The translations under genes were made by a program, and so were the position numbers. Below are positions 1 through 50,696 of a stretch of DNA of 50,696 bases, piece by piece. The DNA lies in NCBI RefSeq assembly GCF_000003605.2, contig NW_003147782.1, forward strand, positions 106,724-157,419. The letters run 5' to 3'. The stretch is from Saccoglossus kowalevskii (Eukaryota > Hemichordata > Enteropneusta > Harrimaniidae). Under the pieces are notes generated by a model, which saw nothing but the letters and a program-made list of their open reading frames with translations, was not told the origin of the DNA and made no database searches. Each line of letters begins with the position of its first letter. Positions within the stretch are counted from its first letter, which is position 1.

Positions 1-64
1 TATTCAACTCTTGTTTAATTAAACTTAATTAAAATGCAATTCTCCATTGTATTGCATTGTAATT

Positions 65-80
65 GAGTTTAATTAAACTC
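65..80. repeat. 16-bp perfect AT-rich palindrome
   Basis: GAGTTTAATTAAACTC is its own reverse complement. Related TTTAATTAAA text lies just to the left (about 14-33). This is probably the remains of a small inverted-repeat element; no function is implied. Confidence 0.5.
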
Positions 81-3000
81 CAATTAAAACGCAACCCTAT
101 ATAGGAACGCGTTTTAATCGAGTTCATATCGCAACTATACTAAAAGTTAATTCAACTATATTAAAAGTTAATCCAATGAAGTCCTCGGAACATATAGCAA
201 TACAAGTATGTGTGTACTACCATGTCAGAACCAAACTGCAGATCGCTTTGAATTATTCCGATTAAAATGGTACCACAGGAATTCCACACAAACTATTAAT
301 AACAATTTTATGGTTATTATTACATTGTATTATTCGTAAAAATAAAAAAAAACGTTGAATTACGTATGAATGTTGTTATGTAATTAAAGTGGTAAGGCCA
401 AACAATGTGGCAATTCGTTTTATCTTAAAATAAATAAAGAACATACAAAAACAGAATGGTGATACACGAATAATGATCCTTTTCATTAAACTATGTAAGA
501 ACAATCTCTGATAGTGATATGCCAAATTTTAAGACTGGAACCTAAATGGTATAATAATTTATTTTATTATAAAACTGTATAGAACATTATATATATAGAA
601 CATTAATGTAAGCTCTGGTCAGAATCAAGAGATCCAATCTGTCGATGGCTACTTGAGCCTTATATTATTATGTAAACATGCAGCTGTTTTGAAAGGAAGC
701 GCACCATTGGATCAAATACACCCACAATTCAATGATATATATATATACACACAATAGAGCCACCGTCACTCTCCCGCAGAAATACATATGTATTTATTGT
801 TACTAGTAGTTTTCTCAATTTTTCAAAGAAGTATATATGGAATATTTGAGTTATTTGCCAGCGTATATATAGGAGCCTCCATCGAACACATTTTACCCTT
901 TTTATCTCACATAAACCTTTAATGAGCATACATGCAAGTAAAACTATGTCTACTTCACGATCTCAAACTAAACCAAGATGGAGTCTCGAACACAATATAC
1001 TTATACGTTATTGGCCATTGTATATCATCAATTATACTGGAGGGACCGCCATGTATCGATTGTTGTATAATGTAACGTTCACATTCTATTATACGAACTA
1101 ATCGATAAATCGGGGTACGAGTGCATTTATTCTAGTGTTTCATCATTTTGTAAGTACTGGACACTTGTTGCCATTAATAAGGATGTCTAAGTACACTAAT
1201 CACTTTAGGAAAAACTCTATGTGAGGAAAATCCATTAACGGAATTTGTCAGAAAGTGAATGTAGCTGAGTACCCGGAAAGGTAAAGTTAGAAAAAAGAGT
1301 GAATGAACAAACAACGATTATTTGATATGAGTACATCTTCTATCATTGTTGAATTCGAAACAAAAATAGTTTTGATTTCAACAGTATATAGTAATCGTGT
1401 CTCTTCTTTCCTTCACACAATTCTCCTTCTGTTGTTAATATATTTATTGTTGAAACCGAACGTAATCGGGAGATTCTCTGGCTGAAAAGTCCTGTTCTGT
1501 CGACGGAATATTCATGGTACTCATAAGTTTCGTTTTCTGAGCTCTCACATATCAATCCGCACTGTGAGTTATTCAGAAATAAAAAAAATCAATATAATAA
1601 CATTTATTCAAGTTATACATTAAACCTGTTTTGATTATATACGGCTTTTGTTGTCTTTGACCATATGGTTAATGCACCGTCGATCTCCACAGCTATCTAT
1701 CATATCAATTGTCTGCAAATGGAATTAATACTTTAATACTTGATGGAGTGAGTAATTGATGAACTGTCTGACTGACTAGTTGATGGATTGTTCAATTGAC
1801 TGCTGTATTGACTGATTTTATTTATTTATATGTTTTGTGTGCTACCCCACCAGTCATGTTATGTGATATATATGTTTTCGGATCAAACCGTCTAACACGA
1901 ATGTAACACGCACACATTCTCATCAATGACGAATGTTTATGTTTCCTACATTTTGCTTTTTGATGTGAATTAAAATCTGTTTCTAAATGTACTAGTACAG
2001 ACTGCATGGGTCCTCGTGAGATAATCTAGCTATAGGAAGGCGTTCACTTCATTATATTTGACATTTATGTTATTTACTAGGTCGACCTATTTGCCGATGC
2101 CACGAAGTATCTCAATGTGCAAATAATTACATACCACGAACGTTACGGTCAAGTTTTGAACCGACTCGGGCGTATTTTAATTCGTGTCTGGAATTAATTA
2201 CACAAGAGATTCATTTACCCATTTATTTATTATAACGAATTACGTGTTGTTATTTATGTGATATTTTACATTTATATGAAGAGTATTGAATGTTCTCTGT
2301 TAATCTTGTCGCATTTTTACCGCCTTACTTTGGTGTGTGTAGTGCATGTTTTCACCTTCGCCCCTAGCTACTAACCAAGTATCCGTGTTGGTGCGTGGTG
2401 TAGATCGTGTTTAGCATTGGAGACAAGCATGGAAGATAGAAAGACTTCTTCTACCTTCCATGAGACAAGTAATCATACCAATAACATTTTTGTTGTACCC
2501 AATAAAAACGGTTTCACGTAGTTCATATTCATAGTGGCGTTGTAATTGTATGAAGTGCATCCTTTTTTCTATTCATATATACATATAATTTATATATAAT
2601 TGTATGCCTGCAAAGAGTTCCAAAATTGATATTTCTGCCAGACGTACATGAACAGGGTGTTGTAGGGTGTGTCAATCGTTTTTTCATTGTGGGAGTAGTA
2701 CGAACCTACGAAAGTATAATGACCTTCAAAACGGTTCAATGCCATACCTGAGTATAGTATTATAGTTCTCTCTCATTTCATTAAACATTAATGTCTACTT
2801 TAACATGATTCCGGCGTAAGAGCCAGTAAACCCCTTGACACAAATCTCTGTTAATCCTGTGTAGGATTACAAGGACAACTTAATAAATTGAATTAATAAA
2901 TTGAAATATACAAGTACGTGTGAAATGTTATAATCAATCAAGTGAGAAAAATATTTTTGTGTGTGACTGAGTTGTTTTAAACACACACTAACTGTGTTAT

Positions 3001-3275
3001 TATTCTATGTGCGAATTTATAACAGCTTTTTCATACTGTATCTGATTTTTAGGGTATTGGGGCCGCAATCAGCGCCCGACATATGAATATACAATGAACC
3101 ATTAGAAAAAATCTTGACAAATATGCATAAAATATTAAGTATAATACAATACAAAAATACCATTTTTACAAGATACAACACAGAATGGGTGTACATCATT
3201 TACGCCGCAAAATGAGTTGACCAAGTACTGTAGCAAAATGCATATTATTTTTTTACATATCAGTTACCTGATAAA

Positions 3276-3440
3276 TTAAAGCGGGAGGGTCGTCCCCTGC
3301 GCACGCGCGGGAATTGAGTCCCAAGCGATGATAACAACAGACGATAAAAACGGAAAGGCTTATGAGCAGACGCTTGTTTGTAAACAATGATACGCTATGG
3401 TCATCTGGCGCATGCGCAGGTGAAGACTCCCCCGCTTTAA
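3276..3440. mobile_element. piggyBac-type MITE, copy 1 (TTAA-flanked)
   Basis: A 165-bp segment starts TTAAAGCGGGAGGGTCG and ends GACTCCCCCGCTTTAA. Imperfect terminal inverted repeats run inward through a GCGCATGCGCAG / CTGCGCACGCGCG core. TTAA at both ends is the target site of the piggyBac superfamily. A second copy at 44514-44673 shares both ends and most of the interior. No coding capacity; a non-autonomous element. Confidence 0.8.
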
Positions 3441-6400
3441 CTGGAAGGCAATACACAATACACAGGTGGATAATGTAATTTACTATATAAAATTCAACAT
3501 AGCACAAACAGTGACTGTAATTAAATACGCATCTAGAAAGTTAATATTTTTGTTTAGCCCCAAGTCCCAGCATAGCACGGAATCAGGTGCAATTACGAAT
3601 AGAAGACACACTACAGTACAATACGATTTCTTCCAAAGGCATGTCACGCACGCCAATATACGATACATGGTGGTACAATTGGCTCAGTGCACACTGTCAG
3701 CTCACTCTTCAAAACCGCACACTTAACTACCCAATAAATTACAGTGCATGCAACTTCGATCACATACACACAATTATCGGTATGACGTCACAAGTATATC
3801 TGACACTGATACAAAACAAACTGGGTAGGCTTTTATAGACCATCTCCCGTTCACTGCGAGATCTCGTTCTATGCGTGAAATCTAAAGTAAAACAGGACAA
3901 AAAATCATAGTGTCGTAGTGACGTCAACACTTCGCATGCGATTCGACAAACGGGGAAAGTATTTTTTGGGTATTTCCACACTTATTATTGTTTCTATACA
4001 CATTTGATTGTGGTCAATTTGCTGAAGTAATCCTATCATAATGCCATGATCCTCTTGGGAAATTCGGTATTGTGACATTGAAATATAATAACAGAAATAC
4101 GATTTTTGCAGCAGAGGTTCGGTTCCACGTCTTTTAGGTATTATGCAAGATCTCGCAGTAAACGATAAATTCAAGACCTTGAACACAATCCGGCATTTTT
4201 TTAGATTATTAAAGCTAAGTTGTCAAGGTAACATCGCCGTATAATACTCATTTGTAGATGTATGGATAGATGGATTGTAAACAAATATTTCCGGACTTTC
4301 AAAAGACAAATATGACAATTTTCTTCATATGCATTAGTAACATAAATTTCCACCGGCATATAAACCAGTCAGCGCTGTAAATAAACCAAATGTTGCGATC
4401 ATAACTCGCGCATATATGATGGTTAACAGCGACGACTCCATTGTTCTGTGTCGTTGCTAGAGCTGTCCATTAATTTATAATCTGCTGAGCGAGAGGGAGT
4501 AGCGTTTTTTTTTAATTAATGACAGCGAGATTCACCAGACTGAATGCTGATTACATATACTTTTACTGAATACCTAGATAATTGCTTAATACTGTTTATT
4601 TACCTGATGATGTGAAGTTTTCATACGCCAACGAATACAGTTATAACAACACGCACCAGGTACATGTATTTGACAACTCCACGTATGGTTCCAGTGGTAC
4701 ATGCATGTGTGTTTATATCACCTGTCGCAGATACGACCAGTAACAACTCTAGAAATGCTATTCTGTGTCCGTGTATCGCATACTACTGTTACATTGGTAG
4801 AAAAGGAAACACTGTGTTCTGGGTTGTTTACCTTCAGCATACCTACACCGAACTAATCACACGTTTACGAGAATACCGCATGAATAATGTATAATGATCG
4901 TATTGACCGACGCATATACTAAATACATATATTTAGTCATAATCTAGAGCGAGATAACAATCCTAATTACCAACAAATGTTGTTTCACAAGATCTTTGCT
5001 TCCACGATACGCCTGTGTAAGCAAATATGCTGGGCTATGACGTCATGCGTAGAGACGTTCTTAATACATTCAGATATAATGGACTTCGAAAATATATATT
5101 GCGACAAACAATATACCTTAGACCAAAATGGCCGCCGAAATCTCGTTGGGAACGAGAGACCCACGAGATTTGATTTTTGTCATAGTGTCTATTGCCCCGC
5201 TGATCTCTGTAACATTCGGAACCGTCAGTGGATGCGGTCTAATTATGAGAAATAGAATACTAGTATAAATCGCCCTTATTCCCAAGGAATTCAATCAACC
5301 TGCAGTTACACTTCAATACGAATTGTCAACACCAAGGAACTGGAGCTAGGGTGCTACGCAATCATGCGCGGTACAATTATTTCACGGGTTGAAATTAACA
5401 TACCATAAATTGAACAATAATGTTGATTTATCAGTATGAACATTTAGTTCAAAATAACGTTGTACTTGCAAAAAGCAACATACATACCGGTAACAGTGCG
5501 TGGTTCGTAGTTGTTGACCTTATAACCTTTCTTGTTGCAATCTGACTGTTTACAGTTCAATAAATGCGGCTAGTAGTTGCATCCGTGGTGCATGTGCAGT
5601 AGTGCTGTTTTCTCATGAGAGTTATGGTAATAAATTGAATGATTGATTGTCGATTGTCAAAAGGCGAGACAGGGCCTCGCCATACTAGTCATGTTAAATT
5701 AATCCTGTCGAGATGGGATACGTGAATCTCAAGTGTGCTTTCATAGGCAAACCTAATACAACAATCGGGCACAACCAAAATATGTTATGTGGTCTATCAT
5801 AGTTCAACACATATTAACGCACGATATACGAATATTCGTATATAGCATGATTGGGAAAAATAATCAAAACCAGTAATGGAGTTATGTTGAACGTTTCGCT
5901 TAATTGCGTATATGTTACCATATAAACCAAATACGAGTGTAGTGCTAACAGTTAGACTTCACACTTACACTTACTCGCATAACTGAATAAAGGTGCAATA
6001 TGGTGCAAAAAGTATTTTTTTGTTTGATACTGCATGTTGAGCAACACATTTGATTATAATTTATCATCAAAATAAAAATATTGATTATGAAATTATGATT
6101 ATGAATTGAGAATGAAAAACACCAATTAGCAGTAAGTATTACAGCACCCATTATAACAATCAGTGCACATGTGCATAAGAAACTTATATTGTTGCATCAA
6201 TCAAATGCTTCGTTACGCGTTGCTCGACCAATATTTAAGATCACAATCAGATGTATTTATCAACGTACACATATATTAACATAAAATAAATTACATATTC
6301 TCGCATATAATGCATTGGTAATAGTTTCTTTCTATATATAACCTTGTTCGGGTGGTCCGAACAAATAACAAACAAGTATAAAAACGCAAAAAGCTATAAT

Positions 6401-6624
6401 TATGAATAATTAGAACGCACGTCATATTGCATTATTTGATCATAACAAAACACCAGCCTGTAACATGTATGCCCATCAATCATTATTGCAACAGATGTAT
6501 GTCTGATACTTAATGGAGTGGAGCTAGTTTGTAAAATATGTTGTTGTTTTTTCTGTTATGTGATAGAAAGAAATACGCAATATTCTACAACAGATTGTAA
6601 TTTTATTATTTTATTAATTAATTA

Positions 6625-6626
<2 letters not shown>

Positions 6627-6703
<77 letters not shown>
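6627..6703. repeat. (ATT)n microsatellite
   Basis: About 24 uninterrupted ATT units, preceded by TTAATTAATTAA. It ends about 85 bp before the first LDL-A exon. Confidence 0.95.
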
Positions 6704-6789
6704 GTTATTATTGTAGTAACTCACTGTTTCTGTAACTAATCCTGATATTCTAATCGCTAATAAATGAAATAAATTAATTTTGTTTTCAG

Positions 6790-6933
6790 ATATTGATGTC
6801 GGTGTGTGTCACCTCTGCAAATATATATTACAGAGTACTAACGCCACTACAGTGTGCATTGATGAAGAGTTGAAGTGCGATGGAGTAATCAACTGTCCCC
6901 ATGGATATGCGGCTGAAGAGGACTCAAAGGGAA
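6790..6933 (+). CDS. LDL-receptor class A exon A of a membrane protein gene
   Basis: This 144-bp internal exon lies between a TGTTTTCAG acceptor and a GTAAGT donor. It is phase 1 at both ends, the usual symmetry of LDL-A modules. The frame reads VCHLC, then TVCIDEELKCDG, then VINCP and an acidic AAEEDS stretch, matching the CI-x5-CDG-x2-(D/N)C core of an LDL-A domain. In this family the acidic residues bind calcium and three disulfides hold the fold. Five of the six cysteines are visible; the sixth, after the acidic stretch, is absent. N-A-T in the first loop is a glycosylation sequon. It joins in frame to the exon at 24829 and, through it, to the transmembrane exon at 30423. The protein is inferred to be extracellular and membrane-anchored; its ligand is unknown. 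Confidence 0.75.
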
Positions 6934-9150
6934 GTAAGTAGCCCATTGTGAACATTACACCTCTATTTTAGTATTCTTCGAACTACTTCAAATCATGACT
7001 TGCATTACTCCAATCTCTTAAAATGTTTCTCTCAGTGAATTGTCGACTAACGGTGGTAAATGTTAACGCTACTACTTTAATGTACTTGTAAACGTCGAGG
7101 CACGCCGTTTATTACATGTAAAATCACTCAAATGCGGCTCAATGTGTTTCTCATGTATGTCAATATATTTGGTAAATTATGTGTCAAGAAAATCTTGTAA
7201 ACATTGTAAAATATGCCTTTTAAAATATGTATAGAGCGTCTTTAAGCGAGCAAGCGATTCAATAAACAGCAACTGTTTTGTATAATGGTCTTCATTAAAC
7301 TATTATAAATATTAATTGGGTATTAATTATTTAATTATTTAATTAATTAATATTTATGTTTTTGTTAATTACAAAAATAATATTTTTTTAATATTAAATA
7401 TATTTATGTATTTGCGTGGATTTACACAAATATCTCATCCATGTATTGTGAAACAAGAACCATATTCGTATAAGAATAGTGAAAAAGACAGATAAATTGT
7501 TGCGTTTAGCCTCACTTCATTTTACACCATGGGGTTAATACATATTTCTTGAACTGATTTGACTATGTTGTGTAGCGTATCATGCAGATTGTTTTGTCGA
7601 TTGTTGTCAGTCGTCTGTTTAGTGTACTTGAACTTTTGCATTTTCCTATACGACAAATGGAATCTACATTAATTGCAACCGTAGCTATGGGCATTCATAT
7701 ATCATTAAAACAAATATCTTTATGAAACACACTTACATTCCAGTCACACGACTGAAGGCACGCTGACCCGTATACAGCCAGCCACAAGATTAGAATAAAT
7801 CACCCAATTATAGGTACGCTGACCCGAATAAACCTAGTCACATTGTCAGAATAAATCACCCACTATAGATACGCTGACTTGCATAAAACACATTCACATG
7901 TGATGGGGAAAAACAGATCTCAATACTCTGACTTATTAATCAAAAGTCTTGAGTTCAATGCGTTGGATAGAGATATGCAGATGCATGATATGAGTGATTT
8001 TGAATCAATAATATATGTAATTAATAACTCTAAAAACATTTGTATTCCAAGTGGACCCATTTACAACAGTCTATCGTAAACATGTCATGTGATGTCCGAA
8101 TACTAGTATATAATAAAATGAAATCTCTGAAAAATGATAATGCAATGTTTTTCTTTTAAGTATATAGTATTTGATTTGCCAAAGATTTACATTAAACAGA
8201 TTTTGACGATTCAAGGTAATTTAATTAGATTTGTTAAACACTGTCTTGTCTTGCCGATCTTCAAAATTAGTTCTTTACTATTGTGAGTTAAAGTACTACT
8301 CACTTCTATAAATCATTTATAGCTTCCACAATACTAAAAATGTGTTTTCGTATATTTTATAGGGCAGTACATTGTGACATCATTTAGTTACATTTTTGCC
8401 ATGTAGCATGTACTAACATTCACGGACTGCCGCTGTTGTATTAACCAGATAACACACACGTATAACAACAGCATCACGCACACGCGTGCAAAATTTGAAC
8501 AAGTCGTCTTCTTATATCAATATAATATATGATAAGATGAGAATAAGGATGTATTCAGCAACTGGTATTCATCATGGTAACACACTCTGAACTCCAAGTA
8601 AATATAAAAATCAATATGAAATATGAGAAACTGCAGTCTTCGCCGTGCACATTGGAAATTAATTAATTTTAATGTAAGAAAAAATGATTTGAAAAATGTA
8701 CAGTTTCATATGAGATTGCCCGCTATAATTTTTTAATATAATCTGCTGTATTTGTTGTGGTATAATCAAATATACTAGTTGCGTAAAACTGTGTCGTATT
8801 ATCTTACTCTTCCCATGCATGCTATAAGTATAGTGCAGTTATATATCGGCATTACATGGATGTATATGGTTGCCAACTTGCATAGTGTACACCGTACAGA
8901 TCGTGATATATTATCTAGACATCGATCTAGCTCATAGGCAAATGCCATCAATAACACCATTCGTCTTCCTACAATGCATTGTGTACTTATCGTCTCGCCA
9001 TTTCCCTCTGTAAACACATTGTATACATACATCGTTTGTTTAACATTTGAATCATTGTAGTATATTAGTATAACTATTGTATAGTTATGGTTTGATTATT
9101 ATATTCATACTAAGGCTATATTATTTGTATTCATATTTCAGAATTTTAAT
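6934..9150 (+). other. intron 5' part (LDL-A gene)
   Basis: AT-rich, with no exon-like frame I can support. It contains a short period-55 repeat, listed separately. The frame at 7879-8079 has no recognisable domain and is probably chance. Confidence 0.6.
7760..7881. repeat. short tandem repeat, period 55-56 bp
   Basis: ACGCTGACCCG starts at 7760 and 7816, and ACGCTGACTTG at 7871. The first two units share AGAATAAATCACCCA before the next start. There are two full degenerate units and the start of a third. Confidence 0.7.
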
Positions 9151-10520
9151 TATTATTAAATACTGATGACAATTGCGTCCACAATGCCATGCCATGTTAA
9201 AAAATTCAGGTCACGTGGGTATTCAAATCTCACAGGAACTTTTAAATTTATTTTCACTTTTGTATGCAGATGATGTGACCATTTTTAGTGATTCTCCTAT
9301 TGGCTTACAGAGACTTCTGTCGATTTTGGAAAAAAATTGTACACTTTGCAAAATGTCGGTAAACTTAAGTAAAACAGAAATTATAGTTTTTAGACGCGGG
9401 GGCATTGTTAAGAAAAGTGAAAACTGGGCTTTTGGAGGAACACGGATTAATACAGTGAGTTACTACAAATACCTTGGTTTATTGATCTCTAGTAGACATT
9501 CATGGTCAATGGCTGTAAATACATTAGCAAGACAAGCACAAAAAGCGATGGGGGCAATTTTTCGCATGATACATAATACTGGGAGTCTTCCATATAATGA
9601 TTATTTTAAATTATTTGATGGTATGATTTTACCAATTGAGTTACGGATCAGAGATATGGGGACATAATAGGTATCAGGTAGTAGAAAGAGCCCAGTTAAA
9701 ATATGCAAAGCTTTTTTAGGAGTTAAGTCATCCACATCCGACGTTGCAGTACTCGGAGAGTGTGGTAGATACCCCTATATAATTATACAGTCAAAAAGTG
9801 TATGAAATACTGGCTAAGACTATTAACCATGCACCCAAGTAGAGTTTCTAAGCAAGCTTATAATCTTGATAAAAATGACAGAATGTCATAGGCAACACAC
9901 ATAAAATCTATTCTTTTTGAGTTTGGTTTTGGTGAAGTGTGGTTTTGGCAGGGTCCTGGTGACCCTGAAGCCTTTCTCTGTCAATTCATGTCAAGGGCAA
10001 ATGATATTTTTAGACAAAATTGGAGAGCGGAGGTGTGTACAAAAGACAAACTACGTACATATTGTAATTTCAAAGTCCTATTCCAGAGGGAAGATTATTT
10101 ATTATTTATTAGTAATGTTAAATTGAGAAGAACATTATCATGCTTTAGATGTTCCAGTCATGTATTGGCAATAGAGGGCGACAGGGTCATGGGGCTTGAC
10201 ATTGATTATAGACTTTGTCAAGTCTGTGACATGATGGAAGTAGAGGACGAATATCATTTCATTATGATATGTCCTCTGTACGAGATGCTTAGAAAGCGGT
10301 TCATTCCCATTTGGTCTTATACAAATCCGTCTGTAAATAAGTTTTATTCTTTAATATCATGTAATTCATTTGAAATTATTAGTAACTTAGCTGTTTTTAT
10401 TCAAAATGCATTTAAGTTGAGACAAGATGTACTTGACCTATGACCAAAGATTTGTTGCATCAGTATTGTAATAAGCAAAAGGGGCCAGTGAGTGGCCTAT
10501 AAGAGCAAATACAATATATA
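9150..10520 (+). mobile_element. 5'-truncated non-LTR retrotransposon (LINE), decayed
   Basis: A LINE fragment in the sense direction of the host gene, inside its 18-kb intron. The first frame (9173-9667) starts just before the catalytic YADD box (FSLLYADDVTIFSD) and continues with NLSKTE and YKYLGLLIS, typical of the reverse transcriptase palm and thumb. The upstream fingers, the rest of the palm and any endonuclease are missing, as expected from 5' truncation. After a frameshift near 9660 and a stop near 9890, a second frame (9937-10443) carries the C-terminal Cys/His region: FRCSSH, then CQVCDMMEVEDEYHF and MICPLY. A short 3' tail with a GGCC-AGTGAGT-GGCC hairpin follows the stop. It cannot encode active protein. 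I do not assign a clade. Confidence 0.88.
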
Positions 10521-13500
10521 TGTTTTTTTTTGACAATGCCATGCGATCGCTCTGAGCATGGGAAGTGGCGTGCCATCATGGTTGACTAATTCATTAAGCT
10601 TGTTTTCGCAGAGAACCTTTGCAAATACACGAACAAATATATTTTATATTTTAGATTCCAATCTCGCCAGAGAGAACAATATGTTAGTTGACAGCCACAG
10701 TGTGAACAACCCCCACTTCTCGATAATATCGATCTATACTTAGATTTTAACGATTTTTTCCGCGCCATCTGGTGCACTCGTCTGAGCCTGTAATGTATCG
10801 CACAACATCTATTAATTATGAATCGCTTAATCCGTCAGTAGAACCTCCACATGTGTACAATGTTCAGACGATGCTGGGTACAACAATCGAATCATCGCCC
10901 AGTCAACATATGTGCATACAGTCATTATATGTTCACTAGTTATACTCAAATACACATGCGTGTTAGAATTACTTGGTTGGCTGTTTGATAAAATAATGCA
11001 ATTTCTATTGAATACATAATATGAATGTCCTACAGACTCAAAATAAACATAGTGTTATTGCAATACAGTTTCATCTCTTCGAGTATTGAATAGGGCGAGA
11101 TGATATTATTCAATGATTATGCATAGAAAACGTATATTCGTTATATTGTTGGCAGTATCCAATATATCAAGAGAGAATGGTACTTTATTTCCGCGAGAAA
11201 GCAGTTCTTTCTCATAATTATACATTATTCAGTCAGTACCGCTGCCTGAAGTATTATATATGATTATAATCAATTACTCTTTGAATATGAATCATGTTGA
11301 TTGGTTAATTATAAGTGGGATTTGTTTTACTGTTATTCTATACTGGGAATTGGACTGAACAGCGGATGTTCAAGTAAAGCATTCATTGGCAATGATAATG
11401 ATTAAACATTTTTCTGATCTTAATGTTATGACATCGAGTTCAAAGCGTAACCGTTAATGAATAATACGACAGCTACTGGTTGTCTGTGCAATGCAGAATA
11501 TAATTATGAGACTCGCATATGTTTTTTTTACTGAAGATCATCCACAATTGTGGTTGTGAGACTGTGCATGTAATTGCATTTTGTACTCGTCTGAGTGCAC
11601 GTAGACATCTTTGCCAGACTCACAAGCGATGTGTCTTAGTCAGGGCATCTTCACAGCAAAACGTTGCTTTACATCTGTACCACTTTATCACGGTTCAAAT
11701 GATAATCAATACATCTACTGGCTTAAGTTGTAATCATTTGAAATATCACACTGATTGGATTTATTTAGTTTTAAATCTTTCGCTTAGAATTCAAGATTCA
11801 AATAATAACAAACGTCATTCTCCGAGGTCGTGTTGTGGTGCACGTTCCATATTTCGCCAGTAATTAATTTGAAAGATGCTTCGATATTATCCGCAGTATA
11901 CGTTGAATAGTAAGGCGATTATCAACGCCATAGTGGAATCCTGCAACACTGGCAATTTGCCAGCGATAGAATGAAAAACTTCAAAAGTACCCATAAAACT
12001 TTTATATTTATAAGGGGATACAACCTTTATTGATTAACTTACTAGAGGACAAGTCTGCAATTGATAAAATATAGTGATGTTATCACCACGCTTAGTGAGA
12101 ACATCCCCTTATTAAACTGCAGTATCTATGCATAAACCTTGTTAATATCCTTTCACTGTATAGTGATGGTATCGAACACAACGATGGAATTACTCTCGTA
12201 AATTGTTAGTAACCTAACATCAGCCACCTGCAGTCTCTGTAAGGTATATGATGTGAAGCAATAACTTCTCATTTCAGTTTATGTCCACAGCCTATTTAAT
12301 ATAACTGCGCATCTTTAAGCATGTGGAACACATACAAATGTTTTGGACCTGAACACGATTACCAGTGGCCTACACTGATTACCCGGGTTTATTCATTTAT
12401 CTATCTGTTTTTTGACATACCCAATATTGTCGCATTATTTATTGTTCTTGATGTAATTGACAACTATTAAAACTTATTGCTAGATTTTACCAAAAGGCTT
12501 TGCTTTATGCGATTGCTAAAAGTGGTGAGTGATTTTGAGCCATTTAACACTGGCTTCTGTGGTTGAACGGTTTCATCATCTAAACATCTACGTACGTATT
12601 GTGAAACAAAATAATATGTAGTTATAAGATAATCATAAAATTATATATAATTATTGGGAGTCCTTTTTATTTAATGGAACAACGTTTTAACAACAATTTC
12701 TATAACAAGAGTTCTAAAGTGCTTAATTGTGTATCTCTTTGTAAAATTGTTCTACCTGTCGTAGTTATATACTGTACATGTTATCATTGATGGACGCATA
12801 CAGTCATAGTGTTCTCCAGTGAGAACAAAAAATTGTGTGAATAAAGTAGCGGCTTTCTCAAATTTTCTCTAAATTTGCAACATATTATTTTTAATGAAAT
12901 GACATCGACGTTGAGTTGATTACACAGTGACGTTTGAAGGAGCTCTTACGCAAAGACCATTAGCGGGGATGATTAGATGCACTTGATTATTATAAGTAAC
13001 TGCAATATTACATAATTGTATTCATAATTTTAATAGAAATTGTAGCTTTTAACAATGTACGTAACAAAACACATATTTCGGGGTCCTAGAATGACTGTAA
13101 AATAGGAGAAAGCTGTATAATTACCGAATAAATATGGCAATGCATGCACGCTGCTTAGAGATAGTTGAATTATTGCACTTTGTAATGCGTGAAGCTTTAT
13201 CTCACATTCAACACTACTGAGAATGACGCATGAAAACAAGGTAAAGAATTTAACATTCTGACGACTTTTAAAAAAATAGAAACACTCGACTCAAGCTTGA
13301 CGTACACCAGTCGATTTGGTACATTTATTTCACATAGTCTTTAAATAATATTTTCTAGCTAATTGTAATTGCCCATCCAGAGTAAATGACTTCTGACTAG
13401 AAAGCAGTAAACCAATTTCTGTTTAGTTAGAAACCAACCCATAATTGAAATGTTCAGAATGTATATATCTTGCTGCATTAATGTGTACTACGGACTAATA

Positions 13501-14023
13501 TAAGGATATGCTTATTTGTGGTATAATTGTGTTATTTGTTACCATGGAACTGTGATTGTACATACAAGACAAATGAACACTGTCATGCGAGCTATGAACA
13601 ATTTTCTGTGAGTACACTCTCGACCTTAACAAAAATGTCAAAACATCAGCATCATCAACAGGAAGAGTTATATACATATCAGACACGTACATCAATTCAT
13701 GGAGTTTTTATACTCGTAAAATCAAGAAAAGCTTAAAATTAATCCAGGCATCAGGTGTAAAATTAAAGAGAGGCTTATTTCTCTCTTGTCCCGGGTGTTT
13801 AACTTATATAAGATTTTCACATAATTGCAACGTATAATCTAACACAACACACACGGTGGTCTTATCTTTGGCAGTGTCTGCTTTTTTCATATTGACATGT
13901 CAGTCTCAAGAAATGCAATATCATTTTTCCAGACTCATCTTCCAATATTTTAGTAAATTTGACTTCAGTTTTTGTGATAAGTTTGAAGGGGCACTATCTC
14001 TCAAATTAGCTATTATTAAATAT
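10521..14023 (+). other. intron (LDL-A gene), no exon seen
   Basis: Frames here (for example 11519-11863, 13495-13736) have no recognisable domain or matching splice pair. One weak inverted-repeat element is listed separately. Confidence 0.6.
12010..12112. mobile_element. possible small inverted-repeat element
   Basis: ATAAGGGGAT at the left is the exact reverse complement of ATCCCCTTAT at the right, 103 bp apart end to end. No clear target duplication, so it could be chance. Confidence 0.3.
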
Positions 14024-14134
14024 CATTCATTCATTCATTCATTCATTCATTCATTCATTCATTCATTCATTCATTCATTCATTCATTCATTCATTCATTC
14101 ATTCAATTATTTATTCATTCATTCATTCATTCAT
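14024..14134. repeat. (CATT)n microsatellite
   Basis: About 20 CATT units, a short interruption (CAATTATTT), then about 5 more units. It creates an artificial SFIHSFIH frame on the + strand that should not be annotated as a gene. Confidence 0.95.
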
Positions 14135-16417
14135 ATGGTTATCACGCATATTCTTTGGTTTTCCCTGCCTCGGTAGCGTATCTAATGATTTTAATTTCTG
14201 CTTTCTAAATTTGTGAATTAGAATTTTACTTTCAGCCAAATTTGTAGAGCAAATAATTAATATTTGTTTTAAGGGAGGAACTCAGAGTGCAAATATCATC
14301 GAACTCTTCATTTTGCCGTAATTGATTAGATGATGTAGCCTTCAACTTCCGACTGGCATTGGCGTAAACAAATAACAATGTTCGTTGTGTGACGTAGAAC
14401 AGTGTGAATACAATAATCGACATAGTTATTGTTTTTCATTGTCAGCGGTGATTAGAGCACTATATGTTTGTTGTAATGTGCATTATTAACATATTTAGCA
14501 TGTGACGTTTCAAACCATCATCCATCGTTTTCGTCGAATACTATTGCCTATATCGCATTCATGTGCCAGCTTTGGAAAAGACACGTTTCCATTGGTTTAA
14601 CAACACCGGGCGGAACTGTGCTCGTTGACAATGCATCTCGCCTGGGTGAACCGATGTAAGCAAGTTTATTTCATTCACCAATATTTAATGTTTTGCTACA
14701 TTTTACCACTCTAAAAACAAACCAGATAATTCAATGAAATATGGCCATAACATTTTGCCTGGATTGTCATCCATGAACTTGATTTCGATTGTTGTACACT
14801 AAACAAAACATCCGATGCCTTTTGTTCATAATCATACCACTGCGAACGTATATTGAATATGGCAACACTTGAATGAAGGGGTTCGTACTGCCCACTATAG
14901 GACGAGTGATATGCGCAAATAGTGGATGTGAAACCGTTTTTTATTGCCTAAATAATTAATAAGTGGGCAAACTATTGAGTGTACAGTCGGCAATGATATG
15001 TTAACCATGATCCCCATAGTTAATAAATACTGGGAAGGAAGTATTTTGACAGGAAAGACGATTTGCGATTTTTTATTATTCAAAAACAACATAGTATCAT
15101 TTTTTCCGTTTGCGAACGTCGAGGCTGAATGAAATATTCAATCACTAACCATTGTCAAATTTCTTCATGAATTAAGAGAGAGTGTTGCCAATCTTACCAA
15201 GCGATCAATACACACCTTGATTGCAATCTTATCACACATTTGGATCTGTATACATATTTTTTGTGCAATAACAATCATTATATTTTGATGTCTCCGGAAC
15301 CCATACGATTGTCAACCTGATAACACTATATTCTATAAATCAAAGTGTGGTACAAACATTTTCAAAAGTGTATTACAAAGCCAAATCTTGTACTTTTCGC
15401 ATCTAAATCAGGTCTCTCATGTACAATTTTTCAATCACAATACGAATTTACCTAACTATGAAGGTTGGTAATCATATTCCACGTAATATTGGTTTATTGG
15501 CCAATGTGTAGTGAGGTATCAGATGATCAGAACTCTGCTGCACCAGAACCGATAAATAACATCTAAGATTTTGTTGTTTTGTGGTCCTAAAAATATTTTT
15601 GGTAAAATGGACAATGTTTTTTTTGAAAGTCAACTGTTTTTATTGGAATGGGTGGAATCCAGGACGGATTCAATTATTCAAAACGCTTGTAATTTTACTT
15701 GAATGGTAATTTAGTGGCGGCCATTTTTAGTACTACTAGCATTAGACCTACTTGAGAAAAAAATGTTTATATAAATAATTTAATTGAATGTAAATGGTAA
15801 CACACCAAGCACTATAATTATATCTCCCAGTTCGTTTAACACATCTGTAATAGTGATATTGAACCTAACGTTATCACACTCATTGTCGCCTTTGGGAATT
15901 CTACTAATAGTTTCGTGTCATTTACACAGACAGCGTAACCCTCATTCTCATTGGTAACAGTCTACTGTTGATGCACACATGTGATAATTGTTGGCATGTA
16001 CATTTTAACTATCCATGCTATCTGTTTTAGTCTTAAAACAAGTGTGACCGACGGCAGGTGCGAAGGGGTTAAGTTACTCTATTCTGTACTTAAATCCATT
16101 TCTATAGACGACTCAAGTTTCGCGAACTGTTTGTAATGATCTGTCAGTCATACACCAGTCTTTTGTCAGACAGATCAAACCCTGCTTGTAACGTCAATAG
16201 AAAACGAAAGACGATTCCCACGTGTGTACAATACATATAATGTTGTCCTACAACATTACAATGTAATTGACAGCATCGCCTTGGGCTTTATCCCAGAGCT
16301 TCAAACGTCGTTAATAATTTCTAATGTTGCAAATATTTCTTACAATTCTTATTTATCAGCTTTCGCTATGCGCACGACATTTATACGTCTTTACGAAACG
16401 CGCTGTTTAGAATGACT
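14135..16417 (+). other. intron (LDL-A gene), nothing identified
   Basis: AT-rich sequence without an exon, repeat or RNA gene that I can support. Confidence 0.55.
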
Positions 16418-16583
16418 AACACAATTGGAACTATTTCGGNNNNNNNNNNNNNNNNNNNNNNNNNNNNNNNNNNNNNNNNNNNNNNNNNNAAAACGAACAA
16501 ATAAAATATTTGTGTGAAAACAAACCATTACAGTAGCACACTTTAAGCGAATCCAATTATCCCGAAATAGTTCCAATTGTGTT
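16418..16583. mobile_element. inverted-repeat element spanning an assembly gap
   Basis: The 22 bp ending AACTATTTCGG at 16439 are repeated exactly in reverse complement at 16562-16583 (starting CCGAAATAGTT). Between them lie 50 Ns (16440-16489) and about 70 known bases. The right end continues as GACTG followed by TA, resembling TA-inserting (Tc1/mariner/pogo) ends; the left end does not match there. The gap probably exists because of the hairpin. Confidence 0.55.
16440..16489. other. assembly gap (50 N)
   Basis: A run of exactly 50 N, a placeholder length, inside the inverted-repeat element. Confidence 0.98.
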
Positions 16584-17240
16584 GACTGTATTCAATACCT
16601 GTAAACTCAGCGTTCAATTGACAATTGGCAAGCCCTATAATATATATGTATCCCAGAACGTAAAAGATGTCAACAATCTTTGGCCACCATCATCAGTACA
16701 ATGGTTTTCAGAAGTCACGTTTCCTTGTAACACTTGATACAATCCTCTCATCTTGAGGGTGGACTAGCCCCTGATTGTATTAAATCATGTCCTTCAGCTT
16801 CGGACAAGATTTTTCTTATCCTGTATTAACCTTTTTCATGCCCTACTCTATAATATAGTATTCCATATAGGGAGCTAGTTGGTATAAAGCTGCATTAACA
16901 CAGCCACGCAGAGCAAGCGATTTACCGGCATTACTCACGTTGACACACACGTATATGTATTTATTTCTTAATCTGAATCACGATGGCTGACTGACAGCCA
17001 TGTAAGTTGTAACATCGCAAGGCAAACGACTACTCAACAACCAATAGTATCGTACGGACTTTAGACGCAACGACACAAACGGTGGGTTAAGATTCGCAGT
17101 GTGTACAGGGTTGTTCTTTTTATTCTTAATTGCACTTTCACATTATAGCTAGTATGCGCAGACATTCTTTCCTGTGCTGTGTATTTCCGTTTGCTGATCC
17201 GGAACGTCATAAGTCAACCTACTATAATTATTTATTTCAG

Positions 17241-17330
17241 AGAGCGGAAAGGCAGGCGCTTGTAGTTCGAAAACACAGCCTAATCGACCACACACTAATA
17301 AGATTGGCTGGCTTTGTGACTATTCGAAAG
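17241..17330 (+). CDS. candidate extra ectodomain exon of the LDL-A gene
   Basis: A 90-bp open stretch lies between a strong acceptor (TTTATTTCAG) and a good donor (AAAG/GTGCGT). It is open in phase 1 and ends in phase 1, so it would join in frame between the two LDL-A exons. The frame reads SGKAGACSSKTQ then NKIGWLCDYSK and contributes two cysteines. No family is recognised. A second frame (phase 0) is also open across the same interval, which lowers confidence. It could supply cysteines that the flanking LDL-A modules lack, or be chance. Confidence 0.3.
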
Positions 17331-18332
17331 GTGCGTTATGTTTACTCCATACATATCTCGATGTCTATTCGTTTAAACGTGTGGTTAAACTTATCGCGAG
17401 TGTTCGTTAATGTGATTGGGTCATCCTGGTGTTGCATGTTGGGTACACAATATAACGTAACAATGTAACGTACGTACGTAAAATTAATATGCACAAGTTA
17501 TATCATCTTGCATGCTTTAGTTGTAACTATTAAATAATAAGCACTGACTTATGCTAATTTATGTATGTATGTGGTAAATTAATGCAAAAATATGGTATAA
17601 TTTATTATAGCTGTTTTATAACATATGCTGGTATGTGATGAGACATTCAAATTTTATATGGAACAACTTAATGTTAATTTACCATTTAGGTGATTACATT
17701 TTCAAAATCTTAGTTGTGTTCATTTATTTTTGTTCGCATCTGGTAGTGTTATAGTCATTAGCGTTTCCTCGAAAGTCGAATCTGTAATTCCTTGACATTG
17801 CCGGTAAATGTTTGAATCGTCATACCGTCATATATTGCGCAATGTACAGTCACGTTGTGCGTATTTGGCGAGCTAGTGGTTTGCGTTGTGAAACCCTCCA
17901 CGATCGTAATTGACGTAATTGGACACCATAAAACTACATATATTACAGTCGAGTACGAGTAACCCACACATTTGTCATAAATTCTCAGTATTTCAGATCA
18001 AATATACTCAAGCAGACGCAGATATGCATATGATGTAGAGAATCACTCATCAATCTTTCAACATATATAACTCATATGGGATAAATCATGAGCGAAAAAA
18101 AATGAAAACTACACGAGTTTATTAAATCTAATATTGTAGGGTCAAGGATTTGATATTCTGTTTGTTACAATTTCGCAGCCGTATTGGAAATGTCGTAAAA
18201 CGTTTCGAGGATGTATTGGTAATATAATTATTAATTCGGGATTCAATTTAAATTTTAACCGTTTGACAATCCATGAAAGTTAAATAAATTGTTCTAATTT
18301 TTAATAATAATCCAAGAAATAGTGTGTAAAAC

Positions 18333-18790
18333 CACAGTCAGCTAGCGCACACGTGATAATAAAATAAATGCGATATTTACTATATGGGTCCGCCATCTTG
18401 AATGCGGCATAAAACTGAATACGAGACAATTTGTGAAACGCGTATTTCAGCTTCCTACAAATCAGGACAAGAATGTCAATCTTTCGGCCAAAATTGTCAT
18501 CTAACTATAAGGCCGTCGCTGATTGGCTGCTGAGCTGAAATCAAAATATTTGGTTTCAAATACCCCGGGAAAGTGTTCTATGTTCTTCGTGTAATTAGGT
18601 GTTTGTATTTTAGGGATTTGTCCACACAAAAACGACGAATTCGGCCGAATTTGGTTATCGGTTGGCTTAATATTACACTAACGGATCGTAATTCTGTGAA
18701 AGACTTTCATTTTATGCCGCATTCAAGATGGCGGCCACTATATAGTGATTATCCATTTATTTTATTGTCACGTGTGCGCAGCTGACTGTG
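18333..18790. mobile_element. hAT-like non-autonomous element with long inverted repeats
   Basis: A 458-bp element starts CACAGTCAGCT and ends AGCTGACTGTG, with imperfect inverted arms of roughly 90 bp that include CGCCATCTTGAATGCGGCAT. The flanks TGTAAAAC and TGTAAATC differ at one position and fit the 8-bp target duplication of hAT elements. The superfamily call is inference from that. The + frame 18573-18785 lies inside and is not a gene. Confidence 0.65.
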
Positions 18791-19050
18791 TGTAAATCCA
18801 CCAATGTCTTGAGACATTGGCGTATTTTGTGATACTCAGAAATGATGTTAACAATTCAATCTGCTTGCATTGACCAATTAAATTACTTTTTTTGTTTATT
18901 CTATAACATGAAGATAATTATTACACTGAACTGTCATGATTATATAGGGTAAATATAAAGACACTACATGTAAGCTGCCACCTTCCATTCAACATATTAT
19001 ATGTGGAATTATTGCAATATTTTCAAATAGTAATACAAACTCTGAACTGT

Positions 19051-19230
19051 AAAAACATTAACACTAAAACTAACAATATTACTGACAGTAACAACAATAA
19101 TATTAAAAACATTAACAACAACACTAAAATTAACAACATCACTGACATAAAACAACAACAATAATAAACACATTAACAACACTAAAACTAACAACAGCAC
19201 TGACAGTAACAACAACACTAATAAAAAAAA
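19051..19230. repeat. degenerate AAC-rich tandem repeat, about 3 units
   Basis: Three units of roughly 54-61 bp, each with ACATTAACA, ACTAAAA, a TAACAA-type AAC run and CACTGACA (or ACTGACAG). The minus-strand leucine/valine-rich frame across it is an artefact of the repeat. Confidence 0.7.
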
Positions 19231-22200
19231 TGATAAATGTGGTTACTTCATTGAATTTCACACTGCATACTGCGAAACTTTTCTGAAAAGTATGGCATGT
19301 AAGCATTTACTTATAACTACCAATGATAACGCATACAAAAGCTTGCACTACGTAGTTGAAAAAGGTCAAGGGTTGCTATATACAAATAGTCGAATTAGCA
19401 AATGCATACAATAAAGGCAATTGAACTGAGTATTCGGGTTAATTGCATAACCGTCACCCTGTGACCCGTGTTTCAATCCTGTCACTACCGTAACTCCATT
19501 GTGTAGACTCAGCTGTCTTGGTGTAAAATATAAAAGGCTTTGAAAGTCGGTGAATTATGAAATTCTTCAAGATTGGGGTCACGATGTGTCTCTCATTAAT
19601 GTCTTGCCAGCGATCACATGTATTTTAGTGGCGTCATGTCTCAGTAGCTGACAGGTATCTCACCAGGAAACATATATTATGTCATAGCAGAATGCCTTCT
19701 ATTAGTAATGTAATTTGTATATTTTCCGATGCCGTGTCTATCAAACTCCATGAGTGTGCGGTAATAGAAATACACGGCTATGTGTTTTATCGGAATATAT
19801 AAGGGCGCTTGGGTTAAAGGCTTGGGTTAAAGGACGATGTTCTTTGCGCCTCATCGATATAGCTTTCATGCGACGTATGCATCGTTAGTATCTACATAAT
19901 ATATTGTTTGTTTACATAAGATTCGAACGCGAGCTGCATATCGACCACCAGTTAATGATAAACAAAATCTACAGGCAATATATGAATATACGAAGATATA
20001 TTTGTCTCGCTCTACGCTAAAGTCAATGTAGTATATGAGTTCATGTTGAATAATTCATCGTGTTGTGTATTATAATATTCGCTAAATTCCATATATGGAT
20101 ACGATTTGCATATTCATTTGCATACTCGTATGTAGTTAGAGGCGATGTACAACTGTGACAGTAATTACAATCAACTGAAGCTTCTACGTACATTTGATTC
20201 CAATCAGATTATATTTGTAACGTACCTCGTAGTCATTTGTAGCTAGACATTTAATTACAAAGAATTGATATGAAATTGTTATTGTCTGGGGTTTATAACG
20301 GTCGAGTTCAAAATTACAGACCCTGCTACCCGTTTGATGAGAACAACTTTTTTGTATGAACATATGCAAGAGAGATTGGAACTCAAGTTACATCGTGTTT
20401 ATTTATTTAGAGGGGGATAAAACATTCATCGTGTGGGAAGAGGTCGAAGTCAGTAAATAATTTTTACGTTAGCATAAAATCACAATTTTTTCTCAATCTC
20501 AGTCTGATAAACTGTGCTTTTAGAAAATGTCATTGTTATACTTTTATGCGTCGTTTACATTGATAACATCAAAAAATACAACAGATGATGCACGCAAATA
20601 GTCTTTTCGTTCACTGCAATTGACATGATAAATAGGAATACTTTCAACAGACACTGCTAGTGATTTATTTTATGCTATTACGAAAGGTTATCATTGTAAC
20701 AATGTATATTTCAAGGCTTTCAATTTTAATTATTCAATACTTATAATGAATTAGGCTTTACGTAAATTCACAGCCGTTGTTTGGTTGGTTTCTATGGTAA
20801 CATATGTAATTGTGCATGACGGCAGAGGCTAATAAACCATATATAACTGACATTTTCAGAAATTTATTATAACTGGAAAGTTTTATTACCGGTACTTCAA
20901 TTAGAAAAAATAATCAATATTACATATATATGATTTGCTTTCAAATTTACTGAATAAATATTTTATATAATTTATTAATAAGTCTGTTTTGCAGTCAGGT
21001 ATATAAGGTGGTTGTCGTAAACCAGAAATGTTTGTCTACTACTACAAACTACTAATACTAACGCTTCTGCCTATGTTCATTAGAAAACAATTACTAAAAA
21101 GTTTGTAAATATGTAAAATCCCACTTATATATTTGATTTCAAATATAGACCTAATGGCCATGTGACCTGAATACCCCAGCATATATATATATAATGTGCT
21201 CTAACAGTTTTGTAAATTTATCTAAGAAGTAGCAATCAATTCAACCACATGTGACCCGGGTCAATAATAATTACATAATCAACACTTCAAAACACATTTT
21301 ACTTTTCTATACTGACACATGACATCTATAATCGCACTCTATGTCAATGTCTACGATATAAGTATTGGTGTATTCTCTGTAAAACTGTAGCCCAGATTTT
21401 CCCCAACCTTTTTATCAGTTGTCAAAACGAGCAGACATTTTTGGGGATTATCATTGCAAATAACGACAATGAAATAATAATCAAGTATTATTTTATTTAA
21501 TAGCTGTAACCCTGAACCGCTTAGGCTTCGGTTATTGTATTTTCCAGGAGCAATATAGACGAATTCAAATTGTTTTAGTCATATGTCTAAAGCATTTAAG
21601 TGATTCGCACACTCGAGCATTAACTCAAATGGCAAAACTGTTTTTCAATCAGTTCGGTATATTCTTCTATCTGAATATAAGTATGTGTTTGGTTTGGGCG
21701 CTTATGATTTTCAGTTGACAACTTGTTGTCTCGCGTACAGTTAACGACATAATCGGACAAAAACCAATAGTTTAAATAAAATGTGTTTTTCAAATAATAT
21801 TGATGTTCAATAACTCTTTCTGTTCGAGTGTAGAAATGTGTTCCTGTAAATGTGCTTCAGTCACAGTTACACAGTCATCTAAAAATGTCTTTATCTCGAC
21901 ACAACAATTACAATAACATTTACATTATTCGTAATAAGAAGCTGGCATTGAGTTAATGGTGTGTACACCACTGCATATTTCAACACGTTCGACCGTTTCC
22001 ACATAATAGCACACACATTATACGAGTAGTGCTTTTGATTTAACGGTTCCTTAAAAGGTATTTAGCTGTTCACATGGCTTGTTAACACCCCCGGCACATT
22101 TCAACTAGTAGCTATGGCAACCGCGGAAGTCATAGAATTGAACAGAGTGGAAGTACTAGCCGGTTACAAAGTGAAAGAATCAACAGAGTGTATTCTGAAT

Positions 22201-23006
22201 ACCATACATGATATAGTCACATACACCAGTAGTCGTCCAAACTTTTACAAATATATCGTAGTCGTTAGCATACAGAAATCACGTTCATGCTCGGGGGATT
22301 TTGTTTGCTGATTGCATTGATGTCAGTACTGATTTTGTTTCATGTATCATTGATGGGAATGTCTCAAATTAACGATTCAATTATTTTGTTCTACCTCAGT
22401 GTTATATATTTCAAATTAAACTTGAATATTTAATGCATTGTGTTGTCACTGTTTCACAATAATAAAATAATATAGTTCTCATGTAATTATTGGTTTCTCA
22501 TTGAGATTCACAAAAAAGTATAATAAAAATAATAAGTTAACCTACGTAAGGCGTAGATGCAGACTCGTGAGTGCAATGTATTGTTTTTCTATATTTGGAC
22601 AGTGTTGGCTACACACAGATCGAAACACTAAGGTATAAATGATTGTTTTTGTTTCAACATAGACATTATCTACGTTTTGGTTCTTCAGTTGGCGATAGCG
22701 TTTCAAACTTAATCGCTCCAGGAGATTTTGTCCATTGGATTTGATGTCTACTAGGTGATGTGTTTTCCAACAAAAAAAAACGTACAGATTGTGTTAAAAT
22801 ATGTTTTGTTCCCAGATATAGTGATACCACAAGTGTGTCATATTTGGGTATAGTTAAGTACGTGACTAGCACGCGGCACATTGCTTCAAGAGAACAAAAC
22901 ACAAGCAACAATCCTAGAGGCCGCTTAAACTAGACATCAACATAGTGTGAAATTTCACAAGAGATGAAGGGGAAACTCTATGAGCAATGAAGGTTCGAAA
23001 TTCCGC
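19231..23006 (+). other. intron (LDL-A gene), nothing firmly identified
   Basis: The only frame of note is 22114-22311 (starts MATAEVIELNRVEV), which has no recognised domain and no convincing splice pair. A 13-bp direct repeat (CTTGGGTTAAAGG) occurs near 19807-19832. Confidence 0.5.
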
Positions 23007-23556
23007 CAAGTCAAAAGAAGACAGGTTATCTACCTTTACAATATTTATATTGCAACTATAACTGTAGGTACAAGTCAAAAGAAGACAGGTTATCTACCAT
23101 TACAGTATTTATATTGCAACTATAACTGTAGGTACAAGTCAAAAGAAGACAGGTTAGCTACCTTTACAGTATTTATATTGCAACTATAACTGTATGTACA
23201 AGTCAAAAGAAGATAGGTTATCTACCATTACAGTATTTATATTGCAACTATAACTGTAGGTACAAGTCAAAAGAAGACAGGTTATCCACCTTTACAATAT
23301 TTGCAACTATAACTGTAGGTACAAGTCAAAAGAAGACAGGTTATCCACCTTTACAATATTTGCAACTATAACTGTAGGTACAAGTCAAAAGAAGACAGGT
23401 TATCTACCTTTACAATATTTGCAACTGTAACTGTATGTACAAGTCAAAAGAAGACAGGTTATCTACCTTTACAATATTTACAACTATAACTGTAGGTACA
23501 AGTCAAAAGAAGACAGGTTATCTACCTTTACAATATTTGCAACTATAATTGTAAAA
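23007..23556. repeat. minisatellite, 9 units in two size classes (64 and 59 bp)
   Basis: Each unit begins CAAGTCAAAAGAAGACAGG and ends in a CTGTAGGTA-like string. Units 1-4 (starts 23007, 23071, 23135, 23199) are 64 bp. Units 5-9 (starts 23263, 23322, 23381, 23440, 23499) are 59 bp because ATATT is missing in TTTATATTGCAAC. The two classes are not intermixed. Confidence 0.95.
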
Positions 23557-24828
23557 CTTCTAATAATATATATAAATTGTAGTAGGTAATTATAGTCTTT
23601 CGTAATTATTCATTATAACCTGACTCGTCAGTCAGTGAGTGGACAGGTTTCTATCCTCACAGTACTTGTCTGTGTATGTTATCAATTCATGTTAGAATCC
23701 CAAAAATTAAACCGACATGTAATGACGTCACCTAGGACAAGCCATTCAATAAATGATGTGAATCAGTAATTATTGGAGGGTGATGGTTAGGTATCAACGC
23801 ATAGCAGCAAATCCCTCATTAAACCATCACAATCTCAGCACACACTGTGTGCACCAGTTCTACTCATAAATAGGACGCTTGTTGCGCGACTGCTTCACTG
23901 CCTTTAGATTTATGTTGCTGTGTTTGAAATTATAAAATATTAACCGTCTAAATCACCGTATACCGGTTATTTTCAATTACTGGAACTACATTTCTAATTG
24001 CTAGTGATTCAATTTATTCATGGCCTGAATCAGTTCCTCAAAATGTAGAACATATTTATGCGATGAATGTGAATGCGAAGTATGTGATTGTCATATTGCA
24101 ATTGATCCAGCATTCAATAAGCTTACGCATGCGTAGACAAAGAGCACGCGGTACTCAATCTTATTGCACACTTATACTGATTTACCACACGTACCATGCA
24201 GTTACTCGACATACAGCCATGTAGTATTTTTCCATATCACACCTCCTGAGCGGCAAATCTGATCGACGCGCAGGAAAACAGAAAATGAGTTGTTTCAATT
24301 GTTGCATTTTCAGACACATATTCTGCATGTGTATTATTTAGATGAAAACGCAGCCTCTTTAATTTATCACAATTATCAAGTACCCCATCGTTTCATTTAG
24401 GATTGACAGAGATGGTGTGAATTATTTCTTAATTTCTATATATTCAGTTGATATGTTCAGTTGAATACTGAAAATCTGTTTCTTTTAATTATCAACCGTG
24501 AATGTACAATTATAGACAACACGGTAAAAACAGCATTGACGATAATTCAGCTGCTGGCGTCAAAATGCGTCAGAACAAAACACATACAGCACTACACACA
24601 ACACTCGCATATATATTGATTTATATCATACTAGTATCAATACGCGCTAAGTGAAAGTCACCATAAAATATGCATTCTTACTTATTTAGGTGTCGTTGTC
24701 ATTGCTGATGTTTGCCTGTAGTCTTAATGTATCGTAATTTTGTACGAAATACGTTATGTGTTCAATATTTCTATGATTATGCTGGATGTGATACTTCTAA
24801 ATATATTTCTTTTGTTTGACTGTTCCAG

Positions 24829-24951
24829 GGCCAACGTGCAAATTCCGATGCAGTCCGTATGACGATACTATCATCGACGGATTTTCAGTATGTGATGGGT
24901 CCGTGGACTGTCCTAACGGAATCGACGAAAACGCTGATCTATGTAGTAAAC
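24829..24951 (+). CDS. LDL-receptor class A exon B of the membrane protein gene
   Basis: An internal phase-1/phase-1 exon with acceptor GACTGTTCCAG and preferred donor GTATGT at 24952. A GTAAAC donor six bases earlier (exon end 24945) would also keep the frame. The frame reads PTCKFRC, then FSVCDGSVDCPNGIDE and ADLCSK. CDG-x2-DC-x-N-G-x-DE is the calcium-binding end of an LDL-A module, with the acidic residues intact. Five cysteines are present. The position of the third, before I-x5-CDG in canonical modules, is occupied by isoleucine. It follows exon A after an 18-kb intron and precedes the transmembrane exon. Confidence 0.8.
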
Positions 24952-27900
24952 GTATGTATTATTATCAACAACACACAGATAGTACATGGTAGGCACGCGT
25001 GTAGCCGCAGGAGACATAGGCCATTTTTTCCGCGGCGGATGCACATCTCAAAGCGAGATTGGCCGGAAATGGGGTACAGGCAAGACGTCTGCTTTTGTCA
25101 TGGCGGCAAATACAAACTTGTTGGTATTTGGTAAAAAGTGGATTTATTTATGTCACGTCGATTGGTACACCCACAAACACGACATTACGTCGTGTGTATG
25201 TTCTCATTGCACTCCAAATCCGGCATACGCCAGATTTTTGACTTCCGGGAAATTGGTCTATTGCAAGTACTCCGCTTCAATCCTCTACTAGGTGACATTG
25301 TTATTTAGGATCACATGACAAAAATACGCGTTTTTCTAACTCGTGCTTTACTACTGACATTTAATTCAGTGATAATGTAGCATGCTTGGTTTACCATTTA
25401 ATTAATTATCAAGGACAGCAGAATCAACTATATCACGTTCAATATGACCATACCCGTCTTATATTCCATTACAAACTGTTGACCTAGATAATACACCCTG
25501 CTGTTAGAATTGCTAGTGCCAGTGGCATATGGCAGTTATAAATAAAACATCTAACCATCTAACAGACACTAATTAAATTTACATGTAGATGATATTTGAA
25601 CTGTTAAAAACATACTGAGTCCGACCTTATCTGAACTTAATATTCTCTTAGTGGGAAGTATTAAGTCGTGTGAGGTTGACAACAAAAGAAGGACACCCTT
25701 GATTGTTTTTTATTCAATCATAAATAATTTAATTCTACACGCATTACACATTACACTGATGATTTAGAATTACAAAATATAACCCATATTATCGTTATAC
25801 TTTTTAAAAATTTTAATGGTTAGTCAATACCCCCTGGAGCCTGGGAAAAAGGTGTCTAATTAAACACATGATTAGACACGTTTTTAAATAGACTTATTTA
25901 TCAAGAGTTGTCACTCCATGACGGAGTGACGTTCTTGCCTCTGCCCGGGAGATGAATTATCTATTGTACATATGATATAGTCCACTCTATGAGGACGGTG
26001 AAAGCTCGTCTACTCATTTTTGTTTTCCATATACGTTATCTACGTGAAATAATCAGTGCCATAAATGTCAGGCGAAAATTACCGATAATGTATTGATTGA
26101 TTAATTGATTGATTGATAATTGATAAAATATACGTGATGGATCCATTTACGTAGCGAAATTGTAGCAAAATATAAACTGTGCATCCCAATACGCATTTAA
26201 TAATTTAATGGCCATGTTTTTGTAACATCCAATAGCGATAACAAATATAATGCAATTCATTAAACTATGTTGGATAACTTATGTCTGATAAATCGACTGT
26301 TTACTGACGATTGTGCGCCTGTGGTGTTTACCATTCAAATATCCACACACGCAGAATCAGTGCATGCCGGAAAGTAGTTATTTTTAATTCGAATATTGAA
26401 AAACAAACAAACACACGCACGCACTCGTGATGATCTAATGCTCAATGGAAGTGGTATGGTTACAATGTAAATATTGTTTATATTCAAGTTATTGTGAATA
26501 GCGTTGACATATCGATTACTTGACGTGGAATCGCTTAGTACATATAGAGTTCATCTACGGTTATAATGAAGTGCCGGAGTTGTGGCTGTCAGTATTTCGG
26601 AGTCTTATGTCTGTTGATATCGCCAATTATGCATTAACGAATCGTTCCATTATGTTAGTGTCAGCGCACACACTGTGAATACAGAGTGACTTTGACCATA
26701 TGAAGATCAGGTCAAATAACCAATTTGTTCCTCATCATAGCGTGGTTTAATATTTTAATTACATTCTCCATCACTGTTGTAGTGGTTGAAGTGGTATTTT
26801 ACCCCATCTGCAGCCAACTGATTTGCCAGGCACCGCCGTCAATATCGCAATTGAGATATGGCATTGAAAACACAAGACGTGAACTGTCTTGAATAATTTG
26901 AGCATAATATGAAAACACTGTGATGAAGAAAAAAACACACAAACAAAAACCGATGATACTAAAAATACAGAATACCCACCAGCAAAATCAAATTTTCAAA
27001 TCCACAGCTAGATCTATGCAACGACTAATCCATCATACGAATTAAATAATGATTATGTGCGCCATGTAGTTTAAACCCTTACTGTACATAAATGACGAAT
27101 ACATTGTAACTACTCGTATACAATGATATGAAAATATGAACACAAGTCACGCGTAAGTGTGGTGTACATATTTAGATGTTATTCGTATATTATTGGTATA
27201 CTTGCTACATTTCTTGACTCCCGTGGACTTAGTTTAAATTATGATAAACGAACTGAGACTTATTACCATAAAAACGTTTTTATAAAAATGCATTTTCGTG
27301 ACTTCCTCTCAACATATCTTGATTGACTTTACCGTGCAACTAACCCCTGAGATGTGTAACATCAATCACGAAGATGGAGTATATGTAGAGGGCGCTGTTA
27401 TCGAATAGCAACTGTAAGAGGCTGTTTTGATTCGGTTTGTCCCACACTAGAATAATTTTATTTTCTCTCATTGCACCAGTCGCAACATTTCATCACATCC
27501 TATAAGTATTTCAAATTCGTCAACGCACGATATAGTATGTGTCAATGTATGCATCATACTCATAAACAGACAAACACAATTGTTCTGGTCCTACGTCGCA
27601 TTTTCCCAGGCATTGTTGTCGGGTATTACTATTTGTTCGTGTTATTGACGTCTAATAGTCTGTTCAGTTCTAAGTTACAATCAGTTAGTGTACACGTGAT
27701 AGTATAATTAATGAAACGAATTTATCGATATTTACTCTGTATACAGTAAAAACACTGAATGCGCTCCTTGTTGTACATACACTTCCGGTTATCGATGTAT
27801 CATGCGTGTGAAAAAAAGACATTTAACCCATTTATTGATAGTCAGTTTGTTTGACGTATGAGTAGACGCGCTCGCCTGAATCACACGAAGCCATTCATGC

Positions 27901-29188
27901 AATTGATCTAAGTCAATTTGCCTTGTTGCTGAATGAAGTGTCGATAATTCAATACCGTGTGTATATTGTCTTCCATAACCACATGTAGACATAAGTGTAC
28001 TAGCATTCACCGGTTTCTAATGTTGTGTGGTCGGTAACGGAGGGAGGGGGTAATTCCATCTTTGAACAATTCATATGTGTCTAGGTATGTTAATTTATTT
28101 GCTCACAGTAAACGTCAGGGTACAAAACAAAATCAGGCATACTTATCCAGTTTCATAGACGCTACATTCCTAGCCCATTATTCGCATAAGTGTAATCGCA
28201 TTTCACACCTCATATCGCTGTCGAATACAGAGCATATATCGTATATATATGTACTCGCCAAGCTCGTGCAACAAATACAAATGTTGGGTATTATATGTAT
28301 ACGATACATAGATGATATGCGACGTTATATTATATTCTTCATATGAGTCTCAATAGAATAATATAATTTTGATTTTTTCCGATTCCTTGATGTGGAATAC
28401 CTACAAAATATATTAGGGTATTGTATTAAGCTTATCTATTGAACATATATCCACTTGCAATTCAAGATAGAAGAATCGCTATGCAAACGAATTGACAGAT
28501 GTTGGCAATTTCGTGCCACGAGATGGTAATACACATGATGTATTGGGTTCAGCATTGAAATATACGCGCAGTCAAAATTACTTTTCAATTTCATATAACT
28601 CCACTATAATTTAGCATATTTTACATTTCATAACACATAAATACACAAATATATGCCAGACACAGTACACAGTTTTATAAATATTAGTACTCAATAGTGC
28701 ACAATGCAACTTAAACAAAATTTAATAATATTAATAAGAAATACACATAGAAGTAATATGTATGGCATTTTAATGGTGGCGTACGTGGTCATTAGAAGGA
28801 AGCCACTTAATCTTTAAAAATGTCAACTTTATTTCCTATGTGGTCAGTGAAGTCCCTTTACTTACAAGCACCATGCTTTTAAGAACAAACAAGAGGCTTA
28901 TACCTGGCATTCAGTCTAAGTACTTCAGTCTCTAAAATGACGTATATTGCATATAGTTTATGCATATAGTTTATGCATTGAAGACGTATGCACAATCAGA
29001 TAACGTAATACCTGCATACGATGTCTGCATGATGAACCGAATATTTACAATGACACCGTGGCTCATATGACGGAACAACCACTAAGCTACAATTCGAAAG
29101 AAACGCGTAGGTTTATTAACACATTTGTTTTCATTGATGTTCAGTTAGTTTTGTTTTTCTTTTCCATGCATTTTATTTATATTTCCAG
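24952..29188 (+). other. intron (LDL-A gene)
   Basis: No supported exon. Frames at 24986-25291 run straight through the donor of exon B and are intron translation. Paired hairpins at 25852-25930 are listed separately. Confidence 0.6.
25852..25930. repeat. two adjacent perfect-stem hairpins
   Basis: GTGTCTAAT (25852-25860) pairs with ATTAGACAC (25871-25879), and GTCACTCC (25910-25917) pairs with GGAGTGAC (25923-25930). Probably a relic of a small inverted-repeat transposon; a structured intronic RNA is not excluded. Confidence 0.5.
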
Positions 29189-29218
29189 AAGCATTCAAAT
29201 GTTTAAAATATGCCAGAG
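29189..29218 (+). CDS. weak candidate 30-bp microexon
   Basis: Acceptor TTTATATTTCCAG and donor AGAG/GTAATT enclose 30 bp that are open in phase 1 at both ends (AFKCLKYAR). It would add one cysteine between LDL-A exon B and the transmembrane exon. Very short, so chance is likely. Confidence 0.18.
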
Positions 29219-30422
29219 GTAATTTTTGCGATGCATACCTTATTCATTCATTCATTTATTTATTCGTCCATACATGAATGCACACTGTGCACAAAACGAC
29301 ATTAGCTAATTGTTTAAACTGTCGCCTGAAGTGGTTAGACGACGTCCATTTAAACCACTAAAATATTTGCGTGAGTATTGGGGCGTGATAAAATAGGTCG
29401 CACTACGCACACCTCGGTGCATGCTGATAAAACCGTCGATATTATGAGTATTTGCTTTACAAACGTGTTCACACACCTACTTGAAAATATGATTTAACAT
29501 CTATCTGCTCACCATCAGACATAATGGGCATTGCGTCATGCTCTAATTGCGGTCAGATTAGGAATGTCAAACTTAATAAAAAAATCACCATGCACATATT
29601 ACACTTTGTCAATTTATCGAACTCGGTATATTTATGAATAGCTAGTGTAATTTACTCACATCAAATTCATATATTTATAATTAAAAGACAAAATGTTGCC
29701 ATGACAGCACCGTGCGATGATATCCCATGTGTCTGGACTGTTATGGCTCTTGTAAAATCTTACATTAAATTGCAACAACTTGAGTACAGCTACGTGCTAG
29801 TATTCGAGTCAGCATGTGACCATTCAACCGTGTCTATCAATATCACTTCAATTTGAGTGGTGATATTTCACACACACACACCCTCGTGCTACTCACAAAA
29901 TGAAAGCTATTTCAAGCAATTTGTATTTACTACATTTCATTGTGGATTATTATTATAAGTTGTTACAGCGCTAATACACATCCCGTGTTAATTAGCGTAG
30001 ATTCAACGGGTGACCTGGTAACAACCTGACACAAAAACACGCACAGAAATGCTTCCTGAATTTGATGTGATTTTCGACACCATTGTCTATAATATTTGTT
30101 CACAGTGTTTCCGAAATAACAGTGACTAGTACGCATGTCCGCTAGTTGGTTTGATAATATAATAACAATTAATGTACATCCGTATTGGATTTGTCATTTT
30201 TTTCCATCGAGCTAATTCTATAAAGTGTGCTGAAAATCCGACATTTTTAATTTTCTATAAGTCGTAATCCAATTTGGTCTTCAAAATGCTGAATCAAACA
30301 ACAACGATACTAAAAGTACTGCTAAAATAAGAGCCTTGTTCATTTCCCCATATCAGAAGACATATTTCGGCGATCAATCATATGTACAACAATATCACAA
30401 CTACTTATTGTTTTCATTACAG

Positions 30423-30688
30423 ATACCCAGATCAATGGACCTTTTTCACCTCTCAGCATGGTTGATGGCATTGTCACTATAGTTTGTGGATTTATACTAG
30501 TTATTCTTATCTCAATATGTCTATACTGTTGTTGCTGTCCACCGCCGCCCACATACGTGACAAAAGGTCACTACTCATCGAACGTTAATATCAATTTTCA
30601 CGATGGTGTCACATCGACCAACTTAGAAGGACGAACATCGCATAATGATACAAGGGATAATAATGAAGTGCGTATTTCCAGTCTTTAG
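30423..30688 (+). CDS. terminal exon: transmembrane helix and cytoplasmic tail of the LDL-A protein
   Basis: The acceptor TTTTCATTACAG leads into a phase-1 frame that ends at a TAG at 30686-30688. After a short stalk (TQINGPFSPLS) comes a hydrophobic helix (MVDGIVTIVCGFILVILIS and on). It is followed directly by CLYCCCCPPPPTYV. The four cysteines at the membrane edge are a typical palmitoylation context. PPTY is a PPxY motif, the ligand of WW domains such as those of Nedd4-type ubiquitin ligases. The last residues, RISSL, fit a class I PDZ ligand (S/T-x-hydrophobic). The tail is about 60 residues with no kinase or other domain. The protein is therefore type I single-pass, and the tail probably governs trafficking or scaffolding. 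Confidence 0.72.
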
Positions 30689-31380
30689 TTTGTGAACCCG
30701 AAATGCCTAGAAGTCCTACGCTATCACTTTGGGAAAAAAATGAACCACCGCTGGTGGCGTCTTGATATAGTAATCTGCGACGCGTTTAACGAGATTTATT
30801 CATGTCATGTACTTGGAGATTTACAAAATGTTGTCAACGCACGTAGAGAACCGATATTTTGACCGGAGTATTGTCACTTTCTCCGGGACAAACTATAATT
30901 GTGGTGTCAATTAAGATGCCCCAGTCGTCGCACCGCGTCGTGTTCGATGTGGATTCAATGCGACGTTTACAACGTATGAAAAATACATTGGTTATTCAGA
31001 CGAAATTGTAACTACTAACGGACCCATTTTTACTCGGTACCTTAAGTATTCGAACACGTAAATGACAGTACACAAGGCTGAAGAAGTACGTTGAAGTGGA
31101 CCAGGTTAAGGATATATACTAGCATGTGTAATTTTACAGTGATAATTAATTTAGCTTTTATATAAATATTATGAGTCATATATCATTTTAGTAATGGGAA
31201 ATGCTAATTAATGTGAATGTTAATAGCCAGATTCAATAGAAAAAAGTCAATTTAACATTAAGTCGTTGTATACAAACGCAATACACGTCATTATTACTCA
31301 GTCTATTTAGGTGTTAAGACACGTAGCGCATGTCCAATAATGATGTTTTATTAGTGTTTTTATGTTAGTACTATAACATA
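30689..31380 (+). other. 3' UTR and flank of the LDL-A gene
   Basis: No AATAAA or ATTAAA hexamer was seen between the stop codon and 31380, only a weak TATAAA-like variant near 31160. The first canonical signals lie within the neighbouring inverted-repeat element. Confidence 0.5.
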
Positions 31381-31621
31381 GACCCTTTTCATCAGTCTAG
31401 CGCCCTCAAACAAACACAGTGGATTTATCTTTCATCTTAGCACTGGGTCAAAATAAAAATAAACTCAAAAATTCACAGCGTTCCTTGCCTTTAAAACAAT
31501 ACTTCCTGGATAGCTGTCGTGTCTGTCTTTGCAGACAGTGGAGTTTCTACACCTACCGGCCTCTCTTTCAGGTCTTCTGAAACAGGAAGTGTTTGAGGGC
31601 GCTCGACTTATAAAAGGGGTC
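31381..31621. mobile_element. TA-flanked inverted-repeat element (Tc1/mariner-like MITE)
   Basis: A 241-bp element starts GACCCTTTTC and ends AAAAGGGGTC, flanked by TA on both sides. The arms also share GCGCCCTCAAAC / GTTTGAGGGCGC, giving imperfect inverted repeats of about 30 bp. It contains two overlapping AATAAA-type hexamers (from 31452). Confidence 0.7.
31452..31463 (+). terminator. candidate poly(A) signals (AATAAAAATAAA)
   Basis: These are the first canonical hexamers downstream of the LDL-A gene stop codon, about 765 bp away. They lie inside the MITE. Use is inferred from position only. Confidence 0.3.
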
Positions 31622-34600
31622 TATGGAGTTATCATTGTCCACGTACAGGGTAATAATTATTTTTTTATTCAATTTACACTCTTGGCGATTAACATTTTGA
31701 CGTGTGGTTTTACGAAAAAGTTATTGGCATTTGATAAATTCAAGACATACATACTATAATGAGGTTACAGATTAAATAATACATTACGTATAGGAATTTT
31801 AACAATTCAATGGACTCGATGACATATACTACATACGCCTAGTTGTCATGAGCAACTGGCAGTAATACTTATAGATATTTGCAGTAGATATTTGTAGTGC
31901 GTATGGAGGAAATGACAATTTCAACACAATACTTATTGCTAACCAGCTATTGGCTGATAAAAGACGCATGTGGGACTATAGAGGGCGTACATAAAGATGT
32001 ATTTACTGATATAAAGAGGAGATAACGTTGCTAAGTATATCGTCCTCATGGCTAACTTCAAAGTTTATAAATGACTAATTATGTATAGGGTAGGCTGGTT
32101 TGATTTTGAGTGCATTGTGTTTTTAAGAGTGTTGCTAACATTATGCGAGCTGTGAACCGCTGTGCCTTTCCAGTTCTCGTTTATCTTTGTGGTATATATT
32201 TAAGCATTGCTGTGCTATTCCTTGATTGGGTGAAGTGTATATTCTGATTTAATATCAGCAGTTATTTGATTTTTGTGATTTTCACACCATGGATAAATAT
32301 AGGACAAATTATGTGCCCATGAAAGGTGGCTTAGTTATATGTGTATGTTTGATCTTTATCTAGTTACATCTCTAGGAACGGGAACATAATAATAAATGCT
32401 CTATGTAAGTATAAATACCACCGAAAGTTATAGAACGTTAAATCAAATTTCCCCAGAGTTACGCTCTTTATCGTTAAAGCGCGTGTGTCAGGATGAAAGT
32501 AGCCTGCTTGTTATCATTACGAGGTTGTTGCTAGAGGGCGTAACACAATATATAATCAAATTAGAGACAATTGTATACAATTTTCATTTGACCACAAAAG
32601 AGATAACTATAACGTAGTAAATTGTATTATTCAATAAAAATAAATGTTCCTACATTGGCATCGTCATTTCTTCTATTCTTAATTAATTTATTCAAGTTCT
32701 TACACGAATTCATTAATAGTGATATTTAGTTACTATTTTCTGAAGTGTACGTACATACGTATTTAAATAAATAATAAATAAAGTGAAGTGTAATATTGTT
32801 CTTGATTTTATACAATTCATAGCTGATATCTGAGTGACTATGGGACGCCAATGATGTCTTATATATTTGTGTATTACTAACACAACCCAGTATATGGCTA
32901 TTAATATCGTTAAATTATATATCAACTTCATTATATGGTTGTGTAGTATCATATTATATGCAAACACCATTGGTGTTAATATCATTATATGGTGACAGTG
33001 CCATATTATATCATATTGTGACGTTAAATGCGGGGGGCTTTTATGGGGCTACACCGTAATCAGGATCGGGGAGGTTGTCTTTAATACCGGTCTAATAGTC
33101 ATTGTCTTTGGTAGCGTGCTTATCTTATAAGTCTCCTCCCTCTCAGCTCGTCCGCTGTCACAGGGTGGGGATCGTTTTGTGAATGTATATCACCACAACT
33201 GAGACTGTGCAGAGAAAGAAATATACCAGTAACGATTATCACAAATCAACACAACACAATATATACGGTTTCCTGTACTTTAATAAACAAATAACAGCAG
33301 GGGTGGGGGTATACAGTACACAAATAAAATTAAAAAGACTTGATCAATGCTGCAGGGAACACTCCACTCTCCGGTGAACAGCAATGTACCTGGTTGCGTT
33401 CCTTCCTATCTGGCACACTGTCACAGCAGCTGCACTACAATTTAAACTCGTGCTCTGTGTCCAGGGAGTATCGGCAACTGCACTGCTATCTGTTGCTACT
33501 GGTAGCATTGGTACAACGGGAGTAGTTCAGGCAGTGAGCTTCAGTGGTTCCTGTTGATCAGCAGGGATGACTGCACATCACGTCTGCATATGTACCACAG
33601 TATCGGGTACAGCTCACTGGAGTCAGGAATCAGCGTCTCAGGATGTTACGGGATCAAGTCAGGTTACCTTCCTGACTAAAGATTTTCCCTTATGTCTCAA
33701 CTTAAATACTCTAGCTAATTTATGGCCATGCAAATAATAAAATGTATACTAGTATAACGAAATGATTGGTTATCTCGAAATCGCCAAATCAGTGTACAAA
33801 GGATGCCAATTTTGGTAGTGGAATAAACCACTCTTAATCCAAGTTCTACCAATTTAAAGTAGGAGACTTGGGTCAATGATGTCATATTTATTTTATTGCC
33901 AACAAGGCTGGTCTCAGCACATTCCAAAGTATTTCATAATCACCACACCACTATCTGGGACATACCATTATACCAAAAGGGAAACAGGACGTATGTATAT
34001 CAAATTTTGCTGACACCCCAATCCAGCTACTGTATCAACATCTAAAAATAAACATATGCACTGGGTTGTCGCAAAGTATCCAAACATGTGTGCTTTCCAC
34101 CCACACATCCAGGGTTCTGTTCCCCTTTTTTCAAGTACTTTCCAGTTACAATTTACGTCACAATATGCTTACATCATATTATATGCGGAATTTGTATATA
34201 AAAACAACTTAAGTCGAAGGTGGCGCAGTTTTTATTAATTCCGCTATCTGGCGAAAGTAGTAGATTACTGTTATATACGTCCGCCAGTTGACTTTATCAT
34301 ATCAATTATTTACTAATTTGTATTATTTATCTAGAATTATATGTTTATATTAAACTACTGATCCATGCACAAATGTGTATGGATTACACATTAAACCACT
34401 AAAATCTGAAGCTTGAATTGACACTCATTAATGGAGTGTACATATTACTGACTGACTGACACATACAAGTTCATCTTTGTTAGCAAACTTGGCTCCTAGA
34501 TAAACTAAATATTGCCACGTGAACTGATCTTTCCCCATGTACCATATCTCTTTTTACATGGCTTAGCATAGCTTCAACTTTGCTCTGACTGAATGCATAT

Positions 34601-34828
34601 ATTTTAGATATGGATATCTGCATTATGACATCTAATTACCTGCAAACAGTACAGCAAAGCCCTTAAAATGATGTATTATAAACTATTCTGAGACTTCTAC
34701 TTCTCAGCAAAAGGGAAAAAAACGTCAGCATAAATTTCTTTTTATATTCGTATTTTCAAGTTTCCTTTTCAAGACTCCCCCACCATGCAGCTTCTCTTCT
34801 ATCATGTTGCCACCTACTTCTTGTCTGC
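31622..34828. other. intergenic region, with a GC-richer block at 33020-33680
   Basis: No recognised gene. The block 33020-33680 is visibly less AT-rich than its surroundings, with G runs (GCGGGGGGC) and CA/CTG-rich text, as in retroelement or LTR debris. I found no coding motif or terminal repeat in it to prove that. Frames such as 33183-33525 show no known domain. Confidence 0.45.
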
Positions 34829-35003
34829 TCAAAATCTTCTTGCATGGTCTGTGCTGACTTTGGTGTATCTGGGTATCCTGTGTGCCCAATGGTAGTAGGG
34901 CAGAAAACATCCCTTGCATAGATTGATGCTACACTCCTGACATCTGAACACAGTAAATACAGGGCAACCTCCCCTTGTTCTGCTTTCTAACTGAATGCCT
35001 CAT
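34829..35003 (-). pseudogene. piggyBac-type transposase C-terminal Cys-rich remnant
   Basis: On the minus strand from about 35003 a frame reads RHSVRKQNKGRLPCIYC. After a one-base frame change it continues as FRCQECSINLCKGCFLPYYH to a TGA at 34831-34829. The order C-x2-C, then R-C-x2-C, L-C-x2-C-F and Y-H is that of the zinc-binding C-terminus of piggyBac-family transposases. The catalytic DDD part is not seen; a LINE begins only about 35 bp upstream. A dead fragment, relevant because TTAA-flanked MITEs occur in the same window. Confidence 0.6.
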
Positions 35004-35036
35004 CTGCACGATATACCATGAAAGCTGATTATATAT

Positions 35037-36260
35037 ATGATATCACATTCCATGATATTGTTCTAACAAACGCTTTTCGTACATTTGCTTAAATGTGTGG
35101 AAAGATTTACAATTTTTCAGATTATTATCAATACTGTTCCAAATGTTGACGCCAGCACAAGATAAACACATAGCTTTTACCCTAGCCCTTCTGTAAATAG
35201 TACCAACATTCTGACATTGTCTTGTATTGTACTCATGGATATTACATATTTTAACAAAATACTGTTGAACACTCAAAGGTAATTGATTTGTATTTGCTTT
35301 ATAAAGAACTATTACTGTTCTTAATTTAATAATGTCATATATATTTAAGGTTTTAAACTTATAAAAATAGGTTTTGTATGACTACTATACTCTGCTTTTG
35401 TCACCACTCTTATAGCTGTTTTTTGAAACAAATATAAGCTTTTCAATGTTGATTTGTACGTGTTGCCCCACACTTCACAGCAATATGTGATATATGGGAT
35501 TATTAATGATTGATATAAAGTATATAAAACAGAGCTATCAAGCAAGTATTTCATTTTATACAGTATACACATATTTTAGTCTGTATTATTCTAGCATGTT
35601 CCTTCCATCCTAGTTTACAATCAATTATCACCCCAAGAAATTTGGTTGAATAAACACGCTGAATTACTCTGTTATTGATTTTTAAAGACACATCATCTCT
35701 TACCTCTTTGCAAGAAAATGTGATGTAATTTAACAAATTTAAAGACAACTTATTTACTACAAACCATATCTGCACATGTTCAAGCTCTTGAGATACAGTT
35801 GCACATAATTGTCTCAAGTTTTTACCTGAACAGAAGATATTGGTATCATCTGCGTATAAAATAAAATTTAACATTTAGAAACATTACAAATATTTACATT
35901 TAGGATAAAAAGTAAAGAACCTAGGATTGAACCCTGGAGCAAGCCACAACATATATTTTCTAAAGAAGAATCAGCGCCCTCTATTGATACCAACTGCTTT
36001 CTATTACTTAAGTAATTACAAATCCAATCTGACGTAATTCCCCTTATCCCATACCATTTCAGTTTCTTAACAAGTATTTTATGATCTATTGTATCAAACG
36101 CCTTTTTCACGTCTATAAAGACCCCAACCGTATATAAGCATCCATTGCATTTGTAATGTCTTTTGTCAAATGTTTTATGACATACGTGGCCGGGTATTAC
36201 TTGCATTGTGTAGCATTCTTTAAACTGTTGTTCTTTGTTAAATTGCATCTTGTTATAATG
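35037..36260 (-). mobile_element. decayed non-LTR retrotransposon (LINE), minus strand
   Basis: Read on the minus strand, four overlapping frames cover a reverse transcriptase. 36248-35868 has GVFIDVKKAFDTIDHKILV, GIRGITSDWICNYLSNRKQ and LLQGSILGSLLF. 35874-35551 starts just before the catalytic YADD (ILYADDTNIF) and has NKLSLNL and KFLGVIID. 35572-35345 and 35276-35043 carry the thumb and C-terminal YNTRQ...WNSI...F.TFK region. The frames change at about 35870, 35560 and 35300, so no intact protein can be made. The N-terminal endonuclease is absent. I do not assign a clade. Confidence 0.9.
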
Positions 36261-36353
36261 TAATTAAAAGCTGGATATAATACTTTTTTCATGAAGCACT
36301 CGATCAGTGACAACAATGTATGTCGCCCTCTCTGTCAAGATCATGGCTAGGGA

Positions 36354-36687
36354 CTTTTTCCACTTGACCTTTGAAACAGCACCTACTTCTGAATACTGTA
36401 TTTACAATAGGTAAGCCATGCCATTCTAATCGTTTTATTTTTATTAGTTATTCAATCCATCCCCATTTGAGCCTAGACCTATTGGTCTATGGAGTGCTTG
36501 AGGTCATGTATGATGTAATATTTTTGTAATTTGTTGATTCATAACGGATCTTTTGCGAGATTTTTAGGTGATGTCAGTTTTATTTATACTCTACATGTGG
36601 TATAAACATTGAAGTATTTCTGATCTTGGTTTTTACTTGACCTTTGACACATCACCTTCTTCTGTATTATGTATTTATAATAGGCAC
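36354..36687. repeat. dispersed direct repeat, two 58-59 bp copies
   Basis: The segment with ACTTGACCTTTGA, CTTCTG and TATTTACAATAGG at 36354-36412 recurs in diverged form at 36629-36687 (TATTTATAATAGG). The copies are 275 bp apart. Confidence 0.6.
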
Positions 36688-36692
36688 CGGAA

Positions 36693-37944
36693 TAAAGTTA
36701 TCCTCCAGCGAACCATTTGTATTATTTTTATTTCCACGCTCCACCCGCCATACTTTACGGGACAACGAGGGCCGTGCTGCAGTGAGAGTACTCTACGGTC
36801 CGCCACACATGCATAACAGCACCAAAAAATCCTAATATCAATTAGTCAAACGATTAGTCAGTGGTGTATAGAGTACAGGTCTGCCAAATTGTTCTTGTAG
36901 CCTGATGATATTCCTAAGACTTTGGAGTTTTCCATTCTGGTGAGGGAGATGGGCAAGGCGCCAGCACATATAAACTGTAAGTTCCTTTCAAATGAGATTT
37001 AACGCATTTTTGCAAAATATCGGAATGAAATGGCGCCATGTTCTACAATGGGAACGTTTAAAAAAAACGTTTTCGTATATGAATAGTTTCATGATATGTA
37101 AATTAAAGCTGTTTTTATTGCAATTATTATTTCTACAATATTCAAATTATACAGGAACTGTTATAAATGCATAATCACAACTCAATTTAGAGAAATTTAG
37201 GCAGGGATGGGGAAATACAAGTTAGACTGGGGTGTACACAGACAATATTATCATGATGTTAATGCATATGGTTGCTCATTGTGTTTTTAGTGAATGTTAA
37301 TGTCAAGACTTGTCAATTATACGTTGCGCAATACAATTATATATGAAAGTCAAAGTGTGAAATTAATAAATATATGGTTGTATCACAATCTTATAACACA
37401 ACATACAAATCATTACTTTTTAGTAGTACTCCTAAACACAGTGAAACACATTTGAAGCTAAATAAAACACTATTTAAATAAAAAAAAAATAGTTGGAACT
37501 GAATGACAAATAATAAATTTTGTTTTGATGACAAGGTATGTGCCTCCTTATTTGTTTGGTTTGTGAGCTGAAAATGCACGCTTAGGGGAAATACATTTAA
37601 TGTATATCATTCAACATATTTAAATCAATTAGAACAAAAAATACAATGCATACAGTAATACATGTTTACATTATCTAGATCATCTTGTTAATGATACTCC
37701 TTATTTATTAGTTTGTGTATTTGGAATATTTTTAAAAAACATATCTACATATATACGAAATGCACTTGTTAGGATATGTCGTTAACTAAAATAAAACCTA
37801 TTTAAACGGAACTGAATAGAAGCTGTTAACAGCAACTAAACCTAAAGAAACCTTCCAGGGTAGTATAACCCTGTACATGGTAATTTGATAAGTATATCAC
37901 TACATACATCATGTAATCAAAATGTAGTTTTTGTATACACATAT
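36693..37944. other. 3' flank of receptor copy 1
   Basis: No additional gene. Downstream of the TIR stop codon (minus strand) this holds the probable 3' UTR. The frames 36644-36835, 36992-37174 and 37391-37579 have no known domain. Confidence 0.5.
37704..37709 (-). terminator. candidate poly(A) signal, receptor copy 1
   Basis: TTTATT on + reads AATAAA on the minus strand, about 235 bp past the TIR stop codon. The same hexamer sits in the equivalent place of the second copy (48490-48495). Confidence 0.4.
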
Positions 37945-38711
37945 TTATCCTCTTACAACTTGGGAGGGCCCGATCCAATTGTGCAACTTGGTCCAAAATG
38001 GTTGTTGCTTTCTTTGAAGACCAAGCCTTGACAACAAGGCATTTACATTTTCACCTCCTCCATTCCATTCAATGCAATGGTTTAATTCCAGTAACATGGG
38101 AACTGCGCATTCTTTATACTTAATAACTAATAAAGAATCCTTTTCGGCCTCACTGGAGAACTGCAGATTCACTGCCAAAAATAACTCATACCGAAGACAA
38201 TATATGTCCTTCAGGAAATCGGGTGAAAATACGGCTATAAACTTGTGACTTCCCATAATTCCATCATTTGATCGCTTTAGTCTCAATCCCCCAACTNNNN
38301 NNNNNNNNNNNNNNNNNNNNNNNNNNNNNNNNNNNNNNNNNNNNNNNNNNNNNNNNNNNNNNNNNNNNNNNNNNNNNNNNNNNNNNNNNNNNNNNNNNNN
38401 NNNNNNNNNNNNNNNNNNNNNNNNNNNNAACTGCAGATTCACTGCCAAAAATAACTCATACCGAAGACAATATATGTCCTTCAGGAAATCGGGTGAAAAT
38501 ACGGCTATAAACTTGTGACTTCCCATAATTCCATCATTTGATCGCTTTAGTCTCAATCCCCCAACTTTTGAGTCACGAATGTCCAAGAAAACCTTTAGAC
38601 CCCACTCTGTCTCCATTTTACGAACTAGAGTATCAACAACGAACTCTTCATCTTGTTCACAGTATGATACGTAAACATTATAGAGAAGATCCTCTGATTT
38701 GTCTAGGAAGT
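37945..38711 (-). CDS. TIR-domain terminal exon, receptor copy 1 (contains an assembly artefact)
   Basis: The exon starts after a TTTGTTCTTAG acceptor in phase 1 and ends with the stop at 37945. It encodes a complete TIR signalling domain: box 1 LLYNVYVSYCEQDEEFV, box 2 VFLDIRDSKVGG, a central SHKFIAVFSPDFL strand and YELFLAV helix, and box 3 QPFWTKL near the C-terminus. TIR domains of Toll/IL-1 receptors recruit MyD88-type adaptors in the cytoplasm. As assembled the middle appears twice, on either side of 132 Ns. Dropping the artefact gives the length and order of the second copy, about 168 residues. The proline usual in box 2 (RDxxPG) is valine-glycine here. Its upstream transmembrane exon is broken by a MITE, so this domain may no longer reach the membrane. 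Confidence 0.88.
38159..38566. other. duplicated contig ends flanking an N gap (assembly artefact)
   Basis: Bases 38159-38296 (138 bp) recur without a difference I can see at 38429-38566. They are separated by 132 Ns (38297-38428), an offset of exactly 270 bp. Two contigs ending in the same sequence were probably placed side by side instead of merged. 270 is a multiple of 3, so the false duplication keeps the reading frame and yields a misleading, longer protein. Confidence 0.88.
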
Positions 38712-39190
38712 CTAAGAACAAACAAAACAGTAGTTAACGATGAAATGCACTTTTTAATTGTGTTTATTAATAAGCTATATGATAATGATATTAAATGCTG
38801 ACAAAGGGCGCCCTATCAGAGCTGGTTGCTCAAGAAACGGAACAGATTTTAGTCATGGGAATATGTTTAATTGTGCGTTTTGTTTTTAGCGCGAATGATG
38901 CTCCATATTAATGAGGTTTTTGGTTGACTAATATTCTAAGGCATAAGCCCAAATTGACAACGGCCTTGAGTGGGAACTGTCACAATGTTGGGGCCGAACA
39001 TATATTTTTTTAATAAAAAATTCTCGTGATCGTGAACGGGTACCCAATCTTCTTTTCTCATTGCCACCTACATCCCAACATCACTTAATTTGTTATCGGA
39101 TCTAGAGAAATTTCCGATGTTTAAATACTTCTATACTGAGTAGTATGTCACGGTTGCACGACTTCTGTTACTGTTATAATGACTACTTAC

Positions 39191-39684
39191 TACGATTCTC
39201 AGCAGGTTCCAATTCTATTATTTCCTTTAACGTTGCTAGTTTATTCTGTCGGAGTTTTTTCCTTAGCCAACTGCAGAACACCATCTTGGTATCCTCGGGG
39301 GCGGAGCTACGTCACGGACGTTCTACGTTAAGACGCGCACCACTGTACCACGTATTTCTATGGGCTTTGTGCGCGCTGCTGTGGAACGCCGGTGGAGCCG
39401 GTGAAAACTCGAGAAAACAACACAAACTCAACTTTGAAGTAATCCTGAACAACCAAATGCATATATGTTACACTCGTAGGGCTAATCTCGTTACATTGTT
39501 CAGGGGACTCTCAACAACCATCGCAAAGTACCGTTTTCTGCGAGTTTTTGGTCTTTGTTTTCACCGCGAGGGTTGCCAGGCGGTAGAAAATGCCCGGATG
39601 TCCGCCCCCGAGGATACACAATAACACTAACAACAACCACAATGACTAGTGTTATCTTATATAACATCAGTGACATCATGTAAC
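39191..39684 (-). pseudogene. transmembrane exon of receptor copy 1, split by a MITE
   Basis: Minus strand, from acceptor CTTCCTGTACAG (exon start 39684) to donor GTAAGT (exon end 39191), phase 1 at both ends. The first part encodes a hydrophobic helix (YKITLVIVVVVSVIV). The last part (from about 39290 down) encodes MVFCSWLRKKLRQNK and LATLKEIIELEPAENR, the basic juxtamembrane linker to the TIR exon. A 323-bp MITE (39292-39614) lies between them. Read in frame, the helix runs about 38 codons into the MITE and stops at a TGA (39502-39500). The linker is also 2 bp short relative to copy 2. The result would be a membrane-anchored receptor without a TIR domain, or a dead gene. Confidence 0.8.
39292..39614. 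mobile_element. 323-bp TA-flanked MITE inside the transmembrane exon
   Basis: The element begins TCCTCGGGGGCGGA and ends with the exact reverse complement TCCGCCCCCGAGGA. TA lies on both sides (39290-39291 and 39615-39616), the target duplication of Tc1/mariner-type elements. The paralogous exon at 49704-49862 lacks it and shows the uninterrupted site. The + frame 39145-39624 crosses it and is not a gene. Confidence 0.85.
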
Positions 39685-39971
39685 CTGTACAGGAAGATAC
39701 GAAGCCAATAAAGCGAACAGAATGACAAAAAAGATCAGCTTTTAGTTTGACAATGGCATTTTGATATGATTGTCGTTGTTGCCTGGTAACAAATGGAAAC
39801 CGTTTTTACAATCTAGTTTCTTCTTATACACTTATTCAACGTGGATGTGAACATTTTCCTAAAATATATATGTATATGGCGAGAGTGTAGACAGTTGTCG
39901 ATTTATTTTTTTATGTTTTCATTTTGTGAAATGATATGAAAATCAACGTCTCACGTTGCATCTTCACGTAC

Positions 39972-40167
39972 CTCGTTTTTCAAAAGCAATGGGTTCTATT
40001 GGCCATACTGGTCCGAATAAACGCCCATCATACATACATGTGTAGTCTCTATAATCCTTGGCACTAAATATATCAGCTGCAAATTTAAAGACACCCATTT
40101 TGTCAAATTTCTCTCTAGTCAAATTAAATTCTTCAATGTCCAATCGATGGATGTTATTGCCATTTGC
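39972..40167 (-). CDS. immunoglobulin half-domain exon, receptor copy 1
   Basis: This 196-bp minus-strand exon starts at acceptor TTCATCATAG in phase 0 and ends at donor GTACGT in phase 1. That matches the phase-1 start of the transmembrane exon 287 bp downstream. It reads FDKMGVFKFAADIFS, then AKDYRDYTCMYDG and PVWPIEPIAFEKR. D-Y-x-x-Y-x-C is the F-strand signature of an Ig domain, and the residues after it form the last strand leading to the membrane. In the IL-1 receptor family each Ig domain is also commonly split over two exons. With the TIR exon this defines an Ig-transmembrane-TIR receptor. The first half of this Ig domain is not securely located. Confidence 0.68.
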
Positions 40168-40209
40168 CTATGATGAACAAATACACATCCTTATTAGTAG
40201 TAGATATTA

Positions 40210-40975
40210 GGCCACACTGATTTAATTTTATGGATGACATCCTCTGGAGACCCCAAAACTAATGCGAGAGGGCGAAAAAAAAAATCCTGCCAAAAAAAAA
40301 AAAAATCCTGCTAAGACCACAGGACTACGGAGCTGCTATTACAAATTGGACCACAGAACACAATGTACCAAAAAACAACAAGAAGTCTTTATTTGTAGGA
40401 GGCACATGTTGATATACACATCTCGTACTGTATTACTGTCACAGGTATAACCATTTCAGACAAGCTCTGGTACATGTAGTCATGATGAAGTACCTTCAGT
40501 CAAAAACACTGCATGCAAGGTACAACATGGACATCATTTTCAGTACAAGTCAATGCGGAATGTACATATCACTACTTTATGACAATAACTAACAAAACAT
40601 TGCAATGATACAGAAATGTCCTTGCCAATCTCTCGTATAGCTGTGTAAACGTCATATCTCCCTGGCCGACGTCAATTGCGTACCAGTCTACAACAATCCC
40701 TCAGTTTTTCCTCTGAACTGTTATGCTCACGCATTCCCGGCAACGCAATACGCATGTGCAGAAGATCATTTACGACAAAATTGGCACGTTTTTAGATAGT
40801 CCAAAAAGAGTTTTACGACAAGCCGGCGCTTTGCGACAATATGAGTCGGCATGTTCCGGACAGAAAACCGATCTGTAGAGACTCGTCGTCGGAGATTTTT
40901 TTTTTTTTTTTTTTGAGAAAAGGCGAAAACTAATGCGCGCGTGGATGTCATCCATACAATTAAGTCGGTGTGGCC
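40210..40975. mobile_element. Harbinger-like non-autonomous element
   Basis: A 766-bp element with TTA on each side (40207-40209 and 40976-40978). Its first 33 bp (GGCCACACTGATTTAATT...) match the reverse complement of its last 33 bp at 30 positions. A 3-bp TTA/TAA duplication with GGCC ends is typical of PIF/Harbinger. It contains two A-runs with AAATCCTGC on the left and a T-run (about 40896-40913) on the right. No transposase is encoded. It sits in the intron upstream of the Ig exon. Confidence 0.78.
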
Positions 40976-41043
40976 TTAGGGTAAAAAAAGAGAGAGGCAA
41001 AATGCCAAATACTGTGACAGGTTAGCGGTTATACAAACATATG

Positions 41044-41625
41044 TTAAGTACGTAAATATTTTAAAGACTTCTTATATGCTAATTGTATCATTACTACTAA
41101 AACTATAGGTTTGCCGGTTATCAAACAAGCAACATGTGAAACAGCATTTAATTTATGAATCTTTATCAGTATAGTATAGTATATATATGCGTGAACATAG
41201 TCATTAGCATACATTCGTCCCATCCTTATTATGTATGGTAAAAGGGATGTTCTCATCCCATCCACGCAAAGCATTTATTCATTTCACAAATTTCGTCCAC
41301 GAAGGCTATTAGTAATAATACAGCTGGAAGAATTGAAAAACCTGGGTTTTTGACAACCTTTATCAACCATGACACTACTCCAAAAAAAATCCAATTTTTA
41401 AATCTGTGGATTTTTTTATCACGATTAATCATCTCAAAGAACTTGTCTGATAATGTAAATTCATCATCAGCGATCAAAACGAGAGCTATTCGTTGTTGAA
41501 TGAATGATGCGAAGTGGATACTTTGAACGTCGTTTACACATATAGCAGTGGATAGCCTTCGTTTTGTCATAGTATCACGTAAAACGATACAAGAGTAATT
41601 TGTCCCCGTTACATAGGTGACATTA
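41044..41625 (-). CDS. unassigned open frames, possibly receptor ectodomain debris
   Basis: Two overlapping minus-strand frames (about 41625-41253 and 41274-41044). The first begins near TYVTGTNYSCIVLRDTMTKR, where N-Y-S-C resembles an Ig F strand, and continues with QQRIALVLIADDEF and a hydrophobic stretch (FSILPAVLLLIAF). The second contains SHVACLITGKPIVLV, which resembles an Ig B strand. Order and strand fit missing ectodomain exons of copy 1, but the splice phases do not join cleanly. Pseudogene or chance are both possible. Confidence 0.2.
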
Positions 41626-41839
41626 CTGTGATGAATTTGTTTTGCTTATCTGTTGATCGACTTATTTAGCTGATTACTAGCGAATGGCTGTGTTATATCT
41701 GTCATCGTTTAGGCCCATGCGAGGTTCTGGACGGAACTTGGTTCAGTGATTTGGAACTAATTACGATATAACCGTCGCTATCAGGACTACTATTTCTGAC
41801 AGTTGGTATTTGCAGTTATTGATATAGTGAACGATTAAT

Positions 41840-42260
41840 CAAAAGATATGACATGTCCAGAACTTGGTGTGATTGGCTGTATGATTGACGGTTACGCCCT
41901 AGATTCTTTAAACCGCTTTGTAATTGGTTAAGGTTTTGAAAATGAATAAAGTTGTTTTAATTGGTCTTGGCGAGAACACCACGAGAGACGCAGTCTTGGG
42001 GCGAGTCTTGAGATGCAGTCTAGGTTGAGTCTTGGGTCAGCCTTGCGATAGTCTTGGGGACTTTTCCCCAGGGCGATGTGTCTTATAGAGTACTCGACTG
42101 ACTGGCTGAAGACGAAAGTTGAAACCTATTTTGTTGTGTGCGTCTATTTGACTGTAAACGTTTAAGTGACTTTCCCGATCCCGCACCTCAAGGGGACGTG
42201 ATAGAGAGACGAGATGAGATATTCCCCCCTGACACGTGTGGAGAACCCAGAGGAGAAGAT
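41840..42260 (+). mobile_element. LTR-like sequence, degenerate, + orientation
   Basis: It shares ordered blocks with the reverse complement of 47463-47973: GTGTGATTGGC, TACGCC, TTTGTAATTGG, GAATAAAGTTG, GACGCAGTCTTG, GTTGAAAC, and CCGATC followed by ACCT. AATAAA at 41945-41950 followed by repeated AGTCTTG text resembles the R/U5 part of an LTR. No internal retroelement region adjoins it. Boundaries are approximate. Confidence 0.5.
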
Positions 42261-42406
42261 TTCCCCCCTCATATTACACAATATCGCACTTTATCAACGT
42301 CTAAACTATGATATTTCAAAATGGTACTATCTAAATGCTTTGATTTTTCACAATTAATCATCTCAGCGAATAATAAATAATCCTTATCTAATCTACCTCA
42401 TTTTAC

Positions 42407-42543
42407 CTTGGGGTCGTAAGAACAGCTCACGTATATATTGTCACAATATACGGGCTTGGCAAACAAGGAAACGACTTCTATCTCAATCCAAAAGCCATCT
42501 TCGTAGGGGTTTCTTAGTACGCCGAATGACTCAGTTATGCAAT
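42407..42543 (-). CDS. candidate Ig first-half exon of receptor copy 1
   Basis: A 137-bp minus-strand stretch between acceptor ATATTCAAG and donor AAG/GTAAAA, phase 1 in and phase 0 out. That is complementary to the phase-0 start of the Ig second-half exon type at 40167. The frame starts CITESFGVLRNPYEDGF, then IEIEVVSLFAKPVYCDN and IYVSCSYDPK. An early cysteine followed by a V-x-C strand resembles the first Ig domain of IL-1 receptors. The polypyrimidine tract is weak and no matching second half was securely found. Confidence 0.4.
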
Positions 42544-42689
42544 CTTGAATATCACACATGTACGTGTAGAGGTAGTATCAACACAATGTAGAGAATCTTC
42601 AATGAAAACAGAGTGAGAAATTTTTTTTTTCATGCATTCAGCTCGAAATAAAATATACGGGTCAACAAAATGCTCCCTTGTGAAAAAAA

Positions 42690-42887
42690 AACTTGTTGAA
42701 AACCACAAGTTCGTTTGCTTCGATATTATACATATAAGTACTACAGGTGGACCTCTCACAGATTTCATGCTGATATGTTCAATTCCCTCATTTAGATGAT
42801 TATTTTTTGGTCAAAGGTGATTCTTCTTGCTAAAAACTGCAAGCCAGATTGCTTCGATATTATACATATAAGTACCTCAGGTGGACC
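42690..42887. repeat. tandem duplication of about 133 bp (partial)
   Basis: GCTTCGATATTATACATATA with the following AGTAC and GGTGGACC appears at 42718-42754 and again at 42851-42887. The preceding AAAAC...CAAG context is also similar. Confidence 0.7.
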
Positions 42888-42975
42888 AGACCAGATTTTT
42901 TCATTTTCTAATGATATTCTCTAATTAAAATGTGCATTGCTAACAGCGGAGCTATCACGACCGAAGGGCTGCTTG

Positions 42976-43140
42976 TTTATATCACTTTTTATTCTTCAGA
43001 TATTCATTAGTATTATGTAGTCCACCAGTTAAATTTTCTAGCAAAATATTGTGAGTGAAGTATGACATCAATGCCGTACTAGAAAATATAAATGGCATAA
43101 CTGCACTGATGAATATCTAAAGAATGAAAAGTGATATAAA
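42976..43140. mobile_element. foldback element, 165 bp
   Basis: The left arm TTTATATCACTTTTTATTCT continues to CATTAGT. It is the near-perfect reverse complement of the right arm ending AGAATGAAAAGTGATATAAA, giving arms of about 38 bp. The inner parts also pair weakly (TTTTCTAG / CTAGAAAA). No clear target duplication. Confidence 0.65.
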
Positions 43141-44513
43141 AAATACATTTGTGAAGCTCTTTATCTGGGATTATCATTATGTTGGTTGTCTTAACTATTT
43201 TCTTTTAACTCACCGGATGCATTTCGACTTGGATAACTGGATGTACAAAGTTGCGTACTTAACCGATTGCAGTATGAGGAATGCAAGACACTGTCTGGCT
43301 GTCTGGCTGGCTTCCTGGCTGGCAACCGTCGGGAACTGAGACTGAGCGGGAAAGAACCACGGACGCAAAATATACATCTAGATGGATTAAACTATTTTAC
43401 ACTTAGGTAGAAAACAGTAATAAACATATGCAAATGTACGGTTTGTACAGACCACAACCACCCAAGCGAATAAATGGTTTAATCTCAATATGTTGCAATT
43501 ATTTGTTAAATTGTAATGATTAACAATAAAATTGCTGCACGGTTTCCATACAATGTAGCAATATATCGATAGTTTTTTTTCCGGTAAACAAGGTTCAACT
43601 CAGGATGTCACTATCCGATCATTGACCGACCTCGATTACTGTCGGACGCAACACATTTTCAAACTGAATGCGTGCTCGGATACAGCTGGAACGGAGAGCC
43701 GGGCGTTTTGACCGTTATTGCGCGCGAGTAATAGGTTTGACTAGCGCCACCAACGGCGCGAAATTATGTTTTTATATAAATGCGGAAGTGATGCGGTATT
43801 TTCTTTTTGTGTTTTTTTATAATCTTGGGCAAAAATCATAATTTAAAGTGATGAACTGATATGCAGGTCTCAAATGCAACGAAGTCATATTGGCTTAAGA
43901 TCAAAAATTAAACGATTACAATTTACAGTGACCTTCGTGTTCACCTTTCAAAATCAAAACATCAAATTTGGCGTTTTTGTAAGTGTCACATTTTTTTTTT
44001 ATAAAAACACTTTTTCATTTTCTGTTTTGACTCGGACAAAAAATTTTTGAATTAAAAATTACAATTTTGACCTTTGCACTAGCGAGCATGACAAACCACT
44101 ATATATCCACTGACCGTGACGGCGTTGCCCGGCATGACGTGCTTTTCGAGCGGTCTCAGAATCTCTCAGTGTTTGGCTGTCTTCTCGCCGAGAGAAATCA
44201 GTATTGCTCACCAAACGTATTGTGGTATTTTGGGTCACGTTGAGGGTTTCAGTGTATTTTGCTTTATTCGTCCTCAACTCTGGGTCAACGTACATGGTGA
44301 TGTGTACATGGTACACGTTTATTTTCCTGGGCCGGAATTTCTTAATCTGGAGTTGATTCCTAAATCAAGTAAAAAACTATATCGCAATTTTACAATGCCA
44401 CATCTTCCTGGGTTAATATTAGAAAATTTACATTTTGTTGGGGTTCGGTCTGTCTCTTAAAGTGTTCACACTAAAATGTTGTTAGGATGAAAGAGTCGCA
44501 AATGTGAACGTAA
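43141..44513. other. unassigned region with one coding-like minus frame
   Basis: The minus-strand frame from about 44340 to 44059 reads HVHITMYVDPELRTNKAKY, then LNVTQNTTIRLVSN, with two N-glycosylation sequons and alternating hydrophobic residues suggestive of beta strands. A possible acceptor (CGGCCCAG) lies upstream. No family is recognised and no cysteine is present before residue 70. It is upstream of receptor copy 1 on the same strand, so an ectodomain exon is conceivable. The overlapping + frame 44116-44460 is not recognised either. Confidence 0.2.
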
Positions 44514-44673
44514 TTAAAGCAGGAGGGTCGTCACCTGCGCACGCGCGTGAATTGGGTCTCAAACGATGATAACACACACACAAACGCAAAGGCTCATGGG
44601 TAGACGCTTGTTTGTAAACATTGAAACGCTATGGCCATCTGACGCATGCGCAGGTGGCGACTCCCCGCTTTAA
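44514..44673. mobile_element. piggyBac-type MITE, copy 2 (TTAA-flanked)
   Basis: A 160-bp element starts TTAAAGCAGGAGGGTCG and ends GCGACTCCCCGCTTTAA. It is collinear with the copy at 3276-3440, sharing GACGCTTGTTTGTAAACA, GCTATGG.CATCTG and GCGCATGCGCAGGTG-type ends. Differences are substitutions and small indels, including a CACACACACA run here. Confidence 0.82.
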
Positions 44674-45789
44674 TTTTTGTTCCGTCCTAATAAGTGATAA
44701 CTTGTGTACACAAATTAGAATTAATTTTCTAAATGATATTTATCCTTATCCTTGTAAACTAGAGGATGATTTGAACCACATTTACATTCGTTCTATTATC
44801 AATTGCGTATCTGTCTATTACTAACGTTTATTCCAATCATATTACTGTTCGTAATATTATTTGACCTGTGTAATAATCATGGCCTGCTACATAATCTTAA
44901 CACTAATCTCATGGAAGCATCCAGGAAAAATGTAGTTGCTAGTGTTAAAATTGTGTAATCATTTAGCACTTGCATAATAGCTCAGTTATAACAGCCAACT
45001 TATTCCTGTAAATTCAGTTATACTTTAATTTCAGATACCTTTAACATTATTATGTTTACATACATGTCTTGGCAGAAACGATTGAGGAATGGGCATCTTC
45101 TTTAGCACTCTGGCTCTGAATATTCTCTTTGCCAGGTGTTTTCAATTAGTCTAACATTCTTGTGGCGTGGTCCATGCCATCTGTTCATCCACTGATGATA
45201 CATTTTGACTCCTACTCCCTTAGTGAATCATCAGTCCCCCATACTCAAGAGCTCCCTTCTTGGCAGCGCTATTCTTTCTTCATAGCATTTCAAATTATTA
45301 AATTAAAGTTCAGAGTCACTGAAATACATGGCAAGTCTACATTCTCCTCATGTAGATAGTCCAAACACTTCAATGATTCTTGCCATTTCTCCTTTATGGC
45401 ACGGGGTTTTATTTCATCACCAAATTATAACTAGTAGTATCTATTAGTACCCTTGCATGAAATGTTCGGGATAATTCCTGTGCCAGTATGTCTTTGCTTG
45501 TACTGGAATTGGAAATGCCTCTTCTTTTATCTCGTACCCTTCGTGCAGTACTGCACCAATCCAGTGTTTATTTCAAAAAAATGGATCGGAAATAGGATAG
45601 GAAATAAGACTAATTTAATTTTTAGGGTTGTAAAAATGATTTTATGGCTGGGACCCCAATTTAGGTGATTATGCTCTTTCTAAGATTCTTCTTTGTCTGA
45701 GGTGCTGCTATGAAAGTGAGGAATGAAGCGCCGGCGTATGGTGAAAGACAAAAACAGCTCATCAAATGTATCATTCGCATTACCATCAT
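44674..45789. other. intergenic, partly retroelement debris
   Basis: No intact gene. The portion nearest the integrase remnant probably belongs to the same decayed element, but no further domain can be named. Frames 45162-45359 and 45453-45668 on + are not recognised. Confidence 0.4.
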
Positions 45790-46290
45790 CTGACTCTGTG
45801 TCTAGGAGAGCAACAGACAACTATTTCACCTCCTCTTTCTTCGACGACTTCTTTCTGACTAACATAAAACTTTAGCAGGTTAACATGGAATGATTTTCTT
45901 ACTATTATGAATTGGAAATAATAAGATTACCAAATCCTCAGCCTCGAAATATCGCTTACCGCATGTCATAGTAATGTTTTTGCTTCACCGTGGCTCTTCC
46001 AAGACTTTTCTGTGCAAGTTTGCATGTGTCAATGACATACTGATATATTGTATGCATCCTCTTATTTGATTTTTAATTAATGGCATTGGTTCTCTCCTGC
46101 GAAGCACCAACATGGCTGTACATATTCACAAGTGCCTCTGCTACAATACAGGTTACAATATTCTTCAGGTGGCATAATCAACCAAAGTCAAAATGTAACC
46201 ATTACCTCCTTCAGTTGATGGAAATATTGACCCAACCCATCTACCGCCACTCAATGGCATTTTGTTCAAGGATATTTAAGGTAGAGATGA
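45790..46290 (-). pseudogene. Ty3/gypsy-type integrase remnant
   Basis: On the minus strand several broken frames keep the order of a retroelement integrase. Near 46200-46165, YILTLVDYAT is the core motif around the first catalytic aspartate. Near 46135-46090, VAEALVNMYSHVG follows. Near 46010-45965, AQKSLGRATVKQKHYYD is the linker typical of the end of the integrase. Near 45950-45905, YFEAEDLVILLF follows. Near 45891-45853, FHVNLLKFYV is the segment seen just after integrase in many Ty3/gypsy Pol proteins. Stops and frameshifts separate these pieces. Reverse transcriptase and protease are not seen. Confidence 0.75.
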
Positions 46291-47055
46291 TTACCTGACA
46301 GGTATTTTAATTAGTTAATTAGGCAACCAAGATGACCTCCCTTGTCCACAAAACTATATATTTTCGGAAAGCTTATTGTATGATTTTTTTAAATTTTGTA
46401 AGTATTTTTTTGTATGGACACTGTAGTTTGAAATATGCACAAAAAAGTGTTTTTTTTGGTCAAAAGTGATTTTAAAAAAATAGCTTCTAAGCCATGCCAC
46501 TGTTTCCTGTCAAAATTGGTTTACGGGTACATCTGTTTACTATGAAGAAAGTGCCGTCTTGAACAAATTTCTACAAGTTGTCAATTTTGCTGGGCAGCAG
46601 CTTAAATTTCACTAATTCAAGTTAATGCATAAATTAACACCCAAGCTATTTGTTTGTCCGATTGTTGTAACACTGCTCAACCAAAAACAATGCCCCGACG
46701 GTGTTTTGAAGATAAACACATTGTCAATCATTTGTGAACATTTCAATAGAAAAGGTCAAAGCGTCTAGGAGATATTTTTTTAAAGTTCTGGAATGTGCAC
46801 TAAAAAGAAGCTGAGATAATTGCTAATTTGCATATTTTATAGTTAATATATGCTGATTTACATCGCCATTGGATTTAACAGAGTTCCACTAATTATTTTA
46901 ACTTCAAATTTCCACAGAATACAGATGTTCATACAGTGCCATAAAATATAAAAAAAAGTTAAATTTGTCAAAATAAACTGCATCTCAACCTTAAGGGATT
47001 TACTTGTGTGGAATGTTTTATAACATCCATAACAGAACCAGAAAAAAAACAATAT
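46291..47055. other. region between the integrase remnant and the right duplication
   Basis: AT-rich, no recognised coding motif. Nothing resembling reverse transcriptase was seen upstream of the integrase piece. Confidence 0.5.
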
Positions 47056-47462
47056 CAATTAGTCAGTGGTGTATAGAGTAGAGGTCTGTCAAATTGTTCT
47101 TGCAGCCTGATGATATTCCTGAGACTTTAAAGTTTTCAATCCTGGTGAGGGAGATGGGCAAGGCGCCAGCACATGTAAACTGTAAATTTCAAATGGTTTG
47201 AGGTTTAACACATTTTTGCAAAATATCAGAAAGAAATGGCGCCATGTTCTACAAAGGAAACGTTTAAAACAACGTTATAGTATTGCTTATTCGTAATCAG
47301 CACCCAAATAACTCCAGTAATGAAAATGTCCATGATATGTAGATTAAAGCTTTTTTTATTATTTCTACATTATTCAAATTATATAGGACTCGATTTAGAG
47401 AAATGTAGGCAGAAACGGGAAAATAGTTAGACTGGGATGTTATTATTGTGAGCAATTAATTT

Positions 47463-47973
47463 TGTGTTTATTAAACCCTCAAGTCAGGTACCAGTGATCG
47501 GGGGATTTGCCACCTTTTCACTGCACAAAGACACACAGAGACTTGAATCGTTTCAACCTCTCATCTCAGCGCCATGTCGGAAATGTCTGAGACTGCCTCA
47601 AGACTGCGTCAAGACGACTTGCCTGAGATCAACTTTATTCAACTCCTAGCCAATTACAAAGGAGTCTAAGAGCTTAAGGCGTAGCCTCCATACATTCAAT
47701 TCACATATGGCCAATCACACAAAGTATTTAACACGCCATAATATCTGATTAATTGCCCCCTATGTCGGGACATAACTCTGATACTTATAGGCGCCACGTT
47801 GTCTTAACTAACTTCCATAGTCGACAATTATGTCCGCCAGTTGTCCCCCGATCCCTAATCTCAGTAATATAAGGAATGAACCTGATCATGACAAGTTATG
47901 AGCAGGTGTGGATTATCCAGGGGTCGTTATTGAAAGTCGCTATAACTGCAAAAAGCGGCCTCACCTAAACACA
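47463..47973 (-). mobile_element. solo LTR-like insertion
   Basis: A 511-bp segment is present in the right duplication and absent at the same place in the left. It starts TGTGTTTA and ends TAAACACA, the TG...CA inverted ends of an LTR. On the minus strand AATAAA (47639-47634) is followed by repeated AGTCT-rich text. It is related to the + oriented sequence at 41840-42260. An exact target duplication is not obvious. Confidence 0.65.
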
Positions 47974-48489
47974 TAATATAAATCATAAAACATTATCATG
48001 ATTTTAATGCATGATTGCTCATTGTGTTTTAGTGAATGTCATGCACAAAACATTGTGCACTGCAAGATTTGTCAATTATACGTTGTGCAATACAATTATA
48101 TATGAAAGTCAAAGTGTGATATTTAAAAAGAAAGTATATGGTTATATCACAGTCTTATAACACAAAATAACATTGCATTAGTATTAGTAGTACTATTAGT
48201 AGTAGTTATCACATACATAAACACAATGAAACACATTTGAAGCTAAATGAAACACTATTTAAATAAAACAATATTTGAACTGAATGACAAATAAAGAATT
48301 TTGGTACGATGACAAGGTATGTGCCTCCTTATTTGTTTGGTTTGTGCGCCGACAATGCACGCTTAGGAGACATTATTATACATTTAATGTATATCATTCA
48401 ACATATTTAAATCAATTAGAAAAAAAATACAATGCATATAGCAATACATCTTTACATTATCTAGATCATCTTCTTAATGATACTCCTTA

Positions 48490-48495
48490 TTTATT
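48490..48495 (-). terminator. candidate poly(A) signal, receptor copy 2
   Basis: AATAAA on the minus strand about 235 bp past the TIR stop codon, at the position conserved with copy 1. Confidence 0.4.
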
Positions 48496-48730
48496 ATTTT
48501 GTGTATTTGGAATATTTTAAAAACCATATCTACATATATACGAAATGCACTTGTTAGGATATGTCGTTAACTAAAATAAAACCTATTTAACCGGAATTGA
48601 ATAGAAGCTGTTAACAACAACAACTAGGCTTAAAGAAACCTTCCAGGGTAGTATAACCCTGCACTTGATAATTTGTACATCATGTAATCATACATCATGT
48701 AATCAAAATGTGGTTTTAGTATACACATAT

Positions 48731-49218
48731 TCATTCTCTTACAACTTGGGAGGGCCCGACCCAATTGTGCAACTTGGTCCAAAATGGTTGTTGCTTTCTT
48801 TGAAGACCAAGCCTTGACAACAAGGCATTTACATTTTCACCTCCTCCATTCCATTCAATGCAATGGTTTAATTCCAGTAACATGGGAACTGCGCATTCTT
48901 TATACTTAATAACTAATAAAGAATCCTTTTCGGCCTCACTGGAGAGCAGCAGATTCACTGCCAAAAATAACTCATACCGAAGACAATATATGTCCTTCAG
49001 GAAATCGGGTGAAAATACGGCTATAAACTTGTGACTTCCCATAATTCCATCATTTGATCGCTTTAGTCTCAATCCCCCAACTTTTGAGTCACGAATGTCC
49101 AAGAAAACCTTTAGACCCCACTCTGTCTCCATTTTAAGAACTAGAGTATCAACAACGAACTCTTCATCTCGTTCACAGTATGAAACGTAAACATCATAGA
49201 GAAGATCTGCTGGTTTGT
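48731..49218 (-). CDS. TIR-domain terminal exon, receptor copy 2 (intact)
   Basis: The exon begins after acceptor TTTGTTCTTAG in phase 1, joins the transmembrane exon at 49704 (phase 1) and ends with a TGA at 48733-48731. About 162 residues form a full TIR domain: box 1 LLYDVYVSYCERDEEFV (residues about 6-22), box 2 VFLDIRDSKVGG (about 43-54), SHKFIAVFSPDFL and YELFLAV with the conserved glutamate, and box 3 QPFWTKL near the C-terminus. It acts in the cytoplasm, by family, as an adaptor-binding signalling domain. It differs from copy 1 at few positions, for example D/N and R/Q in box 1 and LLS/QFS after the central helix. The box 2 proline is replaced by valine, as in copy 1. No internal stop or frameshift. 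Confidence 0.92.
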
Positions 49219-49703
49219 CTAAGAACAAATAAAAAGTAGTTAAGAATGAGACTTTTTAATTGTGCTTATTATATGAGCTATATGATAATGATATTAAATG
49301 CTGACAAAGGGAGCTTTATCAGAGCGAGCTGGTTGCTCAAGAACAGATTTTAGTCATAGGACAATGTTTAGTTGTGAGTTTGTTCTTGGAGCCAATGATG
49401 CTCCACATTAATGAGATCTTTGGTTGAAAATATTCTGGAGCATAAGCCCAAATACATCACAACATTGACAACGGCCTTGAGTTTAAACTGTCAAAATGTT
49501 TTTTTTTTAATAAAATTGTAAACATTAATTACTAGCCCAAGCAGCCTAAGCCTCGTGATCTTGAACTGGCACCCTATCTTCTTTTCCCATTGCCATCCAC
49601 ATTCCAACATCATTTAATTTTGAGAAATTTCGAATGTTTCAGTAATTCTAAACTGCGTAGTAAGGGTTGCTCGACTTCTGTTAGTATTATGAAGACTACT
49701 TAC

Positions 49704-49862
49704 TACGATTCTCAGCAGGTTCCATTTCGATTATTTCCTTTAATGTTGCTAGTCTTTTCCGTCGGCGATTTCTTCTGTACCACCTGCAGAACGCCATTTT
49801 GGTAAATACAATAACACCAATGCCTATTATTATCGTACAAAACTTCTGCGACACCATGTAAC
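49704..49862 (-). CDS. transmembrane and juxtamembrane exon, receptor copy 2
   Basis: This 159-bp minus-strand exon lies between acceptor CCTCTTGTACAG and donor GTA/GTAAGT, phase 1 at both ends. It encodes YMVSQKFCTIIIGIGVIVF (membrane helix), then FCRWYRRNRRRKRL, a strongly basic stop-transfer segment, then LATLKEIIEMEPAENR, the linker to the TIR exon. It joins the TIR exon in frame. It is the uninterrupted counterpart of 39191-39684. The ectodomain exons lie beyond the window edge or have been lost. Confidence 0.78.
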
Positions 49863-50044
49863 CTGTACAAGAGGATACGAAGTCAAATAAGCGAATATAA
49901 TGACAAAAAAGATCAGCTTTTAATTTGAAAATGACATTCTGATATGATTGTCGTTGTCGCCTGGTAATAAATGGAATCCGTTTTTACAATCTAGTTTCTT
50001 CTTATGTACTAATTCAACGCAAATGTGAAAGTTTTCCCTAAAAG

Positions 50045-50393
50045 ATTATACGTTATAGTCTCAGTTAATGAGAACAGATTTGCGAGACCGCAAGAACAAT
50101 GCAACCACGATATGTATACAACATAAAACAATGTAGACGGACAATCAGTAATACGAACAGTTCGTTTTTTACCTGCGAGAGTCCTCGTTAAATCAACACT
50201 ATGATGAAAAAAATTCTCAGCTGAAAACAAATATTTCAAACTGATTATTTGGGTCATGCGTGACCATAAAGTTATTATGCAATTCACAGAGAGACACACG
50301 TGTGACATGTACATTAGGTTCAATAAAACTGAATTAAAACAATACCACATTGCTGAAGGTTGGTTTTTCACAAGATGTTAAGTAATTCACAAC
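50045..50393. mobile_element. insertion of about 350 bp specific to the right copy
   Basis: The left copy reads TTTTCCTAAAA-TATATATGTATATGGCGAGAG, while here about 350 bp intervene between TTTTCCCTAAAA and TTTATGGCGAGAG. No terminal repeats were recognised, so the type is unknown. The minus frame 50371-50009 lies mostly within it. Confidence 0.5.
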
Positions 50394-50450
50394 ATATGTT
50401 TATGGCGAGAGTGTAGACAGTTGTCGATTTATTTTTTCATGTTTTCATTT

Positions 50451-50478
50451 TGTGTGTGTGTGTGTGTGGGGGGGGGGT
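50451..50478. repeat. (TG)n(G)n microsatellite at the duplication edge
   Basis: TG repeats followed by ten G, exactly where similarity to the left duplication copy ends. Confidence 0.9.
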
Positions 50479-50696
50479 TACTGTCTCAATGTTATCTATC
50501 ATTTTCACGTGAAAGAACAGAATGCATCCTTTGATAGGATTCAGTATACCTACATGTAATCTATCTTTATGTAATCTATCTATGGCACGAATTTAAATCA
50601 TTGATTTGATATACAGTATACTTTTAATTAATACCTATTGTACAGGTACTCTTAGATAGTTTCCATATATATTCAAGTATTTAAGATTAAAATAAT

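Follow-up and report, generated by a model that had tools for sequence, protein, structure and literature searches.

In the hemichordate Saccoglossus kowalevskii, a MITE splits the transmembrane (TM) exon in one member of a tandem pair of receptor genes. The reading that we favor, at a probability of roughly two in three, is that the insertion is young and that the copy carrying it (copy A) was recently hit and is probably disabled. Specifically, we propose that the TM exon of copy A offered a TATA target at which a young MITE, from an AT-duplicating family of high copy number, inserted. The main copy A transcript would then carry a premature stop codon, located 309 nt ahead of an exon–exon junction, and NMD would remove most of this transcript, with loss or strong reduction of function as the expected outcome. 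If copy A is disabled, signaling would therefore rest on the sister gene, copy B. On this reading the locus cleanly exemplifies the disruption, by a young mobile element, of one gene in a tandem pair of immune-type receptors, with both the reading frame and the empty site legible in the sister copy. It also illustrates how the frame of a paralog and a set of genomic copies can together settle a target duplication that is ambiguous from a single pair of ends.

The two copies lie on the minus strand of the window, by which we mean the whole 50,696-nt stretch of DNA analyzed, at the end of its contig (NW_003147782.1, positions 106,724 to 157,419). Each comprises the last exons of one receptor, spanning about 36.8–39.9 kb in copy A and about 47.0–50.5 kb in copy B (Table 1). 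The TM exon of copy A has the acceptor TACAG/GTTACATG and the donor A/GTAAGTAG, and is of phase 1-1. Hydropathy places a membrane helix before the TIR exon in both copies, with a best 19-residue value of 2.56 in A versus 2.21 in B; the part of the exon that encodes the helix in A (39616–39684) is 12 nt, or 4 residues, longer than that of B, in frame and independently of the element. The TIR exon of copy B scores 42 bits against a Pfam TIR_2 cut-off of 28, and its top PDB sequence matches are the TIR domains of Toll-receptor-related 2, IL-1RAcP and TLRs. The exon preceding the TM exon in copy A has splice sites scoring 7.0 bits (acceptor) and 9.3 bits (donor) and contains the motif DYTCMYDG, which we take to be an Ig signature; a Pfam search of this ectodomain exon gave no Ig match, leaving the DYTC motif as the sole indication.

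Table 1. Features of the two receptor copies and of the inserted element, in window coordinates
Feature	Position	Strand	Remarks
TIR exon, copy A	37945..38711	-	Acceptor at 38711 or 38702; aligned to B
TM exon, copy A	39191..39684	-	494 nt with the element; supported by splice-site scores and paralogy with 49704-49862
Exon A after the insertion	39191..39290	-	Cytoplasmic juxtamembrane and linker codons; homologous to B
ATG in TIR frame past the element	39282..39284	-	A at -3, G at +4; homologous ATG in B
AT target-site duplication, one copy	39291..39292	.	
MITE	39293..39613	.	321 bp; ends CCTCGGGGGCGGA / TCCGCCCCCGAGG; from genomic copies and hairpin fold
In-frame stop inside the element	39500..39502	-	After 37 element-coded codons
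AT target-site duplication, other copy	39614..39615	.	
Exon A codons before the insertion	39616..39684	-	Juxtamembrane and TM helix SLMLYKITLVIVVVVSVIV; from translation and hydropathy
Preceding exon, copy A	39972..40167	-	Ig-like by motif only; ends in phase 1
TIR exon, copy B	48731..49218	-	Pfam TIR_2, E 1.5e-10; acceptor 6.8 bits
TM exon, copy B	49704..49862	-	159 nt, uninterrupted

Relatives of the receptor and of the element were sought throughout the 572 Mb of the genome. Copies A and B are the only close TIR paralogs in the assembly, where four further matches are 31–34% identical, and the assembly search found no second haplotype of copy A. No relative of A's Ig-like exon, such as one belonging to B, was found in the assembly at E 0.01. 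The contig that carries copy B stops with the window and the upstream exons of B are absent from the assembly, so that copy B is known from its last exons alone, a point that weighs against the favored reading. Other features of the window include about 350 nt in an intron of B (50047–50393) that are missing from A and have no inverted ends visible by eye, a tandem array of a 59-nt unit in about nine copies (23007–23553), a dispersed repeat pair that is 86% identical (3274–3440 and 44512–44673), and fragments of retrotransposon reverse transcriptase (Pfam RVT_1) at 9170–9667 and 35551–36263, the piece at 35551–35874 being below the curated cut-off. Rfam and tRNA scans of the window gave no matches.

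A preliminary description of this DNA had reported an inverted-repeat insertion in the 494-nt exon at 39191–39684, and the sequence bears this out. The element at 39293–39613 begins with CCTCGG and ends with CCGAGG, and is bounded by perfect 17-nt inverted arms at 39289–39305 and 39601–39617. The window contains 16 perfect 17-nt inverted word pairs at a spacing of 50–1000 nt, compared with a mean of 0.0 in 10 dinucleotide shuffles of the window, and the pair formed by the element's arms is the only one of the 16 with a G+C content of at least 0.6. As a single strand, the element folds into a hairpin with z = -5.5, a value reached by 0 of 100 shuffles. Likewise, the identification of the insertion as a MITE splitting the TM exon is supported, its family having been found in the genome, and the paralogous exon at 49704–49862 does provide the empty site, the insertion being absent there.

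The dimensions of the element and its target duplication, in contrast, had to be revised. The same description gave a 323-bp element with a TA duplication; excising 323 bp together with TA leaves an exon of 169 nt that is out of frame with copy B, whereas excising 321 bp together with AT leaves 171 nt (159 + 12), in frame with B. AT is also found on both flanks of 38 of 40 genomic copies, the one in copy A included, and on these two grounds a TA duplication is ruled out. The TA reading fits 25 of the 40 copies, as expected, because the favored target is TATA. A further possibility is that AT belongs to the element ends and that there was no duplication at all. The flanking sequences of the genomic copies suit this reading just as well, and it is disfavored because it places the empty site in A out of frame; the conclusion that AT is a duplication, not part of the ends, thus rests on the frame of one locus. 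The restored site in A would read GTG TAT ACC where B has GTA TTT ACC, and the exact site before insertion at copy A is predicted to have been GTGTATACC. A search with joined flanks, made against the fetched loci alone, returned no empty sites for the other 39 copies; the only match, at 81% across 289 nt, was to B, the paralog of A.

The element belongs to a large and homogeneous family. A genome search with the whole exon gave 40 full-length scored matches at 95–100% identity, A's own copy included, as well as one short piece; these 40 were taken from 2140 first-look candidates. Exact matches to the 27-base end number at least 100 (48 forward, 52 reverse), with none for a reversed control. 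The two copies without AT on both sides, L036, flanked by AT/GT, and L044, whose ends are unplaced, were both scored as misses. Among the 40 copies, AT is preceded by T in 30, A in 9 and C in 1 (the C being that of L044) and followed by A in 34 and T in 6; one position further out, G or C is found in 28 of the 40 on either side, such that the favored target is (G/C)-T-AT-A-(G/C). Lengths are 321–325 in 39 of the 40, and their consensus is 324 nt long with terminal inverted repeats of 13 bp. One full copy (L043, C2167:75211-75628) adjoins a 76-nt piece of another copy.

The copy in A differs from the consensus by four substitutions and a 3-nt deletion, a distance of about 1.25%, and the median distance to the consensus among the 40 copies is 1.5%; because these are the 40 best matches to A's copy, chosen for closeness, the figures do not describe the age spread of the family. 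Nonetheless, the insertion must be much younger than the duplication that produced A and B, since 1.25% compares with 78 differing sites among 427 aligned in the intron between the TM and TIR exons of the two copies (18%).

Shortness, terminal inverted repeats, a target duplication, many near-identical copies and the lack of a recognized transposase together mark the element as a MITE, with a coding capacity of about 107 codons at most. A long frame on the plus strand, opposite to the gene, runs through A's copy (39106–39624, 172 aa stop to stop) and has no Pfam match. Because this plus-strand frame is open from end to end in 29 of the 40 copies, A's included, a short element-coded product is possible. 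From the ends of the element, we infer insertion at TATA driven by a transposase. No transposase bordered by CCTCGGGGGCGG ends was found at 20 of 62 DDE_Tnp_4 loci within about 1.5 kb on each side; one such locus, L055, contains a diverged copy of the element. The element had no match among phage records, nor its 20-base end among viral contigs, and no paper on the locus or on the element family was among the literature matches listed.

The consequences for copy A follow from its reading frame. As had been proposed, translation retains the helix and then terminates at the stop at 39502–39500; the count of element-encoded codons, previously given as about 38, is 37 in frame. The distance from this stop to the downstream donor of exon A is 309 nt. 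According to the exon-junction rule, a stop so far upstream of a junction marks an mRNA for decay, and NMD is therefore the default prediction for copy A. Beyond the stop, neither the codons that follow the insertion nor the TIR exon of A contain a further in-frame stop, and there is no frameshift either. This absence of further damage says little, because the insertion is young and the TIR exon has apparently undergone gene conversion.

The case for conversion comes from the uneven divergence of A and B. Only 1 of 58 four-fold sites in the TIR exon differs between the copies, compared with 78 of the 427 aligned in the intron (Fisher p 4e-4). Over the core of the TIR exon the copies agree at 380 of 385 aligned sites (about 99% identity), whereas the preceding intron and the TM exon are about 82–84% identical, and the 33 codons of exon A past the insertion show a dS of 0.27 and a dN of 0.16 relative to B. 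Recent gene conversion of the signaling exon would explain this pattern, and perhaps the converted tract covers part of the 3′ flank too. Within the TIR exon the copies differ by 2 silent changes and 9 replacements (dS 0.02, dN 0.024); these differences, which would have arisen since conversion, give no sign of constraint, although the counts are too small to judge selection. Hence, that the TIR exon of copy A is intact does not prove that it functions, as conversion with B suffices to explain the likeness. In the assembly, this exon contains 132 N and an exact 138-nt duplicate (38159–38296 = 38429–38566). The interval 38159–38566, a gap with a flanking duplicate, is an assembly artefact, and because of this break the linkage between the TIR and TM sides of copy A depends on scaffolding.

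It is informative to consider what else copy A might produce. The alternative that survives best is that the truncated protein, consisting of the ectodomain, the helix and a 37-residue element tail that starts with PRGR, acts as a decoy, which we consider unlikely. Consistent with it, the helix is kept and has a hydropathy above that of B (2.56 versus 2.21), and an AATAAA at 39245–39240, which is downstream of the stop, inside exon A and without a counterpart at the corresponding position in B, could terminate the transcript ahead of the TIR exon. This signal, the one feature noted that might rescue the truncated mRNA, could yield a terminal exon that escapes decay. However, the position of the stop predicts decay, AATAAA and ATTAAA hexamers occur often in this region (8 within the 2.2 kb scanned), and the tail is ordinary element sequence, in a copy 1.25% from its consensus. 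A more elaborate version, in which the element would contribute a stop-transfer tail and, in combination with the AATAAA, a terminal exon, giving a stable TIR-less membrane receptor that dampens B while conversion keeps a dormant TIR exon, is very doubtful.

A second alternative, which we likewise regard as improbable, is that exon A is skipped and the Ig-like exon joined directly to the TIR exon, giving a protein without a membrane helix. Because exon A is of phase 1-1, its omission keeps the frame, and the joined sequence AFEKR-D(FLD)KSEDLLYNVYVSYC has no stop in the stretch printed with either acceptor. The splice sites of exon A argue against skipping: at 10.2 bits its acceptor is strong (rank 11 of 2457), and at 5.6 bits its donor is fair (rank 129 of 3167).

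A TIR-only cytosolic protein initiated from the ATG at 39284, with transcription perhaps driven by a promoter within the element, is highly improbable. This ATG had been pointed out as lying just past the element; it is indeed there and in frame, flanked by A at -3 and G at +4, but the element did not create it, because copy B has a homologous ATG. The G+C content of the element (0.51), its CpG observed/expected ratio (1.22 versus 0.90 in the window) and the GC-box and CRE-like motifs that it presumably offers as promoter elements would suit such a product. On the other side, the ATG is common to B, the stops that the element has in each of its three frames on the gene strand, together with upstream ATGs, would be expected to hinder scanning from the normal start, and the intactness of A's TIR exon is accounted for by gene conversion, not by selection on A.

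We give just as little credence to the idea that the element is removed as a new, introner-like intron, leaving a working receptor. Sites were scored with splice matrices, against a null of 400 shuffled elements. The right end is acceptor-like (CTCCGCCCCCGAG/GATACC, 6.3 bits, rank 110 of 2457) and forms an in-frame pair with a donor at 39631, and exon A contains 61 in-frame, stop-free pairs. Donors close to the left end, however, are very weak, at -1.6 and -3.3 bits. The highest-scoring in-frame pair reaches 7.65 bits, which 166 of 400 shuffled elements matched, while the two neighboring host introns total about 12–13 and 20 bits by the same site scores. With its best pair at chance level, introner-like splicing is unsupported. 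The flipped element gives a slightly higher best pair (8.3). The favored reading, then, remains that of a young insertion with probable loss of copy A.

Compared with known systems, the element shares with the MITEs of cut-and-paste DNA transposons its inverted ends, an AT duplication, the lack of a recognized transposase and a high copy number. Elements of the Tc1/mariner type duplicate a TA target; such an assignment is rejected here because TA fits 25 of 40 copies versus 38 of 40 for AT, and because TA breaks the frame. In the portions of the literature consulted, no named group has the S-T-AT-A-S target preference of the element. The ISL2EU group of PHIS transposons duplicates an AT dinucleotide at the target A-AT-T, according to the part of the source consulted (PMC4482050). 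The AT duplication is common to that group and to the element described here (38 of 40 copies), but our element mostly uses T-AT-A, and no transposase with its ends was found beside 20 DDE_Tnp_4 loci. Because the target given for ISL2EU in that part of the source differs, we do not file the element under that group. Introners, as described in the consulted part of another source (PMC9860276), share with it the form of a short inverted-repeat DNA element in a coding exon with an acceptor-like end, whereas our element is without a good donor and its best splice pair is at chance.

The receptor copies, for their part, resemble TIR receptors of the IL-1R and TLR type in having a helix and an intracellular TIR exon; they differ in that the ectodomain exon is unrecognized by Pfam and in that copy A reaches its TIR exon only through a change in splicing or a second start. 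The layout predicted from sequence for the truncated A protein would resemble that of known decoy receptors, IL1R2 among them. If the truncated form were expressed, copy A would be a decoy receptor caught at birth.
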